Assembly: GCF_004801305.1 (NCBI RefSeq)
Contig: NZ_SSOD01000001.1
Span: forward strand, 248,001-312,000
Source of the DNA: Pseudothauera rhizosphaerae
GTDB taxonomy: Bacteria > Pseudomonadota > Gammaproteobacteria > Burkholderiales > Rhodocyclaceae
Length of the DNA stretch: 64,000 nucleotides
Reading direction: 5' to 3'
Shown here in pieces: positions 1 to 64,000 of the stretch; within the stretch, counting starts at the first letter, position 1; every line of letters starts with the position of its first letter. Both the position numbers and the translations under genes were made by a program. The notes beneath the pieces are model-generated. The model worked only from the letters and a program-made list of their open reading frames with translations, did not search any database and was not told the DNA's origin.

Positions 1-1350
1 CAGCTTGGTCTTGGCGCCGCTGCGGGGCAGGCTGCCGAAGGGCAGGATCTCGACCTTGGGGCGGAAGGTGAGCAGCTCGCGGATGCGCTGCTCGATGCGC
101 TGCGCGAGGTCGGCCCAGTGCGCCTGCGGCAGGTCCGCGCCGGCTTCCACGGCCAGCCGCAGGGGCGGCTCCACGCGGGGCGGCGGCCCGTCGAGGCGGA
201 TGCGCAGCTCGCCGGAGATGTCCGGCTGGAACTGCAGCACGACGCTCTGGATGGCGGCCGGGTAGACCTTCACGCCCTTGATCGCCAGCATGTCGTCCAC
301 CCGGCCGACGATCTGCAGGCGGGTGCCGAAGGTGCCGCAGCCGGGGCATTCGCCCACGTTGATCTTGATGATGTCGCCCGTGGCGTAGCGGAAGGCGGGG
401 GCCGCCTGATAGTCCAGCGCGGTATGCAGGGCCTCGCCCACGGTGCCGTCCACCAGCGGCAGCGGGGCCTTGGTTTCCGGGTCCACCAGGTCGTAGCGGA
501 AGCAGGTGTCATCGGTGAGGTAGTGCATGCCGTGGTAGTCCGGGCTGGCGCAGGAGATCAGCGCGTTGTGCCAGGCGCCCCCCATCATGTCGAACACCTC
601 GGCGCCGAAATGCTCGCGCACCCGCTGGCGGAACGCCGGCAGGCCGGCGCCCGGTTCACCGGCGCACAGCACGCGGCGGATGCCGAGCGCGCCGACGGGT
701 TTGCCGATCTCGCGCGGTGCGCGTTCGATCAACTGATTCACCATCGAGGGCGTGGCGAACAGCGTGGTGGGCCGGGTGAAATCGATGTAGTTGAGAATCT
801 TCGGCACGCCGGCCTCCGCCCCCAGGGCGACCGGACGCGCGCCGTAGGCTTCCAGCGCCTGCACGTAGGTGACGCCGGCCAGCCACAGGGACAGGCCGAA
901 GGCATGGAAGGTGGTTTCGCCCGGCCGGATGCCGGCGGCGGCGAACAGACGGGCCAGGGTCTGGTGCGAGGTATCCAGGTCGCGCTTGGTGAAGGCGTAG
1001 AACGTGGGCTTGCCCGTGGTGCCGGAGGTGCCGGCCAGGTGCACCACGCTTTCCAGCGGCGCGGTGAGATGCAGGCCGAAGGGGTGGTTGTAGCGGGCGA
1101 GCGAATCCTCCTGCGACTGGCGGTGGCTGGCCTTGTCCATGAAGGCCGGCAGGCGGCGGAAGTCGTCCAGGCTGCGGATGTCGTCCGGCGATTCGATGCC
1201 GGCTTCGCGGAAGCGCAGGCGGAAGTAGTCCTCGTTGCTCCACACGTAGCGGATCTGGTGCTGCAGCTTCTCCCAGCGGCGGGCGTTGAGGATGGCGAGG
1301 TACTCGCCGGGGTCGCGGGTGGGGACCTGGAAATCGTGGATGGTGCTCAT
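1..1350 (-). CDS. phenylacetate-CoA ligase family (PaaK-like) AMP-binding protein, partial
   Basis: Adenylate-forming enzyme expected to activate a carboxylic acid to its CoA thioester in the cytoplasm. The start ATG is at 1350 and the frame stays open to the left edge (450 codons), so the C-terminus is outside the window. Seen: the P-loop SGTTGKP near residues 110-117, the acceptor region MMGGAWHN, a CPGC pair and the hinge region GRVDDMLAIKGVKVYP, all as in PaaK/coenzyme F390 synthetases. The substrate is unknown. It is the last gene of the leftward block and lies 32 bp beyond the stop of the GMC oxidoreductase, with repeat copy A just upstream. It could act on the acid made by that oxidoreductase (inference). 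Confidence 0.85.
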   Translation of the reverse strand, partial: MSTIHDFQVPTRDPGEYLAILNARRWEKLQHQIRYVWSNEDYFRLRFREAGIESPDDIRSLDDFRRLPAFMDKASHRQSQEDSLARYNHPFGLHLTAPLESVVHLAGTSGTTGKPTFYAFTKRDLDTSHQTLARLFAAAGIRPGETTFHAFGLSLWLAGVTYVQALEAYGARPVALGAEAGVPKILNYIDFTRPTTLFATPSMVNQLIERAPREIGKPVGALGIRRVLCAGEPGAGLPAFRQRVREHFGAEVFDMMGGAWHNALISCASPDYHGMHYLTDDTCFRYDLVDPETKAPLPLVDGTVGEALHTALDYQAAPAFRYATGDIIKINVGECPGCGTFGTRLQIVGRVDDMLAIKGVKVYPAAIQSVVLQFQPDISGELRIRLDGPPPRVEPPLRLAVEAGADLPQAHWADLAQRIEQRIRELLTFRPKVEILPFGSLPRSGAKTKL

Positions 1351-1382
1351 GGAGTGGTTTCTCTGAATTGTCGGGCCGCCAA

Positions 1383-3071
1383 TCAGATGGCACCCACCGT
1401 TCGCCCTGAGCTTGTCGAAGGGCGTTGCCCAGAGCGGGCTTCGACAGGCTCAGCCCGAACGGGTGTGGTGTATTCGATTGCGGGGCTGTTGAGGATGAGA
1501 TCGGCGGCGCGCTCGGCGATCATGATCGTCGGCGCGTTGGTGTTGCCCGAGACCAGCGTGGGCATGATGGAGGCATCGACCACGCGCAGTCCGTCCACGC
1601 CGCGCACGCGCAGGGATTCGTCCACCACGGCATCCCCGTCGCGGCCCATGCGGCAGGTGCCGACCGGGTGGTAGAGGGTCTTGCCGGTGCGGCGGGCGAA
1701 GTCGAGCAGGGCCGCGTCGTCGTCCGCCTCCGGGCCGGGCTGGCGTTCCTCGGCGATATGGCGGGCCAGCGCCGGCTGGGCGGCGATGCGGCGGGCGTGG
1801 CGCAGGCCCTCGATCAGCGCGCGGACGTCTTCCTCTGCGGCCAGGTAGTTCGGGCGGATGGGCGGCGCGGCGAGCGGGTCGGTGCCGGCGATGAGGATGC
1901 TGCCGCGGCTCCTGGGCCGCAGCTGGCACACGCCGCAGGTCATGCCGGGGATGCGCTCCACCGCGCCGGTATCGAAGTTGAAGGAACCGGGCATGACGTG
2001 GAACTGGACGTCCGGATGGGCCGGGTCGGCGGTGGTCGGCAGGAAGGCGTTGATCTGTGCCGCCGACACCGTCAGCAGGCCGCGGCGGAAGAGCGCGTAG
2101 CGCAGCCCCTCCCGCACCGCGCGCCAGCCGCGCGCCGCCTCGTTGAAGGTGTTCAGGCCCTGCACCCGGTACACCAGGCTGACCATGTAGTGGTCCTGCA
2201 GGTTGCGGCCGACGCCGGGCAGGTGGGCCGTCACCGGGATGCCCAACGATTGCAGGTGCGCCCCGTCGCCGACGCCGGAATGCTGCAGCAGCGCGGGCGA
2301 AGCCACCGCACCGGCGCTGAGGATCAGCTCGCGGCCCGCGCGGAACTCCCGGGCCTGCCCCTGCACCAGCAGGCGCACGCCCACGGCGCGGCGGCCCTCG
2401 AACAGCAGCCGGGTGGCCCGCGCCCCGGTCAGCACGGTGAGGTTGCGGCGCTTCCTCGCCGGACGCAGGTAGGCGTTGGCGGTGCTGGCACGGATGCCTT
2501 TCCGCACGGTCATCTGGAAGTAGCCCAGCCCTTCCTGGCGGTCGCCGTTGAAGTCGTCCAGCACCGGGTAGCCCGCCTCCCGCGCCGCGGCCAGCCAGGC
2601 GTCGGAGAGGGGATGGCGCTCGCCGGGATCGGTGACCGCCAGCGGCCCGCCCACGCCGTGCCAGGCGTCCTCGCCGCGGGCCTGGTCCTCGGCGCGGCGG
2701 AAGTACGGCAGCACGTCGTTCCAGCCCCAGCCGGGATTGCCCAGGTCGCGCCACTCGTCGTAGTCCCGCGCCTGGCCGCGGATGTAGAGCAGGCCGTTGA
2801 TGGCCGACGAGCCGCCCAGCACCTTGCCCCGCGGCCACAGGATGGCGCGGTGGCCGCTGCTCTCTTCCGGTTCGGTGCGGTACAGCCAGTTGCCGCGCGA
2901 GTGGGCGCGGTTCCACACGTAGCCCACCGGGATGTGGAAGGACGGATGGCGCCCCGCGCCGCCCGCCTCCACCAGCAGCACCCGGTGGCGGCCGTCGGCG
3001 GACAGGCGGTTGGCCAGCACGCAGCCGGCGCTGCCGGCGCCGATGACGATGAAGTCGTAGGTTTCGCTCAC
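1383..3071 (-). CDS. GMC family FAD-dependent oxidoreductase (choline dehydrogenase-like)
   Basis: Flavoprotein alcohol dehydrogenase/oxidase of about 562 residues. Seen: FAD-binding GAGSAG at residues 11-16, the GMC signature [15 protein letters not shown], a second signature [13 protein letters not shown], and the C-terminal catalytic region [10 protein letters not shown] followed by SGNTNAPT. I chose the GTG start at 3071 because the family usually begins a few residues before the dinucleotide-binding strand. An ATG at 3116 would overlap the upstream gene by about 30 bp. The last ~35 residues, from SPAIEYTT on, are encoded by repeat copy A and end in GRTVGAI, so the native C-terminus has been replaced or extended by the repeat. 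The physiological alcohol is unknown. Confidence 0.85.
1396..1490 (-). repeat. REPIN/MITE-like palindromic element, copy A
   Basis: Two inverted arms, CCGTTCGCCCTGAGCTTGTC (from 1397) and GGCTTCGACAGGCTCAGCCC (from 1437), face each other. Reading the minus strand, the sequence continues outward through a CGAATACACCAC stretch shared with copy D and a degenerate CCCCGCAATC end related to the CCCGGCAA termini of copies B and D. The element lies in the 3' end of the GMC oxidoreductase gene and encodes its tail. Confidence 0.85.
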
Positions 3072-3084
3072 GGCGGCGGCACGC

Positions 3085-4140
3085 TCAGACGCTGTTCTTG
3101 GCCTTGAAGTCGGCAAGCAGCTTCTGCCAGTAGGGCTCGTTGGGCTGTTCGCGGACCAGGCCCTGCAGGGCCTTCCGGTAGAGGTCGAGGTTCACCGCGC
3201 CGTCGATGCTGCGCCCCTTGGCCTCGATGAAGCCGCTGCCGTCCATGACGGTCCAGAACTGGCGCAGGCCCTTCAGGTAGGGGTCGGTGCTGTTGTCCTT
3301 GTAGGGGTCGTAGAAGTCCGTTTCCAGCGTGGCGCGGTCGATGCGCACGTACTTGGCGAGCACGTCCAGCGTGCCTTCCCGGTTCTCGGCGGCGTACTTC
3401 TCGGCGCGCAGGATGGCGCGCAGGAACTTCTCGCTGACCACCGGATCGGCCTTGCCGCCGACGATGAGCCGGCAGCACACGTGGGACGGGTAGAGTTCGT
3501 GGGAGTAGAAGACGATCTTCATGCCTTCCTTCTCCGCGCGCAGGTCGTGGGGCCCCCAGGTCGCGCCCACGTCCACCTGGCCGGACTTGACCGCCGCGGT
3601 GACGGCCGGCGCGTTCTTCAGTTCGAAGATCTCCACGTCCTTCTTCCAGTCCAGCCCGGCGTCCTGCAGCGCGCCGCGCAGGATGGCGTCCACGGTGGAC
3701 AGGCGCACGGTGGCGATCTTCTTGCCCTTGAGGTCGGCCGGGGTCTTGATCGTGGCCGCCACTTCCGGCCTGGCGATGAAGGACGAACCACCGCTGGTGA
3801 TGCCGCCGATGATCTTGATGTCGGCGCCCTTGGAGATGTGGATCAGCGGCGCGGAGGTGCCGAAGGCCCCCACGTCGATCTTGTTCGAGGTCAGCGCATG
3901 GAGCCCGTCGGCGGAGTTGTGGAACTCGATCAGCTCCACCTCCAGCCCTTCCTGGGCGTAAAAGCCCTTCTCCTGGGCGATCATGAACTTGCCGTGGGTG
4001 CTGATGGGCAGGAAGCCCACCTTGAGGGTGTCGGCCGCCGCCGCCGTGCTCCCGCCCAGGGCCAGAACCAGCGCCAGCGCGTAACAAGCGCGGCGGACGG
4101 CGGAAAGCCGCACCGCGATACCTTTCTTGTGATTGTTCAT
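3085..4140 (-). CDS. ABC transporter substrate-binding protein (SsuA/NrtA/ThiY-like)
   Basis: Periplasmic receptor of 351 residues from the NMT1/SsuA superfamily, which binds nitrate, aliphatic sulfonates, taurine or pyrimidine-like ligands. A signal peptide covers roughly residues 1-36 (hydrophobic LALVLALGG, cleavage near TAAAAD). The mature part has the typical start [13 protein letters not shown] and the IGGITSGG and ATWGPHD stretches. No cognate permease or ATPase is adjacent. The upstream neighbours are the TctA/TctB proteins of a different transporter class, so the receptor may share components encoded elsewhere. The ligand cannot be read from the sequence. Confidence 0.82.
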
Positions 4141-4194
4141 GCTGTTTCTCCTGAAAAGATCGGGGGACGCCCGGCGCAGCGGAGCGCGGGCGCC

Positions 4195-5700
4195 TCAGTC
4201 CTGGAAGGCCACCTCGCGGGTGGCGCGAATGCTGGGCAGAACCATCACCAGGACCAGCGCCAGGGCCATCAGCAGCAGGGTCAGGCTCAGGGGGCGGGTG
4301 AAGAACACCGTGGCGTCGCCGCGGGACAGCAGCATGGCGCGGCGCAGGTTCTCTTCCATCATCGGGCCGAGCACGAAGCCCAGCAGCAGCGGCGCGGGCT
4401 CGCAGCGCAGGCGGATGAAGAGGTAGCCGAGGAAACCGAAGCCCACCATCAGCAGCACATCGAACAGGCTGTTGTTCACGCTGAACACGCCGATGCAGCA
4501 CAAGAGCAGGATGGCCGGGTAGAGCATGCGGTAGGGCACCGCCAGCAGCCTCACCCATACGCCGATCAGCGGCAGGTTGAGGAGCAGCAGCAGGGCGTTG
4601 CCGATCCACATGCTGGCGATCAGGCCCCAGAACAGCTCCGGGCGCTCGCCCATGACCTGCGGACCGGGCACGATGCCGTGGATCATCATCGCGCCGATCA
4701 TCAGCGCCATCACCGCGTTGGACGGCAGGCCCATGACCAGCAGCGGGATGAAGGAAGTCTGCGCGCCCGCGTTGTTGGCCGACTCCGGCCCGGCCACGCC
4801 TTCGATGGCGCCCTTGCCGAAGCGGGAACGGTCCCGGGCGAGGCGCTTTTCCACCATGTAGGACGTAAACGACCCCAGCATGGCGCCGCCGCCCGGCAGC
4901 ACGCCAAGAACCGTACCCAACGTGGTGCCGCGCAGTACCGGCTTCCAGGAGCGGGCATAGTCCTCGCGCGTCGGCAGCACGCGGCCGACGCCGCGGATAG
5001 CCACCTCGCGGGATTTCTGCCTTTCCCGCTCCAGGTTGTAGATGATCTCGCCCAGGCCGAAGATGCCCATGGAAATCACGACGAAACTGATGCCGTCCGC
5101 GAGCTGGGGCATACCGAAGGTGAAGCGCTCCTCGCCGGAATTCACGTCGATGCCGACGAGGCCCAGCAGCAGGCCCAGCAGCGTCATCGCCACCGCCTTG
5201 AGGATGTCCCCCTGGGCCAGCACCACCGCGGCGATCAGCCCCAGCACCATCAGGGAGAAGTACTCCGCCGGGCCGAACTTCAGCGCCAGCTCCGCCAGCG
5301 GCGCGGCCGCCGCGGCGATCACCAGCGTGGCCACGGTGCCGGCGAAGAACGACCCGATGGCGGCGATGCCCAGCGCCGCGCCGGCGCGCCCGTTCTTCGC
5401 CATGGCGTGGCCGTCGATGCAGGTCACCAGCGACGACGACTCGCCGGGCAGGTTCACCAGGATCGCCGCCGTGGACCCGCCGTACTGGGCACCGTAGTAG
5501 ATGCCCGCCAGCATGATCAGCGCGGCCGTGGGCGGCAGGCCGTAGGTGATGGGCAGCAGCATGGCGATGGTCGCCACCGGCCCGATCCCCGGCAGCACGC
5601 CCACCAGGGTGCCCAGCGTGACGCCGGCAAAGCAGTACAGCACGTTGCTCCAGGTCAGCGCCGAGGCGAAGCCGACCTGCAGGTGCTCCAGCAGTTCCAT
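4195..5700 (-). CDS. tctA: TctA family large permease of a tripartite tricarboxylate transporter
   Basis: Large membrane subunit (501 residues, about 12 hydrophobic segments) of a TctABC-type secondary transporter for tricarboxylates or other carboxylates. Seen: the signature GTLVGVLPGIGPVATIAMLL near residues 29-48, the conserved GGSTAAILVNLPGESSSLVT near 74-93, and a second GVLPGGGAMLGSF loop that mirrors the first half. It starts 10 bp after tctB. In this block the partner receptor (TctC/Bug type) is not directly adjacent; two such receptors occur at 8272 and 11078. Confidence 0.93.
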   Translation of the reverse strand: MELLEHLQVGFASALTWSNVLYCFAGVTLGTLVGVLPGIGPVATIAMLLPITYGLPPTAALIMLAGIYYGAQYGGSTAAILVNLPGESSSLVTCIDGHAMAKNGRAGAALGIAAIGSFFAGTVATLVIAAAAAPLAELALKFGPAEYFSLMVLGLIAAVVLAQGDILKAVAMTLLGLLLGLVGIDVNSGEERFTFGMPQLADGISFVVISMGIFGLGEIIYNLERERQKSREVAIRGVGRVLPTREDYARSWKPVLRGTTLGTVLGVLPGGGAMLGSFTSYMVEKRLARDRSRFGKGAIEGVAGPESANNAGAQTSFIPLLVMGLPSNAVMALMIGAMMIHGIVPGPQVMGERPELFWGLIASMWIGNALLLLLNLPLIGVWVRLLAVPYRMLYPAILLLCCIGVFSVNNSLFDVLLMVGFGFLGYLFIRLRCEPAPLLLGFVLGPMMEENLRRAMLLSRGDATVFFTRPLSLTLLLMALALVLVMVLPSIRATREVAFQD

Positions 5701-5710
5701 CCCGCGCCCC

Positions 5711-6169
5711 TCAGGCCGGCAGCACGGGCAAGGGCAACCCCAGGCCGTAGGAGAACACCGCCACGCCGAACGCGGCCAGCACCGCGCTCAGCACGGCCAG
5801 TTCGCGCACGTGCAGATCGCTGCGTGCCAGGCCGCTCACCAGCGTCAGCACCACGGTGGCGATCAGCAGGCCCAGTTGCGGCACCAGCAGCGCAAAGGCC
5901 ACCACCGCCGCCCCCACGCAGGCCGCCGGACGCAGCGCCGGCGCTTCCTCGTCCGGCACCCGCTCGCCGTACAGGCGCAGGCTGCGCCACAGGATCGCGC
6001 TGCCCAGCAGCACGAGCACCGCACCCAGCAGCAGCGGGAAATACCCCGCCCCCATGCGCATCGCATTGCCCAGCGGATAGGACGAGGAAACGAAGCCGGC
6101 CGCCAGACCGAAGGACAGGAACAGGGCCCCCGCGAAGGCGTCGCGGCGATTGAGGATGCGGAGTTTCAT
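5711..6169 (-). CDS. tctB: TctB family small permease subunit
   Basis: Small membrane subunit of the tripartite tricarboxylate transporter, 152 residues with about four hydrophobic segments (GALFLSFGLAAGFV, YFPLLLGAVLVLLG, VVAFALLVPQLGLLIATVVL, VLAAFGVAVFSYGLGL). I chose the ATG at 6169 (MKLRILNRRDAFAG) because TctB proteins start just before the first membrane segment; the frame stays open to 6274 but that part is not family-like. It immediately precedes tctA, so the pair is translated together. The 188 bp upstream, to the aminotransferase stop, has no gene. Confidence 0.85.
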   Translation of the reverse strand: MKLRILNRRDAFAGALFLSFGLAAGFVSSSYPLGNAMRMGAGYFPLLLGAVLVLLGSAILWRSLRLYGERVPDEEAPALRPAACVGAAVVAFALLVPQLGLLIATVVLTLVSGLARSDLHVRELAVLSAVLAAFGVAVFSYGLGLPLPVLPA

Positions 6170-6357
6170 GGCGATTCGGGCGTGATGGCAAATGGAAGCG
6201 GAGGGCGGTCGACCGGGGAAGTTATCACCCGGCGAAAGCCCGCCAAATCTGGATTTCGGCGCTGCTATCCACAAATTCTGCGTTTCGCGCTATCACGGAC
6301 CCGTATCCCCAAGGTCATAGCCCCCGAAGACCGCGCCGGCCGGGATCGGGAGCGCCT

Positions 6358-7509
6358 TCACTCCCCCAGCCGGCGCAGGGCCTCGCGCAGGGTTTCCTCC
6401 CGCTTGGCGAAGCACAGACGGACGATATTCGCGCCTTGGGAGGCGGCGTCCAGGTAGAAGGGCGCGGTGGGCAGCACGGCGACGCGATGCCGTTCCAGCA
6501 GGCGCCGGCAGAAGGCTTCCGTGCCCTCCTCCACGTACACCTGCAGGAAGTAGGTGCCCTCGCTCGGCAGCACCGCGTGGCCCAGCGCCCGCAGCCCTTC
6601 GGCCAGCAGGTCGCGGCGGTGGCGGTATTCCCGCCGGAAATCCTCCAGGTACTCGTGGCGCCGCTCCAGCGCGTGGGCGAAGGCATGCTGGAAGGGGTGC
6701 GGCGCGCAGAAGGGAATGAACTGGTGCACCAGGCGCAGGCGGCGGCTCACGTCCGCCGGCGCCATGGCCCAGCCCACCTTCCAGCCGGTCATGCCGAAGG
6801 TCTTGCCGGCGCTCGAAATGGCGATGCAGCGCTCGCGGATGGCCGGCTGCGAGCGCCACTGCACGAATTCCCGGTGGGAGCGCTCGTAGGTCAGGTACTC
6901 GTACACCTCGTCGGTGACGATCCAGCAGTCGTGGCGGATGGCCAGCGCGCCGATGCGTTCCAGTTCTTCCCGGCTGAACACCTTGCCGGTGGGGTTGTGG
7001 GGCGAATTGATCATCACCGCCTTGGTGCGCGGGCCGAAGGCGCGGGCGAGTTCGCCGTCGTCGAAGCCGAAGGACGGCCAGCGCAGGGTGACCGGCCGCG
7101 GCACGGCGCCGATCATCTGCAGCGTCGCCACGTAGGAATCGTAGAAGGGCTCGAACACCACCACTTCGTCGCCCGCGTCCACCAGGGTCTGCAGGGTGGC
7201 GTAGAGGGCCTCGGTGGCGCCCACGGTGACGGTGATCTCGCTGTCGGGGTCGAACTCCGCCGCCCAGTCCTCCCGCTGCTGGCGCGCGATGGCCGCGCGC
7301 AGCGCGGGGGCACCGCTGGTGTGGGCGTACTGGTTGGCCAGCCCCTCGCCGCCCAGGCTCGCCCGCGCAGCCTCCACCAGCCACTGCGGACCGTCGAAAT
7401 CGGGGAAGCCCTGGCCCAGGTTGACGGCGCCGAGTTCCCTCGCCCGGTTGGAAATGGTGGTGAAGATGGACTCCCGCAGCGGGTCCGTCCGGTGGGCAAA
7501 AGGTTTCAT
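6358..7509 (-). CDS. PLP-dependent class I/II aminotransferase
   Basis: Fold-type I aminotransferase of 383 residues, related to kynurenine/methionine (YbdL-like) aminotransferases. It transfers an amino group between an amino acid and a 2-oxo acid. Seen: NLGQGFPDF near residue 30, SPHNPTGKVFS near 169-179, DEVYEYLTYE near 200-209 and the PLP-binding lysine K236 in SSAGKTFGMTGWKVGW. Arg of the C-terminal IVRLCFAK should bind the substrate carboxylate. The start ATG at 7509 follows a GntR gene by 35 bp. Substrate unknown; the setting suggests amino acid or oxo-acid catabolism. Confidence 0.88.
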   Translation of the reverse strand: MKPFAHRTDPLRESIFTTISNRARELGAVNLGQGFPDFDGPQWLVEAARASLGGEGLANQYAHTSGAPALRAAIARQQREDWAAEFDPDSEITVTVGATEALYATLQTLVDAGDEVVVFEPFYDSYVATLQMIGAVPRPVTLRWPSFGFDDGELARAFGPRTKAVMINSPHNPTGKVFSREELERIGALAIRHDCWIVTDEVYEYLTYERSHREFVQWRSQPAIRERCIAISSAGKTFGMTGWKVGWAMAPADVSRRLRLVHQFIPFCAPHPFQHAFAHALERRHEYLEDFRREYRHRRDLLAEGLRALGHAVLPSEGTYFLQVYVEEGTEAFCRRLLERHRVAVLPTAPFYLDAASQGANIVRLCFAKREETLREALRRLGE

Positions 7510-7544
7510 GCGGCACGCCGCTCCATGCTCGTGGATTCCATCGT

Positions 7545-8222
7545 TCAGTCTTCTCCCGCGTTGCCGCCCGACGCGGCCACGCCCTTGCGCTGCCGGCGCA
7601 GGCGCGCGAAGGCGCCCCGCACATGGCTGCCCATCAGGTCGGCCGCCATGCGCTCGTCCTGGTGCTCGATGGCCTCGGTCAGTTCCCGGTGCTGGAACAG
7701 GCTGCGCAGGAGGTCGTCCTCGCCGTAGTAGTAGAAGGAGCCGGTGACGCGCTGCACTTCGTGCAACTGCCGGGCCATCGCCATCAGCCGCGGCGAGCAG
7801 GACGCCTGCAGGATGGTTTCGTGAAAGGCCAGGTTGATGCGCTGCAGTTCCGCCAGGAAATCCTCCCCCCGGTTCGCCAGCAGGCGCTCCGTTTCCTCGT
7901 TGAGCGCCTGCAGCCGCGCCAGTTGCCCGGGCTGCCGGCGGCGCGCCGCCAGGGCGGCGGCGTGGGCTTCGAGCACGGCGCGCAGGTCGAAGACCTCGTC
8001 CACGTCCCGGTCGGTCCATTCGGCGACGAAGGCGCCGCGGTGGGCCTCCACGCAGATCAGCCCGTCGCTCTCCAGGCGCCGCAGCGCCGCCCGCACCGGG
8101 CTGCGGCTCACGCCCAGCTCGGCCGCCAGGTGTTCCTCCTTGAGCTGCATGCCGGGCGGGTACTCGCCCAGCGTGATGCGCTTGCGGATGGTGGTGTAGA
8201 CGTTGCCGCCGATTCTGCTCAT
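7545..8222 (-). CDS. GntR family transcriptional regulator, FCD (FadR) subfamily
   Basis: DNA-binding regulator of 225 residues. The winged helix covers about residues 5-70 (YTTIRKRITLGEYPPG then EELGVSRSPVRAALRRLE-type recognition, here AAELGVSRSPVRAALRRLES). The FCD ligand-binding domain follows, with candidate metal ligands in LAFHETIL, FQHRELTEAI and GSHVRGAF. The ATG at 8222 (MSRIGGNVY) is preferred over 8258 because it puts the wHTH at the usual distance. FCD regulators commonly sense an organic acid, and this one sits inside the carboxylate block, so it likely controls part of it (inference). Confidence 0.88.
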   Translation of the reverse strand: MSRIGGNVYTTIRKRITLGEYPPGMQLKEEHLAAELGVSRSPVRAALRRLESDGLICVEAHRGAFVAEWTDRDVDEVFDLRAVLEAHAAALAARRRQPGQLARLQALNEETERLLANRGEDFLAELQRINLAFHETILQASCSPRLMAMARQLHEVQRVTGSFYYYGEDDLLRSLFQHRELTEAIEHQDERMAADLMGSHVRGAFARLRRQRKGVAASGGNAGED

Positions 8223-8271
8223 GCGTTCCCCCGGTGCGGTTGCGGATCGTGGGAGCATATGCGCACCGGGC

Positions 8272-9252
8272 TCATTCGCGCTTGATATCGGCGGCCCGCA
8301 CCACGTCCGCCCACTTCTTCAGTTCGCTGGCGACGAAGGCGCGCAGCTCGTCCGGCCCCGAACCGGATACCGGCTCGAAGCCGATCTCGCCCAGCTTCGG
8401 CCCCAGGGCGGGGTCGTTGGCCGCCACGGCGAAGGCGTCCGCGAGCCGGGCGACCACCGCCGGCGGCGTACCGGCGGGGGCGAAGACCGCGCTCCACGAA
8501 TAGGCATCCACCGCATAGCCCTGCTCGCCCAGCGTCGGCAGGTCCGGGTCGCCGCGGGCGCGGCGGGGCGCGGCCACGCCGATGCGCCTCAGGGCACCGG
8601 AGCGGACGTGGGGGTTGGTGGCGGCGAAGGTGTCGAACATGAAATGGATGCGCCCGGCGATCAGGTCCACGATGGCGGGGGCCGAACCCTTGTAGGGCAC
8701 GTGCAGGGCTTCCACGCCGGCCACCCGTTTGAACAGTTCGCCGGCCAGGTGCAGGGGCGCGCCCGTGCCGGAGGAGCCGTAGGTCGCCCGGCCCGGATCC
8801 GCCTTGAGCCAGCTCACCAGTTCATCCACGTTGCTGGCGGGCACGGACGGATGGACGACGAGCACCAGCGGCACGTCGGCGATGTGGGCCACGGGCTCGA
8901 AGCTCTTCTGCGCGTCGAAGGGCAGCACCGGCTGCAGCGCCTGGTTCATGCCGTGGGTCGCCGCGGTGCCCAGCAGCAGCGTATAGCCGTCCGGCACGGC
9001 CCGCGCCACCGCCTCGGCGGCGATATTGCCGCTGGCCCCGGGACGGTTTTCCACCACCACTGGCTGGCCCAGCCTTTCCTGCAGCCGGGGCAGCAACTGG
9101 CGCACGAAGATGTCCTGCCCACCGCCCGCGGAAAACGGGACCAGCAGGTGTATGGGCTGGTTCGGGTAGGCGGCCGGCGCCTGCCCGTGCGCCACTGCGG
9201 AAACGGCCAGCAGCGCCAGCGCGGCGGCACGGAAGAGTTGCACGATGTTCAT
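8272..9252 (-). CDS. Bug/TctC family tripartite tricarboxylate transporter receptor
   Basis: Periplasmic binding protein of 326 residues. A signal peptide is evident (hydrophobic ALALLAVSAVAHG, cleavage near QAPA). Family hallmarks: YPNQPIHLLVPFSAGGGQD, VVVENRPGASGNIAAEAVA, PDGYTLLLGTAATHGMNQAL and YGSSGTGAPLHLAGELF. Bug proteins bind carboxylates and feed TctAB-type permeases; they are highly amplified in Bordetella-like and other Burkholderiales genomes. It is followed by the GntR gene and preceded by a DUF1932 dehydrogenase. A paralogue lies at 11078-12064. Confidence 0.9.
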   Translation of the reverse strand: MNIVQLFRAAALALLAVSAVAHGQAPAAYPNQPIHLLVPFSAGGGQDIFVRQLLPRLQERLGQPVVVENRPGASGNIAAEAVARAVPDGYTLLLGTAATHGMNQALQPVLPFDAQKSFEPVAHIADVPLVLVVHPSVPASNVDELVSWLKADPGRATYGSSGTGAPLHLAGELFKRVAGVEALHVPYKGSAPAIVDLIAGRIHFMFDTFAATNPHVRSGALRRIGVAAPRRARGDPDLPTLGEQGYAVDAYSWSAVFAPAGTPPAVVARLADAFAVAANDPALGPKLGEIGFEPVSGSGPDELRAFVASELKKWADVVRAADIKRE

Positions 9253-9296
9253 GGAATGTTCTCCAGGGGCGCCGTCAATGGCGTGGGACGGCCGGC

Positions 9297-10232
9297 TCAC
9301 CCGGCAACCGCCGGTGCGGAGGCGGCGTCCTGGCGACTGTCTCCCCACTTCCGGTCGAACACCGCCAGGGCATCGTCCAGCGTGGCGGGCTGCACGCCGC
9401 CCACCAGGGTGGCGTAGTCCCCCTGGGCGGTCTCCTGCAGGCGGCGCAACACGGCGCGCGCCATCAGGGGCTCCACCCCCGCCTCCTCCAGAGTTTCCAC
9501 GGTCTGGGCCACTTCCAGGCTGCGGCGGCGCGCATGGACGGGATGGGAGCGCACCAGGAATTCCAGCAGCTCGCGCATGGGGCGCTCCTCGCACAACTGG
9601 CAGAAGCTCGCCACGATGTCCTCGGTCAGGCCGTAGCGGCGCGCGCCCACCAGGGCTTCCACCAGCAGCACTTCCAGGCCCTTGGTGAGCAGGCTGCGGA
9701 CGATCTTGATGCCGGCCGCGGCACCGGGCGCATCGCCCACCACCTGGATGCGCATGCCGTGGGGCGTCATCAGCCCGGCGAAGGCCTCCGCCCGGGCGCC
9801 CGCAGCGAGGATCTGGGCGCGGTGCAGGTCGCGGATGGGCATGCCGACGATGGCCGCGTCCACGAAGTCCCGCCCCGCCCCGCCGACCACTTCGGCCACC
9901 TGGCGCTTGACGGCGGGGCTGAGGGAATTGACGTCCACATAGAGCGGGCGCGGGCCGATGCGCGGCGCGCAGAAGCCGGCGGCCGCCAGCGCCGCGTCCT
10001 GGGGCACGGAGCTGAACACGATGTCCCGGTCCATGAAGCCCGACGGCGAGGCCAGCAGGGGCACGGCCAGTTCCACCGAGCGGCGTTCGGCCAGTTCCTT
10101 CTGCCGCGGCCCGGGCGGCTCGTCGTAGGCCAGGATGTCGAAGGCGCCCTGCTCCCGCAGACCGCGGGCAAAGCTCGAACCGACTTCGCCGAAGCCGATG
10201 ATGCCGATTCTTGGAGTATCCGTTGTCGTCAT
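9297..10232 (-). CDS. NAD(P)-dependent dehydrogenase, DUF1932 / 3-hydroxyacid dehydrogenase-like
   Basis: Rossmann-fold oxidoreductase of 311 residues. The N-terminal NAD(P) motif is GIIGFGEVGSSFARGL near residues 9-24, and the C-terminal DUF1932 helical domain includes GIKIVRSLLTKGLEVLLVEAL near 192-212. The family is related to 6-phosphogluconate and 3-hydroxyisobutyrate dehydrogenases, with the lysine of GIKIVRS in the catalytic position. A paralogue at 14049-14942 has the same architecture, including AIKILRSLLAKGLEALYVEA. A role in oxidising or reducing a hydroxyacid intermediate fits the aldolases next door (inference). Confidence 0.85.
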   Translation of the reverse strand: MTTTDTPRIGIIGFGEVGSSFARGLREQGAFDILAYDEPPGPRQKELAERRSVELAVPLLASPSGFMDRDIVFSSVPQDAALAAAGFCAPRIGPRPLYVDVNSLSPAVKRQVAEVVGGAGRDFVDAAIVGMPIRDLHRAQILAAGARAEAFAGLMTPHGMRIQVVGDAPGAAAGIKIVRSLLTKGLEVLLVEALVGARRYGLTEDIVASFCQLCEERPMRELLEFLVRSHPVHARRRSLEVAQTVETLEEAGVEPLMARAVLRRLQETAQGDYATLVGGVQPATLDDALAVFDRKWGDSRQDAASAPAVAG

Positions 10233-10271
10233 GTTCCGTTCCCGTGGGGCGGCTGGCCGCCCGTCACCGCG

Positions 10272-11081
10272 TCACCATTTTTCCGGCGGCAGGATGGCCA
10301 GGCTTTCCCCCGCCGAGGCGCCGGCCGCCATGGCCGCCAGCACGCTGTGCTCCAGTCCGGCGGCGGCCCGCGCCCGGTCCAGCACGTCGGCGGCGATGGC
10401 CGCCGGCACCACCAGCAGGCCGTCGTCGTCACCCAGCAGCAGGTCGCCGGGCCACACCTGCACGCCGCCGATGTCCACCACCCCGTTGAACTCCACCAGT
10501 TCCAGCCGGTGCTTGCCGGTGCGGGGCGTGAGCGTGCGCGACCACAGGGGCAGCCCCAGTGCGCGGATGTTGGCGGCATCGCGCACCGCGCCGTCCACCA
10601 CCACGCCGGCCAGCCCACCGTGGCGGACGGCGTTCGCCATCAGGCCGCCGAAGCTGGACGCCTCGCCTTCGCCCCCGGCATCGATCACCAGCACGTCGCC
10701 GGAACGGGTCAGGGCGATCTGGTCCAGCCCGCCCAGGCGCGGGACGTCGCCCCGGGCGAGACCCACGCCCGCGGCCCGGCGCACCCGGCTGTGGCGCACG
10801 GTGACGGCCGGGCCGACCACCCGCTGGCCGGACGCCAGGGGCGCCAGCCGGCCGGCGGGAACGGCGGTGTCGTAGCCAAGGCCGTCGAGCACGTCGGCCA
10901 CCAGGGAGCACAGGTCGGGCAGCGCCCGGTAGCCCTCCACCAGGGCCGCCGGCGGACGTTCGATGTGCACGCGGCGGATCAGCCGCGCCGGCAGGAGTCC
11001 CTGCAGGGGTTCCTGCAGCGCCGCCAGGTCGCGCGCCACGTCGGGATGGGGCGTGGCGGGCAGGAAGGGCAGCACATTCAT
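10272..11081 (-). CDS. RraA/HMG-aldolase family protein
   Basis: Protein of 269 residues whose C-terminal two thirds match the RraA-like fold used by 4-hydroxy-4-methyl-2-oxoglutarate (HMG) and 4-carboxy-4-hydroxy-2-oxoadipate aldolases. The hallmark GLAGVVVDGAVRDAANI holds the Arg-Asp pair that binds substrate and metal. VWPGDLLLGDDDGLLVVP is the second conserved block. It is longer than the usual 210-240 residues because of an N-terminal extension. Its ATG overlaps the upstream Bug receptor stop as ATGA, so translation is coupled. It is only distantly similar to the LigK-like protein at 12092, so a different substrate is likely. Confidence 0.82.
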   Translation of the reverse strand: MNVLPFLPATPHPDVARDLAALQEPLQGLLPARLIRRVHIERPPAALVEGYRALPDLCSLVADVLDGLGYDTAVPAGRLAPLASGQRVVGPAVTVRHSRVRRAAGVGLARGDVPRLGGLDQIALTRSGDVLVIDAGGEGEASSFGGLMANAVRHGGLAGVVVDGAVRDAANIRALGLPLWSRTLTPRTGKHRLELVEFNGVVDIGGVQVWPGDLLLGDDDGLLVVPAAIAADVLDRARAAAGLEHSVLAAMAAGASAGESLAILPPEKW

Positions 11082-12064
11082 TTGGCGACCAGTCCCGCGT
11101 CGTCCGCGATGCGGGTCCACAGCTTGAGGTCGTTCTCGATGGCGCGGCCGAACTCGGCCGGCGTGGAACCGACGAAGTCCAGCCCCAGCTCCACCAGGCG
11201 GGCGTGGAATGCGGGCTGGCGGCCGATCTCGCGGATCTCCCTTTCCAGCAGTTGCACCACCTCCGCGGGAGTGCCGGCCGGGGCCAGCAGGCCCTGCCAC
11301 CAGGACACGGCGAAGCCCGTCACGCCGCCTTCGGCAATGGTGGGTTCGCCCGGCGCCAGCGGGCTGCGCTGGGCACCGGCCACGCCCAGGCTGCGCAGGC
11401 TGCCGCGCTCGAAGTGGGGCTTGGCGGTGCTGAGCACCAGGAAGGAGAGATGCACCCGGTCGCCGAGCATCTCGTTGATCATCGGCCCCTGCCCCTGCAG
11501 CGGCACGTGGATGATGTCGATGCCCGCCAGCGCGCGCAGGTACTCGGTGGTCAGGTGCTGGGGCGCGCCGATGCCGGCGGAGCCGTAGTTGTACTTGCCG
11601 GGATGGCTCTTGATGTGGGCGATGGCCTCGGCCAGGTTCGCCCCCGGCAGGCTGGGCACGGCCGCCAGTGCGATGGGCATGTCCGCCACCAGGGAGACGG
11701 GGGCGAAGTCCTTGAGCACGTCGTAGGGCAGCTTGCGGTTCAGCGCCGGGGTGGTGACCAGGGTGTTGGAGGTCACCAGCAGCGTGTAGCCGTCGGCCGC
11801 GGCGCGGGCCACGGAGCCGATGCCGATGCTGCCGCTGGCGCCGGGGCGGTTTTCCACCACGAAGGGCTGGCCCAGGCGCTTCTGCAGTTCCTCGCCGAAG
11901 GCGCGGGCGACGATGTCGGTGCTGCCGCCGGGCGGGAAGGGCACCACCAGGTGCACGGTGCGGGCCGGGTAGCCCTGGGCGTGGGCCGGCAGGGCGAGGC
12001 CCGCGGCCAGCGCGGCGGCGGACAGCAGGCGGATGGATGCGGCAAACAGGGTTCTTGCGTTCAT
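11078..12064 (-). CDS. Bug/TctC family tripartite tricarboxylate transporter receptor
   Basis: Periplasmic carboxylate receptor of 328 residues with a clear signal peptide (hydrophobic SAAALAAGLALPAHAQG). Seen: YPARTVHLVVPFPPGGSTDI, FVVENRPGASGSIGIGSVA and YNYGSAGIGAPQHLTTEYL. Second Bug receptor of the block, between two RraA-family aldolase genes: 27 bp after the LigK-like gene and overlapping the next gene by 4 bp (ATGA). The arrangement suggests it delivers the acid that these aldolases process, possibly through the TctAB at 4195-6169 (inference). Confidence 0.9.
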   Translation of the reverse strand: MNARTLFAASIRLLSAAALAAGLALPAHAQGYPARTVHLVVPFPPGGSTDIVARAFGEELQKRLGQPFVVENRPGASGSIGIGSVARAAADGYTLLVTSNTLVTTPALNRKLPYDVLKDFAPVSLVADMPIALAAVPSLPGANLAEAIAHIKSHPGKYNYGSAGIGAPQHLTTEYLRALAGIDIIHVPLQGQGPMINEMLGDRVHLSFLVLSTAKPHFERGSLRSLGVAGAQRSPLAPGEPTIAEGGVTGFAVSWWQGLLAPAGTPAEVVQLLEREIREIGRQPAFHARLVELGLDFVGSTPAEFGRAIENDLKLWTRIADDAGLVAK

Positions 12065-12091
12065 CCCGGACTCCGGGTTCGGAAGGGTTCC

Positions 12092-12766
12092 TTAAAGTTG
12101 GAAATCCACACCCTTGGCCTGCAGGATGCGGTTCAGGTCGAGCATGTCCCAGGTGGTCTTGCCCGCCAGCAGGGCTTCGCGGAAGCGCACCTCCTTGGCC
12201 TCGCGCTCCCGGCTGGCGGCCAGCACGGGTTCGATCTCGGCCAGCGGAATCACCACCACGCCGTCGTCGTCGCCGATCACCAGGTCGCCGGGATGCACCG
12301 TGATGCCGCCGACCACCACCGCACGGCCGATGGGGCCCAGGTTCTCCTTGACCGCGCCCTTGATCGAGATGGCGCGGGAGAACACGGGAAAACCGATCCC
12401 GCGGATGGTCTCGGCATCGCGCACGCCGCCATCCACCACCAGGCCCGCCAGTCCCAGGCCCTTGGCGCAACTCGCCATCACGTCGCCGAACAGGCCCTGC
12501 TCGCTGAACCCGGCCCCGTCGCACACCAGCACGTCGCCGGGGCGCGCGAGCTTCAGCGCCGCGTGCAGGGTGAGGTTGTCGCCGGGCGGGCAGCCCAGGG
12601 GGAAGGCCGGGCCGATCAGCTTCATGCCGGGGTAGAGGGGCTTGATGGCCGAATCCAGCGCCCCGCGCCGCCCGTAGGCTTCGTGGGCGGTGGCGGCGGT
12701 GACGCCGTGGTAGGCCCGGATGCGCTCGGGCGCCGGGCGGGGGAAGTCTCGGTCGATGTGACTCAT
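12092..12766 (-). CDS. 4-carboxy-4-hydroxy-2-oxoadipate/HMG aldolase (LigK/GalC/ProA-like)
   Basis: RraA-fold class II pyruvate aldolase of 224 residues. In the protocatechuate 4,5-cleavage and gallate pathways it cleaves 4-carboxy-4-hydroxy-2-oxoadipate to pyruvate and oxaloacetate, and it also decarboxylates oxaloacetate. Seen: GDNLTLHAALKLARPGDVLV near residues 62-80, GDVMASCAKGLGLAGLVVDG near 94-113 with R116-D117, and LVIGDDDGVVVIP. Length and motifs are closer to LigK than to RNase regulator RraA. The ring-cleavage genes are not in the window, so it may serve another hydroxy-oxo-diacid here. Confidence 0.85.
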   Translation of the reverse strand: MSHIDRDFPRPAPERIRAYHGVTAATAHEAYGRRGALDSAIKPLYPGMKLIGPAFPLGCPPGDNLTLHAALKLARPGDVLVCDGAGFSEQGLFGDVMASCAKGLGLAGLVVDGGVRDAETIRGIGFPVFSRAISIKGAVKENLGPIGRAVVVGGITVHPGDLVIGDDDGVVVIPLAEIEPVLAASREREAKEVRFREALLAGKTTWDMLDLNRILQAKGVDFQL

Positions 12767-12826
12767 GGCTGCGGACTCATGGTTGCGGACTCTTGGCGGT
12801 GTTTCTGTTGGATGGCGGGCGCGCTT

Positions 12827-14017
12827 TCAGCGCGTGACGTTGGCCGCGCCCCACACGTAGTGCTTGCGCGGGAACTCTTCCCAGTACTGGCGCACGCCCT
12901 TGTGGGGGAAAGCCTTGTAGGGATGCGCCAGCAGGCGCTCGCGGTCGATGTCCACGCCCAGGCCCGGCGCGGTGGGCAGCTCCACGTAGCCGTCGGCCAC
13001 CCGCAGGGGCTCCACGACGATCTCGTCGCAGGCCGGCTGCAGGTTCACGAACAGCTCGGCGATGGTGAAGTTGGGAATCAGCGCCGACAGGTGCACGGTG
13101 GCGGCCAGGCCGACGATGCTGCTGTTGTAGTTGTGGGGACTCACCGCCACGGCGTGGGGGCGGGCCGCCGAGGCGATGTCGAGCATGGCCGTGAGCCCGC
13201 CCACCGCGCAGATGTCCGGGTTGATGATGTCGGCGGCGCGGCGCTCGAACACTTCCTTGAAGTCTTCCAGCGTGTAGAGCGTCTCGCCGGTGACCACCGG
13301 AACGGGAATCTGCCGCCGCACCTCGGCCACCAGGTCCAGGTTGTCCGACAGGCAGGGCTCCTCGTAGCAATACACGCCGAACTCGGCGATGCGGCGGGCC
13401 ACCCGCGCCGCGTGGAAGGGCGCCACGCGGCGGTGGGCGTCGATCAGCAGGTCCACCTCCGGCCCCAGCGCGGCGCGCATGGCACGCACGTGGTCCACGG
13501 CGTAATCCTCTTCGGCCTGGGTGACGAAGGTGCGCCACGGGCCGGGGAAGGGGTCCCACTTGAGCGCGGTATAGCCCTGGGCCTTGACCGCCAGCGCCCG
13601 CTCCACGCTCTGGTCGATGCCGCTCGCGCCGTACCACCAGCCGTTGGCATACACCCGCACCGCCTCCCGCGAAGGGCCGCCGAGGAGGTTGTACAGGGGC
13701 AGGCCGGCCTTCTTGCCCACGATGTCCCACAGGGCCAGTTCCACCGCGCTCCAGGCGCACAGGAAATCCACCGAGGAACGGCGGATGGCGAAGTCGTCGA
13801 ACATCACCTGCCCGCTGTGGCGGATGGCGAAGGCGCTGCGGCCGATCAGGTAGGGCGTCATCGCCTGCAGGTACTCGGCGACCACCTTCTCCTTGTTGAC
13901 GCTGACATAGGCCTCGCCCCAGCCGTGCAGGCCGCTCTCGGTCTCGATGCGCACGAACAGCAGGTTCTTGCCGCTGCCCGGGTGGAACAGGAAAGTCTCG
14001 ATACGGGCGATCTTCAT
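12827..14017 (-). CDS. mandelate racemase/muconate lactonizing (enolase superfamily) enzyme, acid-sugar dehydratase-like
   Basis: Enolase-superfamily enzyme of 396 residues. The N-terminal cap (about 1-125) is followed by the TIM barrel. Metal ligands appear in order in LLIDAHRR, CYEEPC and VTGETLY; then NPDI, and a late SPHNYNSSIVG with the His typical of the galactonate/mannonate dehydratase-type branch. The barrel base region reads GYTALKWDPF. These enzymes dehydrate sugar acids or epimerise and cycloisomerise carboxylates via an enolate and Mg2+. The ATG at 14017 gives the normal N-terminus MKIARIETF. The exact substrate is open. Confidence 0.85.
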   Translation of the reverse strand: MKIARIETFLFHPGSGKNLLFVRIETESGLHGWGEAYVSVNKEKVVAEYLQAMTPYLIGRSAFAIRHSGQVMFDDFAIRRSSVDFLCAWSAVELALWDIVGKKAGLPLYNLLGGPSREAVRVYANGWWYGASGIDQSVERALAVKAQGYTALKWDPFPGPWRTFVTQAEEDYAVDHVRAMRAALGPEVDLLIDAHRRVAPFHAARVARRIAEFGVYCYEEPCLSDNLDLVAEVRRQIPVPVVTGETLYTLEDFKEVFERRAADIINPDICAVGGLTAMLDIASAARPHAVAVSPHNYNSSIVGLAATVHLSALIPNFTIAELFVNLQPACDEIVVEPLRVADGYVELPTAPGLGVDIDRERLLAHPYKAFPHKGVRQYWEEFPRKHYVWGAANVTR

Positions 14018-14048
14018 CGCTGCACACTCCATTCGATTCATTCGGCCT

Positions 14049-14942
14049 TCACGGCGCGGCCCCGGCCGCGGCCAGCACTTCCAGCGCCTCTTCCAGCGTC
14101 GCGGGCGGACGCGCCCCAAGCCGCTCCCGCACGCCGCCCGCGGCGCTGCGTTCCATCACGGCGGCCACCGCCCGCGCCAGCACCGGCGAGCGGCCGGCGC
14201 GTTCCAGCGCGGCGGCGCACAGATTCATCTCGTCGGCGCGCCGGGCCGCGTGCACCACGTGGGAGCACACCAGCAGGCGTGCCGTCTCCCGTGCCGGACG
14301 GGCATCGAGAAAGGCGCAGAAGCTGTCCAGCACCCGTTCCGCCAGCCCCTCGCGCCGCGCGGCGCCCAGGGCTTCCACGTACAGGGCCTCCAGCCCCTTG
14401 GCGAGCAGGCTGCGCAGGATCTTGATCGCCGCCGCCGCGCCGGGATCGGCGCCGCAGGGGTCGAGCCGCATGCCCAGCGGCGCGAGGAGCGCGATCGCCC
14501 GCTCCGCGCCCGGCCCGGACACCAGCATCGGTACCCGGTGCAGGGATTCCGCCGGCACGCCGGTCACCGCCCCGCCGGCAAAGAGGCGGCCCGCCCCGCC
14601 GACCACGCCCGCCAGCGCACGCTTGGTGTCGCCGTCCACGGAGGCCAGGTCCACGTAGGGCGCATCCGGCCTCAGCCAGGGCGCGCAGCGGTGCGCCGCG
14701 TCGAGCGCCGCGCCCGGCGGCACGCAGGCGAGCACCACGTCGCAGCGGACCAGTCCGGCCGGTTCCGGGAGCAACTCCACCCCGGTGCGCGCCACGCGGT
14801 CCAGCACCCAGCCGCGCTTCACGGGCGACTCCAGCAGGTCCAGCGCCAGCAGCTGCGCCACGCCCGCGCCCCGCAGCCCGACCGCCAGGCATTCGCCCAG
14901 TTCGCCGAAACCGATGAAACCGATGGACGGATTCGCTGCCAT
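14049..14942 (-). CDS. NAD(P)-dependent dehydrogenase, DUF1932 domain
   Basis: Paralogue of the protein at 9297, 297 residues. The Rossmann motif SIGFIGFGELGECLAVGL starts near residue 6 and the C-terminal DUF1932 block AIKILRSLLAKGLEALYVEA is present. I chose the ATG at 14942 (MAANPSIGF); an upstream in-frame ATG at 14978 adds 12 unconserved residues. It is the first gene of the leftward block and is divergent from the ABC operon at 15330 across an AT-rich spacer. The likely role is hydroxyacid oxidation or reduction. Confidence 0.83.
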   Translation of the reverse strand: MAANPSIGFIGFGELGECLAVGLRGAGVAQLLALDLLESPVKRGWVLDRVARTGVELLPEPAGLVRCDVVLACVPPGAALDAAHRCAPWLRPDAPYVDLASVDGDTKRALAGVVGGAGRLFAGGAVTGVPAESLHRVPMLVSGPGAERAIALLAPLGMRLDPCGADPGAAAAIKILRSLLAKGLEALYVEALGAARREGLAERVLDSFCAFLDARPARETARLLVCSHVVHAARRADEMNLCAAALERAGRSPVLARAVAAVMERSAAGGVRERLGARPPATLEEALEVLAAAGAAP

Positions 14943-15329
14943 GCCGCTCCCTTGTGCTCCCTGTGTCGCCATCCACACTCGCCCATCCGCCGCCGCGGCC
15001 CGCGGGCCGCCCGGCGATGAGACACGGGCGGCATTATTGGCTTTTTTTTGTACTTTTCTACGGCGCTTTTCTCTAATTTTTTCTGCTTTGGATACATAAA
15101 AAAATCATTAGCCCGTCGTACCGGGCCGTACCGCCCGAACCAGGACCGCCGGGCAAGGCAGAGCGCCCGGCACCCCGGCGCCTTGCGGCCGGGTCGCCCG
15201 TCCGGGTGCATCCGGGCGAAAGCAGCGATGCGCTTATTTGTATATGGACTGCACTTTTCCTCAGTTCCGCCGCCGCGCGGGGCGGACCTAGACTCGGCCC
15301 GGTCGATTCCTCCCCCGGAGCAAGAACCC
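14943..15329. promoter_or_regulatory. divergent intergenic region without a gene (387 bp)
   Basis: Separates the leftward carboxylate block from the rightward Dpp-type operon. From about 15040 to 15110 it is unusually AT-rich for this genome, with runs of T and A (TTTTTTTTGTACTTTTCTAC and GGATACATAAAAAAATC), suitable for two divergent promoters. A second AT-rich patch, TTATTTGTATATGG, lies at about 15234-15247. A ggag Shine-Dalgarno sits ~10 bp before the ATG at 15330. Frames extending into this region from the ABC receptor gene are not protein-like. I see no specific regulator site. Confidence 0.55.
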
Positions 15330-16940
15330 ATGAAACTCACCCGTCGCGAACTGCTGCTGTCCTCCGGCGCGCTGGCCACCTCCGCGCTGTTCCCGCCGCT
15401 GGCCTGGGCCCACGCCGCCGCCGGCCAGCCGCGCAAGGGCGGCGTGCTGAACGTGCACGTCGCCTCCGAGCAGCGCATCCTCAACCCCTCTTTGCGCGCC
15501 TCCACCGGCGTGTACATCGTCACCAGCAAGATCATCGAATCCCTGGTGGACCTGGACGACGCGGGCCGCGTCGTGCCGCAGCTCGCCACCGCCTGGGAGT
15601 CGTCCAAGGACGGCAAGACCATCACCTTCAAGCTGCGGGAAGGCGTGAAGTGGCATGACGGCAAGCCCTTCACCTCGGCCGACGTGCAGTACAACGCGCT
15701 GGAGCTGTGGAAGAAGCACCTCAACTTCTCCACCGCCCTGCAGCTCAACCTGCAGGCGGTGGACACGCCGGACGCGCACACCGCGGTGTTCCGCTATTCG
15801 CGGCCCATTCCCCTCGACCTGCTGCTGCGCGCGCTGGCCGACCTGGGCTACGTGGTGCCGCGCCATGTCTTCGAGGGCACCAACGTGCTGGAGAACCCGG
15901 CCAACAACGCGCCCATCGGCACCGGCCCCTACCGCTTCGTGCAGTACGAGCGCGGCCAGTACATCATCGTGGAGCGCAACCCGGACTACTGGCGCAAGGG
16001 CGAGCCCCACCTGGACCGCATCGTGTGGCGCTTCATCACCGACAAGACCGCCGCCACGGCGGCGCTGGAATCCGGCCAGGTGCAGTTGAGCGCCTACTCC
16101 CAGCTCGCCCTGTCGGACATCGACCGCCTGGGCAAGAACCCGGACTTCGTCGTCACCCCCAAGGGCTCGGAAGCCAACCAGTTCAACAACACGCTGGAAT
16201 TCAACTTCCGCCGCAAGGAGATCGCCGACGTGCGCGTGCGCCGCGCGCTCGCCCACGCCATCAACGTGCCCTTCTTCATCGAGAACTTCCTCTACGGCCA
16301 GGGCCGCCCGGCCACCGGGCTGATCCCCTCTGTGTCCAAGAGCTTCTACCCGGCCGACAGCAAGGTGCCCTACGCCTACGACAAGGCCCGCGCCGAGGCC
16401 CTGCTGGACGAGGCCGGCTACAAGCGCAACGCCCGCGGCGAACGCTTCGCGCTGAAGCTGGTGCCCATCAACAACGGCGAGGACGTGCCGCTCTTCGCCA
16501 CCTTCATCCAGCAGTCCCTGGCGCAGATCGGTATCAAGGTGGAGATCACCAACTTCGACTACGCCGCGTCGCTGGCCGCCGTGTACAAGACGCACGACTT
16601 CGACATCGCCACCGGCTGGCACCAGTACCGGGGCGACCCGGCGGTGTCCACCACCGTGTGGCTGCGCTCCGGCAGCCCGGCCGGCGCGCCGTGGACCAAC
16701 CAGTACGGCTGGCAGTCGGACAAGGTGGACAAGCTCATCGACGACGCGGCCTCCGAGGTCGATCCGGCCAAGCGCCGCGCCCTCTACGCCGAGCTGGTGC
16801 GCGAGGTGAACGAGCAGTTCCCGATCTGGTTCGCCACCGAGCGCGACTTCTACTCCGTGGTCAGCAAGAAGGTGCAGAACAGCCACAACGTGGCGCGCTG
16901 GCCCTCCAGCAGCTGGCACGACACCTGGCTGTCCGCCTGA
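15330..16940 (+). CDS. ABC transporter substrate-binding protein, family 5 (peptide/opine/nickel type)
   Basis: Periplasmic receptor of 536 residues for a Dpp/Opp-type importer. The N-terminus MKLTRRELLLSSGALATSA, followed by a hydrophobic stretch ending in AWA, looks like a Tat-type signal (RR pair). Family features: LATAWESSKDGKTITFKLRE near 95-114, VKWHDGKPFTSADV, NAPIGTGPYRFV and DVRVRRALAHAIN. The frame stays open upstream to 15048, but the ATG at 15330 has an RBS and begins the signal peptide. It is the first gene of an operon with two permeases, a double ATPase and three enzymes, so the ligand is probably the substrate of those enzymes. Confidence 0.92.
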   Translation: MKLTRRELLLSSGALATSALFPPLAWAHAAAGQPRKGGVLNVHVASEQRILNPSLRASTGVYIVTSKIIESLVDLDDAGRVVPQLATAWESSKDGKTITFKLREGVKWHDGKPFTSADVQYNALELWKKHLNFSTALQLNLQAVDTPDAHTAVFRYSRPIPLDLLLRALADLGYVVPRHVFEGTNVLENPANNAPIGTGPYRFVQYERGQYIIVERNPDYWRKGEPHLDRIVWRFITDKTAATAALESGQVQLSAYSQLALSDIDRLGKNPDFVVTPKGSEANQFNNTLEFNFRRKEIADVRVRRALAHAINVPFFIENFLYGQGRPATGLIPSVSKSFYPADSKVPYAYDKARAEALLDEAGYKRNARGERFALKLVPINNGEDVPLFATFIQQSLAQIGIKVEITNFDYAASLAAVYKTHDFDIATGWHQYRGDPAVSTTVWLRSGSPAGAPWTNQYGWQSDKVDKLIDDAASEVDPAKRRALYAELVREVNEQFPIWFATERDFYSVVSKKVQNSHNVARWPSSSWHDTWLSA

Positions 16941-16950
16941 TCCGGGAACG

Positions 16951-17928
16951 ATGCGCTTCCTGACCCTCGCGGGGCGGCGGCTGGCCGCCGCCCTGCCGGC
17001 CCTGCTGATCATCCTGGCCGGCCTGTTCCTGCTGCTGCAGCTCGCCCCCGGCGACACCGTGGATGCGCTGGTCGCCCAGATCGGCGGCGCCGACGCCACG
17101 GTGATCGAGGAACTGCGCCGCCACTACGCGCTGGACCGCTCCGCGTCCTCCCGCCTGCTCGACTACCTGTGGCGCCTGGTGCACCTGGACCTGGGCGAAT
17201 CGGCCATCTACGGCAAGCCGGTCATCGACGTCATCGTGGAGCGCATCCCGCCCACCCTGCTGCTGATGGGCTCGGCGCTCGCGCTGGCCTTCGGCTTCGG
17301 CATGGTGCTGGGCATCGTCGCCGCGCTGCGCGTCAACCGCTGGCCGGACACGCTGATCTCCACCCTGGGCCTGGTGTTCTACGCCACGCCCTCGTTCTGG
17401 TTCGGCCTCATGGGCATCTTCGTGTTCGCGGTGTACCTGGGCTGGCTGCCCGCGGGGGGCTACGGCACTATCGCCAGCGGCCTCGCGGGCTGGGCCCACA
17501 TCGCCGACATCGCCTGGCACCTCACCCTGCCGGTGGTCACTCTGGCGCTGATCTTCCTCGCCATCTACCTGCGCATCATGCGCGCCTCCATGCTGGAGGT
17601 GTCCACGCTGGATTTCGTGCGCACCGCCCGCGCCAAGGGCCTGCCGGAGAGCCGCGTGGTCACCCGCCACGTGCTGCGCAACGCGCTGCTGCCCATGGTC
17701 ACGCTGATCGGCCTGCAGACCGGCACCATGCTGGGCGGTTCGGTGGTGGTGGAATGCGTGTTCGCACTCCCCGGCCTGGGGCGCCTGGCCTATGAATCGG
17801 TCATGCAGCGCGACCTCAACACCCTGCTCGGGGTGGTGTTCATCTCCGCGCTGCTGGTCATCGCCATCAACTTCATCGTGGACCTGCTGTACGCGCGTCT
17901 CGACCCGCGCATCAACGCCACGCACTGA
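16951..17928 (+). CDS. ABC transporter permease, DppB type
   Basis: Inner-membrane permease of 325 residues with about six membrane segments. The N-terminal LAGRRLAAALPALLIILAGL and the conserved LAPGDTVDAL region are typical of DppB/OppB. The EAA loop that docks the ATPase is ARAKGLPESRVVTRHVLRNA near residues 227-246. It lies 10 bp after the receptor gene and 3 bp before the DppC-type gene. Confidence 0.93.
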   Translation: MRFLTLAGRRLAAALPALLIILAGLFLLLQLAPGDTVDALVAQIGGADATVIEELRRHYALDRSASSRLLDYLWRLVHLDLGESAIYGKPVIDVIVERIPPTLLLMGSALALAFGFGMVLGIVAALRVNRWPDTLISTLGLVFYATPSFWFGLMGIFVFAVYLGWLPAGGYGTIASGLAGWAHIADIAWHLTLPVVTLALIFLAIYLRIMRASMLEVSTLDFVRTARAKGLPESRVVTRHVLRNALLPMVTLIGLQTGTMLGGSVVVECVFALPGLGRLAYESVMQRDLNTLLGVVFISALLVIAINFIVDLLYARLDPRINATH

Positions 17929-17931
17929 ACC

Positions 17932-18762
17932 ATGCAATTCCTCCAGGCCTACCTGCGCAACCCCGCCGCCGCCTTCGGCCTCGTCCTGCTCGCGGCAGTG
18001 CTCGCGCTCGCCGCCACCGCCGGGCTGCTGTTTCCCGACAACCCGCTGGGGCTCGCCGGCCGCCCGCTGCAATGGCCGTTCTCCAACCCCCGCTTCTGGC
18101 TCGGCACCGACCACACCGGGCGCGACATCGCCGCGCAGATTTTCCACGGTGCGCGCGTGTCCCTGGTGATCGGCTTCGTCGCCACCGTCATCGCCATCCT
18201 CATCGGCGTGCTGATCGGCGCGCTGGCCGGCTACTACGGCGGCGTCATCGACGACCTGCTGATGCGCGTCACCGAAGCCTTCCAGATCCTGCCCAACTTC
18301 CTGCTCCTGCTGGTGCTGGTGGCGGTGTTCGGCTCGAACATGGAGACCATCGTGGTCGCCATCGGCGTGGTGTCCTGGCCGCCTGCCGCACGCCTGACGC
18401 GGGCCGAGTTCCTCACCCTGCGCAACCGGGAATTCGTCCAGGCCGGCCGCACCCTGGGGCTGGGCGACGCGCGGCTGATCTTCGGCGAGATCCTGCCCAA
18501 TGCCCTGCCGCCGGTCATCGTCTATGCCAGCGTGATCATGGCCGTGGCCATCCTGCTGGAAAGCGCGCTGGCCTTCCTGAACCTGTCGGACCCCAACGTG
18601 CCCTCCTGGGGCAACCTCATCGGCGGCGGGCGCGCGGTGCTGCGCGACCAGTGGTACGTGTCGGCCATCCCCGGCTTCGCCATCCTGCTCACCGTGCTCG
18701 CCGTGTCCCTGGTCGGCCAGGGACTCAACGACGCCCTCAACCCCAAGCTGAAGAACCGATGA
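17932..18762 (+). CDS. ABC transporter permease, DppC type
   Basis: Second inner-membrane permease, 276 residues. Seen: the N-terminal region FWLGTDHTGRDIAAQIFHGA, typical of DppC, and the EAA loop GRTLGLGDARLIFGEILPNA. SALAFLNLSDPNVPSWGNLI is the family C-terminal block. The stop overlaps the next start (ATGA), which couples it to the ATPase gene. Confidence 0.93.
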   Translation: MQFLQAYLRNPAAAFGLVLLAAVLALAATAGLLFPDNPLGLAGRPLQWPFSNPRFWLGTDHTGRDIAAQIFHGARVSLVIGFVATVIAILIGVLIGALAGYYGGVIDDLLMRVTEAFQILPNFLLLLVLVAVFGSNMETIVVAIGVVSWPPAARLTRAEFLTLRNREFVQAGRTLGLGDARLIFGEILPNALPPVIVYASVIMAVAILLESALAFLNLSDPNVPSWGNLIGGGRAVLRDQWYVSAIPGFAILLTVLAVSLVGQGLNDALNPKLKNR

Positions 18763-20414
18763 ACCCGGTGCTGTCCATCCGCAACCTCAGCGTTGCCCTG
18801 CCGCCCGGCGCGGACCGCCCCTACGCCCTGCGGGACGTGTCCCTCGACCTGGGCGCCAACGAAATCCTCTGCGTGGTGGGCGAGAGCGGCTCCGGCAAGT
18901 CCATGACCGCCGGCGCCGTCATGGGGCTGCTGCCCGAGCGCGTGCGCGCCACCCAGGGGCGCATCGAGTTGACCACGGGCGCGGCCGGCGACAGCCGCAA
19001 CCTGCTCGAACTCGGCCAGCACGAACTGCGCCGCATCCGCGGCGCGCGCATCGGCATGATCTTCCAGGAGCCGATGACCGCGCTCAACCCGCTGCGCACC
19101 ATAGCCGACCAGGTGGGCGAGCCCTTCCGCATCCACACCGCGCTGACCTCGCGCGAGATTTCGAAGCGCGTGCTGGCCCTGCTCGACGACGTGCACATCC
19201 CCGATCCCGCCGCCGCCGCGCGGGCCTATCCCCACGAACTGTCCGGCGGCCAGCGCCAGCGGGCGATGATCGCCATGGCGCTGGCGCTGGAACCGGCGGT
19301 GCTGATCGCCGACGAGCCCACCACTGCGCTGGACGTCACCACCCAGGCGCAAATCCTGCGCCTGATCCGCGAACTGCAGGAACGCCGCGGCACCGCAGTG
19401 CTGTTCATCACCCACGACTTCGGCGTGGTGGCCGAGATCGCCGACCGGGTCGCGGTCATGCAGCACGGCGTGCTGGTGGAGCAAGGCGCCGCGGCCGACG
19501 TCCTCAACGCCCCGCGCCATCCCTACACCCGGGCCCTGATCGCCGCGGTGCCGGCCCTCACCCCGCCACCGGAACGCCCGGTGGCGGGCGAGGCGGTGCT
19601 GACCCTCGACAAGGTCTCCAAGACCTACCGCAGCGGCGGCCTGTTCAAGCGCCACAAGCGCGTTACCCACGCCGTACGCGAGGCCAGCCTCACCCTGCCC
19701 AAGGGCGGCACGCTGGGCATCGTGGGGGAAAGCGGCTCGGGCAAGTCCACGCTGGCGCGCTGCATCGTCCGCCTGCTGGACCCGGACGCCGGCAGCATCC
19801 GCTTCGGCGAGCTGGACCTGGCCACCCTGTCCCATCGCGCCGTGCGTGCCCACAGCCGCCATGTGCAGATGGTGTTCCAGGATCCGTACGGATCGCTGAA
19901 CCCACGCCGGCGGGTGGGCGATCTGGTCGCCCAGGGGCCGGTCGCCCACGGCGTGCCGCGCCGCGAGGCGCTCGCCCGCGCGCGCCAGTTGTTCGAACTG
20001 GTGGGGCTGGACCCGGAGGCCGTCCGCCGTTACCCGCACGAGTTCTCCGGCGGCCAGCGCCAGCGCATCGGCCTGGCCCGCGCCCTGGCGCTGGAGCCCA
20101 GCGTGCTGGTGGCCGACGAACCGGTGTCCGCCCTGGACGTCTCGGTGCAGGCCCAGGTGCTGGATCTCCTCGCCAGCCTGCGCGAGCGCCTCGGTCTGTC
20201 GCTCCTCTTCATCACCCACGACCTGCGCGTGGCCGCACAGATCTGCGACCGCATCGCGGTGATGAAGAACGGCAGCGTGGTCGAGTACGGCAGCGCCGCC
20301 CAGGTCTTCGGCGCGCCCACCCACCCCTACACGCGCAGCCTGCTGGATGCCGTGCCCGGCCGCCACTGGACGCCGCCGACCACCGGGGCCGACGACGCTC
20401 TCGCCGCCGCCTGA
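18759..20414 (+). CDS. double-domain ABC transporter ATP-binding protein (DppD-DppF fusion type)
   Basis: One 551-residue polypeptide carries two complete nucleotide-binding domains. The first has Walker [11 protein letters not shown], signature [15 protein letters not shown] and Walker [12 protein letters not shown]; the second has [26 protein letters not shown] and [11 protein letters not shown]. Each half ends with an HPYTR motif of the oligopeptide-transporter C-terminal domain. Such fusions (as in GsiA/YejF) energise a single importer, here the permeases just upstream. The ATG at 18759 lies in the overlap with the permease stop. Confidence 0.93.
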
Positions 20415-20439
20415 ACCCACCACGCCACCGGAGACCACG

Positions 20440-21741
20440 ATGACCGCCGCCGGCACCGAACGTACGCAGACCCTGTGGGAAGCCACCGCCGCCCCGCCGC
20501 CGGCCACCGCCGCGCTGGACGGCCCCGTCGACGCCGACGTGGCCATCATCGGCGCCGGCTACGCGGGGCTCTCCACCGCCCTGCACCTGGCCGAAGCGGG
20601 GCGCCGCGCGGTGGTGCTGGAGGCTTTCGAGATCGGCCACGGCGGCGCCGGGCGCAACAACGGCATGGTCATCCCGGCCCTGAGCCGCGCCTACCCCGCC
20701 GACCTGCGCGCCCGCTTCGGCCCCGAGCGCGGCGAGCGCTTCGCCCGCCTGGTGGCGAACGCCGCCCGCGACACCTTCGAACTCACCCGCCGCCACGGCA
20801 TCGCCGCCGACGCGGTGCAGAACGGCTGGCTGCAGCCCGCCCATTCCCCCGGCCGCGCCTGGCAGGTGCGCGAGCGCTACGAGCAGTGGGCCGCCCTGGG
20901 CGCGGACGTGGCCCACCTGGACCGCAGCCGCACGGCCGAACTCACCGGCTCGCCCCTCTACCACGGCGCCTGGCTCGCCAAGAGCGGCGGCCACGTCAAT
21001 CCGCTCAAGCTGGTGCGCGGCCTGGCCCGCGCGGCCATCGACGCCGGCGCGCGCATCCACACCCGCTCGCCCGCCCAGGCGCTGGTCCCCACGGACGAGG
21101 GTTGGCGCATCGACACGCCCCAAGGCGCGGTGCGCGCCGGCAGCGTGGTCGTCGCCACCGACGCCTACGCCGACCGCCTGCTGCCGCGCCTGCGGCGCTC
21201 CATCGTGCCGGTGCGCTTCTTCCAGCTCGCCACCGCGCCCCTGCCCGAGGACGTGCGCACCGCCGCGCTGCCGGGCGGGCACGCCCTGTCCGACACCCAT
21301 GCGGACCTCTACTTCGCCCGCCCCACCGTGGACGGCCGCCTCGTCAGTGGCGGCGCGCTGGTGTTCGGCCAGGCCTGGCGACGGCGCTTGCCGGGGCACG
21401 TGCTGCAGCGCCTGCGGCGCATGTTCCCGGCGCTGGCCGCCGACACGCGCTTCGACTACGCCTGGGACGGCAAGGTGGCGATGACCGCCGACTTCCTCCC
21501 CCACCTGCACCAGCTCGCGCCCGGCCTCATCACCCTCACCGGCTACAACGGCCGCGGCGTGGCCCTTGCGGTCGCCGCCGGGCGCGTGCTCGCCCAGGCC
21601 GCCCAGGGCCATCCGGTGGACGACCTGGACATCCCTGCCACCGCGCTGCGCCCGCTGCCCCTGCACGGGCTCATCGAGCGCATCGCCGGCCTGGAACTGC
21701 TGCGCTACCGCTGGCGCGACCTCCGTGAAGTCAAGGTCTGA
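20440..21741 (+). CDS. FAD-dependent amine/amino acid oxidoreductase (DAO family, PuuB-like)
   Basis: Cytosolic flavoenzyme of 433 residues in the D-amino-acid oxidase/glycine oxidase/gamma-glutamylputrescine oxidase family. Seen: dinucleotide motif IIGAGYAGLSTALHLAEAG near residues 31-49, GRNNGMVIPALSR, and the C-terminal FAD-contact region ITLTGYNGRGVALAVAAGRV. It probably oxidises an amine or N-alkyl amino acid imported by the upstream ABC system. Starts 25 bp after the ATPase gene with a ggag RBS. Confidence 0.87.
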   Translation: MTAAGTERTQTLWEATAAPPPATAALDGPVDADVAIIGAGYAGLSTALHLAEAGRRAVVLEAFEIGHGGAGRNNGMVIPALSRAYPADLRARFGPERGERFARLVANAARDTFELTRRHGIAADAVQNGWLQPAHSPGRAWQVRERYEQWAALGADVAHLDRSRTAELTGSPLYHGAWLAKSGGHVNPLKLVRGLARAAIDAGARIHTRSPAQALVPTDEGWRIDTPQGAVRAGSVVVATDAYADRLLPRLRRSIVPVRFFQLATAPLPEDVRTAALPGGHALSDTHADLYFARPTVDGRLVSGGALVFGQAWRRRLPGHVLQRLRRMFPALAADTRFDYAWDGKVAMTADFLPHLHQLAPGLITLTGYNGRGVALAVAAGRVLAQAAQGHPVDDLDIPATALRPLPLHGLIERIAGLELLRYRWRDLREVKV

Positions 21742-21799
21742 AAGCAATGAAGCCCGCCCCACCGCCCTTCCCCGCAACGACCTGTCGGGAGCCCCACCC

Positions 21800-23017
21800 A
21801 TGAGCGTCCTCGCCGAAATCGCCACCTTGCACGAGACCATGCGCGGCTGGCGCCACCACCTGCACGCCCACCCGGAAACCGCCTTCGAGGAAGTCGACAC
21901 CGCCGCCTTCATCGCCGAACTGCTGCAATCCTTCGGCATCGAGGTGCACACCGGGCTGGCGAAAACCGGCGTGGTCGGCATCATCCAGGGCCGCGAGCCC
22001 GGCCCCTGGATCGGCCTGCGCGCCGACATGGACGCCCTCGACGTGCACGAGGCCAACGACTTCCCCCACCGCTCCCGCCACCCCGGCAAGATGCACGCCT
22101 GCGGCCACGACGGCCACAGCGCCATGCTGCTCGGCGCGGCCCGCCACCTGGCCGAAACGCGCGATTTCGCCGGCACCGTGGCGGTGATCTTCCAGCCCGC
22201 CGAGGAGAACGAAGGCGGCGGCCGCGTGCTGGTGGAGGAAGGGCTGTTCGAGCGCTTCCCCATCGAGTCGGTGTACGGCCTGCACAACTGGCCCGGCCTG
22301 CCGGAAGGGCATTTCGCCATCCGCCACGGCCCGCAGATGGCCGCCTACGACATCTTCGAGATCACCCTGAACGGGCGCGGCGCCCACGCCGGCATGCCCC
22401 ACCTGGGCCGCGACGCGCTGCTGGCCGCGGGCCACCTCATCGTCGCCCTGCAGAGCATCGCCAGCCGCAACATCAACCCGCTGGACGCCTTGGTGGTCAG
22501 CGTCACCCAGCTCCACGGCGGCGACACCTGGAACGTGCTGCCCCAGCAGGCCGTGCTGCGCGGCACCGTGCGCAGCTTCTCGCCCGCCGTGCAGAATCTC
22601 GCCGAACAGCGCATCCGCGAGATCACCCACGGCGTGGCCGCCACCTTCGGCATCGAGGCGGACCTGCGCTACGAACGGCGCTACCCGCCCACCATCAACG
22701 CCGACGCCCCCACCCGCATCGCCATCGCCGCCGCCACCGCGCTGGTCGGTGCCGAAAGGGTCGAACTGGACCCCGTCCCCTCCATGGGCGCGGAAGACTT
22801 CGCCTTCCTGCAGCAGGCCCGCCCCGGCGCCTACATCTGGCTCGGCGCCGGCATCGGCCAGCTCGGCTGCGTGCTCCACAACCCGGGCTACGACTTCAAC
22901 GACGAAGTGCTGGGCGTGGGTGCCAGCTACTGGGTACAGGTCGTGCGCCACGCCCTGCCCTTCGGCACCCCCACGTCCCAAACCCAGCCCGCGGAAGTTT
23001 CCGAAGCCCAGCCATGA
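21800..23017 (+). CDS. M20 family amidohydrolase (hippurate hydrolase/N-acyl amino acid deacylase-like)
   Basis: Two-metal amidohydrolase of 405 residues. Seen: HACGHDGHSAMLLGAARHLA near residues 99-118, with the Cys and His ligands of this subgroup; FQPAEENEGGGRVLV with the catalytic Glu pair; YGLHNWPGLPEGHF; and the late MGAEDFAFLQ with His-binding partners. The dimerisation domain starts near GRGAHAGMPHLGRDAL. It likely removes an acyl or carbamoyl-type group from an imported conjugate. The gene overlaps the next one by ATGA. Confidence 0.9.
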   Translation: MSVLAEIATLHETMRGWRHHLHAHPETAFEEVDTAAFIAELLQSFGIEVHTGLAKTGVVGIIQGREPGPWIGLRADMDALDVHEANDFPHRSRHPGKMHACGHDGHSAMLLGAARHLAETRDFAGTVAVIFQPAEENEGGGRVLVEEGLFERFPIESVYGLHNWPGLPEGHFAIRHGPQMAAYDIFEITLNGRGAHAGMPHLGRDALLAAGHLIVALQSIASRNINPLDALVVSVTQLHGGDTWNVLPQQAVLRGTVRSFSPAVQNLAEQRIREITHGVAATFGIEADLRYERRYPPTINADAPTRIAIAAATALVGAERVELDPVPSMGAEDFAFLQQARPGAYIWLGAGIGQLGCVLHNPGYDFNDEVLGVGASYWVQVVRHALPFGTPTSQTQPAEVSEAQP

Positions 23018-23541
23018 CCGCCAAGACCGACCCCGCCGCGCCTGCCGCCTCCTCCGTCCCCATTCCCGCCGAACTCGGCATCCTCACCCGGCGCCGGATC
23101 GAAGCGGAGATCATCAAGCCCATCTACGACGTGCTGGTGCGCGAACTTGGCGAAGACCGGGCCGCCCGCATCATCGACGAAGCCGTGTCCAACGCCGCCG
23201 TCCGCACCGCCCGCGAACTCGCCGCCCGCGAACCGGACGGCGCCACGCTGAAGAGCTTCGTCGCCCTGTTCCCCATGTGGACCCGCGACAACGCCCTGGA
23301 AGTGGACGTGATCGCCAACGACGGCCAGCGCTACGACTTCAACGTCACCCGCTGCCGCTACGCCGAGATGTACCGCGAACTGGGCCTGAGCAAGATCGGC
23401 CACCTGCTCTCCTGCAACCGCGACAGCGTCTTCATCGCCGGCTACGCGCCGGACATCCGCTTCGGCCGCACGCAGACCATCATGGAAGGGGCGACGCACT
23501 GCGACTTCCGATATCGGGACGGGGCGGACAAGGAAAGTTGA
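23014..23541 (+). CDS. ATC hydrolase (L-2-amino-thiazoline-4-carboxylate hydrolase) family protein
   Basis: Protein of 175 residues matching the ATC-hydrolase family: an N-terminal helical part (RRRIEAEIIKPIYDVLVREL), then FNVTRCRYAEMYRELGLSKI and LLSCNRDSVFIAGYAPDIRF with conserved Cys residues. Founder enzymes hydrolyse L-2-amino-thiazoline-4-carboxylate to S- or N-carbamoyl-cysteine. Many family members have unknown substrates. Coupled by ATGA to the M20 amidohydrolase, so the two should act in sequence on one compound (inference). Confidence 0.75.
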   Translation: MTAKTDPAAPAASSVPIPAELGILTRRRIEAEIIKPIYDVLVRELGEDRAARIIDEAVSNAAVRTARELAAREPDGATLKSFVALFPMWTRDNALEVDVIANDGQRYDFNVTRCRYAEMYRELGLSKIGHLLSCNRDSVFIAGYAPDIRFGRTQTIMEGATHCDFRYRDGADKES

Positions 23542-23742
23542 GAAAGCCCCCCAACCCGCAGCGGAAGGCTGCCCGCCCCGTGCTGGTAGCAGCGCCCTCG
23601 CCTCGGGCCAGCAAACGTTCCGCACCCATGCCACGCGTATGGATTCATGCGGTCCGGATGGGGTATCGTGCGTCCTGCCTCCATCGGTCATGGCCGCCCC
23701 GTGCGCCCCCATGACTGCCCACACCCGACAGCCCGACAGCCC

Positions 23743-24759
23743 ATGGACAACCAACCCACCCCCCCGCCCCGCAAGGTCAAGCAGCCCCCCATCCTCTTCG
23801 CCCGGACCCAGGCCGTTCTCGAAAGACTCAGCGCCCGGCTGGGCGGGCCGGTCGTCACCTACTGGAACAATCCCCGCGGCTCCGTGTGCCCGGACGACGT
23901 GGTCGCCCTCTACGAAGTGCTCGAACGGATCGGCCACCACGACACGGTCTTCCTCTTCATCAAGTCCGACGGCGGCAGCGGCCAGGTGGCCCTGCGCTTC
24001 GTCAACCTGCTGCGCCAGCACTGCCGCCGGCTGGTGGCCCTGGTGCCCCTGGAATGCGCCTCCGCCGCCACCATGATCACCCTGGGCGCCGACGAAATCC
24101 GCATGGGGCCGACGGCCTATCTCACCGCCGTGGACACCTCGCTGAACCACGCCCTGTCGCCGCTGGACCGGGACAACGACCGGGTCAGCGTGAGTCTGGA
24201 CGAACTGAACCGGGTGATCCGCCGCTGGCGCAACGAGCAGCACGACGCCACCGACAACCCCTACAAGAGCCTTTTCGAGTACGTGCATCCCCTGGTGATC
24301 GGCGCCGTGGACCGGGCGGAATCCCTGTCCGTGATGCTGTGCCGCGAACTGCTCGCCTACCACATCAGCGACGAAGCCCGCGCCCACGAAATCGCCGCCA
24401 CGCTGAACTCCAAATACCCGTCCCACAGCTACCCGATCCTGCTCAACGAAGCCCGCAATATCGGCCTGAACGCCGTCCCCCTCGCCCCCGAGGTCAACAC
24501 CCAGCTCATCGAACTCAACGGCCTATACAGCGAAATGGGGCAGAAGGCGACCACGGACTTCGACGAATTCCGCGCCCACGGCAACGAAATCCTGAACATC
24601 CTCGAATGCAAGGACCTGCAGGTCTTCTACCAGCACGACAAGGACTGGTTCTACCGCAGCGAGGAACGGCGCTGGATCACCATGAACGACGACAGCAGTT
24701 GGCGCCGCATCGAAAACGTCCGCGGCCGACTGCGGCGGACGATCATGCATGTGGCGTGA
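23743..24759 (+). CDS. SDH-family Clp/SppA-like serine proteinase
   Basis: Protein of 338 residues with a ClpP/crotonase-like fold of the serine dehydrogenase proteinase family. Seen: the strand-turn VFLFIKSDGGSGQVALRF near residues 69-86 and the nucleophile motif CASAATMITLGADEI with Ser107 as the candidate catalytic serine. No signal peptide is visible, so it is probably cytosolic, unlike SppA. The ATG at 23743 (MDNQPTPPPRKVKQPP) is chosen because a diverged copy of exactly this N-terminus occurs at 29184. It stands alone, 201 bp after the ATC-hydrolase gene, at the left border of the variable region. Confidence 0.78.
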   Translation: MDNQPTPPPRKVKQPPILFARTQAVLERLSARLGGPVVTYWNNPRGSVCPDDVVALYEVLERIGHHDTVFLFIKSDGGSGQVALRFVNLLRQHCRRLVALVPLECASAATMITLGADEIRMGPTAYLTAVDTSLNHALSPLDRDNDRVSVSLDELNRVIRRWRNEQHDATDNPYKSLFEYVHPLVIGAVDRAESLSVMLCRELLAYHISDEARAHEIAATLNSKYPSHSYPILLNEARNIGLNAVPLAPEVNTQLIELNGLYSEMGQKATTDFDEFRAHGNEILNILECKDLQVFYQHDKDWFYRSEERRWITMNDDSSWRRIENVRGRLRRTIMHVA

Positions 24760-25068
24760 GTATGCTTGAATGACGGACCATGCAGGACTTAGGCATAATC
24801 CCTTGGCCTACTACAGGGCAAATGATTCTGATCCCTTTGACAGGTCTGAGACTCCTGCGAGGCACGGTGCGCCGCACGCCGAGCGGGTGCAGGGCATCCC
24901 CAACGGAATGGCGGATGTAAACGTGATAGGCGTCATGCAGCGCGACACACGGCTAGATGAAACCTGTGAAATCAATATTAGACTCCTGCAAGGCACGGCG
25001 CCCCTCACACGGAGCGGATGCGGGGCATCTCCAACGGAATGGTGGATGTTAAACGTTAGGCTATCCAA
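24760..25068. other. non-coding stretch with a duplicated ~85-bp sequence, left part of the cassette region
   Basis: No convincing gene. Base composition drops here compared with the flanks. A CTTAGGCATAATC at about 24788-24800 resembles the start of an integron cassette. Two imperfect direct copies of a sequence beginning GACTCCTGC follow. A possible plus-strand frame at 24770-25072 is mostly built from this repeat and is not credible as a protein. Confidence 0.5.
24849..25062. repeat. two imperfect direct copies (~80 bp each) ending in an attC-like AGGC box
   Basis: Copy 1 (about 24849-24931) and copy 2 (about 24982-25062) share GACTCCTGC, AGGCACGG, GGGCATC, CCAACGGAATGG and GGATGT blocks in the same order. 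Copy 1 ends in AAACGTGATAGGC and copy 2 in AAACGTTAGGC. The GTTAGGC of copy 2 matches an integron R' recombination box, and the next small gene starts just after it. The arms do not fold into a full attC that I can see. Confidence 0.6.
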
Positions 25069-25233
25069 ATGATCGACGACGTTGTTGAGTTTGCGGTTGC
25101 AGCCGCAATTGATGTCGAAGCCGAGAAGGCCGCGAAGAGACATCGTTGGGTGCGTATCCTCCGAGCAATCATCGGTTTTCTCCTTATTGTGACTATCGCC
25201 GGTCTCATTTACCTTATGTTCAAGTACTCATGA
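25069..25233 (+). CDS. small single-pass membrane protein (54 aa), cassette-borne
   Basis: Small ORF of 54 codons, not similar to anything I recognise. It starts MIDDVVEFAVAAAIDVEAEK and continues with a basic KRHRWVR patch before one hydrophobic segment IIGFLLIVTIAGLIYLMF, giving an inside N-terminus and a short outside KYS tail. It lies between a GTTAGGC box at 25056 and the attC at 25280-25348, the usual layout of a gene cassette with its own short ORF. Codon use is less GC-biased than that of its neighbours, which supports recent acquisition. Confidence 0.6.
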   Translation: MIDDVVEFAVAAAIDVEAEKAAKRHRWVRILRAIIGFLLIVTIAGLIYLMFKYS

Positions 25234-25279
25234 GCACTTTGCCGTTGTGCTGGCACCTTTCCTCTATGGGCAGCCATCA

Positions 25280-25348
25280 GCCTAACCCTGCAGTCAAGCC
25301 GACCGTCAAAAGCTACGCTTTTGCCGTCGGCATACTTCCACGTTAAAC
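25280..25348 (+). other. integron attC recombination site
   Basis: A 69-bp site with all expected parts: R'' GCCTAAC at 25280-25286, L'' AAGCCGAC at 25296-25303, a central stem CAAAAGC/GCTTTTG (25307-25313 and 25317-25323) with a 3-nt loop, L' GTCGGC at 25326-25331, and R' GTTAAAC at 25342-25348. The two halves are complementary with unpaired extra bases, as needed for folding of the bottom strand. The cassette carrying the RelA/SpoT-like gene begins at the R' crossover point. Confidence 0.8.
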
Positions 25349-25364
25349 GTCATCAGGAAAGACC

Positions 25365-26396
25365 ATGACTTGGACAGTTCCAGAGCATAGCAAGAGTGAA
25401 GTTGATCGAGCCGGAAAATTGCTCACTACCGAGGGCGTTTATGAGGCTGATCTTCAAAACGCATTAACAATTATTAACAATTGGCGCGCTTCCCACAGCT
25501 TCCCGCTCAATACCTTTCAAGTCAGTTTGCGGACTAAAGCCAGGCGGATAGATGACCAGGTATTGGTTGCCCAGCGCATCAAGCGATTGAGCTCTATTGA
25601 ACTGAAGCTCTCGCGCTTCCCAACGATGAAAGTATCTCAAATGCAGGACATTGGGGGATGTCGCGCTGTCCTAAAAAATATTGCTCATGTCAGAGAACTG
25701 GAGCAGTCGTACCGTAAGTCTTCAATTAAACATAAGGCTCTGAGAACGGATGACTACATATCGGCACCGAAGGCCTCTGGCTACAGAGGCATCCATCTGA
25801 TTTACAGATACTTCAGTGACCGCAGTGACAGTTACAACGGGCTGTTAATTGAGATACAGATGCGCTCTATCCTGCAGCATGCCTGGGCTACAGCGGTGGA
25901 AACAGTTGGAACCTTCTTGAAGCAGTCTCTAAAGTCGAGCCAAGGGCATGACGAGTGGCTTAGATTTTTTGTTGTCATGAGCTCCGCCATTGCTCTTAGA
26001 GAAAAGTCCACAACCGTTCCAGGGACATCGACAACCCCAAGCGAGGTAAAGGCGGAGCTGAGAAAGCTCTCAACATCTCTTGATGTTAGGAGGCGTCTGC
26101 AAGCTTATGGAGATACGCTAAAGGCACTAGAAGAGACGACCACTGTTGATGGTCAATACTTCTTGATGGCCCTAGATCCGCAGGCCGACACCGTTACGAT
26201 CCGCAGCTATCGACGCGCCGATCTTGACAGAGCTGCCAAAGACTATCTCACAGTTGAAAAATCACTCGACGAGGCTGCGGGTGCAGAGGCGGTACTCGTA
26301 TCTGTCGACTCAATCGCGGCTCTGAAGAAAGCTTATCCAAACTACTTTTTGGACACACGAGCCTTCCTTGCAGCGCTTGAGCAGGCCATCAAATGA
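25365..26396 (+). CDS. RelA/SpoT-domain (alarmone synthetase-like) protein in a gene cassette
   Basis: Protein of 343 residues with a nucleotidyltransferase domain of the RelA/SpoT synthetase type. Seen: MQDIGGCRAVL near 93-103 (usually DIAGVR), the nucleotide-binding DDYISAPKASGYRGIHLIY near 129-147, and EIQMRSILQHAWATAVE near 163-179. The HD hydrolase, TGS and ACT domains of long RSH enzymes are absent. About 130 C-terminal residues form a second region I do not recognise. It could make (p)ppGpp-like alarmones, or be a toxic alarmone synthetase that pyrophosphorylates ATP or tRNA (toxSAS/CapRel-type). It begins 17 bp after an attC, and its stop is followed directly by a TCTAACAATTCAT attC start. 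Low-GC codon use marks it as foreign. Confidence 0.85.
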   Translation: MTWTVPEHSKSEVDRAGKLLTTEGVYEADLQNALTIINNWRASHSFPLNTFQVSLRTKARRIDDQVLVAQRIKRLSSIELKLSRFPTMKVSQMQDIGGCRAVLKNIAHVRELEQSYRKSSIKHKALRTDDYISAPKASGYRGIHLIYRYFSDRSDSYNGLLIEIQMRSILQHAWATAVETVGTFLKQSLKSSQGHDEWLRFFVVMSSAIALREKSTTVPGTSTTPSEVKAELRKLSTSLDVRRRLQAYGDTLKALEETTTVDGQYFLMALDPQADTVTIRSYRRADLDRAAKDYLTVEKSLDEAAGAEAVLVSVDSIAALKKAYPNYFLDTRAFLAALEQAIK

Positions 26397-26398
26397 CG

Positions 26399-26413
26399 TC
26401 TAACAATTCATAT
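26399..26413 (+). other. interrupted attC site (left half)
   Basis: GTCTAACAATTCAT directly after the RelA/SpoT-like stop matches the R'' end of many cassette attC sites. The expected AAGCCGAC arm is replaced after ATTCAT by sequence belonging to an IS110/IS1111-type remnant. The other half of the site is not visible downstream, so cassette excision is probably no longer possible. Confidence 0.6.
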
Positions 26414-26937
26414 ATGGACTCCCCCGTAAATCAAGTCTGATCGTGGTTTTGACTTTCCGGGGTGAATCACCTGCAGTCGTATATCCGGCATCTGGTGTGG
26501 GTTCTGCATGACCCGTGCCGACATGGAATCTGCCCGCGAAGCGCCAATCGTTACAAGCGGCTGCTGGAGAGCCGGAAGAGTTATCGGCGTCGTTTCGTAT
26601 GGGTGTGGCCCGGTTTGCCATGATGAGCGATCAGTCTCGACGCAAGGGTGAGGAAGGAACGGTGAGCCGATCAGGCTGCGATGGCGAAGGCGGTACGTTC
26701 GAGTTTCCTGTTCGGACGAGGTTGGGGGTTGCCATAGGGCGCGTGGTCACGCAGCACGGCGTAGCAGATACGGGCGAGTTTGTTCGCCAGCGCGCAGGCG
26801 GCTTTGTTGTGGTTGGTGCGTTGCTGCACCCCGGTGACCCAGGCGCGCAAGCGATCCAGCGGCCGACTCGCGTTGCGGGCCAGCACCGCAGCCCGCAACA
26901 CGGCCCGGGCGCCATGGGTCAGCCGCATCCTCAATAG
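26413..26937 (-). mobile_element. IS110/IS1111-type insertion sequence remnant
   Basis: Leftward remnant containing the 3' end of a transposase gene plus the following non-coding end. The left boundary is placed where the attC is broken (around ATATATGGACTCCCCC). The right boundary is unclear because the 5' part of the transposase is missing. IS1111-attC elements are known to insert into attC sites, which fits the position. Confidence 0.6.
26671..26934 (-). pseudogene. truncated IS110-family transposase, C-terminal fragment
   Basis: An 87-residue fragment matching the C-terminal end of IS110/IS1111 transposases (RuvC-like DEDD plus transposase_20 class). It has GARAVLRAAVLARNASRPLD, a WVTGVQQRTNHNKAACALAN stretch and KLARICYAVLRDHAPYG near the end. 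The N-terminal DEDD catalytic part and most of the transposase_20 domain are missing; upstream sequence from 26938 does not continue the protein. Not functional. Confidence 0.75.
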
Positions 26938-27171
26938 TCCGCCCTGAACAATTCCGTTGTCAGCCGCAGGCAGGTCGGTGATCGACTGGAGCGGGGCTCA
27001 GTGCGGCGATGACCGCGTGCATGGACAGCCCGAATCGGGCGCATAAAAGCCGCAGCGCGGACAGGATCAGGGGACAAAAGGGGTCAGTGTCATCTGAGCT
27101 TCTAGAGTTTTGAATGCCAAGGTCCTCCTTCTAATAATCCCTCCCACTATCACCTGACAGGGAGCACGAAC
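26938..27171. other. gene-free stretch right of the IS remnant
   Basis: I see no credible gene. It contains an AGGGGACAAAAGGGGTCAG motif near 27068-27086 of the kind often found at transposon scars; a related AATAGGGGTCAGCGTGG lies at 27761. A good Shine-Dalgarno (CAGGGAG) precedes the ATG at 27172. With 26397-26937 it forms a ~775-bp segment without an intact gene. Confidence 0.45.
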
Positions 27172-27690
27172 ATGCCCACCTCCTCGGCCGCCAATGCATG
27201 TCTCTTGTCACCGTCACTCGCCGGCCCCATCGCGACGGCAGCCGGCGTCGCGGTCGCTTTCGTGGCGCTGCTTGCCGCACGCTGGTACTACAAGCGAACC
27301 CTAATCGGCAAGGTTCATGATCGGCTTCTGGAGCTGAACAAACTGGCGGTTCAGCATCCCAAGGTGGCGAAGGCGTTCTTCGACCAGTCCCACCGAGACA
27401 CGCCATATTTCGTGCCGATAGGTATCCCGCGGGACGAGGGCTACTATGCACTTCGCGGTTATGTCCTCTTCCGGCTCAACATCTATGAAGAGGTCTTCTT
27501 TGCCACCCAGGGTATCTTTGCAAGCACTACCGACGACGGTCGTGCCTGGCAGCGATACATCAAGCAGGGGTTCCGGCATCCGCGGGTCCGTGAACTCTTC
27601 GACGAAGAGCTCGATCAGTTCGGACACGCCTTCATCCGATTCATCCACTTCAATGAATTGCCCGGTGGCGAGAAGTATGTCGAGCACTAG
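27172..27690 (+). CDS. hypothetical protein with one N-terminal membrane segment
   Basis: Protein of 172 residues that I cannot assign. A hydrophobic segment IATAAGVAVAFVALLAARWY spans about residues 20-39 and is followed by KRTLIGKVHDRLLELNKLAV and a soluble part rich in aromatic residues (DEGYYALRGYVLFRLNIYEE). The start is supported by CAGGGAG 8 bp upstream. The overall plan, one membrane anchor plus a 130-residue cytosolic domain, resembles small hypothetical proteins common in genomic islands. The opposite-strand frame at 27301-27750 is less likely. Confidence 0.55.
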   Translation: MPTSSAANACLLSPSLAGPIATAAGVAVAFVALLAARWYYKRTLIGKVHDRLLELNKLAVQHPKVAKAFFDQSHRDTPYFVPIGIPRDEGYYALRGYVLFRLNIYEEVFFATQGIFASTTDDGRAWQRYIKQGFRHPRVRELFDEELDQFGHAFIRFIHFNELPGGEKYVEH

Positions 27691-27860
27691 TCGCCGCCGG
27701 GGCGCGATGAAACGGACCACGGGATTCCGTTGGCCAGACATCGGTAGCAATAGTGGTAATAGGGGTCAGCGTGGCAATAGGGGCAGGCTCCGGCAACCCC
27801 GGCGCCAACGCGCCGTCGTGCCTGAACCGGAGCGTTGGATCGCGGAGTGTAGAGGAAACG

Positions 27861-28115
27861 ATGAGTACCGATTTTTCAAGCCTGAAGCGCCCCAGGCATC
27901 CAATGCCGGAATTCGTCAAGCGGGCGTTGAATGACCGTGGCCTGATGGGTGCTTATGAGGAGCGGCCTGCGTATCAGCAGAATGACTACATCGGCTGGAT
28001 AAATCAGGCAAGACGGCAGGAGACGAAGGAGAAGAGGCTTGCCCGGATGCTTGATGAACTCAAGGCCGGCGGCGTCTATATGAACATGAAGCACGCGGCA
28101 TCACGAAAGCAATGA
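27861..28115 (+). CDS. YdeI/OmpD-associated (OmdA) domain protein
   Basis: Small protein of 84 residues that matches the C-terminal OmdA-type domain. Seen: PAYQQNDYIGWINQARRQET followed by KEKRLARMLDELKAGGVYMN, the family hallmark. It lacks the N-terminal DUF1801-like part of longer YdeI proteins, but the start has a good RBS (AGAGGAAACG), so it may be a genuine stand-alone form. Family members have been linked to bacteriocin protection or outer-membrane protein effects, with no defined mechanism. Confidence 0.72.
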   Translation: MSTDFSSLKRPRHPMPEFVKRALNDRGLMGAYEERPAYQQNDYIGWINQARRQETKEKRLARMLDELKAGGVYMNMKHAASRKQ

Positions 28116-28167
28116 ACGTCTGGCTCTGGAATACCAACCCGTTCCCATCACACTCGACGACTCAGCC

Positions 28168-28752
28168 ATGAATGACAAGACCCTGCTGGCTCCGCCCGGC
28201 GCCGGCCTGCCGACCGTGGAGCTTCTGCTGTCCCGGTTGGGCTTCCGCTTCCTGCGAAGCGCTCTCGCCCGGCACAGAATCCAGGATTGGTTGTGCGCCG
28301 AAACCGGAAGAGTGTTGGAGACGGCGCGGAGGCTCCCTTTGGAGCAGATGAAGCGTCAGGTGCTCATTCCAAGGCTCACCGGACTCGAGGACAATAGCCG
28401 GGACTGGTCCGCGGCAATGGTCTTGCAGCATCTCGTCATCGTCGATACCGGGATTGGCGAGCTCCTGGGCGCTTTGAGCGAGGACAGGACATTCGGGCGT
28501 GAGGTGCGCATCGCCGATGTCAAGCCGACCCCGGATGCGGGGCCGGAACAACTGGAGCAACTGGAGGATGCCCTCAAGACCTACCTGGAGCGGGTGGGGG
28601 CGGTCGAGAACCTGCATACGGTGCGCCGCCACGCGCATCCTTGGTTTGGTCCGCTGGATGGCCAGGGGTGGCACACGCTGGCGGCGCTGCACACGATGAT
28701 CCATCGTCGCCAGTTGGACGCCATCGTGCGCATGCAGAAGGAGCACCCATAG
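28168..28752 (+). CDS. DinB-like (DUF1569-type) four-helix metal-binding protein
   Basis: Protein of 194 residues resembling the DinB/YfiT superfamily. Seen: AAMVLQHLVIVDTGIGELLG near residues 72-91, where the first His ligand should be, and HPWFGPLDGQGWHTLAALHT plus MIHRRQLD near the end, with the later His ligands. The fold usually binds one divalent metal and often acts in thiol-dependent transfer or detoxification reactions; the activity here is unknown. It sits 52 bp after the OmdA gene in a string of small accessory genes. Confidence 0.65.
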   Translation: MNDKTLLAPPGAGLPTVELLLSRLGFRFLRSALARHRIQDWLCAETGRVLETARRLPLEQMKRQVLIPRLTGLEDNSRDWSAAMVLQHLVIVDTGIGELLGALSEDRTFGREVRIADVKPTPDAGPEQLEQLEDALKTYLERVGAVENLHTVRRHAHPWFGPLDGQGWHTLAALHTMIHRRQLDAIVRMQKEHP

Positions 28753-28845
28753 CGCGCCGCCTGGTCTCTGAGGGTTCTGCTGGCTGTGCTTGGCGGCCCC
28801 CGATCAATCGGCTCCGGACACGATTGGAACGCTGCGGAGGGAGAG

Positions 28846-29160
28846 ATGGACATTCAGCCCGTTCTGGACGAGATCGAGAAAAGGCACGGGGCCAAACGCC
28901 GCCCGACCCGCGCGCAAATCCAACAGGTCGTGGCAACGTTCGGGGTTGCGGAGACGATTGCCCTGACGTCGCTTCTGGTGGCCTTGTACGCGTACTGGAA
29001 TCCTCCCCGCGCCCGCTCGGAACTGGCGTGCCAGAAGCACCGGCCGCTGAGGGGCCGAAAGTGTGGCGAATCGATCGTTCACAAGGAATTCGACAAGGAG
29101 CGGAACGTGCTGATTCTCATCTGCAAGGCCGGCCACAGGACCGAGTTGAAGAGCCAATAA
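28846..29160 (+). CDS. hypothetical protein, 104 aa
   Basis: Unrecognised protein starting MDIQPVLDEIEKRHGAKRRP, preceded by GGAGGGAG. The N-terminal part looks helical and could include a helix-turn-helix-like IQQVVATFGVAETIALTSLL segment. The C-terminal part has two Cys (ELACQKH and LILICKAGH) in a short beta-like stretch. No function can be assigned. It precedes the fossil of the serine-protease gene by 23 bp. Confidence 0.5.
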   Translation: MDIQPVLDEIEKRHGAKRRPTRAQIQQVVATFGVAETIALTSLLVALYAYWNPPRARSELACQKHRPLRGRKCGESIVHKEFDKERNVLILICKAGHRTELKSQ

Positions 29161-29183
29161 CCAGCCATCAAGTCATTGGACAT

Positions 29184-29297
29184 ATGGAGAACCAGACCAC
29201 TTCCCCCGCCCGCAAGATCAAGCAGCCCCCCAATTTGCTCCCTGTTCAATTTCCCGTTACGCGCCGAAGGACGTCAACCGCCCATGTGGCGCCATAG
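29184..29297 (+). pseudogene. fossil 5' end of the SDH-type protease gene
   Basis: The first ~17 codons read MENQTTSPARKIKQPPN, clearly homologous to MDNQPTPPPRKVKQPPI at 23743, with about three quarters of the nucleotides identical. After that the similarity ends and the frame stops at 29297. The protease body is absent. This looks like the remnant of a second copy, or of a duplication that bracketed the accessory genes 24770-29183. Confidence 0.65.
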
Positions 29298-30057
29298 ACG
29301 AGAAGGAAACGGGCGGCCGTTGATACTGCTGCACGGGATCGGGATGTCCCACGCGGCCTGGAATCCCGTCATCCCGTTGCTGGCAGCGGAACGGCAGGTG
29401 ATTGCTTTCGACACGGCCGGCTTCGGCGACACACCGCCGCTGCCGGACGGCGTGGTGCCCACGGTCCGTAATCTGGTCGCTACGCTGGCCGACTCCTTGG
29501 GCGAATTGGGGATAACGACTCCCGTCGACATCGCGGGCAATTCCCTGGGGGGCCTGATGGCGCTGGAAGCAGCGAAGCTGGGGATCGCGCGAAGTGTGGT
29601 GGCCCTCTCTCCTGCGGGGCTATGGAAAGAGAGCATATCGCCCCACGTCCGGCATGTTTTCCAGGGATTGCGGTGGAGCGCCCAGACATTTCCCGCCCTC
29701 GCGCGGGCGGCGCTGAGGTTTTCCCTCACGCGCGAAGCGATTCTTGCCATTCCTCTCTCCCCCGGCAGCAGGAAGATGCCTGCGAGCGACGCGATCCGGG
29801 TCATGGAGGATTTTTCCGGCGCCCGGTCGTTCGATGCCACGTTTGCCAACCTTCACCGGTTTGCGTCGGGGCAGTCCATTTCCGTCCCGGTCACTGTCGC
29901 ATTCGGGGGACGTGACTGGATACTCCCGAAATCATCGCAGAGGCGCGACGAACTCCCCTTGCAGACGCGATGGGTCTTCCCGCGCAACTGGGGGCATGTC
30001 CCCATGTGGGTCGATCCTGAAGGCGTGGTCCGGCTCATCCTGGAAGGCACGCAGTAA
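29284..30057 (+). CDS. alpha/beta fold hydrolase
   Basis: Hydrolase of 257 residues. Seen: oxyanion region LILLHGIGMSHAAWNPVIPL near 13-32, nucleophile elbow IAGNSLGG with Ser87, a later acid in AFGGRDWILP and the catalytic His in RNWGHVPMW. I chose the ATG at 29284 because the in-frame extension upstream to 29176 overlaps the protease fossil in another frame and is not family-like. Substrate unknown. Its end is 24 bp from repeat copy B. Confidence 0.82.
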   Translation: MWRHRREGNGRPLILLHGIGMSHAAWNPVIPLLAAERQVIAFDTAGFGDTPPLPDGVVPTVRNLVATLADSLGELGITTPVDIAGNSLGGLMALEAAKLGIARSVVALSPAGLWKESISPHVRHVFQGLRWSAQTFPALARAALRFSLTREAILAIPLSPGSRKMPASDAIRVMEDFSGARSFDATFANLHRFASGQSISVPVTVAFGGRDWILPKSSQRRDELPLQTRWVFPRNWGHVPMWVDPEGVVRLILEGTQ

Positions 30058-30081
30058 CATGCAGCGGCGGCCCGGGGACTA

Positions 30082-30193
30082 TTAACCCGGCAATCAAATA
30101 CCGTTCGGGCTGAGCTTGTCGAAGCCCGGTTGAGACCAACGCCCTTCGACAAGCTCAGGGCGAACGGTGTTACTTATTTCATTGCCGGGTTAA
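30082..30193. repeat. REPIN/MITE-like palindromic element, copy B (complete)
   Basis: A 112-bp element with perfect 13-bp terminal inverted repeats TTAACCCGGCAAT and ATTGCCGGGTTAA. Inside are two facing arms, CCGTTCGGGCTGAGCTTGTC (from 30101) and CCCTTCGACAAGCTCAGGGC (from 30142). It lies between the hydrolase and the PfpI-like gene. It is the best-preserved copy in the window. Confidence 0.88.
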
Positions 30194-30258
30194 TAAGTAC
30201 GGCAGTGCCTTCGGGCTTTCGGCCTGACGTTTCCATCAACCGGGCTGGATGCCTCACC

Positions 30259-30864
30259 ATGACCCTCACCGTCGCCATCTACATCTTCCCGAACGTGGAA
30301 GTCCTGGACTTCGCCGGCCCGTTCGAGGTGTTCACGACCGCCAGCCGGGTTCATGGACGGCGCAAACCGGGCGATCCGGCCCCGTTTCGAGTCTTCACCG
30401 TCGCCCGGACCGAACAGCCGGTCACCGCACGGGCCGGCCTGCGCGTCCTGCCCGATCACACGATCCATGACTGCCCGCAGCCGGACATCCTGCTGATCCC
30501 GGGCGGTGTGGTGGATGCGGAAGTGGATGACCCCGGACTCGTCGCCTGGGTCGCTTCGCAATCCAGGGCCGCCGCACTCACCGCCTCTGTGTGTACCGGC
30601 GCCTTCATCCTCGCCAGGGCGGGGCTGCTGACGGACAAGGCGGCCACGACGCACTGGGAAGATGTGGAAGACCTGCGGCGGGCGTTTCCGCAGCTCGACG
30701 TGCGCGAGAACGTGCGCTGGGTGGATGAGGGGGCGGTGGTCACGTCGGCCGGCATCGCGGCCGGCGTGGACATGAGCCTTCATCTGGTGGCGCGCTTCGC
30801 GGGACAGCAACTGGCCGAGGCGACGGCGCGGCAGATGGATGTGCCGTATCGGGTGGAGGCCTGA
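30259..30864 (+). CDS. DJ-1/PfpI family protein, isocyanide hydratase-like
   Basis: Protein of 201 residues with the class I glutamine amidotransferase-like fold of DJ-1/PfpI. Candidate catalytic residues are D17 in VEVLDFAGPFEVF and C112-T113 in TASVCTGAFILARAGLL. This arrangement is known from Pseudomonas isocyanide hydratase, which converts isonitriles to N-formamides. The ATG at 30259 is chosen over the open frame from 30130, whose first part is encoded by repeat copy B. Regulator-type homologues have an AraC domain, absent here. Confidence 0.8.
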   Translation: MTLTVAIYIFPNVEVLDFAGPFEVFTTASRVHGRRKPGDPAPFRVFTVARTEQPVTARAGLRVLPDHTIHDCPQPDILLIPGGVVDAEVDDPGLVAWVASQSRAAALTASVCTGAFILARAGLLTDKAATTHWEDVEDLRRAFPQLDVRENVRWVDEGAVVTSAGIAAGVDMSLHLVARFAGQQLAEATARQMDVPYRVEA

Positions 30865-30973
30865 GCCCGAACAGGGCGCAAAACCTGCGGGTAGTGCGCC
30901 GGATGACCGAGTTTCCATGCGGCGCAATACGACTTGCACCTACCGCGTCCTGCGCGGCTGTGGGCGTTCGGCC

Positions 30974-31405
30974 TTATCCGGCGAAAGGATTGACGATGGC
31001 AAGTCCGAGCGTCCGCTGTCCATGCTGCATGTCTTCGCTGTACAGCACTTCGGCGCCGGCTTTTTCGGCGGCGGCGAGGATGAGGCTGTCCCAGAAGCTG
31101 TAGCCGGTAAGTTCCATGATTTCGCTGGCACGCAGGATGTCGGCCGGGGTGCTGTCGCGGCGCACCCACAGGCTGTAGGTGCGCACGATCTCGCGCGCCT
31201 GGGCGATGCCCACGGGCGGGGAGAGCTTGCGCGTAACGTTGACGAAGAACTCCTGCAATACCTGCGGGCTCAGGACGCCGCTGCGCGTGTCCCACAGGCT
31301 GGCGAGCAGGCCCGCCGCCCGGACTTGCTTGTCGCCCGCGTTGCGGTCGTGGGCATAGAGCAGGATGTTGGTGTCGACGAAGGCGAGAGACGCCTTAACG
31401 TTCAT
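30974..31405 (-). CDS. PIN domain toxin (VapC-like)
   Basis: PIN-domain ribonuclease toxin of 143 residues. Acidic residues expected to hold Mg2+ are seen in AFVDTNILLYAHD near 8-20, SPQVLQEFFVN, YSFWDSLILAAA and LYSEDMQHG. The start MNVKASLAF at 31405 overlaps the antitoxin stop by 11 bp, the usual arrangement of coupled toxin-antitoxin genes. The upstream extension of the frame lies inside the antitoxin gene and is not family-like. Confidence 0.88.
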   Translation of the reverse strand: MNVKASLAFVDTNILLYAHDRNAGDKQVRAAGLLASLWDTRSGVLSPQVLQEFFVNVTRKLSPPVGIAQAREIVRTYSLWVRRDSTPADILRASEIMELTGYSFWDSLILAAAEKAGAEVLYSEDMQHGQRTLGLAIVNPFAG

Positions 31406-31628
31406 GGACTTCGTCCCGGCCCGGGTACTTGCCACCGAGGTCGAAAGTGCCATGTTTCAGCCAGGCGAGCGCCTGGCGCCGGGCCTGGTCGTAGCGTTGC
31501 TCGGCATCGACCTGTTCGGCCAAGTCGGCAGCGAGGAGCTTGCTGACGCTCAGGTTGCGCTGGGCGGCAAGTTTCTTCGCGCGCTGGAGGGTGGTGGCGT
31601 CCAGCGAGACGGTGATGTTCTGCTTCAT
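31395..31628 (-). CDS. ribbon-helix-helix antitoxin
   Basis: Protein of 77 residues. It begins with a ribbon-helix-helix type DNA-binding motif (ITVSLDATTLQRAKKLAAQR then NLSVSKLLAADL) and ends with a short acidic/basic tail that would bind the PIN toxin encoded just downstream. RHH antitoxins repress their own operon. The palindrome at 31666-31680, 38 bp upstream of the start, is the likely operator. Confidence 0.82.
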   Translation of the reverse strand: MKQNITVSLDATTLQRAKKLAAQRNLSVSKLLAADLAEQVDAEQRYDQARRQALAWLKHGTFDLGGKYPGRDEVHER

Positions 31629-31665
31629 GGTGTCCGGTCCCGTTTGTCAGGATGAGGGGATTTTG

Positions 31666-31680
31666 CACGTAATTTACGTG
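31666..31680. promoter_or_regulatory. palindromic operator candidate of the toxin-antitoxin pair
   Basis: CACGTAATTTACGTG has two 7-bp inverted arms (CACGTAA and TTACGTG) around one base. It sits 38-52 bp upstream of the antitoxin start in an otherwise gene-free spacer. RHH antitoxins bind such short palindromes; the assignment is by position and symmetry only. Confidence 0.5.
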
Positions 31681-31886
31681 TTGGACAAACGGCGGGAGGC
31701 CTGCAGCCCGCCACCTCGGCGGCCCTTGCCCCTCCCCGCCCGATGGTTATCCCTCAGGGCGCAATCCTTATCCGATAAATTCACTTCCCTGATATTAGGG
31801 CTTCACTATCATGCGTCCATCGCATCTAGTGCGCCCTTTGCCGGCGCGCTTTTCCTTGTTCCATTCCCATCCCGGAGCCCGCCACC

Positions 31887-32933
31887 ATGACGCAACCCGT
31901 TGAGTCCTCCATCGTCCTGCCGCAGGAAACCGTTCAGGCGCCCGGCCGGCGCCGCCTGCTGCGTGCCGCCGGCGCCGTCGCGCTGGGCGCAGCCGCCGCC
32001 CCGTTCGCCACGGGCGTGTGGGCCGCGCCCAAGCTGCGCAAGATCACCTTCGCCTGGAACGCCAACGCCTTCTGCCTGACCCCCATCGTGGTGGCGCAGG
32101 AGCGCGGCTTCTTCGAGAAGCACGGCCTGGAGGTAGACCTGATCAACTACACCGGCTCCACCGACCAGCTCCTGGAATCGCTGGCCACCGGCAAGGCGGA
32201 TGCCGCGGTGGGCATGATCCACCGCTGGATCAAGCCGCTGGAATCAGGGCTGGACGTGAAGCTCATCGGCAGCTCCCACGGCGGTTGCGTGCGCCTGATC
32301 GGCGCCAAGGAAGCGGGCGTGACCACGCTCAAGGACCTGCGCGGCAAGACCATCGGCGTGAGCGACCTGGCCGCGCCGGGCAAGAACTTCTTCTCCATCC
32401 TGCTGGGCAAGAACGGCATCGACCCGGACAAGGACGTGACCTGGCGCCAGTACCCAGCCGACCTGCTGGGCGTGGCGGTGGACAAGGGCGAGATCCAGGC
32501 CATCGCCGATGGCGACCCCAACCTCTTCCTGCTGGAAAAGCGCAAGCCCGGCGTGTACGTGGAGCTGGCGACCAACCTTTCCGGCGAGTACGCCGACAAG
32601 GTGTGCTGCTTCATCGGCGCCGGCGGCAAGCTGGTGCGCGAAGAGAAGCCGGTGGCGGCGGCCATTGCGCGGGCCATCGTCGAGGCGTCCGACTTCACCT
32701 CCCACAACCCCAACGAGTCGGCCGAGGTGTTCGCCAAGTATTCGCCCAAGGTGAGCCTGGAAGACCTGCGCAAGCTGCTTGGCACGCTCACCCACAACCA
32801 CCATCCGCTGGGCAAGCAACTGCGCGACGAGATCGAGTTCTACGCCAAGGATTTCCGCACCATCGGCGTGCTCAAGGCGAGCACCAGTCCGGCCAAGCTG
32901 GCCGACCACGTGTTCGTAGACGTACTCGCCTGA
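31887..32933 (+). CDS. ABC transporter substrate-binding protein (nitrate/sulfonate type)
   Basis: Periplasmic receptor of 348 residues. The N-terminus carries a Tat-like GRRRLLRAAGAVALGAAAAP signal. The mature part has ITFAWNANAFCLTPIVVAQE, ATGKADAAVGMIHRWIKPLE and LRGKTIGVSDLAAPGKNFFS, typical of the NMT1/SsuA superfamily. It is the first gene of an operon with a permease, an ATPase, a cytochrome c and a flavin monooxygenase. The last of these suggests an organosulfur or nitrogen chelate ligand (inference). Confidence 0.88.
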   Translation: MTQPVESSIVLPQETVQAPGRRRLLRAAGAVALGAAAAPFATGVWAAPKLRKITFAWNANAFCLTPIVVAQERGFFEKHGLEVDLINYTGSTDQLLESLATGKADAAVGMIHRWIKPLESGLDVKLIGSSHGGCVRLIGAKEAGVTTLKDLRGKTIGVSDLAAPGKNFFSILLGKNGIDPDKDVTWRQYPADLLGVAVDKGEIQAIADGDPNLFLLEKRKPGVYVELATNLSGEYADKVCCFIGAGGKLVREEKPVAAAIARAIVEASDFTSHNPNESAEVFAKYSPKVSLEDLRKLLGTLTHNHHPLGKQLRDEIEFYAKDFRTIGVLKASTSPAKLADHVFVDVLA

Positions 32934-32955
32934 GCCCGTGGGGAGGAATCCGGCC

Positions 32956-34029
32956 ATGTCGTCCGCCACCCTTACTTCCACAGGTGTCGTCCCGCCGGGC
33001 GCCGAGGCTGCGGCTCCCGCCGCTGTCGCCGCGCCGGCCGAGGAAACGCGGCGCGCCCGTACATCGGCCGGCAACCCCGGTGTCTGGTGGAGCGGGGCGA
33101 TCGCCGCGTTGATCTGGATCGCCGTCGGCGCCGTCACCCGCTTCATCCCCAACGCGTCCATCGGCTTCACCGAATGGAACCTGACCGCCGAGTTCGGCAC
33201 CGGCACCGCCCTCGTGGGCGGCCTGCTGCTGGCCCTGGCGGTGATCGGCCCCCGTCTCGGGGCGGTCGCGCCGGTACGCGGGAGCGGCCCGTGGCTGATC
33301 GCCCTGGCGGCGCTCACGGCCGTGTGGCAGTTGCTCACCGCCAAGTACGCCGTGCTGCCCGCGCCCTTCTTCGCACCGCCGCAGGCGCTGGTGGAAGTCT
33401 ATCTGGACGACTACGCCCGGCTCGCCGACAGTTTCTGGAACTCCCTCAAGCTCCTCGCCCACGGCTTCTTTCTGGGCGCCGCGATCGGCTTCCTGACCGG
33501 CGTGGGCATGGGCTGGTCCCGCGTGGTGGGCTACTGGGTTCATCCGCTGGTGCGCTTCATCGGCCCCATCCCGCCCACGGCGCTGCTGCCGCTGGCCTTC
33601 TTCTTCTCGCCCTCCAGCTACGCAGCCGCGGTGTTCCTGATCGCGCTCGCCACCGGCTTCCCGGTCGCGGTGCTGACCTGGTCGGGCGTGGCCAGCGTCA
33701 ACCGCAACTACTACGACGTGGCCCGCACCATGGGCGCCTCCGAGTGGTTCCTGGTGCTGCGGGTGGCGATTCCGGCGGCGCTGCCGCAGGTGTTCGTGGG
33801 CCTGTTCATGGGCCTGGGCGGCGCGTTCTCCGTGCTCGTCGTGGCCGAGATGATGGGCGTCAAGTCCGGCCTGGGCTGGTATCTCACCTGGGCGCAAGGC
33901 TGGGCTTCCTACACCAACATGTACGCCGCGCTGATCATCATGGCGCTGCTGTGCTCGGGCCTCATCACGCTGCTGTTCGGGGTGCGCGACCGCGTGCTGT
34001 CGTGGCAGAAAGGAACCCTGAAATGGTAA
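32956..34029 (+). CDS. ABC transporter permease (SsuC/NrtB type)
   Basis: Permease of 357 residues, about 90 longer than a typical SsuC. It has an Ala/Pro-rich N-terminal tail and extra N-terminal membrane segments (WWSGAIAALIWIAVGAVTRF and ALVGGLLLALAVIG) before the usual six-helix core. The ATPase-docking EAA loop is ARTMGASEWFLVLRVAIPAA. The stop codon overlaps the ATPase start, so both are translated together. Confidence 0.88.
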   Translation: MSSATLTSTGVVPPGAEAAAPAAVAAPAEETRRARTSAGNPGVWWSGAIAALIWIAVGAVTRFIPNASIGFTEWNLTAEFGTGTALVGGLLLALAVIGPRLGAVAPVRGSGPWLIALAALTAVWQLLTAKYAVLPAPFFAPPQALVEVYLDDYARLADSFWNSLKLLAHGFFLGAAIGFLTGVGMGWSRVVGYWVHPLVRFIGPIPPTALLPLAFFFSPSSYAAAVFLIALATGFPVAVLTWSGVASVNRNYYDVARTMGASEWFLVLRVAIPAALPQVFVGLFMGLGGAFSVLVVAEMMGVKSGLGWYLTWAQGWASYTNMYAALIIMALLCSGLITLLFGVRDRVLSWQKGTLKW

Positions 34030-34844
34030 GCGCCGTCATTGAACGCAAGCGCGAACACGAAGCGCCGGCGGCGGACAAGGCCGGCGTCGTCGGCTCCCAC
34101 ATCGACATCCGCGGCGTCAGCCACCGGTTCGACCTCAAGGAAGGGCCGCTGCCGGTGCTGGACGACGTGAGCCTGGACGTGAAGCCGGGCGAGTTCGTGG
34201 CCTTGCTCGGCCCCAGCGGCTGCGGCAAGTCCACCCTGCTGCGCCTGGTGGCCGGGCTGGAGCCGCCCAGCGACGGCAGCATCCGCCAGGACGGCCGCAG
34301 CATCACCCGGCCGGACCCGTCGCGCATCGTGGTGTTCCAGGATCCGACGCTGTTCCCCTGGCGCACCGTGTGGGACAACGTGGCCCTCGGCCTGCAGGCC
34401 CGCGGCGTGCTGAGCCGCGAGCGCAGCCGCGTGGACGAGGCCCTGTCCCTGGTGGGCCTGTCCGAATTCGCCAAGACCCATCCCCACCAGCTTTCCGGCG
34501 GCATGGCGCAACGCGTGGCGCTGGCCCGCGCCATCGTCAACGAGCCCAGCCTGCTGGTGCTGGACGAACCCCTGGGCAAGCTCGATTCCCTGACGCGGCT
34601 CGCGATGCAGAGCGAACTGGTGTCCATGTGGCAGCGCACCGGCTTCACGGTGCTGCTGGTCACCCACGACGTGGAAGAAGCCCTCTTCCTCGCCCAGCGC
34701 GTCGTCGTGTTCAGCGAACGGCCCGCGAAGATCAAGGCCGATTTCGAAGTCGATCTGCCCTACCCGCGCCACCGCGGCAGCCCGCGCCTGGCCGAACTGC
34801 GTCACCACGCCCTCGGCCTGCTCGGGCTGGATGCCACCTGGTAA
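34023..34844 (+). CDS. ABC transporter ATP-binding protein (SsuB/NrtD type)
   Basis: ATPase of 273 residues. Walker [13 protein letters not shown]-loop VVFQDPTLFPWRTV, signature [15 protein letters not shown] (the usual Q at the fifth position is M-A), Walker B LLVLDEPLGKLD and switch VTHDVEEAL are present. It energises uptake with the upstream receptor and permease. The ATG at 34023 overlaps the permease stop. Confidence 0.9.
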   Translation: MVSAVIERKREHEAPAADKAGVVGSHIDIRGVSHRFDLKEGPLPVLDDVSLDVKPGEFVALLGPSGCGKSTLLRLVAGLEPPSDGSIRQDGRSITRPDPSRIVVFQDPTLFPWRTVWDNVALGLQARGVLSRERSRVDEALSLVGLSEFAKTHPHQLSGGMAQRVALARAIVNEPSLLVLDEPLGKLDSLTRLAMQSELVSMWQRTGFTVLLVTHDVEEALFLAQRVVVFSERPAKIKADFEVDLPYPRHRGSPRLAELRHHALGLLGLDATW

Positions 34845-34850
34845 GGCGCG

Positions 34851-36044
34851 GTGGCTGCCACCGCCCCTGCCTGGCTGGAATTCCTGCTCTGGCTGCTGCA
34901 AGGCCTGCAGACCGGACTGCTGGGTCTGGCCGATGCCCTCGGCCTGACCCGGCGCCTGGACGGCCAGCCCCTGTGGCCGCTGCCGTGGCGCTTCGCCAGC
35001 GAGATGCTGCGGGTGGACTTCGGCGTGGCGCGCCGGCTGGCCCTGGCGCTGGCGGCGGCAGCCGTCGTCGCCCTCGCCCTGCTGCTCGCCCTGTGGCGCC
35101 CGCTGCGGCGCCCGGCGCTCGTCGTCGGCGCGCTGGCGGCCGGCATCGGCGCGGGCTTCCTGGGCGCCCTGCTGCTCCAGCCTTCCAGCCGCGCCGCCGT
35201 GCTGGCCGAGGCCGCACCCACCCACTTCCACCGCTCGCCGCTGAGTTTCGACAGCACCGCCGTCGCTGACGGCGAGCCGCTCTACGCCGCCCACTGCGCC
35301 GCCTGCCACGGCAGCGACGGCCGTGGCGAGGGGCCGCGCGCGGCCGGCCTGCCCATGTGGCCGCCCGATCTCTCGCGCGGCCTGCTGTGGCAGAAGAGCG
35401 ACGGCGAGCTGTTCTGGCACGTCCGCCACGGCACGGTCACCGGCCGCCGGCCCGGGAGCGCGGGAGAATCCGCCCTGCACGGTTTCGCGGACACCCTGTC
35501 CGACCGGGATATCTGGGCCACGCTGGCCTACCTGCAGGCGCTCGCCGCCGGCCAGAGCCTGCTGCGCACGGGACGCTGGGTGACGCCGGTGCCCCTGCCG
35601 GCGCTGGACGTGGATTGCGGCAGCGGCCCGGCGCTCGCGGAACGCGCGGGCGTGCGCCTGCGCGTGGTGGCCGGGCCGGACGTGCCGCTGCCCGATCCAC
35701 GCCTGGACACGCTGCTGCTGCTGCCCCCCGATGCGGATGCCGGCACCGACACGGCGGCGGCCGACTGCGTCAGCCGCTCGGCGCAAGCCTGGAAGACCTT
35801 CGCGCTGATCGCGGGCGTCGCCCCCGAGCAGCTCGCCGGCACCCAGTGGATCGCCGACCGCCAAGGCTGGCTGCGTGCCCTCGGACGACCGCCCCTGGCG
35901 GGCTGGTCCGATGCCGACATGGTGTGCCGCAGCGATGCCGCCCCAGCGCCGAAAGCCGCCGCCGGCGAGGACGGCCTGGGCGCGTTGATCGCCCGCATGG
36001 ATGCCGAACCGGTGCGTGCAATACGCGGCGCCTACATCCATTGA
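34851..36044 (+). CDS. membrane-anchored c-type cytochrome
   Basis: Protein of 397 residues, GTG start 6 bp after the ATPase stop. Two membrane segments (about 62-82 and 89-108) precede a periplasmic cytochrome c domain with the heme-binding CAACH at residues 149-153 and a candidate axial Met in GLPMWPPDLSRG. The rest (about 225-397) is a region I do not recognise, with three further Cys. Its presence in an ABC importer/monooxygenase operon is unusual. It could accept electrons from periplasmic oxidation of the imported compound (inference). Confidence 0.75.
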   Translation: MAATAPAWLEFLLWLLQGLQTGLLGLADALGLTRRLDGQPLWPLPWRFASEMLRVDFGVARRLALALAAAAVVALALLLALWRPLRRPALVVGALAAGIGAGFLGALLLQPSSRAAVLAEAAPTHFHRSPLSFDSTAVADGEPLYAAHCAACHGSDGRGEGPRAAGLPMWPPDLSRGLLWQKSDGELFWHVRHGTVTGRRPGSAGESALHGFADTLSDRDIWATLAYLQALAAGQSLLRTGRWVTPVPLPALDVDCGSGPALAERAGVRLRVVAGPDVPLPDPRLDTLLLLPPDADAGTDTAAADCVSRSAQAWKTFALIAGVAPEQLAGTQWIADRQGWLRALGRPPLAGWSDADMVCRSDAAPAPKAAAGEDGLGALIARMDAEPVRAIRGAYIH

Positions 36045-36075
36045 CCCACCCACCCATCACCCGCGAGGAAACCCC

Positions 36076-37407
36076 ATGAGCCAACCCGCTACCGGTCAGA
36101 TCAAGCTCAACGCCTACATGAGCGGTTCCGGCGTCCAGGGCGACAGCTGGCGCCATCCCGAAGTGGACGTGGACGCCTACCGCAACTTCGAACGCTACCG
36201 GGACATCGCCGCCGCCCTGGAGCGCGGCCGGTTCCACTCCATCTTCTTCTACGACAACGTCTACGCGGACATCGACGCCCTGCCGTTCCACACCATCTCC
36301 CCGCGCTGGGACCCGCTGGTGCTGCTCTCCGCGCTGGCCGTCACCACCCGCCACCTGGGCCTCATCGGCACCACCAGCACCACCTACAGCGAGCCCTACA
36401 ACGTGGCCCGCCGCTTCGCCTCGCTGGACCACCTCTCCGGCGGCCGCGCGGGCTGGAACGTGGTCACCTCCACCGCCGGCGGCGAGAACTTCAACCTGGA
36501 CGCCCACCCGGACCACGCCGAGCGCTACCGCCGCGCCCACGAGTTCTTCGACGTGGTGACCGGCCTGTGGGACACCTGGGCCGACGACGCCGTGGTCGCC
36601 GACAAGGCCACCGGGCAGTGGGTGGACCGGGCCAAGGTGCGCACCCTCGACCACGCGGGCGAGTTCTTCCGCGTGCGCGGCCCGCTCAACGCCGCACGCC
36701 CGCCCCAGGGCTGGCCGGTGATCGCCCAGGCCGGTTCGTCCGAATCGGGCAAGGATCTGGCCGCGCGCGTCGGCGAGGTGCTGTTCACCGCCGAAACCGA
36801 ACTGGAACACGCCCAGGCCTTCCGCGCCGACGTGCGGGCCCGCGCCGACCGCATCGGCCGCAACCCCAATCACATCAACATCCTGCCCGGCGTTTCGCCC
36901 ATCGTGGGGCGCACCCAGGCCGAGGCCGAGGACAAGTACGGCGAACTCCTGCGCTACCGCGACCGCAACGCCACGCTGCAGGCCCTGGCCGCCTACGCCA
37001 GCCTGGGCGTGGACCTCGCCGGCCTGCCCCTGGACGCCCTGGTGCCGCTGCCCGACAAGGTCGCCGAGACCAACAGCCACAAGAGCCGCCAGGCGCTGAT
37101 CCTGGACTACATCCGCAAGCACCGCCCCACCGTGGCCCAGCTCTACTCCCGCTTCACCATCGGCGGCCACCGCATCCTGGTGGGCACGCCGGAGAGCATC
37201 GCCGACGACTTCGAGCACTGGTTTACGAATGGCGCCTCCGACGGCTTCACCATCATGTTCCCGTCCGCGCCGGGCGGCGTGAACGACTTCGTGGACCTGG
37301 TGGTGCCCGAACTGCAGCGCCGCAGGCTGTTCCGCACGGAATACACGGGACGTACCTTCCGCGAGAACCTGGGCCTGCCGCACCGGCCGAACCGGCATTT
37401 CGTGTGA
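36076..37407 (+). CDS. FMN-dependent monooxygenase, NtaA/SnaA/DszA family
   Basis: Class C flavin monooxygenase of 443 residues. Seen: the N-terminal barrel strand IKLNAYMSGSGVQGDSWRHP, ATTRHLGLIGTTSTTYSEPY-type second block (here VTTRHLGLIGTTSTTYSEPY) and RFASLDHLSGGRAGWNVVTS near 115-134. Members use FMNH2 from a separate reductase and O2 to attack nitrilotriacetate, EDTA, dibenzothiophene sulfone or similar. A reductase gene is not in this operon; the FMN reductase at 43140 could serve. The start has a GAGGAA RBS. Confidence 0.9.
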   Translation: MSQPATGQIKLNAYMSGSGVQGDSWRHPEVDVDAYRNFERYRDIAAALERGRFHSIFFYDNVYADIDALPFHTISPRWDPLVLLSALAVTTRHLGLIGTTSTTYSEPYNVARRFASLDHLSGGRAGWNVVTSTAGGENFNLDAHPDHAERYRRAHEFFDVVTGLWDTWADDAVVADKATGQWVDRAKVRTLDHAGEFFRVRGPLNAARPPQGWPVIAQAGSSESGKDLAARVGEVLFTAETELEHAQAFRADVRARADRIGRNPNHINILPGVSPIVGRTQAEAEDKYGELLRYRDRNATLQALAAYASLGVDLAGLPLDALVPLPDKVAETNSHKSRQALILDYIRKHRPTVAQLYSRFTIGGHRILVGTPESIADDFEHWFTNGASDGFTIMFPSAPGGVNDFVDLVVPELQRRRLFRTEYTGRTFRENLGLPHRPNRHFV

Positions 37408-37420
37408 TCAGGGCATCGCC

Positions 37421-37450
37421 ACTCGCTCCAGCGCCTGTGCCGGAGCGAGT
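37421..37450 (+). terminator. hairpin after the monooxygenase gene
   Basis: A perfect 9-bp stem ACTCGCTCC/GGAGCGAGT with a 12-nt loop, 14 bp after the stop, followed by a short ATTT rather than a long T-tract. It probably ends or stabilises the ABC/monooxygenase transcript. Confidence 0.5.
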
Positions 37451-37662
37451 ATTTCCAGGCCATCGAGCGGGGCGATCTGCAGCAGGTCGTTGGTATCAAT
37501 AGTGGCCTGCTCAACTGCCATCGGCCAGCAGACGCTTCAACCGTCTCTCGCCATATGACAGACTCCTTACTTTGCTCGATAAGCGGTTATCATTGAGCAC
37601 GTTTCCAGTGTCTTTGAGGCATTGGCATCGGCATTTGCCACATCCGCTATCAAGGCCGCCGG

Positions 37663-38664
37663 ATGCGATCAAATCTGACTATTCCTCCGATGATCACCCA
37701 TCGCCGGCTAGGCGAAATGCTTAAGATACGGACGCGCACCTCAGCTATGACCGACGAAGAGCTCTGCCTCGATTGTGCCGGCCTCAGGTGGGTTGATCCT
37801 GCGGGACTATGCCTACTCAGGCATCTGATTCAAAGCTTGAACGAGCGCAATGTCATCGTCCATCTACGTGATCTGCCGTTGGAGATGGAGTCCTACATGC
37901 GACGCATGGATTTGTTTGCTGATGCACCAAATCTCCGATTCGATGACCGGACTGGGAGCTATGCCCGCAACGATCTGCAAGGCAATCTGGTCGAACTGCA
38001 TGACGTGACCCGGGTCGACGATTCGGACGCGACTGCGTTACGGATCGCACGAACGATCGTGGCTCAGATTCCCACCATCTCGACGGCCACTGACCCCGAC
38101 GGCATGTGCCCGTCAGATGCAGAGAAGGCCGACAAATCCATCGCATACGTGTTCTCCGAATTGCTCGACAACGCCCTCATTCATGGCCGCCGGAGAGGCT
38201 ATACCCATGCACAGGCGACGGTCGCCGCCCAGTACTTCCCACGAAGAAAACGCCTCCAGATAGCCATTGTGGACGACGGGTGCGGTCTGCTCCAGTCGCT
38301 CCAAAGCCACCCCCGTTTGCAGGATGGACACTCTCATGAAGCCGCGATTCGCCTCGCGCTCGAACCGCGGGTAAGCTGCAATCGTGACCTCCGCTATGCG
38401 CATGACTCGGCAAACCAGGGGGTGGGACTCACCGTCAGCACCCGGCTGGCGCTGGCATCCGGTGGAGAATTCACGATATATTCCGGCGATTCTGCCTACA
38501 ATGAAGACGCTAACGGGCGTGCGGCAACCTGGCGGACGGCGGGGTGGGACGGTACCGGTGTCTTTATCGAGTTCTGCTCCGAACGACTGCCGACCATAGA
38601 CGTATCACAGGTAGTCGCGGCCTTGCCAGGGTTCAGGCAGGTGCCCGGACTTCATTTTCAGTAA
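37663..38664 (+). CDS. STAS-like plus GHKL ATPase domain protein
   Basis: Protein of 333 residues. The first ~100 residues look like a STAS/MlaB-type fold (ELCLDCAGLRWVDPAGLCLL). The second half is a histidine-kinase-type ATPase domain: N-box YVFSELLDNALIHG, G1 box IAIVDDGCGLLQ, and G2 box SANQGVGLTVSTRLALASGG. No phospho-acceptor His domain or membrane segment is visible. The layout resembles SpoIIAB/RsbW-type switch kinases joined to a STAS partner. The next gene encodes a STAS-like DUF4325 protein. Codon use is less GC-rich than in the surroundings. The start could be slightly later (MITHRRLGEM at 37690). Confidence 0.72.
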   Translation: MRSNLTIPPMITHRRLGEMLKIRTRTSAMTDEELCLDCAGLRWVDPAGLCLLRHLIQSLNERNVIVHLRDLPLEMESYMRRMDLFADAPNLRFDDRTGSYARNDLQGNLVELHDVTRVDDSDATALRIARTIVAQIPTISTATDPDGMCPSDAEKADKSIAYVFSELLDNALIHGRRRGYTHAQATVAAQYFPRRKRLQIAIVDDGCGLLQSLQSHPRLQDGHSHEAAIRLALEPRVSCNRDLRYAHDSANQGVGLTVSTRLALASGGEFTIYSGDSAYNEDANGRAATWRTAGWDGTGVFIEFCSERLPTIDVSQVVAALPGFRQVPGLHFQ

Positions 38665-38681
38665 CGTACAGGGAGCGCGCG

Positions 38682-38993
38682 ATGACCACTGTCATGCTTG
38701 CCGAGCGGGCCGTCGGCGGCCGCTTGCTTGGGTCCAGGCCATCTGCCCACGCCATCCGAGATTTGATCGAAGCAACGCTGCAAGCTGGTGATCAAGTAGT
38801 GCTCGATTTTGCCGGGACGGACGTCACCCAGTCGTTCATTGACGAATTGGTCGGCGTGCTGGTGCTTGAACGAGGGGAGGATGTACTCCAGAGTCTCGTT
38901 TTTAGGAACTGCTCCCCCGATACACAGACGATCCTGCATTTCGTGGTCAGCGACCGGCTTGACCAACTCAGCCAGAGCCGACCTGTCCACTAA
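38682..38993 (+). CDS. DUF4325 (STAS-like) protein
   Basis: Protein of 103 residues with the DUF4325 core: VVLDFAGTDVTQSFIDELVG near residues 39-58, then SLVFRNCSPDTQTILHFVVS. The fold is predicted STAS-like. It follows the ATPase gene by 17 bp with a GGGAGCG RBS and is followed by a terminator, so the two genes form a closed unit. The candidate role is as partner or target of the ATPase, by analogy with anti-sigma/anti-anti-sigma pairs; not demonstrated. Confidence 0.78.
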   Translation: MTTVMLAERAVGGRLLGSRPSAHAIRDLIEATLQAGDQVVLDFAGTDVTQSFIDELVGVLVLERGEDVLQSLVFRNCSPDTQTILHFVVSDRLDQLSQSRPVH

Positions 38994-39010
38994 CGCAGCA
39001 TTTCGTCGGC

Positions 39011-39032
39011 AGCCCGCTTCTTGCGGGCTTTT
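39011..39032 (+). terminator. rho-independent terminator of the ATPase/DUF4325 unit
   Basis: Stem GCCCGC/GCGGGC with loop TTCTT, followed by TTTT, 18 bp after the DUF4325 stop. It separates this unit from the convergent rhodanese gene. Confidence 0.75.
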
Positions 39033-39138
39033 GCACGCCTGCCTGGCGGCCTACGGCAAATAAACGTCGCTTTGTCGGCGCATGCGCCAAACGCCTATTC
39101 TATTAGCGGGTTTGCCGGAAGCGCGCGGTGCGCGCCTC

Positions 39139-40755
39139 TCAGATTACCCTGAAATGGTGCGTCCCATCGCGCCCGAGCTGCGCCACCAGTCCGAATTCCC
39201 AGTCCAGGTAGGCCTGCATGGCTTCCCGCGGGCTGTCGGTGCCCTCGTAGGGGCGGCGGTAGCGGTCGATGGGCGGGGAGGCGAGGCGGGTTTCGCCGCT
39301 CTCCTCCGGCAGGCCGGCGGCGAACCAGGCGGCGTTGCCGCCTTCCAGCAGCCACACTTCACCGTCCACCAGCGCCTCGACCTCCGGCACCACGTAGTTG
39401 GCGAGCTGGCTGCTGCCGCAGGTCAGCACGTAGCGGGCGGCGCGGGGCACCTGGCGCAGGACGTCGGCCAGTTGCGAGCGCAGCGCCCACCAGGCGCCGG
39501 GGATGTGGCGCTTGCGGTAGTTGGCCCCGGTGGTGAAGTCGAGGATCACGACGTCCTCGCCGGCGGCGAGGCTGCGGGACAGGGTTTCCGGCAGGATGCG
39601 GCGGGCGGGCGGCGGGGGCGGCACGGGGGCGCGCCAGGCGCCGCGCTCGCTTAGGTCCGCCGCGGCGATGCCATCCACCACGTGGACGTCCCAGGCCATC
39701 TGCGCCAGCCAGGAGGCGCTCATGTCGGCACGCACGCCGTCGCTGTCCGCGAGCACGATGCGGGCGCCGCGGGTCGGCGCCACCATCTCGGTCTCCTGCA
39801 CGAGTTGGCCGCCGGGCACCGAACGGAAGCCGGGCAGGTGGCCGGCCTCGTACTCCTCGGGCGTGCGCACGTCGAAGAAGTAGGTGGTGCGCCCCTGCTG
39901 GCGCTGCCAGCCCTGGATTTCCGCCAGCGTGGTGCGGCGCACGCCGGCCCGGTCGGCCACGGCGCGGGCACGGGCCGCGGCCTGTTCGCGGGTGGCCGCG
40001 GAGACTTCGGGGAAGCGCCGGTCCGCGCCCTGCTCCAGCTTCTGCCCGGCCAGCGTCCAGCCTATGGTGCCGTTGCGCAGTGCGGCGACCGGGTTGGGGA
40101 TGCCCGCATTGACCAGCGACTGGGTGCCGATGATGCTGCGCGTGCGCCCGGCGCAATTGACGATGACCCGCGTCTCCGGGCGCGGCGCGAGTTCGGCGAT
40201 GCGCAGCACCAGTTCGGCACCGGGCACGCTGGTGGAGCCGGGGATGTTCATGGTCTGGTATTCGTCGAAGCGGCGCGAGTCGACGATCACCACGTCGGCT
40301 TTCGAGTCGATCAGCGCCTGCACTTCCTCGGCCGCGAGCGAAGGGGTGTGGCGCTCGGCCTCCACCAGTTCGCCGAAGGACTTGCTGGGCACGTTCACGT
40401 CGCGGAACAGCTCGCCGCCGGCCTCGCGCCAGCCAGCGACGCCGCCCTGGAACACGCGCACGTCCGTGTAGCCGAGACCGATCAGGCGCTGCGCGGCGAG
40501 TTCGGCAAGGCCTTCGCCGTCGTCGAGGGTGACGATGGGCACGTCACGCCGCGGCAGCTTGGACCAGGCGTCGAGCTCGATGCGCGCCAGCGGCAGGTTG
40601 GCCGCGAACAGCGGATGGGCCTGGGCGTGGGGGTCTTCCTCGCGCACGTCGAGGAGCGCGATCTCGCGGCGTTCGAGCAGCGCAGCGCGAACGTCGGCGT
40701 AGGTGGCGCGGGGAATGTCACGAAGCGATTCCTGCCGGCTAGCGGGTGCGTTCAT
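39139..40755 (-). CDS. four-domain rhodanese-like sulfurtransferase
   Basis: Protein of 538 residues with four rhodanese modules (about 17-115, 135-240, 275-375, 385-485). Only the second and fourth keep an active-site Cys: C201 in VNCAGRTRS and C446 in LTCGSSQLA. The first has TLDDGEG and the third ADSDGVR at the loop, so they are probably structural. No signal peptide, so cytosolic. It is divergent from a LysR regulator and next to the organosulfur block, which suggests handling of sulfane sulfur or thiosulfate released there. Confidence 0.87.
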   Translation of the reverse strand: MNAPASRQESLRDIPRATYADVRAALLERREIALLDVREEDPHAQAHPLFAANLPLARIELDAWSKLPRRDVPIVTLDDGEGLAELAAQRLIGLGYTDVRVFQGGVAGWREAGGELFRDVNVPSKSFGELVEAERHTPSLAAEEVQALIDSKADVVIVDSRRFDEYQTMNIPGSTSVPGAELVLRIAELAPRPETRVIVNCAGRTRSIIGTQSLVNAGIPNPVAALRNGTIGWTLAGQKLEQGADRRFPEVSAATREQAAARARAVADRAGVRRTTLAEIQGWQRQQGRTTYFFDVRTPEEYEAGHLPGFRSVPGGQLVQETEMVAPTRGARIVLADSDGVRADMSASWLAQMAWDVHVVDGIAAADLSERGAWRAPVPPPPPARRILPETLSRSLAAGEDVVILDFTTGANYRKRHIPGAWWALRSQLADVLRQVPRAARYVLTCGSSQLANYVVPEVEALVDGEVWLLEGGNAAWFAAGLPEESGETRLASPPIDRYRRPYEGTDSPREAMQAYLDWEFGLVAQLGRDGTHHFRVI

Positions 40756-40860
40756 GTGTAGCGATATCCTGTAGGATAAACATGCAAGGTTCGCATGATA
40801 TAGATGTTCAACTATCAGCCATATTCGTTTTTCTGCTAACAATCCGTCCACCGAGCGCGC

Positions 40861-41787
40861 ATGAACATCAAGATAGACGACCTCGTTTCCTTCGTCGCCA
40901 CCGTCCATCACCAGTCCCTGTCGCGTGCCGCGGAGGCGCTCGGGCTGACCCAGCCCGCCGTCACCCGCCGCATCCAGAGCCTGGAGGAAAGCCTGGGCGC
41001 GGTGCTGCTCGACCGCGACACCAAGCCGCCCAAGCCCAACGCGCTGGGCCGCCGCGTGTTCGCCCAGTGCGAGCAGGTGCTGCGCGAGGTGGACAACCTC
41101 AAGGCGCTGGTGGAAACCGAAGCCGTGCCCCAGGGCCGGCTGCGCCTGGGCGTCACCCAGTCGGCGGCGGAGGTCGGCATCGGCGAACTGCTGGAAGCCT
41201 TCCGCGCCCGATATCCCGCGCTGGACGTGACCGTCAGCACGCGCTGGAGCGGCGATCTGGTGAAGCAGGTGGAGCGCGGCGACCTGGACGCCGCCACGGT
41301 GATGCTGCCGCGCGGCACCGACTTCCCGCCCGCCCTCGCCGCCCGCCACCTGATGGCCGTGGAGATGGTGGTGGTCAGCATGGCCGGCAGTTGGCCGGAG
41401 CGGCCCGAGCCCTACCGCCTGCACGACCTGCGCCACAGCAAGTGGATCGTCAACCCGGACGGCTGCGGCTTCCGCGCCCGCCTGCAGCGCGCGCTGGCCG
41501 ATCTGGGCCTGCCCTTCCACGTGGCCATGGACGCCTTCGGCACCGAGCTGCAGCTCCAGCTCGTCGCCGAGGGCCTCGGCCTCGGCCTGGCGACCCGCGC
41601 GCAGATCGAACGCAGCCGCTACCGGGACCGCATCCGCGTGCTACCGGTGACCGACTTCAACCCCTCCACCGAGATGTGGCTGATCCACACCGCGGCGCCG
41701 GGCAACCTGAAGCGGCCCATCGAGCTGTTCGCCGAGGCGGCGGTGGCGACGTTTACCGTGGGCGGCGCGGATGCGCTGGCGGCGTAG
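40861..41787 (+). CDS. LysR family transcriptional regulator (CysB/Cbl-like role inferred)
   Basis: Regulator of 308 residues. The N-terminal wHTH reads LVSFVATVHHQSLSRAAEAL then LTQPAVTRRIQSLEESLG, and the effector domain starts near residue 93 (GRLRLGVTQSA). It lies divergently from the rhodanese gene across 105 bp and upstream of the organosulfur genes, so it is the likely local activator. A motif sharing ATTCGTTT occurs in the divergent spacer and before two target operons. The effector is unknown. Confidence 0.87.
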   Translation: MNIKIDDLVSFVATVHHQSLSRAAEALGLTQPAVTRRIQSLEESLGAVLLDRDTKPPKPNALGRRVFAQCEQVLREVDNLKALVETEAVPQGRLRLGVTQSAAEVGIGELLEAFRARYPALDVTVSTRWSGDLVKQVERGDLDAATVMLPRGTDFPPALAARHLMAVEMVVVSMAGSWPERPEPYRLHDLRHSKWIVNPDGCGFRARLQRALADLGLPFHVAMDAFGTELQLQLVAEGLGLGLATRAQIERSRYRDRIRVLPVTDFNPSTEMWLIHTAAPGNLKRPIELFAEAAVATFTVGGADALAA

Positions 41788-41826
41788 ATAAGCATCTATG
41801 GCAAACGCCATATCATGCGATCGCTG

Positions 41827-41855
41827 CATATAACGATATACATTTAATTCGTTTG
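41827..41855 (+). promoter_or_regulatory. conserved AT-rich upstream motif, site 1
   Basis: A 29-bp stretch with CATATAACGATA at the left and ATTCGTTTG at the right, 52 bp before the alpha-hydroxy-acid oxidase gene. About 22 of 29 positions match the site at 43769. Probable binding site of the LysR regulator encoded just upstream, or a shared promoter. Confidence 0.5.
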
Positions 41856-41907
41856 CCTCATTGACTGGCGACTCCTAGCATCGCGTTTCCTGTTCAGGAG
41901 CGATGCC

Positions 41908-43065
41908 ATGACCGCCACATTCCCGGCGCGCCCGGGCTGGGCGCAGGGCGGCGCCGCCACCGGGGCGAACTACACCGCCGACGCCTCGGCTCCACCGTGG
42001 CGGAGCGGCAGCGCAGAACGTCCGCTGCAGCCCGTCAACCTGCTCGAACTCGAAGAGGCCGCCGCCCGGGTGATTCCCGCCGCCGGCTTCGACTACATCG
42101 CCGGCGGCGCCGGGGACGAATGGACGCTGCGGGAGAACCGCGCCGCCTTCGAACGCAGGCAGATCGTCCAGCGCGTGCTCACCGGCAAGGTGGTCGCCGA
42201 CACCGCCACGGAAATCCTCGGCACCCCCATCGCCCTGCCAACCATCGTCGCGCCCATGGGCGGCCAGGCCATCGCCCACGTCAGCGCCGAAGCCGGCACC
42301 GCCCGCGGCGCGGCGGCGGCCGGCACGCTGCACACGGTCAGCACCGTCGCCACCCTGAGCCTGGAGGACGCGGCGCGCGCCGCCGATGGTCCGAAGTGGT
42401 TCCAGATCTACCTGACCCGGGACGACGGCTTCAATGCCGAACTGCTGCAGCGCGCCCGCGCCGCGGGCTACGGCGCCATCGTGCTCACCGTGGACGTGCC
42501 CATCGTCGGCAACCGGGAGCGCGACCGCCGCAACGGCTTCGTCTATCCGCCGGCCGCCGCGCCGCGCAACTTCCTCGACGCAGCGGGCCGCCTGCGCCCC
42601 ATCGAGCGCGCCTTCCAGCCCCGCCTGGACGCGGACAGCATCGCCTTCGTGCGCCGCCACGGCGGCCTGCCGGTGGTGGTCAAGGGCATCGCCACCGCGG
42701 AAGACGCGCTGCTGGCCCTCGATGCCGGCGCCGCGGCGATCCAGGTTTCCAACCACGGCGGACGCCAGCTCGACGGCGCGCCGGCCGCCTTCACCGTGCT
42801 GCCGGAAGTGGCGGCCGCGGTGCAGGGCCGTGTGCCGCTGATCCTCGACGGCGGCATCCGCCGCGGGGCCGACGTGTTCAAGGCGCTCGCCAGCGGCGCC
42901 GACGTGGTCGCCCTCGGGCGGCCGGTGCTGTACGGCCTGGCGCTGGGCGGCTGGCAGGGCGTGCAGTCGGTGTTCCAGCATCTGGAGGACGAACTGCGCA
43001 CCGTCATGCAGCTCGCCGGCGCCGCCACCGTGGCCGACATCCGGCGCACCCGGCTGTACGGATAA
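41908..43065 (+). CDS. FMN-dependent alpha-hydroxy-acid oxidizing protein
   Basis: TIM-barrel flavoenzyme of 385 residues from the glycolate oxidase/lactate monooxygenase family. Seen: FDYIAGGAGDEWTLRENRAA near 61-80, IVAPMGGQAIAH, WFQIYLTRDDGF, and the catalytic block QVSNHGGRQLDGAP near 281-294 with the base His. DGGIRRGADVFKAL binds the FMN phosphate. It oxidises a 2-hydroxy acid to the 2-oxo acid with O2 or a quinone. It opens the organosulfur block, which hints at a sulfur-containing hydroxy acid; the substrate is not shown by sequence. Confidence 0.88.
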   Translation: MTATFPARPGWAQGGAATGANYTADASAPPWRSGSAERPLQPVNLLELEEAAARVIPAAGFDYIAGGAGDEWTLRENRAAFERRQIVQRVLTGKVVADTATEILGTPIALPTIVAPMGGQAIAHVSAEAGTARGAAAAGTLHTVSTVATLSLEDAARAADGPKWFQIYLTRDDGFNAELLQRARAAGYGAIVLTVDVPIVGNRERDRRNGFVYPPAAAPRNFLDAAGRLRPIERAFQPRLDADSIAFVRRHGGLPVVVKGIATAEDALLALDAGAAAIQVSNHGGRQLDGAPAAFTVLPEVAAAVQGRVPLILDGGIRRGADVFKALASGADVVALGRPVLYGLALGGWQGVQSVFQHLEDELRTVMQLAGAATVADIRRTRLYG

Positions 43066-43139
43066 GCGCCCCTTTCCGATCTCCCCATTCCCGGCCCGGA
43101 CCCATCCGCACCGGACAACCCGCAAACGGAGCAAGATTC

Positions 43140-43745
43140 ATGACCATCCTCACCATTTCCGGCAGCCCTTCCGCCACCTCCCGCAGCCACCGCATCCTGC
43201 AGCACCTCGCCGCCGAACTGCGCGCCCGCGGCGAGCGCGTGGACAGCATCGCCGTGCGCGACCTGCCCCCCGCCGCGCTGCTGGCCGCCGACACCAGGGA
43301 CCCGGCCATCGCCAAGGCCATCGGCCGCGTCGCGGAAGCCCGCGCGGTGATCGTGGGCACGCCGGTGTACAAGGCGTCCTATTCGGGCCTGCTGAAGACC
43401 TTCCTGGACGTGCTGCCCCAGGACGGCCTGGCCGGCAAGACCATCCTGCCGCTGGCCACCGGCGGCAGCCTGGCCCACACGCTGGCGCTGGACTACGCGC
43501 TGAAGCCGGTGCTCTCCGCCCTCGGCGCCCGGCATCTGCTCGCCAGCATCTACGTGGTGGACAGCCAAGTGAAGATCGACGGCGAACTGCTGGAACTGGA
43601 CCAGGCGGTGGACGAGCGCATCGGCGAGGGCCTGTTCCGCCTGCAGGAAACGCTCTCCGTGCGCGAGCGCACCGCCTCGCCCCAGGTGCTGGACCACGTA
43701 GCGGCCGGCGACCGGGAACGCCCCACGGTGCGCTACAGCGCCTGA
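43140..43745 (+). CDS. ssuE: NAD(P)H-dependent FMN reductase (SsuE-like)
   Basis: Flavodoxin-like reductase of 201 residues. Seen: ILTISGSPSATSRSHRILQH near 3-22 (FMN phosphate loop) and the SsuE hallmark GTPVYKASYSGLLKTFLDVL near 77-96. It makes FMNH2 for two-component monooxygenases, most directly the SsuD-like enzyme of the next gene. Starts 75 bp after the hydroxyacid oxidase. Confidence 0.88.
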   Translation: MTILTISGSPSATSRSHRILQHLAAELRARGERVDSIAVRDLPPAALLAADTRDPAIAKAIGRVAEARAVIVGTPVYKASYSGLLKTFLDVLPQDGLAGKTILPLATGGSLAHTLALDYALKPVLSALGARHLLASIYVVDSQVKIDGELLELDQAVDERIGEGLFRLQETLSVRERTASPQVLDHVAAGDRERPTVRYSA

Positions 43746-43768
43746 GACGGCTGGAAAGCCGTAGTTCT

Positions 43769-43797
43769 CATATATCGATAGCAACTTTATTCGATTG
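43769..43797 (+). promoter_or_regulatory. conserved AT-rich upstream motif, site 2
   Basis: CATATATCGATA at the left and ATTCGATTG at the right, 29 bp in all, aligned without gaps to the site at 41827. It lies in the 138-bp spacer before the SsuD-like gene, so that gene probably starts its own transcript under the same control. Confidence 0.5.
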
Positions 43798-43883
43798 GTT
43801 AATTATCCAAAATCCCTAACATGGCGGATGTACCCGTGGGCGGCCACGGACCGGCCGCCGCACTTCAAGCGAGGAAAGACATC

Positions 43884-44984
43884 ATGAGCCTGGAATTCAT
43901 CGGTTTCATCGCCCCGACGGAAAGCAGCGAATCCCTGGCCCCGCGCGGCCCCAACGTGGACCCCGGCTTCATCAAGGCCTTCGCCCAGGCGCAGGAATAC
44001 GGCGGCTTCGACAAGGCGCTGATCGCCGTCAACACCGCGTGGCCGGACTCCTTCGCCATCGGCGCCTGGGTGGCCGCGGCCACCGAGCGCCTGGGCATCC
44101 TGGTCGCCCACCGTCCCGGCTTCCAGGCCCCCACCTTCGCCGCCCGCCAGTTCGCCACGCTGGACCAGTTGAGCGGCGGACGCGCCTCCATCAACGTGAT
44201 CACCGGCGGCGACGGCGGCGACCTGCAGCGGGACGGGGATTACCTCCCCCACGACGAGCGCTACACCCGCACCGACGAATACCTGGACGTGGTCAGGAAG
44301 GTGTGGACCAGCGACAAGCCCTTCGACCACGAGGGCCAGTACTACCGCATCCAGGACAACCACACCCTGGTCAAGCCGGTGCAGAAGCCGCACCTGCCGG
44401 TGTTCTTCTCCGGCGCCTCCGACGCCGCGGTGCGCGTCGCCGCCAAGCATGCGGACGTCTACATGATGTGGGGCGAGACCCTGGAGCAGATCCGCACCCG
44501 GGTCGCCCAGGTGCGTGCCGAAGCCGCCAAGTACGGCCGCGACAAGCACATCCGCTTCTCCATCTCCTTCCGCCCCATCCTCGGCGCCACCGAGGAGGAA
44601 GCCTGGGGGCGCGCGGCACGCATCCTCGCCAGCGCCAAGGAACTGATCAAGGCCGAGAGCCATGCCCGCTTCCGCGCCCACAACAAGAACGTGGGCTCCG
44701 AACGCCTGGTGGACCTGGCCCACGCCGGCAGGGTGCACGACAAGCGCCTGTGGACCGAGATCGCCGCGCTGACCGGCGCCACCGGCAACTCCACCTCCCT
44801 GGTGGGCACGCCGGACCAGGTCGCCGAAGCGGTGGCCGAGTACTACGACCTGGGCGTGGACACCTTCCTGTTCCGCGGCTACGACCCCCTGCGCGACGCG
44901 GTGGAATACGGCCAGGACCTGATTCCGCGCATCCGCGCCCTGGTCGCCGCACGGGAAACCGGCGGCCTGCGCAAGGTCGGCTGA
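43884..44984 (+). CDS. FMNH2-dependent alkanesulfonate monooxygenase-like (SsuD/LLM class)
   Basis: Luciferase-like monooxygenase of 366 residues. Seen: EFIGFIAPTESSE at the start, RLGILVAHRPGFQAPTFAAR and LDQLSGGRASINVITGGDGG near 95-114, as in SsuD, then HDERYTRTDEYLDVV. It uses FMNH2 and O2 to cleave a C-S bond and release sulfite from an alkylsulfonate. The ATG at 43884 follows GAGGAAAG. It is distinct from the second SsuD-like protein at 62093. Confidence 0.88.
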   Translation: MSLEFIGFIAPTESSESLAPRGPNVDPGFIKAFAQAQEYGGFDKALIAVNTAWPDSFAIGAWVAAATERLGILVAHRPGFQAPTFAARQFATLDQLSGGRASINVITGGDGGDLQRDGDYLPHDERYTRTDEYLDVVRKVWTSDKPFDHEGQYYRIQDNHTLVKPVQKPHLPVFFSGASDAAVRVAAKHADVYMMWGETLEQIRTRVAQVRAEAAKYGRDKHIRFSISFRPILGATEEEAWGRAARILASAKELIKAESHARFRAHNKNVGSERLVDLAHAGRVHDKRLWTEIAALTGATGNSTSLVGTPDQVAEAVAEYYDLGVDTFLFRGYDPLRDAVEYGQDLIPRIRALVAARETGGLRKVG

Positions 44985-46159
44985 TGGGCGCCGTCGACAC
45001 CGTCCTGCTCACGCCCGCGGCCCGCGCCGCGGCGCTGGTGGAGACCTTCGCCGGCCGCGCCGCGGCCAACGACCGGGACAACCGCCTGCCGCTGGAGAAC
45101 ATCGCCGACCTGCACGCCGCGGGCCTGCTCGGCCTGACCGTGCCGAAGAGCGAGGGCGGGCTGGGCGGGGGCCTCGCCGACGCGCTCGCGGTGATCACCA
45201 CCGTGAGCCGCGGCGACGCCTCCACCGCGCTGCTGCTGTCCCTGCACTACCAGTGGCACGCGCTCATCGCCGCCTCGACCCGCTGGCCGGCCGCCCTGCG
45301 CGCCCGTGTGGGGCGCGTGGCGGTGGATGGCGGCCTCATCAACGCCCTGCGCGTGGAACCGGAACTCGGCACCCCGGTGCGCGGCGGCCTGCCCGCCACC
45401 CGCGCCCGGCGCGCCGACGGCGGCTGGCGCCTCAGCGGGCGCAAGATCTATTCGACCGGCGCCGCGCTGCTGCACCACGCCGTGGTGTGGGCGGCGGCGG
45501 ACGCGGAGGATGGCGGCGAACCGCTGCTGGGCTACTTCCTGCTGCCGATGGACGCGGCAGGCATCGGCATCGTGCCCACCTGGGACCACCTGGGCATGCG
45601 CGCCACGGTCAGCGACGACGTGGTGCTGGACGACGTGCGGGTGCCGGCCGACCACGCCGTGGACCTGCGCCCGGCCGCCGAATGGGCCGCGCCCGACCCG
45701 CTCATCGCCACCTGGAACCCGGTGCTGATCTCCGCCGCCTACGCGGGCATCCCGGAAGCGGCGCGGGACTGGCTGGTGCAGTGGCTCAACGGCCGCACGC
45801 CCACCAACCTGGGCGCACCGCTCTCCAGCCTGTACCGCTTCCAGCAGGTGGTGGGCGAGATCGAGGCGCTGATCGCGGTCAACCGCCGCCTGCTGCAGCA
45901 CGCCGCCGCCGACTTCGACGCCGGCCGGCCCGGCGACCCGGTGCGCGCGAGCATCGAGGCCGGGTTCGTCAAGCAGGCCGTCACCGGCAACGCCATCCGC
46001 GCCGTGGAACTGGCCGTGGAAGCGGCCGGCAACCCGGCGCTGATGCGCGCCAACCCGCTCGAACGCCTGCACCGGGACGTGCTCTGCAGCCGCATCCACT
46101 CGCCCCAGAACGACATGATCCTGATCCAGGCCGGCCGCGCCGCGCTCGGCCTGCTGTAA
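44984..46159 (+). CDS. acyl-CoA dehydrogenase-like flavoprotein, SfnB/DszC type
   Basis: Flavoprotein of 391 residues with the acyl-CoA dehydrogenase fold. Seen: LPLENIADLHAAGLLGLTVP, GWRLSGRKIYSTGAALLHHA and WDHLGMRATVSDDVVLDDVR. It lacks a clear catalytic Glu in the usual late position and ends HSPQNDMILIQAG, as in the SfnB/DszC sulfur-acquisition group. Several such proteins use FMNH2 as monooxygenases on organosulfur compounds. Its start overlaps the SsuD-like stop by one base (TGATG). Confidence 0.82.
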   Translation: MGAVDTVLLTPAARAAALVETFAGRAAANDRDNRLPLENIADLHAAGLLGLTVPKSEGGLGGGLADALAVITTVSRGDASTALLLSLHYQWHALIAASTRWPAALRARVGRVAVDGGLINALRVEPELGTPVRGGLPATRARRADGGWRLSGRKIYSTGAALLHHAVVWAAADAEDGGEPLLGYFLLPMDAAGIGIVPTWDHLGMRATVSDDVVLDDVRVPADHAVDLRPAAEWAAPDPLIATWNPVLISAAYAGIPEAARDWLVQWLNGRTPTNLGAPLSSLYRFQQVVGEIEALIAVNRRLLQHAAADFDAGRPGDPVRASIEAGFVKQAVTGNAIRAVELAVEAAGNPALMRANPLERLHRDVLCSRIHSPQNDMILIQAGRAALGLL

Positions 46160-46164
46160 CCGAT

Positions 46165-46237
46165 ACCGTTCGCCCTGAGCCTGTCGAAGGGCGATTGGCC
46201 CGCAATAGAGGGCTTCGACAAGCTCAGCCCGAACGGT
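46165..46237. repeat. REPIN/MITE-like palindromic element, copy C
   Basis: Two facing arms, ACCGTTCGCCCTGAGCCTGT and GGCTTCGACAAGCTCAGCCC, lie 5 bp after the SfnB-like stop. The outer CCCGGCAA ends are not recognisable, so this copy has lost or never had the terminal repeats. It may act as a transcript-stabilising hairpin inside the operon. Confidence 0.8.
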
Positions 46238-46285
46238 GGCGAGCAGATCGAAGCTTTCCCAGGCAAACGCCACCGAAGGACCCCC

Positions 46286-47059
46286 ATGAACGCCCCCGAA
46301 CGCAACTTCACCCTCAACGAACCGGCCCCGCGCACCACCATCGAGGAAGAGCGCCGCTACCGCAAGGAACGCCTGGCCGCCACCTTCCGCCTGTTCGCGC
46401 GCCAGGGCTACGACCACGGCCTGGCCGGCCACGTCACCGCCCGCGACCCGGAATACCCGGACCGGTTCTGGGTCAATCCCTTCGGCAAGCACTTCGGCCG
46501 CATCCGCGTCTCCGACCTGCTGCTGGTGGACCACCAGGGCAACATCCTGGTGGGCGACCAGCCGGTGAACAAGGCCGCCTTCGCCATCCATTCGGCCCTG
46601 CACGCCGCGCGCCCGGACATCGTCTCCGCCGCCCACACCCACTCCACCTACGGCAAGGCCTGGTCCAGCCTGGGGCGGCTGCTCGACCCCCTGACCCAGG
46701 ACGCCACCGCCTTCTACGGCGACCACGTGCTGTTCGACGACTACACCGGCGTGGTGTGGGACCAGTCGGAAGGCCAGCGCATCGCCGCCGCGCTGGGCAA
46801 CAAGAAGGCCGCCATCCTGCGCAACCACGGCCTGCTCACCACCGGCCCGTCGGTGGAGGCCGCGGCGTGGTGGTTCATTTCCATGGACAACGCCGCCCAC
46901 ACCCAACTGCTGGCCGAAGCCGCCGGCACGCCGAAGCCCCTGTCCCACGAGGTGGCCAGCCTCACCGCCGGCCAGGTGGGCGGACACCGCAGCGCGGCGC
47001 TGGGCTTCCACAGCCTGTGGGAGGCGCTGGTGGAAGAGGAACCGGACTTCCTGGATTGA
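46286..47059 (+). CDS. class II aldolase/adducin family protein
   Basis: Protein of 257 residues with the class II (metal-dependent) aldolase fold. Seen: YDHGLAGHVTARDPEYPDRF near 42-61, AAHTHSTYGKAWSSLGRLLD with the metal His pair, AILRNHGLLTTGPSVEAAAW with the third His, and MDNAAHTQLLAEAAG. The Glu that completes catalysis in fuculose aldolase is not obvious. Members act as sugar-phosphate aldolases, decarboxylases or oxygenases. Just upstream of a MetY-like gene, as in methylthio-sugar salvage clusters, but the companion genes of that pathway are absent here. Confidence 0.85.
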   Translation: MNAPERNFTLNEPAPRTTIEEERRYRKERLAATFRLFARQGYDHGLAGHVTARDPEYPDRFWVNPFGKHFGRIRVSDLLLVDHQGNILVGDQPVNKAAFAIHSALHAARPDIVSAAHTHSTYGKAWSSLGRLLDPLTQDATAFYGDHVLFDDYTGVVWDQSEGQRIAAALGNKKAAILRNHGLLTTGPSVEAAAWWFISMDNAAHTQLLAEAAGTPKPLSHEVASLTAGQVGGHRSAALGFHSLWEALVEEEPDFLD

Positions 47060-47078
47060 GGCAGGGAGAAACGACACG

Positions 47079-48365
47079 ATGAGCACCGCTTTCGGCAAGG
47101 GCACGCTGTGCATCCAGGCCGGCTACAGCCCCGGGGTGGGCGAGCCCCGCATCCTGCCCATCGTGCAGAGCACCACCTACAAGTACGACGACATCGAGCA
47201 CGTGCGGCGGGTGATGACGCTGCAGGAGTTCGGCTTCAAGTACAGCCGCACCGGCAACCCCACCGTGGCCGGCTTCGAGCAGAAGATGGTGGCCCTGGAA
47301 GGCGGCACCGCCGCGGTGGCGACCGCCTCGGGCCAGGCCGCCAACCTGCTCGCGCTGACCAACATCTGCCGCGCCGGCGACCACATCCTGGCGCCGGCCA
47401 CGCTGTACGGGGGTTCGTACTCGCTGCTGCACACCACGTTGCCCAAGTTCGGCATCGAGGCCACCCTCTTCGACCCGCAGGCCAGCCCCCGCGCCATCGC
47501 CCGCCTGGTGCGGCCCAACACCCGCGTGCTGTTCGGCGAGACCATCGGCAACCCGGGCCTGAACGTGCTGGACTTCGCCAAGCTGTCCGCGCTGGCGCGC
47601 CGCTTCGACCTGCCCTTCGTGGTGGACAACACGCTGGCCACACCGCTGCTGTGCAACCCGCTGCGCCACGGGGCGAACATCGTCACCCACTCGGCCACCA
47701 AGTACATCGACGGCCACGCCACCAGCGTGGGCGGCATCGTCATCGACGGCGGCAACTACGACTGGAACAACGGCAAGTTCCCCGACTTCACCGAACCGGA
47801 CCCCAGCTACAACGGCGTCAGCTACACCGGGCAGTTCCCGAACTCGCCCTTCCTGATCAAGGCGCGGGCGCAGATCCTGCGCGATTTCGGCGCCTGCCTG
47901 AACCCGCACAACGCCTTCTTCTTCAACCTGGGGCTGGAAACCCTGCACCTGCGCATGGAACGCCACGGCGCCAACGCGCTGGCCCTGGCGCGCTTCCTGG
48001 AAAAGCATCCGCAGGTCGCGTGGGTCAACTACCCCGGCCTGAACCCGGCGGGCCGGCGGCGCATCGCCCGCCATTTCAACGCCCGCAACGGCAGCGGCGT
48101 GCTCACCTTCGGCCTGCGCGGCGGGCTCCCGGCCATCGACCGCTTCGTCAAGCGGCTGCGGCTCGCGGCCCTGGTCATCCACGTGGGCGACGCCCGCAGC
48201 TCGGTGCTGCATCCCGCGTCCAGCACCCACGCCCAGCTCGACGAGGAACAGCAACGCAGCGCCGGCATCGCGCCGGAGATGATCCGCGTCTCGGTGGGCA
48301 TCGAGGACACCGCCGACATCGTCGCGGATTTCGCCCAGGCCCTGGCTACGGACCCGACCCCATGA
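47079..48365 (+). CDS. O-acetylhomoserine sulfhydrylase-like (Cys/Met metabolism PLP enzyme)
   Basis: Fold-type I PLP enzyme of 428 residues of the MetY/cystathionine synthase family. It transfers a thiol (sulfide, methanethiol) onto an activated homoserine. Seen: PIVQSTTYKYDDIEHV, YSRTGNPTVAGFEQKMVALE, PLP lysine in THSATKYIDGHATSVGG near residue 210, and DARSSVLHPASSTHAQLDEE near the end. The FNLGLETLHLRMERH segment is typical of MetY. It could recapture the thiol or sulfide freed by the monooxygenases. ATGA overlap with the next gene. Confidence 0.88.
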   Translation: MSTAFGKGTLCIQAGYSPGVGEPRILPIVQSTTYKYDDIEHVRRVMTLQEFGFKYSRTGNPTVAGFEQKMVALEGGTAAVATASGQAANLLALTNICRAGDHILAPATLYGGSYSLLHTTLPKFGIEATLFDPQASPRAIARLVRPNTRVLFGETIGNPGLNVLDFAKLSALARRFDLPFVVDNTLATPLLCNPLRHGANIVTHSATKYIDGHATSVGGIVIDGGNYDWNNGKFPDFTEPDPSYNGVSYTGQFPNSPFLIKARAQILRDFGACLNPHNAFFFNLGLETLHLRMERHGANALALARFLEKHPQVAWVNYPGLNPAGRRRIARHFNARNGSGVLTFGLRGGLPAIDRFVKRLRLAALVIHVGDARSSVLHPASSTHAQLDEEQQRSAGIAPEMIRVSVGIEDTADIVADFAQALATDPTP

Positions 48366-49369
48366 ACAAACCCTTCGAAAACGTGGCCGCCACCGGCGCG
48401 GCCCTGCGCCTGAACATCGACGGCGCGCACTATCTCGGCCTCGCCGCGGCGCCCGAGCGCATCGCCCGGCGCCTGTCCATCGCGGTCAGCCCGCGCGCCT
48501 ACCTGCCCGAGATCGACGACCTGCGCAGCGACTGGGTAGCCAGCGTGGCCGTGCCGGCCTTCAAGCTGGTCCGCCAGCGCCAGGGCGTGCAGCCCGCCTT
48601 CTGCGCCATCGGCACCGGCGTCGGCCTGGACGCCCTGTCCGCCATCGAGACCCTGGGCGCCACCCGGGTCGGCATCACCGACGTGCACGAGGAAGTGGTC
48701 GCCGCCGCCCGCGCCAACATCCTCGCCAACCTGCAGCCCACCCATCCCGTCCGCGTCGAATCCGGCCACGGCGACCTGTTCGAGCCCCTGCGCGACCTGC
48801 GTCCGCGCTACGACCTGATCTACGAGAACCTGCCCAACATCCCCATCGAGGACGCCGAGCGCATCGCCCACGCCCGCACCAGTTCCAGCCACCTGCCGCC
48901 CCGCACGGAAGAGATCCCGGCGCTGGTGCGCGCGCAACTGCTGTCCCTGCACTACCTCGCCCTGCAGCAGGCCCACGACTTCCTCGAACCCGGCGGCGCC
49001 GTGCTTTCCATGCTCGGCAGCCGCATCCCGCTCGCGGTGTACGAGGAGATGGCGCGCCTGGCCGGCCATCGCGGCGAAATCTACACCTACGGCTGGAAGC
49101 TCCAGGCCGACGCGGAAGCCGTGCTCCAGGGCCACGCCGCCCAGCAGCGCGCCGGCTACGGGCCCTTCCACTTCTACCGGGCCGGGCACCTGGCCGACGC
49201 CTTCGCCGGCGTGGATCTGGCCACCTCGGGCGAACAGGCCCACGCCATCGAGGCCCGCCTCGCCCCCGCCCGCCTGGACCCGCAGCAGGCCTGGGACGCG
49301 CTGCAGCGCGGCGAGCCCATCGGCCACACCTTCGTCGTGCTGCGCTCCCGACCGGAGCGCAGCGCATGA
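48362..49369 (+). CDS. class I SAM-dependent methyltransferase
   Basis: Protein of 335 residues. SAM-binding motif I is FCAIGTGVGLDALSAIETLG near 79-98. The HemK/PrmA-like catalytic loop reads IYENLPNIPIED instead of NPPY, so it is probably not an N5-glutamine methyltransferase. DFLEPGGAVLSMLGSRIP is the post-motif strand. ATGA overlaps at both ends couple it to the MetY-like and cupin genes. A role in methylating a thiol or sulfide is plausible from context only. Confidence 0.75.
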   Translation: MNKPFENVAATGAALRLNIDGAHYLGLAAAPERIARRLSIAVSPRAYLPEIDDLRSDWVASVAVPAFKLVRQRQGVQPAFCAIGTGVGLDALSAIETLGATRVGITDVHEEVVAAARANILANLQPTHPVRVESGHGDLFEPLRDLRPRYDLIYENLPNIPIEDAERIAHARTSSSHLPPRTEEIPALVRAQLLSLHYLALQQAHDFLEPGGAVLSMLGSRIPLAVYEEMARLAGHRGEIYTYGWKLQADAEAVLQGHAAQQRAGYGPFHFYRAGHLADAFAGVDLATSGEQAHAIEARLAPARLDPQQAWDALQRGEPIGHTFVVLRSRPERSA

Positions 49370-50016
49370 GCACGTATTCGCTATCGCACGCCGCCGCCGC
49401 GGTCCAGGTCCTGCGCCGCCACCTGGAGCGGCGCGCGCCCGGCGACGACGCCCTCGGCCACGAGCTGGCCGGCATCCTGCACCACCTGCGCGAAGTCGGG
49501 TTCGGCGACGGCCTCGCCCACGGCAGCGGCCATCCGGTGGCCGCGCTGCTGGATGGCGAGCTGCCGTCCCGCAACGGCCGCGTGGCCGACGTGGTGGCCG
49601 CCTTCCGCCCCCTCTTCGCCGCCCTGCCCTGGCGCTACGGCTACACCCCGCGGCCCGACTTCCCCGGCCTGGAAACGCGCATGGCGTGGGCCGAGCTGGT
49701 CGGACCGCTGGCCCCCTTCCGCAGCGACCGCGCATGCCTGGGCCTGACCTTCATCGCCCCCCGCACGCGCTACCCGGAGCATTTCCACCCGGCGGTGGAA
49801 ACCTACTTCGTCCTCAGCGGCACCGCCCGCTGGACCGCCGCCGGCGTCACCCACGAACGCGTGCCCGGAGACTGGGTCCTGCACCCCTCGGACATCATCC
49901 ACGTCATGGAAACCGGCGACGAACCCCTGCTGGCCGCCTACACCTGGAGCGGGGACATCGTCTCGCCGTCGGTCTATCCGCAGGCGGCAGAAGTCAGCTA
50001 TCAACCCGGCAACTGA
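49366..50016 (+). CDS. DMSP lyase-like cupin (DddQ/DddL/DddW superfamily)
   Basis: Cupin of 216 residues with an N-terminal helical part and a C-terminal metal-binding barrel. Candidate ligands are H139, H141 and E145 with Y147 in PEHFHPAVETYFVLSG, and H179 in HPSDIIHVMETGD. YTWSGD follows, as in the dimethylsulfoniopropionate lyase family, which releases dimethyl sulfide and acrylate. Related cupins with other substrates exist. The last residues, QPGN plus the stop, lie inside repeat copy D. ATGA overlap with the methyltransferase gene. Confidence 0.72.
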   Translation: MSTYSLSHAAAAVQVLRRHLERRAPGDDALGHELAGILHHLREVGFGDGLAHGSGHPVAALLDGELPSRNGRVADVVAAFRPLFAALPWRYGYTPRPDFPGLETRMAWAELVGPLAPFRSDRACLGLTFIAPRTRYPEHFHPAVETYFVLSGTARWTAAGVTHERVPGDWVLHPSDIIHVMETGDEPLLAAYTWSGDIVSPSVYPQAAEVSYQPGN

Positions 50017-50143
50017 ATACACCACAACCGTTCGGGCTGAGCTTGTCGAAGCCCGCTTGATGCAACGCCCTTCGACAGGCCTGTCCTGAGCGAAGCCGAA
50101 GGGCTCAGGGCGAACGGTGTTGCCTGAATGGTTGCCGGGTTAA
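50001..50143. repeat. REPIN/MITE-like palindromic element, copy D
   Basis: A 143-bp element with near-perfect terminal inverted repeats TCAACCCGGCAA and TTGCCGGGTTAA. Inner arms are CCGTTCGGGCTGAGCTTGTC and CCCTTCGACAGG, the second arm lengthened by an inserted CTGTCCTGAGCGAAGCCGAA-type variant. It lies between convergent genes and provides the stop codon of both: TGA of the cupin at 50014-50016 and TAA of ExbD at 50140-50142. Confidence 0.87.
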
Positions 50144-50568
50144 TAGTCATCCCCTTCGCCCGCGACGGTGACGAAGCCCATCTTCCTCACACCCGCGTTG
50201 CGCGCCGCCGCCATCACCTGGGCCAGCCGCTCGTAGCGCGTGGCGCGGTCCGCGCGCAGGTGCAGCTCCGGCTGCGGCTGCGCGGCGGCGGCCTGCGCCA
50301 GCCGGGCGTCGAGCACCTCCGCGGGCAGTTCCTCGCCGTTCCAGTACAGCCTGTCCTGCGCGTCGAGCGCGAGCGTCACGGTTTCCGGCCGCTCCGGGTC
50401 CGCCGTGGCGGCGGCCTGGGGCAGGTCGATGCGCACCGCGTGGGTGAGCAGGGGCGCGGTGATCATGAACACGATCAGCAGCACCAGCATCACGTCGATC
50501 AGCGGCACCATGTTGATCTCGCGCACGGGCTCCGTCCCGCTGCCGGGACCCAGACCGCCGAACGCCAT
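50140..50568 (-). CDS. exbD: ExbD/TolR family biopolymer transport protein
   Basis: Inner-membrane subunit (142 residues) of the TonB energising complex. A single membrane helix VPLIDVMLVLLIVFMITAPL near 21-40 carries the conserved Asp (LID) that senses the proton gradient. The periplasmic domain follows. The start overlaps the exbB stop (TGATG), and the stop codon is the end of repeat copy D. Confidence 0.92.
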   Translation of the reverse strand: MAFGGLGPGSGTEPVREINMVPLIDVMLVLLIVFMITAPLLTHAVRIDLPQAAATADPERPETVTLALDAQDRLYWNGEELPAEVLDARLAQAAAAQPQPELHLRADRATRYERLAQVMAAARNAGVRKMGFVTVAGEGDDY

Positions 50569-51293
50569 CAGTCCTGCCCCCGCGGGGTACGGACGGGTGC
50601 GGCGGCGAGCCGCGCGCCGGTGGTCAGCCAGGCATGCAGATCGTGGGCGAAGGCGTCGAGTTCGGACAGTTCCAGGCGGTTCGCCCGGCTGGCGGCGTTG
50701 TACGCCAGCACCGCCGGGATCGCCACGAACAGGCCGAAGGCGGTCATGATCAGCGCCTCGCCCACCGGCCCGGCCACCTTGTCCAGCGTCGCCATGCCGG
50801 AAACGCTGATGTTCACCAGCGCATGGTAGATGCCCCACACGGTGCCGAACAGGCCGATGAAGGGCGCCGTGGAGCCGATGGACGCGAGCGCGGTCAGGCC
50901 GGATTCCAGGTGCGCGGTGGAAGCGGCGATGGAGCGGCGCAGCGCGCGCACGAGGAATTCGTCCGCATCCAGGGTCGCGGCCAGCGTCCGTGAATCCACG
51001 GGGCGGCCCAGATGCTCGGCCGCCGCCACGCCCTGGCGGGCCAGGGCCGCGAAGGACGAATGCCGCGCCTCGGCGTCGAGCACCGCCAGCGCCGCGCCCA
51101 GCGAGGTTTCCGCCCAGAAGCGGTCCACCGCGCGGACGCTGCGCCGGCCGCGCACCGAGTGCAGCACGCGCAGGCCGATCAGGTACCAGCTCAGGACCGA
51201 CATCGACAGCAGCATCGCCGCCACCGCGCGGATCGCCGCGTCCGACTGCGCCCACAGGTGGGCCAGGCCAAAAGAACCGCTTTCCATGCTCAA
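50568..51293 (-). CDS. exbB: ExbB/TolQ family proton channel protein
   Basis: Proton-channel subunit of 241 residues with three membrane segments (AVAAMLLSMSVLSWYLIGLR, GSTAPFIGLFGTVWGIYHAL, LIMTAFGLFVAIPAVLAYNA). The conserved GLFGTVWGI and AIPA segments are intact. It overlaps the tonB stop by 4 bp. It should energise the receptor encoded at 53929. Confidence 0.92.
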   Translation of the reverse strand: MSMESGSFGLAHLWAQSDAAIRAVAAMLLSMSVLSWYLIGLRVLHSVRGRRSVRAVDRFWAETSLGAALAVLDAEARHSSFAALARQGVAAAEHLGRPVDSRTLAATLDADEFLVRALRRSIAASTAHLESGLTALASIGSTAPFIGLFGTVWGIYHALVNISVSGMATLDKVAGPVGEALIMTAFGLFVAIPAVLAYNAASRANRLELSELDAFAHDLHAWLTTGARLAAAPVRTPRGQD

Positions 51294-52159
51294 CGTGCTC
51301 CAAGTCTGAAGATGATGGGAACCAGGACGGCCGCCTCCACGGCCCGGCCGCCCCGCCGCGCGGGGACGAAGCGCCAGCCGGCCACCGCCTCGCGCGCCGC
51401 CCGGTCCAGGTGCTCGGAACCCGAGCCGGCGACGACCTCGATGCGCAGCGGCCGCCCCTCGGCGGACACGGCGACCCGCAGCGTGACCTGTCCTTCGTGC
51501 CGCTGCCGGCGAGCGGGCAGCGGGTAGGCCGGCGCGGGATTGCTCAGGTAGTCGGCGTCGAAGCGCGGCGCCACCAGGGCCTCGTCCGCCGGCGTGCCGC
51601 GAGCGGACGGCACGCCGCCGCCGGCGGGGGCCGGCGCGGCATCCGCCGCGGCGGGCGCCGGTGCCGCCTCCTCCGGCGGGGCGGCGGAATCGGCCGCCGT
51701 CAGTGCGGTCGGCGAAGGCGTCTCCACCGCCTCCGCCTGCTTTTCCACCTTCGCCTCCGGCTTCCGCACCGGGGCCGGTGCCCGTTTCCGCGGCGGGGTC
51801 GCCACCGCCCGGGGTTCGGGCGGAGCCGGCGCGGCGGCTGGCGGTGCCGGGGCGGGAGCCGGCGTGGGCGCGGGCAGCGGGGCGGAGATCAGCGCAACCT
51901 CAATCACGCTGCTCTCCCCCGCCGTCTGCCGCTCCGGCCACGTGGCGAGGATCGCCAGCAGGCCGGCACCGTGCAGCGCCAAGGCCAGCAGGGCGGCCAG
52001 ACAGCGTCCGGCGGCCCTCACCTCCCCCGCGCGCCGCAAGCCGTACCGCGAGTGCGGCGCGCGACCGTCTTCCCGCGGCGGTGCTCCGCCCGCGGGGGCG
52101 TTGCCACCGACGGGCGCAGCCCGGCCTTGCCCGGCAACGAAACCCCCGCCTGCCGGCAT
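51290..52159 (-). CDS. tonB: TonB family energy transducer
   Basis: Protein of 289 residues. An N-terminal cytoplasmic part of ~50 residues precedes the membrane anchor CLAALLALALHGAGLLAILA, then a Pro/Ala-rich periplasmic spacer (PAPTPAPAPAPPAAAPAPPE) and the C-terminal TonB domain with YPLPARRQRHEGQVTLRVAV and GWRFVPARRGG. The ATG at 52159, one base after the ABC gene stop, is preferred over 52195. The long N-terminus before the anchor is unusual and the true start could be later. Confidence 0.87.
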   Translation of the reverse strand: MPAGGGFVAGQGRAAPVGGNAPAGGAPPREDGRAPHSRYGLRRAGEVRAAGRCLAALLALALHGAGLLAILATWPERQTAGESSVIEVALISAPLPAPTPAPAPAPPAAAPAPPEPRAVATPPRKRAPAPVRKPEAKVEKQAEAVETPSPTALTAADSAAPPEEAAPAPAAADAAPAPAGGGVPSARGTPADEALVAPRFDADYLSNPAPAYPLPARRQRHEGQVTLRVAVSAEGRPLRIEVVAGSGSEHLDRAAREAVAGWRFVPARRGGRAVEAAVLVPIIFRLGAR

Positions 52160-52160
52160 C

Positions 52161-53942
52161 TCAAAGATCGGCAATGCGTGCGTGCCCATCGGCAAGCTCC
52201 AGTACCCTGGTATGGAAAGCCGCGAGGCTTTCGCGGTGGGCCACGCTGACCACGGTCAGGCCGGGCAGGCGCTCGATCAGCAGCCGGTACAGCAGCGCCT
52301 CGTTGCGCGGGTCGAGGGAGGCCGTGGCCTCGTCGAGGAACAGCCAGTCCGGCTTGTGCAGCAGCACGCGGGCGAAGGCCAGGCGCTGCTGTTCGCCGGG
52401 CGACAGGCGCTTGGTCCAGTTGTCGTGCACGTCCAGCTCGTCGGCCAGGGATTCGAGGCGCACCGCGCGCAGCACCTCGATGCACTCGCCGATGCCGAAC
52501 CACTGCTCGTCGCTGGGATAGCACAGGCAGGCGCGCAACGAACCGATGGGCAGATAGCTCTGCTGGGGCAGGAACATCTCCCGCCCCGCCGGCATGGCGA
52601 TCTCGCCGCTGCCGTGGGGCCACAGCCCGGCCAGGGCGCGCAGCAGGGTGCTCTTGCCGACGCCGGAGGGGCCGCGGATCAGCCAGCGTTCGCCGGCGCG
52701 CATCTCCAGGTCGTCGATGTGCGCCAGCGGCGTGCCGTCCGGCAGCCGCAGGTTCAGCGCGGCGACCCGCAGGCTGTCCGGCCGCGGACTGCGCGCGAGG
52801 GCGATGCCGCTTTGCTCGGGCTCACCCATCGCCGCCTCGAATTCGAGCAGGCGCTGGAAGGCCGAGCGCAGCAGGGCCAGATCCTTGTAGGCGAAGATGA
52901 ACCAGGACAGCGCCCCGCGCACGCGGGAGAAGGACAGCGTCAGTTGTTGCACCGCGCCCAGCGTGATAGCCCCGGCGAAGTAGCGCGGGCCGATGATCAG
53001 CAGCGGCAGGAAGGCGCCGAGCTCGATGTAGCTTTCGTGGAACAGGGTGATGCGCTTGGTGTAATCCATGATGCGCCGCCAGTTCTCGCGGATGGTCGTG
53101 AACGCGGCGCGCAGGCGCACGGTCTCGGCGCGGCCGCCGGAATAGAAAGCGATCTGCTCGGCGTTCTCGCGCACCCGCATCATCAGGTAGCGGAAATGCG
53201 CCTCGCAGCGCTGCTGGTGGTAATCCACCCGCACCAGCGGATGGCCGATCTTCTCCAGCAGCAGCGAGCCGAGCAGCGCGTAGAGCACCGCCACCCACAG
53301 CAGGTAGCCGGGAATCTCGATGCCGATGCCGCCCAGGGCAAAGGACAGGCTGCCCGACAGGCTCCACACGATCGCCGAGTAGGAGAACAGCTTGACCAGG
53401 CTGTCGAGCATGCCCAGCGACAGGCGCAGGCTGTCGCTCGCCAGCAGTTGCAGGTCCTCGCCGATACGCTGGTCCGGGTTGTCGATGCCGCCGGCGCGAG
53501 CGATGCGGTAGAACGCCCTGTCATCCAGCCAGCGGCCGACGAAGACCTCGGTCAGCCAGGCCCGCCAGCGCATTTCCAGCATCTGGAAGAACCAGATGCG
53601 CGCGGTGTCGAACACGCTGCTAAAGCAAATTATGACCACGAAAACCCACATCAGTTGCCAGAACGCGCCGACATCGTGGGCCGCCAGCGCATCCCAGTAG
53701 TCGCGCTGCCAGTAGGTGACGCGCACCGCGACATAGGTGCGCAGCAGATCGGTGGCGATGATCAGCGCGAGCAGCGCCCGCGCCGGCCAGCGGTCCTCCG
53801 ACACCCAGTAGGGCCGCAGCAACTGCCAGGCGCCGCCGAGCCACTGGCGCAGCGGCCGCCGCGCGACGTCGGCGGCCGCTGCGGGCTGGACCATGTCGGC
53901 CCCGCCCCGGTCGTTGCCGATCACGTTTTCAGTACTGGGCAC
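52161..53942 (-). CDS. ABC transporter ATP-binding/permease protein, SbmA/YddA type
   Basis: Fusion of a membrane domain (about residues 40-340, with YWQRDYWDALAAHDVGAFWQ of the SbmA/BacA_ABC_memb type) and an ATPase domain (Walker A GPSGVGKSTLLRA, signature LSPGEQQRLAFARVLL, Walker B LFLDEATASLD). 593 residues. Such proteins next to siderophore receptors are thought to move the ligand across the inner membrane. It overlaps the receptor stop by 14 bp. A start at 53894 (MVQPAAAADV) is possible. Confidence 0.87.
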   Translation of the reverse strand: MPSTENVIGNDRGGADMVQPAAAADVARRPLRQWLGGAWQLLRPYWVSEDRWPARALLALIIATDLLRTYVAVRVTYWQRDYWDALAAHDVGAFWQLMWVFVVIICFSSVFDTARIWFFQMLEMRWRAWLTEVFVGRWLDDRAFYRIARAGGIDNPDQRIGEDLQLLASDSLRLSLGMLDSLVKLFSYSAIVWSLSGSLSFALGGIGIEIPGYLLWVAVLYALLGSLLLEKIGHPLVRVDYHQQRCEAHFRYLMMRVRENAEQIAFYSGGRAETVRLRAAFTTIRENWRRIMDYTKRITLFHESYIELGAFLPLLIIGPRYFAGAITLGAVQQLTLSFSRVRGALSWFIFAYKDLALLRSAFQRLLEFEAAMGEPEQSGIALARSPRPDSLRVAALNLRLPDGTPLAHIDDLEMRAGERWLIRGPSGVGKSTLLRALAGLWPHGSGEIAMPAGREMFLPQQSYLPIGSLRACLCYPSDEQWFGIGECIEVLRAVRLESLADELDVHDNWTKRLSPGEQQRLAFARVLLHKPDWLFLDEATASLDPRNEALLYRLLIERLPGLTVVSVAHRESLAAFHTRVLELADGHARIADL

Positions 53943-56130
53943 GGAGCGTCAGCAGGAAATTGCGCGGTTCACCGTAGAAGTTGTACATGCTCGGGGTACC
54001 GACGGAAGCGTAGTACTTACGGTCGAGCAGGTTGTTGACCAGCAGGCTCAGCGAGTAGGTCTTGTCGATCTGGTAGGCGATGCGCCCATTCACCACGCCG
54101 TAGCCGCTGTTCAGCAGCTCGTCGCGCCAGCCGCGCGAGCTTTGCGCCTTGCTCTGCGCCAGCAGGCCGAGACCGACGCTGACGCCGGCCAGGTCGCTGT
54201 CCGGGGCGAAGCGGTAGTTGGCCCACAGCTTGAACTGATGTTTGGGGGATGCGATGGAGTAGTCCTTCCCCTGGTTGTTCCGATCCTTCAGGTAGCGCGT
54301 GGTCAGGCGGGTATAGCCGGCAACGAGGTCCAGGCCCGGCAGGGGCGAACCGCTGACTTCGGCCTCCCAGCCCTTGCTCTCGATCTCACCGGCATTGAGG
54401 TAAAAGTTGTCGGTCGGGCGATCGGGGTCGGCATAGGCGCGGTCCTTGTCGCGGATGTTGAAGAGGGCCAGCGATGCGGCAAGCTTGCCGTCGAAGAACT
54501 CTGCCTTGCTGCCTAGTTCGTACTGGTGGCCGGTGCGCGGTTCCAGCGTGCCGCCGTCGGCCTTCAACTGGGTCTGCGGTACGAAGATGCTCGTGTAGCT
54601 GCCGTACAGCGTAACGTACCGGTTCAGGTCGAAGAGCAAGGCGCCATAGGGCGTGATCTCGTCGTCGGCCTCGGCGCCATCGCGCCATGCGGTCGGCGTC
54701 GAGGGCGCCCGGTTGCGGGTCTTGGCCTTGAACGTCGTGGTGCGCGCACCCAAGACCAGGGTCACGGGGTCCGCCACGCTCAGACGCAGTTGGGAGTAGA
54801 GGCCGTGCTGGGCCGTTTCGCTCTCGCTGCCGGAGGCGTAATTGATGGTCGGCTCGATCAGGCTGCTGGTGTCGCCGAAGGGAATGTTGGTGAAGTTGGG
54901 GCCGTTGCCGAATTTCCCCTTGCTGTTGTAGACCTCCGTATTCCAGCCGACGAGGAAGTTGTGGGTCCGCCCCAGGAACTCGAACGGGCCGCTGGCATAC
55001 AGGTCCAGGCCGTCGCGGGTGTAGTGATAGTCGCCGCGGAAGCTTCTGTAATCGACGAGATTGGTGACCGGGTGCACGCCCGTGGAAGTGAAGGCGTACT
55101 TGTAGTACTGGTTCTGCTTCCGATGATTGACGACCGCCTTGGCCACCCAGCCGTTGTCGAAGCGGTGCTCGGCACCGGCCGTGGTTTCCTCAGTCTGATA
55201 GCGCATCCTGCCCCAGTCCGGAGCGTTGAACGTGGAGCGCGGCACATCCAGCAGCGGATACACTCCGTTGCCGTCCGGGTTCCTGGAGGCGGGCAGGCCG
55301 GACCACGGCGCATCCACGTCCTGGTCCTGCGCGACGAAGGACAGGGACAGGGTCGTCCGCGGCGTGACGTCGTATTCGAAAGCGGCCAGGCCCAGCCATT
55401 TTTTGCTCTGCGTATGGTCGTAGAAATAGCGGCGGTCCTCGTTCGAGACCACCAGCCGCCCGCGCAGGGTCTTGTCCTGGTTCAGCGGCCCGGTGACATC
55501 GCCCGCGGCGCGGTAGTTGTCCCACGATCCCGCGCTCGCTTCCCACGAGAAGCCGAACTTGTCCTGCGGCCGCTTCTTGACGAAGTTGACCACGCCGCCG
55601 GGTTCGCCCGAGCCGCGCAGAACGCCCGCCGGCCCGCGCAGCACCTCAATGCGTTCATAGGCAGCCAGGTCGAGCTGGTGCGAGGGGGTCATGCCGTTGT
55701 AGGAGGGTACGCCGTCATACATGACGCCGAGCCCGTAGCCGCGGACGAAATACTGGTTGTTCACCGTATCGTTGGCGATGACGTTGACGCCGGTCACCTG
55801 GCGCATCGCCTCGGTGATGGTGACCATGTCCTGGTCGTCCATCTGCTTGCGGGTCAGCACGGAGACCGACTGGGGAATCTCCCGTGCCGTCAGGGGCACC
55901 TTGCCGACCGAGGCCCTTTCCACGTAGCCCCCCACCGCCTCGTCCTCGACCAGGACCGGCGCGAGCAGCTTGGGCGCGCTCCCGTCCGCCTTTTCATCCG
56001 TCCCGTCCGTCGATTGGGCCAGGCCGGCCTGGGCCTGCGCCATCAGCAGCATGGCTGCGACGATGCGCAGGCGCGGCAGCGCGCAATGGCGACGAACGGA
56101 TTCCCCTTTGGATGCTTTCTTGTACTGCAT
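53929..56130 (-). CDS. TonB-dependent siderophore-type outer membrane receptor
   Basis: Outer-membrane receptor of 733 residues. A signal peptide ends near MAQAQAGLAQS. The plug has REIPQSVSVLTRKQMDDQDM, TGVNVIANDTVNNQYFVRGY and EVLRGPAGVLRGSGEPGGVV, and the barrel ends NFLLTLRAQY with an aromatic last residue. This is the FpvA/FoxA-type siderophore receptor pattern without a signalling N-terminal domain. GGGAG lies 8 bp before the start. No canonical Fur box is visible upstream. It is the first gene of a five-gene unit that includes its own TonB-ExbB-ExbD. Confidence 0.92.
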   Translation of the reverse strand: MQYKKASKGESVRRHCALPRLRIVAAMLLMAQAQAGLAQSTDGTDEKADGSAPKLLAPVLVEDEAVGGYVERASVGKVPLTAREIPQSVSVLTRKQMDDQDMVTITEAMRQVTGVNVIANDTVNNQYFVRGYGLGVMYDGVPSYNGMTPSHQLDLAAYERIEVLRGPAGVLRGSGEPGGVVNFVKKRPQDKFGFSWEASAGSWDNYRAAGDVTGPLNQDKTLRGRLVVSNEDRRYFYDHTQSKKWLGLAAFEYDVTPRTTLSLSFVAQDQDVDAPWSGLPASRNPDGNGVYPLLDVPRSTFNAPDWGRMRYQTEETTAGAEHRFDNGWVAKAVVNHRKQNQYYKYAFTSTGVHPVTNLVDYRSFRGDYHYTRDGLDLYASGPFEFLGRTHNFLVGWNTEVYNSKGKFGNGPNFTNIPFGDTSSLIEPTINYASGSESETAQHGLYSQLRLSVADPVTLVLGARTTTFKAKTRNRAPSTPTAWRDGAEADDEITPYGALLFDLNRYVTLYGSYTSIFVPQTQLKADGGTLEPRTGHQYELGSKAEFFDGKLAASLALFNIRDKDRAYADPDRPTDNFYLNAGEIESKGWEAEVSGSPLPGLDLVAGYTRLTTRYLKDRNNQGKDYSIASPKHQFKLWANYRFAPDSDLAGVSVGLGLLAQSKAQSSRGWRDELLNSGYGVVNGRIAYQIDKTYSLSLLVNNLLDRKYYASVGTPSMYNFYGEPRNFLLTLRAQY

Positions 56131-56204
56131 GAGCTACTCCCTGAACATGTTTGCGTACATGCGGCACGGCTCCCCGCCGCGCCGCATGCCGGTTGCAACG
56201 CGGC

Positions 56205-56414
56205 CTACCCCACCACGGAGAAGCCGCTGTCCTCGATGCGTTGCCGGATGGCCTGCGGATCGACCCGCCGTTCGTCGAAATCCACCGTGACGCGGCGGGT
56301 TTCGAGCACGGCTTCGGCGGCATGGATGCCGTCGCTTTCCTCCAGCACGCGCTTCAGGCGCCCGGAGCAACCACCACATTTCATGCCATCCACGGTCAGC
56401 ACTATCGAACTCAT
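56205..56414 (-). CDS. heavy-metal-associated domain protein (CopZ/MerP-like chaperone)
   Basis: Small metal chaperone of 69 residues. The metal site is GMKCGGCSGRLKRVLEE near 10-26 (CxxC), and the fold ends RQRIEDSGFSVVG. No signal peptide, so cytosolic like CopZ rather than periplasmic MerP. It lies 86 bp after the MerR-family gene and upstream of the receptor. Probably hands Cu(I) to an exporter encoded elsewhere. Confidence 0.87.
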   Translation of the reverse strand: MSSIVLTVDGMKCGGCSGRLKRVLEESDGIHAAEAVLETRRVTVDFDERRVDPQAIRQRIEDSGFSVVG

Positions 56415-56500
56415 ATGAATCCCCCCGTCATGTTTCTGCGTTGATGAAACCACCATGCCTCCCGACCTGCCGAAGCGCGTGCGGGCGACGGGCGGCCCGC

Positions 56501-57001
56501 TCATCCCTTGTCCGCATCGGAACGCCCTGCAGCGCCGTTACCGCAGCAGGACGATCCGGCGGCCGCCGTGCCGGAACCTTGTTCCTCGGCCCGTATGTCG
56601 GCCAGGATCGGGCAGCACTCCGGGGAACCGCTGCCCGGGCAGGCGGCCACCAGTCGCGTCAGCCGCTGGCGGATGGTGTCGAGGTGGGCGATCTGCCGCT
56701 CGATTTCCGCCAGGCGTGCGCTGGCCCTGGCCTTGACGCCTTGCACGCCGTGCTCGGGATCGGCCGAGAAGTTCAGCAGATCGGCGATCTCGTCCAGGCT
56801 GAACCCCAGTTCCTTGGCGCGCAGGATGAAGCGCACGCGCTTGACCGCCTCGTCGTCGTACTCGCGGTAACCGGACGAGCGCCGCCGCGCCGCCGGCAAC
56901 AGCCCCTCGCGCTCGTAGAAGCGCAGGGTGTCGACCGGCACGCCCGTCTCGCGGGACAGCGTGCCGATCGTGAAGTGGGACGTGGCGTGGCGAATATTCA
57001 T
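56501..57001 (-). CDS. MerR family metal-responsive regulator (CueR-like)
   Basis: Regulator of 166 residues. The wHTH reads TIGTLSRETGVPVDTLRFYE near 11-30 and a long dimer helix follows. The metal loop ACPGSGSPECCPIL has two Cys eight positions apart, as in CueR. The residue aligned with CueR Ser77/ZntR Cys79 is Val, which argues against a Zn-type regulator. An extra CC pair near the tail (GSSCCGNG) resembles the end of CueR. Likely senses Cu(I) or Ag(I) and activates the following chaperone gene. Confidence 0.83.
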   Translation of the reverse strand: MNIRHATSHFTIGTLSRETGVPVDTLRFYEREGLLPAARRRSSGYREYDDEAVKRVRFILRAKELGFSLDEIADLLNFSADPEHGVQGVKARASARLAEIERQIAHLDTIRQRLTRLVAACPGSGSPECCPILADIRAEEQGSGTAAAGSSCCGNGAAGRSDADKG

Positions 57002-57213
57002 GGGATCCAGCGTAAGAACTGACCGAACTCCAGAGTCAACAACCGATTCCTGCTAAGCAAATCAGCCGGACTCCCCTTTGCACCGCGGGCAATGCCGCCC
57101 GTGCGGCGCCGGCGGAAACGGCGTGCACGAACCGGTCGCCGCGGCGCATGGCTGCGCGGATGCGCACCGGCCATGGGGCCGGCGGCATCAGTGGAACGGG
57201 CGAAGGAAAGGCG

Positions 57214-57633
57214 TCAGGAGATGACGGGAGGTCCGCGCGGCGGCGGACGCAGCAGTGCCGGGGAAGGCAGTGCGGAGACGGACGGCAGGCCCGCCCGCAC
57301 CGGCCCGGCAGCGGCCGGGACGGCCGCCTGTGCGGTGGGCGCGGGCAGCGGCGCGGACAGCGTGGCCGCGCACACCGCGCAGTACGTGCCGCCGGCCAGG
57401 CGCGTGCCCTCTTCATCGCCGGGGGACGACGCGGCGAACGGAAGATCGGCGGCACCGTACTGGATGCCGCTGGGCGAGCAGATGTCGGCCCAGGCTGCGG
57501 GGCTTGCACCCAGCATGCGGGCCCAGTGCTGGGCCGCGGCGAAACCCAGCAGCCAGTGCGCGAGGACGGCAAGCAGCGCCAGCCTGAAGGCCAGCCGCCA
57601 TTGCCGGGAAGTCAGTGCGCCGCTCGGTTTCAC
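57214..57633 (-). CDS. DUF2946 family protein
   Basis: Protein of 139 residues with an N-terminal hydrophobic segment (LAFRLALLAVLAHWLLGFAA), likely an uncleaved or cleaved signal, and DUF2946-type features WADICSPSG and TYCAVCAATL. DUF2946 genes often neighbour TonB-dependent copper receptors, and a receptor and a CueR-like regulator are close by here. It is Pro-rich at the C-terminus. Function unknown. Confidence 0.68.
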   Translation of the reverse strand: MKPSGALTSRQWRLAFRLALLAVLAHWLLGFAAAQHWARMLGASPAAWADICSPSGIQYGAADLPFAASSPGDEEGTRLAGGTYCAVCAATLSAPLPAPTAQAAVPAAAGPVRAGLPSVSALPSPALLRPPPRGPPVIS

Positions 57634-57684
57634 GGACGCAAGGATAGCAAGGACGCGCCCTCGGAAGCATTGAGCTGGATCATG

Positions 57685-59118
57685 TCACGACACGGATTGG
57701 GGCAACGGCGGCGCCGCGGCGAGGGGAATGGCCGCGCCGCGTGCCTCGATGGCGGCGGCCGCCTCCAGGCACAGGTCTTCGCGGAAGCGCCCGGCGACGA
57801 TCTGCACGCCGACCGGCGTGCCGTCCCGCAGCAGGCCGGTGCTCAGGGTCAGGGCCGGCAGGCCGGTGACGGGCAGGGCGATCATCGGCAGTTGCGCGTT
57901 CCACACGCGGCGGTAGGCTTCCGGGCCCTGCAGGTCGAGGCCGTCGGGGAAGGGCAGCTCGGCGGAGTTGGGCAGCAGCACGACCGGATAGCGTTCGACG
58001 AACAGCGCCCACGCCCGCGCGACGATCTCCCGCCGGGTGAGGGCCCGGGCGTAGTCCTGCAGTCCGAGGCCGCGGATGAAGTCCTCCTGCCCGGCCAGTG
58101 CGTCGATGGCGCCCGGATCGCCTTCGCGCCGCGCGGCGGCGAGCAGGTTGTCGTAGTCGCCGCCCATCCACAGGGCGATCTGGATGGGCACCGCCTCGCG
58201 CAGGGGCGGCAGGGCGTCCACCTCGTCCACGGTCCAGCCGGCGTCGCGCAGCTTGTCGGCCGCGTCGAGCAGCGCGGCGCGGATCTCCGCGGCCGTGTCC
58301 ATGCCGTCCGGGGCCAGGCACAGCGCGGCGCGGTGCGGCACGGGCGGCCCCTGCAGCGGCGCCGGCACCCACCAGGGATCGCGGACGTCGGGGCGGGCCA
58401 TGGCATGCAGGCCCAGGCGGAGGTCGGCGACGGTGCGCGCCAGCGGCCCGGATACGGCCATGATCTGCACACCGATGCTGCGCCCCTGGACGGCGGTGGC
58501 GTTATGCACCGCGACCCGGCCCGGCGTCGGCCGCAGGCCGTGCACGCCGCTGGCGTAGGCCGGGTAGCGGATCGATCCGGCGATGTCGCTGCCGTGCGCG
58601 ATGGCGCCGATGCCCACCGCCAGCGCCGCCGCCGCGCCGCCCGAGGAGCCGCCCGGCGTCAGCGCCGGATTGCGCGGGTTGCGGGTGGCGCCGTGCAGCA
58701 GATTGTCGGTGAACCAGCGGTAGCTGAAGGCCGGCGCGTTGCTGCGCCCCAGCGGCACGGCGCCGGAGGCCAGCAGACCATCCACCACCGGGTTGTTCTC
58801 GCGGGCGACGAGGTCGCGCTGGGTCCGCAGGCCGTTGGAGGTGGCGTAGCCCGCCTGGTCCAGGTTGATCTTGATGGTGACCGGCACGCCGGCCAGCGGG
58901 CCGACCGCCTCGCCCCGCGCCAGGGCCCGGTCGACGGCACGGGCGCGGGCCAGGGTTTCCTCCGGGCGGTGCTCGACGATGGCGTTGATGGCCGGGTTGG
59001 CCTCCTCCAGGCGCGCCAGTGCCGCCGAAGCGATCGCTTCGGCGCTGACGTCCCGGCGATGGACCAGGGCGGCGATTTCGGCGGCGGACAGGCGCCAGAG
59101 ATCCGGATGGGTGGACAT
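57685..59118 (-). CDS. amidase signature family hydrolase
   Basis: Amidase of 477 residues. The Ser-cisSer-Lys triad is visible: Lys in GVPVTIKINLDQAG near residue 83, the glycine-rich GGSSGGAAAALAVG near 156-169, and the nucleophile Ser in HGSDIAGSIRYPA near 181. It hydrolyses an amide to acid and ammonia. It is the last gene of the ssu operon, 37 bp after ssuB, which suggests an amide-containing sulfonate or a general scavenging role. GatA itself would be in a gatCAB cluster, not here. Confidence 0.87.
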   Translation of the reverse strand: MSTHPDLWRLSAAEIAALVHRRDVSAEAIASAALARLEEANPAINAIVEHRPEETLARARAVDRALARGEAVGPLAGVPVTIKINLDQAGYATSNGLRTQRDLVARENNPVVDGLLASGAVPLGRSNAPAFSYRWFTDNLLHGATRNPRNPALTPGGSSGGAAAALAVGIGAIAHGSDIAGSIRYPAYASGVHGLRPTPGRVAVHNATAVQGRSIGVQIMAVSGPLARTVADLRLGLHAMARPDVRDPWWVPAPLQGPPVPHRAALCLAPDGMDTAAEIRAALLDAADKLRDAGWTVDEVDALPPLREAVPIQIALWMGGDYDNLLAAARREGDPGAIDALAGQEDFIRGLGLQDYARALTRREIVARAWALFVERYPVVLLPNSAELPFPDGLDLQGPEAYRRVWNAQLPMIALPVTGLPALTLSTGLLRDGTPVGVQIVAGRFREDLCLEAAAAIEARGAAIPLAAAPPLPQSVS

Positions 59119-59155
59119 GCCGTTTCCTCGCCGGCTCCGCCGGCGGGCACCGCCG

Positions 59156-60184
59156 TCAGCGCGGGGTAGCCAGCGCTACCTCGTTGGACTTGAACACCGC
59201 CAGCACCTCGGCGCCGACTTCCAGCGCGTGCTCCTGCAGGTTGCGCGCGGTGAGCGTGGACACGACCGTGCCGGGGTTGCCGAACACGTCGGTAACCGCG
59301 ACCTCCACTTCGGCCAGCACGTCGCCGACGCGGATCGCGCTCACCCGGCCGCGGATCTGGTTGCGCGGGTTGAGCGCCTGCACGGCCAGCAGGCGGTCGA
59401 GCACGCGGCCTTCGAGGGCGGCGAAGGCGGCGTCGCCGCGGGAGCGCGGGCGTGCCAGATCCACGGCCTGGTCCAGCGCGATGCGGCCGTCCTCGATCAG
59501 CACGATGCGGTCCGCCAGGGCGACCGCCTCGCTGACGTCGTGGGTCACCAGCACCGCGGTGAAGCGATGCTCGCGCCAGATCTGCTCGATCAGGCGGTGC
59601 ATCTCGATGCGGGTCAGCGCGTCCAGGGCGCCCAGGGGTTCGTCCAGCAGCAAGAGGCGCGGGCGGTGTACCAGCGCGCGCGCCAGGGCCACGCGCTGGC
59701 GCTGGCCGCCGGAGAGCTGGCTGGGCCATTCGTCCGCGCGGTCGGCGAGGCCAACCTGGGCCAGGGCTTCCAGGGCCAGGGCGCGCACGGTGGCACGGCG
59801 GCCGGGCAGCCCCAGGGCCACGTTGTCGGCCACGCTCTGCCAGGGCAGCAGGCGGGCGTCCTGGTACATGATGCGCACGTCTTCCTTGAGGCTCGCAAGC
59901 GCACGGCCGTCGGACTCGATGCGGCCGCCGTCGGCCGCGTCCAGCCCCGCCAGCAGGCGCAGCAGCGTGCTCTTGCCGCAGCCGCTCTTGCCCACCACGG
60001 TGACGAATTCGCCGGCCGCGAAGGAGATGGAGAGATCGTCCAGCACCACGCGTTCGCCGAAGCGGCGCTGCACGGCGTCCAGTTGCAGGGCCAGCCCGCT
60101 GGCGGGACGAGTGGTGGAAAGAGCGGTGGAAAGGGTGGCGGACTCGGCCACGCGGGCGAGTTCTTCCTGGTTGGGGGCGGTCAT
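59156..60184 (-). CDS. ssuB: aliphatic sulfonate ABC ATPase SsuB fused to a TOBE/Mop (SsuF-like) domain
   Basis: Protein of 342 residues. The ATPase half (about 30-255) has Walker [16 protein letters not shown]-loop [13 protein letters not shown] (the SsuB version), [15 protein letters not shown] and [12 protein letters not shown]. Residues ~275-340 form an extra TOBE/molybdopterin-binding-like domain ([20 protein letters not shown] and [20 protein letters not shown]). In Pseudomonas putida a separate small gene, ssuF, encodes a protein of this kind, so this looks like a fused SsuB-SsuF. It lies 16 bp after ssuC. Confidence 0.9.
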
Positions 60185-60200
60185 CGTCGTCGTTTCTCCT

Positions 60201-60986
60201 TCATGCCGGCTGGAAGCCGGTGTTCCAGCGCAGCCAGCGCCGCTCCAGGGCGCGGGCGGCCACGTCGGCGGCCTTGCCCAGCAGGGCGTAGAGCAGGATC
60301 GCCAGCACCACCACGTCGGTCTGCAGGAACTCGCGCGCGTTCATCGCCATGTAGCCGATGCCGGAGGTGGCGGAGATGGTCTCCGCGACGATCAGCGTCA
60401 GCCACATGAAGCCCAGCGCGTAGCGCACGCCCACCAGGATGTTGGGCAGCGCGCCGGGCAGGATCACGCGGCGGAAGAGCTGCCAGTTCGAGAGGCCGTA
60501 GGAGCGCCCCATCTCCACCAGCCCGGCGTCCACCGAGCGGATGCCGTGGAAGGTGTTCAGGTAGATGGGGAACAGCGTGCCCAGCGCGACCAGGAACAGC
60601 TTGCCGCCCTCATCGATGCCGAACCACAGGATCACCAGCGGGATCAGCGCCAGGTGCGGCACGTTGCGCACCATCTGGATGGAGGTATCGAAGAGCTGCT
60701 CGAAGACGCGGAAGCCGCCGTTGAGCAGGCCGAAGGCCAGCCCCAGGCCGCCGCCGATGGCGAAGCCGATGGCCGCCCGCACGAAGCTCGCCCACAGGTG
60801 GACGAAGAGTTCTCCGCTGGCGGCCAGCTCCCAGCCGGCGCGCAGTACATCGAAAGGCGCCGGCGCCACGCGGGTGGACAGCCATCCCAGTTGGGCGGCC
60901 AGTTGCCACACCACGAGCAGGCCGATGGGCACCGCCCACGGCAGCAGTTGGCGGGCGCCGCGGCGCCAATTGACGTTTGCACTCAC
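60201..60986 (-). CDS. ssuC: aliphatic sulfonate ABC transporter permease SsuC
   Basis: Permease of 261 residues with six membrane segments. The EAA loop [20 protein letters not shown] and [20 protein letters not shown] are the SsuC hallmarks. I chose the GTG at 60986 ([10 protein letters not shown]), with GGGGGA upstream, because no in-frame ATG exists near. The gene follows the TauD-like gene by 17 bp. Confidence 0.9.
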
Positions 60987-61003
60987 TGCACCATCCCCCG
61001 GCG

Positions 61004-61876
61004 TCAGAACGCGCGCTCTTCGCCCACCGTCACGCGGTGCAGCAGGCGGTGCTGCGGGGCGTAGTCGGCGACCGCGTAGTGCACGGTGGCGCGGTTGTCC
61101 CAGATCGCCACGGTGTCCTTTTCCCAACGCAGGCGGGCATGGAAGTCCGGGCGGGTGAAGCGGGCGAACAGCAGGTTCAGCAACTGGTCGCTCTCCTGGC
61201 GCGGCAGGCCCTTGATGTGGCTGGTGAAGTTGGGGTTCACGTACACCAGCTTCCGGCCCGTGACCGGGTGGGTGCGCACCACCGGATGCACCACCGGCAG
61301 GTGTTCGGCGCGCGCCTTGCGGTACAGCGCCTCGCCGTCCGGCTGGGACAGGAAGAAGCGCGGCCAGCCGCTGTGCTCGAAGGAATGCACGCCTTCCAGC
61401 GTCTCCAGGTAGGAACGCAGTTCGGCCGGCAGCGAATCGTAGACGCGCGTGGCGCTCGACCACACGGTGTCGCCGCCCACGGCCGGGATCACGCGGGAGT
61501 AGAGCACCACCGCGGTAGGCGGGTTGGCCTGGAAGGTGATGTCCGCATGCCAGGCGTCGGTGCCGTAGCGATGGCCGCCGGGCTTCGATTCGATCAGCTC
61601 GATCAGGTTCTGGGTCTCGTGGCGGGGGAAAAAGGCCTTGGCCTTGTCCGGATCGCCGAAGATGCGCGCCACCTGGACGTGCCGCTCGGGGGTCAGGGTC
61701 TGGCGGCGCAGGAACAGCACCTGGAATTCCGCCAGCGCCCGGCGCAGCTCGTCGGCCAGCGCAGTGTCCGCGCCCAGGGACAGGTCCAGGCCGTGGATCA
61801 CGGCGCCGATGTTGGGGGTGTAGGGTTCGAGGTCCAGCAGCTTGTAGCCGGGGACGGGGTTTTCACGAACGGACAT
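61004..61876 (-). CDS. TauD/TfdA family Fe(II)/2-oxoglutarate-dependent dioxygenase
   Basis: Dioxygenase of 290 residues. The iron ligands H110 and D112 are in TDAWHADITFQANPP, and the distal His is in IWDNRATVHYAVADY. The Arg that binds 2-oxoglutarate follows in LLHRVTVGEE. TauD releases sulfite from taurine; AtsK-type relatives act on alkylsulfate esters. Inside an ssu operon it broadens the sulfonate/sulfate-ester range. The ATG at 61876 gives the normal N-terminus MSVRENPVPG. Confidence 0.9.
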   Translation of the reverse strand: MSVRENPVPGYKLLDLEPYTPNIGAVIHGLDLSLGADTALADELRRALAEFQVLFLRRQTLTPERHVQVARIFGDPDKAKAFFPRHETQNLIELIESKPGGHRYGTDAWHADITFQANPPTAVVLYSRVIPAVGGDTVWSSATRVYDSLPAELRSYLETLEGVHSFEHSGWPRFFLSQPDGEALYRKARAEHLPVVHPVVRTHPVTGRKLVYVNPNFTSHIKGLPRQESDQLLNLLFARFTRPDFHARLRWEKDTVAIWDNRATVHYAVADYAPQHRLLHRVTVGEERAF

Positions 61877-61879
61877 GGG

Positions 61880-62070
61880 GTGCTCCTTGGGTTCATGACG
61901 TACTCCCCCCTTCAAGGGGGTGAAGCAGGGGTTTCGGCAGGCATGCTTGCCGCCTGCTGAACGACGGAGCGAAGCGCAGGCTCCCGGGTTGGGGTGGGGA
62001 TGGGTTTCTTGCGGTGCTGAACCGAAACCCATCCCCCTCCTAACCTCCCCCTTGAAGGGGGAGGAACTAA
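61880..62070. repeat. GC-rich palindromic element inside the ssu operon
   Basis: The left end has CCCCCCTTCAAGGGGG near 61906 and the right end has CCTCCCCCTTGAAGGGGGAGG-type symmetry at 62044-62064 (10-bp arms). Between them a perfect 13-bp stem GGGGATGGGTTTC/GAAACCCATCCCC spans 61996-62036. The two ends are inverted relatives, as in a REPIN or MITE. It fills most of the 216-bp gap between ssuD and the TauD-like gene. Confidence 0.72.
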
Positions 62071-62092
62071 GGCGCCGGCACCTCGGGAGCCC

Positions 62093-63259
62093 CTAGCTCT
62101 GCGCCGCCTTCGGAAAGCGGTCGTGGGCGACGATCTCGCCGAAGGGGCTGACCAGCTTGGGCGTGCGCAGCCCGACCACGTTGTCCCCGCTGCCGGCCAG
62201 GGGCAGGTGCGGGAACACCAGTTCGGCGAAGCGGTAGGCTTCCTCCAGGTGGGGGTAGCCGGACAGCACGAAGGTGTCGGCGCCGATGGCGGCGTATTCC
62301 TTGAGCCGTTCGGCGATGATCTTGCCGTCGCCCACCAGGGCGGTGCCGGCCCCGCCGCGCACCAGGCCGACGCCGGCCCACAGGTTGGGGGAGACTTCCA
62401 GCTTGTCGCGCCGCCCGCCGTGCAGTTCGCGCATGCGGCGCTGGCCTTCGGAGTCCATGCGCCCCAGGGTCTGCTGCGCGCCGGCGATGGTTTCGTCGTC
62501 CAGTTCGCTGATCAGGCGGTCGGCCGCGGCCCAGGCCTCGGCCTCGGTCTCCCGCGGGATCACGTGCAGGCGTACGCCGAAGCGCACCTGGCGGCCTTCC
62601 TTCTCCGCGCGCTTCTTCACGTCGGCGAACTTGCGCGCCACCTCGTCGGGCGGCTCGCCCCAGGACAGATACAGCTCCACGTGCTTGGCCGCGGTGTCGT
62701 GGGCGCGGTCCGAGGAGCCGCCGAAGAACAGCGGCGGATGGGGCTGCTGCACCGGCGGGAAGAGCTGGCGCGCGCCCTTGACCTGAACGTGTTTGCCGTC
62801 GAAATCCACCGTCTCGCCGGACAGCACGCGCTTCCACACTTCGATGAACTCGTCGGCGTGGTCGTAGCGCTCGTCGTGGCCGAGGAAGATGCCGTCCCCG
62901 GCCAGGTCGTCCGCGTCGCCCCCGGCCACGATGTTCACCAGCAGCCGCCCGCCGGAGAGGCGGTCCAGCGTCGCCGCCTGGCGCGCGGCCACGGTCGGCG
63001 AGATGGTGGCCGGGCGCAGCGCCACCAGGAACTTCAGCCGCTTGGTGACCGGGATCAGGCTGGAGGCGACGATCCACGAATCCTCGCAGAAGCGCCCGGT
63101 GGGGATCAGCACGCCGCCGTAGCCCAGGTTGTCCGCGGCCTGGGCCACCTGCTGCAGGTAGGCCTGGTCCACCACGCGCGCCTCCTTGGCGCTGCCCAGA
63201 TAGCGACCGTCGCCGTGGGTGGGCAGGAACCAGAAGACGTTCAGCTTCTTGTCGCTCAT
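62093..63259 (-). CDS. ssuD: FMNH2-dependent alkanesulfonate monooxygenase SsuD
   Basis: Monooxygenase of 388 residues, the family's normal length. Seen: [16 protein letters not shown] at the start, [20 protein letters not shown] with the conserved Cys, [20 protein letters not shown] and [20 protein letters not shown]. It uses FMNH2 and O2 to release sulfite from C1-C14 sulfonates. A dedicated SsuE is not in this operon; the copy at 43140 may serve. It lies 16 bp after ssu[10 protein letters not shown] at 63259 is the usual start. Confidence 0.93.
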
Positions 63260-63275
63260 GTCGCGCGCTCCCACC

Positions 63276-64000
63276 TCAGTTCTTCTTCTGCCCGGCCGTG
63301 GCAGCCACGTCCAGCTTCTTCGGCTGCCACACCACGGAGGCCACGTCGAGCTTCTTCGGGATCAGCTTCAGCTCGAAGAACACGTCGGCGATCTCCTGCT
63401 GCTGCCTGATCACGTCGGCGGTCAGCGGCTTCAACCCGTAGGCGTAGCGCTCCACCGCAACCCTGGCGATCTCCGGGGTCAGGCCGATCTGCGGCGCGAG
63501 AATCCTGGCCGCCTCGTCGTAGTTGGCAACCGTCCACGCACCGCTGCGGTTGACCTCCTCGATGGCCGAGACGAGGACCTCCGGATGCTTTTCGGCGAAT
63601 GGCCGCGCAGCCAGGTAAAAGATGTAGTTATTGACCACGCCGGTGCCGTCGGCGAGGATGCGCGCACCGATCTGCGCCTCGGCCGCGGCGCCGAACGGAT
63701 CCCAGATCACCCAGGCATCGACCGACCCGCTTTCGAAGGCCGCGCGCGCATCGGCCGGCGGCAGGAAGGCAACCTTCACGTCGGAATACTTCAGGCCCTC
63801 GCGTTCCAGCAGCTTCACCAGCAGGTAATGCACGTTGGAGCCCTTGTTGAGCGCGATGCGCTTGCCCTTCAGTTCCTTCACCGACTTGATCGGCGAGTTC
63901 TTCGGCACCAGCAGCTTTTCCGCACGCGGCGCCGCCGGCTCGTTGCCGACGTAAACCAGATTGGCCCCGGCCGCCTGGGCGAACACCGGCGGCGTTTCCC
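63276..64000 (-). CDS. ssuA: aliphatic sulfonate-binding protein SsuA, partial
   Basis: C-terminal ~240 residues of the periplasmic sulfonate receptor; the 5' end is beyond the right edge. Seen: [20 protein letters not shown] at the edge, [20 protein letters not shown], and [20 protein letters not shown], as in SsuA. The C-terminus carries an in-frame 12-residue duplication ([12 protein letters not shown] then [12 protein letters not shown]), caused by a 36-bp-spaced direct repeat at 63305-63359. The frame is open to 64000. Confidence 0.92.
63305..63359 (-). repeat. short in-frame direct repeat at the 3' end of ssuA
   Basis: CCACGTCCAGCTTCTTCGG at 63305-63323 and CCACGTCGAGCTTCTTCGG at 63341-63359 differ at one base and are 36 bp apart, giving two PKKLDVA motifs in the protein. 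Confidence 0.8.

Follow-up and report, generated by a model that had tools for sequence, protein, structure and literature searches.

What is a gene for a stand-alone RelA/SpoT-type protein doing directly behind an integron recombination site, and how did it come to lie there? The question is raised by a 64,000-nucleotide stretch of DNA (the window; positions 248001–312000 of contig C1 in the source genome G000, 4.6 Mb in 45 contigs), in which an initial annotation, made from the letters alone, saw a cassette-borne alarmone synthetase and a possible mobile defense or toxin module. We consider it very probable that the gene encodes a self-inhibited, single-chain CapRel toxin–antitoxin that would be triggered by phage, that it was brought in by an integron cassette, and that the attC site of this cassette was later cut by an IS110-family element. 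The features of the locus are collected in Table 1.

Table 1. Features of the capRel-like locus, in window coordinates
Feature	Position	Strand	Remarks
R'-type box GTTAGGC	25055–25061	+	Left boundary of the 54-aa cassette
54-aa ORF	25069–25233	+	One membrane span by eye; separate upstream cassette
attC	25280–25348	+	R'' GCCTAAC 25280–25286, R' GTTAAAC 25342–25348; covariance models R1 and R2, and fold
AGGA, resembling a ribosome-binding site	25355–25358	+	6 nt 5' of the ATG; read from the sequence
capRel-like gene	25365–26396	+	343 aa plus stop
toxSYNTH (pyrophosphokinase) core	25563–25919	+	Residues 67–185, including R71, R100 and Y140
Pseudo-zinc-finger sensor core	26118–26285	+	About residues 252–307
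YPNY, the YXXY neutralization motif	26334–26345	+	Residues 324–327; maps to Y352/Y355 of CapRel-SJ46
attC remnant of the CapRel cassette	26398–26411	+	R'' and start of L''
IS110-family insertion-sequence remnant	26412–26934	-	Outer limits uncertain
Transposase C-terminal fragment (IS110-family remnant)	26671–26934	-	NCBIfam NF033542

Rfam gave no match in the window at gathering scores, and we therefore built attC covariance models for this analysis. The first, R1, comprised 17 sites, nine from the source genome and eight from its genus-mates G001, G003, G004 and G005, which were picked by box pattern and fold; the pattern was strict at first and later relaxed, and candidates within coding sequence were left out. 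The second, R2, comprised 67 sites, and the window's own site was excluded from both. Nine of the 16 pairs predicted in the R1 alignment showed double changes, as the paired boxes covary. With the calibrated R1, the fold-ready attC read by the initial annotation scored 44.8 bits (E = 9.6e-8) and was alone above noise in the 64 kb, the next match reaching 9.7 bits (E = 4.8); with R2, over positions 24700–27200, it scored 39.0 bits and the next match 6.6. Its fold as single-strand DNA (z = -3.9) was matched by 1 of 200 shuffles. Judged by eye, the closest of eight aligned sites, C8:2250–2318 of the source genome, has the loop and the R' context in common with it.

This attC, with R''/R' and paired L''/L' boxes, is present to the left of the CapRel unit and belongs to the preceding, 54-aa cassette. 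The ATG of the capRel-like gene lies close behind its R' box, as had been described, but at a distance of 16 nt, not 17. Within an array, the left R' of a cassette is expected to complement the cassette's own R''. The left edge of the 54-aa unit, first placed at 25056, fits an R'-type box that, in reverse complement, agrees with the attC's R'' in 7 of 7 positions; the boundary match is 6 of 7 for the CapRel unit and 7 of 7 for the CapRel units of two other bacteria described below (L118 and L216). Complementarity was 7 of 7 in seven of the nine units of the L118 array, and 7, 5, 7, 6 and 7 of 7 in the five units taken from the array on contig C8 of the source genome, some of which span further sites. 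Upstream of the box at 25055–25061 we found no canonical attC (best R2 match 6.5 bits, E = 1.1). On the other side, the initial annotation had placed the start of a second attC immediately after the stop codon. An attC start sequence is indeed there (GTCTAACAATTCAT, which in 13 of 14 positions agrees with the first bases of the attC at L205:5514, also in the source genome), but it is a 14-bp remnant followed by that of the IS110-family element, and a complete attC of the gene's own is absent 3' of it. Taken jointly with the CapRel mechanism and the IS110-family cut, we hold with considerable confidence that the gene arrived as an integron cassette made up of a unit from 25343, the gene and its own attC, behind the 54-aa cassette and away from the integrase. 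The GC content of the capRel-like ORF is 49.3%, in comparison with 68.9% in the window, where the lowest value among 253 overlapping 1-kb stretches is 49.4%. An empty site was sought in the genus-mate G002 and none was shown in the 14 kb compared; G002 has the upstream SDH-protease gene (82%), and otherwise just short repeats are common to the two.

The 54-aa membrane protein had been noted on the cassette ahead of the synthetase. It is encoded on a separate cassette, and a tblastn search over the fetched loci gave no link to CapRel; the search returned an overlapping stretch of the source genome and one match at E = 0.30, and the ORF belonged to no family in Pfam, NCBIfam, PADLOC or PHROGs at the limits used. 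Upstream of it are two 73-bp direct repeats (24849–24921 and 24980–25052, 85% identical), followed by CGTGATAGG and CGTTAGGC, and the second repeat abuts the 54-aa cassette. We considered the repeats as attC or attI sites; their fold was no better than that of shuffles, and real covariance matches were absent. Among 120 other genomes of the family, 4 had matches, of 26–37 bases only. They are possibly a degenerate attI or another recombination site, and not canonical attCs. Elsewhere in the window, a 116-bp stretch (30080–30195) is bounded by 7-bp ends that match each other and encloses a strong inverted repeat. A 92% copy of about 120 bp in G002 (L202:7148–7266) marks it as a dispersed repeat.

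The initial annotation noted that no integrase gene is in the window. This is correct for the window's stretch of C1, but a full intI is found on contig C8 (7247–8191; 471 bits, cut-off 265), the only contig with an intI over the cut-off, and attCs extend from it to the contig end. R1 gave at least 23 attC matches in the source genome, 22 of them at E ≤ 0.005, nine being training sites and one the window's; the count is a lower bound, as 150 of 5774 first-look candidates were scored. Integrases over the cut-off were present in all six genomes of the genus searched, the source genome included. What the window holds is a small group of cassettes at a distance from the integrase. We also observed a degraded second integron integrase with a stop (C5:6187–6708), near attCs at C5:1428–4630. 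In the C8 array (C8:1–8197, locus L092), three of the eight cassette ORFs scanned matched PADLOC profiles (mad2, E = 4e-17; HEC-07, E = 5e-13; PDC-M02A, E = 4e-5), and a 353-aa ORF (3983–5044) resembles an IS110-type transposase by eye.

The 343-aa product carries the alarmone-synthetase motifs DDYISAPKASGYRG, EIQMRS and QHAWA, and Pfam finds RelA_SpoT alone (residues 70–176); the hydrolase domain is absent, in agreement with the initial reading. The C-terminal region, which that reading did not recognize, proved to be the antitoxin/sensor part of CapRel by PDB sequence and fold matches. The PDB sequence search returned the CapRel-SJ46 structures 7ztb and 9erv (E = 8e-48, residues 7–337), then small alarmone synthetases from 7e-11 and over the core only, and FaRel2 as a weak match (E = 0.057). 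An AlphaFold2 model computed from 57 sequences (pLDDT 91.4, pTM 0.88) matched 7ztb best (Z = 26.8, 282 residues, rmsd 3.5, over residues 5–343); 9erv gave Z = 24.8 and the best synthetase, SAS1, Z = 15.2 over residues 34–215. The ranking was the same with Foldseek, where the rmsd to CapRel was near 10, which may reflect a different domain angle in the model. The full length of the protein matched the PADLOC profile PDC-S33 (E = 8e-127). CapRel-SJ46 matches it too, and PDC-S33 therefore acts as a CapRel profile; the literature searched did not name it. Sequence, model and fold match agree on a single chain with a toxSYNTH domain followed by a pseudo-zinc-finger antitoxin domain, and residues 240–343 contain no cysteine.

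The residues that matter in CapRel-SJ46, according to the accessible part of PMC9712102, are R79, R116, Y155, V338, L339, A341, A351, Y352 and Y355. In the window protein, the ATP-site arginines R79 and R116 correspond to R71 and R100, the G-loop tyrosine Y155 to Y140, the scaffold residues V338, L339 and A351 to V310, L311 and A323 (and A77 to A69), and the YXXY tyrosines Y352 and Y355 to Y324 and Y327; A341 is changed, to S313. Across 57 aligned homologues, R71, R100, Y140, V310, L311 and Y327 were invariant, and A323 and Y324 were kept in 56 and 55, respectively. The sensor core was the most variable part compared, with a mean identity to the window protein of 26%, whereas the synthetase core and the C-terminal segment reach 58% and 59%, respectively; a variable sensor core is also described for CapRel in the part of PMC9712102 available. 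Identity to CapRel-SJ46 is about 33–35% overall and just 11% in the sensor core, so the phage trigger of CapRel-SJ46 cannot be transferred to the window protein.

By sequence and predicted structure, then, the product is a CapRel and not a housekeeping small alarmone synthetase. An ordinary RelP/RelQ-type synthetase that makes (p)ppGpp and bears an unrelated extension at its C-terminus is highly improbable, for while Pfam RelA_SpoT and NCBIfam YjbM match the core and RelQ/RelP structures match about residues 27–215, the YjbM (RelQ) model is not passed (50.1 bits, cut-off 320), the match to CapRel spans the entire chain at a far better E-value and Z, and the autoinhibition residues are kept across the 57 homologues. 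The two outcomes that the initial annotation had named as able to overturn it, a failed covariance search for attC and a protein grouping with housekeeping synthetases, both turned out the other way. With the known CapRels (SJ46, of Salmonella phage SJ46, and CapRel-Ebc) the protein has in common the whole-chain homology, the fold, the ATP-site arginines, the G-loop tyrosine and the YXXY motif, as well as the cysteine-free C-terminal domain and the variable sensor core; it differs from them in its low identity and in being encoded on an integron cassette. The toxSYNTH domain is also shared with the bicistronic toxSAS systems FaRel2 and PhRel, whereas the gene in the window joins the toxin and antitoxin parts in a single chain.

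We scanned 170 homologue loci with the attC models, some of which overlap and some of which end close to the gene. The best 80 of at least 560 genome-collection matches were taken, together with 7 from relatives; a class sample supplied 9 and a phylum sample contributed 8 new ones (two partial), and 63 viral loci (one, L082, holding the gene end only) and 3 from plasmids completed the set. Defining a clear attC as one with E < 0.01 at the gene edge, we found clear sites at six further CapRel loci and a weak one at a seventh. They flank the gene on both sides in an Ideonella MAG (L118; R1, 38.7 and 44.3 bits) and in genome G327 (L216; R2), follow it in a Steroidobacter MAG (L119; R1, 27.6 bits, E = 0.007; the gene starts near the contig end), a Silanimonas MAG (L165; R1, 30.7 bits, E = 0.0015) and genome G593 (L231; covariance model), and precede it in Alcanivorax hongdengensis (L188; R1, 53.7 bits). 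The weak case, in genome G378 (L218; E = 0.2), is upstream. The sites of L118, L119, L165 and L188 are part of the R2 training set and match R2 by construction; the independent evidence for them is R1, whose training set holds none of them, and L216 and L231 are outside both sets. The gap between attC and gene is 9–18 nt at the window, L118, L119, L165, L188 and the upstream side of L216, whereas downstream the attC and the gene end share 17 nt in L216 and 23 nt in L231. At L212 an attC lies 1.1 kb from the gene and was not counted. The CapRel-like gene behind the weak attC-like site of L218 (789–1106) has a stop codon, and this is perhaps a decaying cassette copy.

These loci bear on whether the cassette context is accidental, the attCs adjoining the gene by chance and the gene moving by prophages and plasmids like other CapRels. 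Clear attCs are missing from 164 of the 170 loci, though some of these end near the gene, and the nearest relative, L121 (Luteimonas, 70%), has none and no integrase over the cut-off in its genome. At E < 0.1 the 63 viral loci yielded no attC (L026 gave a match at E = 0.61, inside the gene), and none of the three plasmid loci examined, from 98 matching records, gave a match; we do not claim an enrichment of genome over viral loci (4 of 80 and 0 of 63), the samples being overlapping, similarity-ranked and nonrandom. On the other hand, attC matches are rare in the window, 12 control loci of long RelA/SpoT genes gave none below E = 0.1 (best E = 0.18), attCs with boundary matches of 7 of 7 stand on both sides of the gene in L118 and L216, and integrases over the cut-off were found in all six cassette genomes tested (L118, L119, L165, L188, L216 and the weak L218). 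In L118 the integrase lies just 5' of the array (contig positions 407500–408438) and CapRel follows the third attC found downstream of it. Most of the homologue loci checked lack attC and the 54-aa cassette has no canonical attC at its left edge, two points that count against the cassette-borne CapRel that we prefer; an accidental context nevertheless has only a slim probability. As a separate observation, the second cassette after CapRel in L118 (6533–7408) encodes a kinase-like protein (PADLOC mad6, E = 6e-30; PD-T4-6, E = 5e-25), the sole PADLOC match among 10 ORFs scanned there, and the array thus holds two defense-like cassettes.

We mapped the cassette label on a second tree of 122 rows, on which the seven cassette copies need six changes of label, at least four of them forced by supported branches; such changes can be gains or losses. 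The label was hardly clustered, 37 of 500 shuffles needing as few changes. One supported group unites the window, L118 and L119 and has L121 nested within it; L165 and L188 are in different parts of a larger group, and L216 and L231 belong to a distant subfamily, to which the first tree also assigns L218. The second tree includes six minus-strand loci that are missing from the first, as well as L227, L228 and L230–L233, and has the internal stops of L218 and L228 entered as X. It leaves out L175 (three stops), L229, L234 and the long-branch L075, L214 and L071, and a large number of nearly identical viral loci are in neither tree. Its support is SH-aLRT only; the bootstrap of the first tree did not converge. 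With relatives in cassettes of several other bacteria, integrons are seemingly one of the ways in which CapRel spreads.

At the window, that route is probably closed. Of the attC that belonged to the CapRel cassette itself, 14 bp are left, the rest having been cut off by the IS110-family remnant, and because of this cut the copy is probably frozen at the locus. NF033542 matched the remnant over profile positions 285–342 of 343 (E = 2.3e-10; 40.1 bits, cut-off 140), and no second copy of the remnant was found in the source genome. The 87-aa IS110 fragment and its position at an attC end fit the IS1111-attC group, in an element truncated and too short to classify. The suggestion of a mobile module is strengthened by the relatives found in cassettes elsewhere, but the copy in the window, its attC destroyed, is probably immobile now. 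A related reading, compatible with the CapRel identity and different on present use, is that the cassette was captured once, is unexpressed and now functionless, and has been fixed by the insertion-sequence remnant. The broken attC agrees with it, promoter predictions at the capRel-like gene were no better than those for shuffles, so that the gene may be silent, and distal integron cassettes are often little expressed according to the available part of PMC12409362. Against it stand an intact frame of 343 codons with the key residues kept and the Shine–Dalgarno-like AGGA before the ATG; we regard a silent cassette as possible, if unlikely.

A CapRel kept functional would work by analogy with CapRel-SJ46, whose C-terminus shuts the protein until a phage protein opens it, tRNAs are then pyrophosphorylated and translation and phage production stop (PMC9712102, accessible part). 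In the resting state, the C-terminal pseudo-zinc-finger domain of the window protein would keep the toxSYNTH domain of the same chain inactive, with the YXXY motif plugging the ATP site. A phage protein binding to the C-terminal domain would open the molecule, and the opened enzyme would pyrophosphorylate tRNAs and stop translation, so that the infected cell would yield no phage. The gene for this putative defense would have come as an integron cassette and, its attC later cut by the IS110-family element, would probably have become fixed.

Both CapRel and antiphage cassettes in integrons have been described before; the new part is the recurrence of CapRel across integrons. Primary studies of antiphage integron cassettes were reportedly published by Darracq, Kieffer and Getz in 2025. 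Antiphage gene cassettes are known from both chromosomal and mobile integrons, in the part of PMC12409362 available, and those that it relates from Darracq, Kieffer and Getz resemble the window unit in being small, single-gene, defense-type systems beside an attC; the window unit differs in lying away from the integrase and in its broken attC. The accessible parts of PMC12409362, PMC12444791 and PMC13092281 contain no occurrence of CapRel, and the portions available of the literature on CapRel and integrons mention the two separately only. We found no report of CapRel as an integron cassette in the literature searched, though Darracq, Kieffer or Getz may mention one.

The locus illustrates clearly the probable freezing of a cassette by an insertion sequence, via loss of the cassette's recombination site. 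More broadly, we raise as a tentative idea that CapRel is regularly stored in and exchanged through integrons, having entered them at several separate places of the tree, including the deep subfamily of L216, L231 and, weakly, L218; integrase-driven exchange would swap phage sensors in a single step, and a fused toxin–antitoxin of one gene would fit a cassette. The repeated cassette CapRels (window, L118, L119, L165, L188, L216 and L231) form a ready gene set with differing sensor domains. Few bacterial immune proteins are understood down to their phage triggers and mechanism. CapRel is among them, and a cassette CapRel thereby supplies an effector of understood mechanism to the view of integrons as defense libraries.
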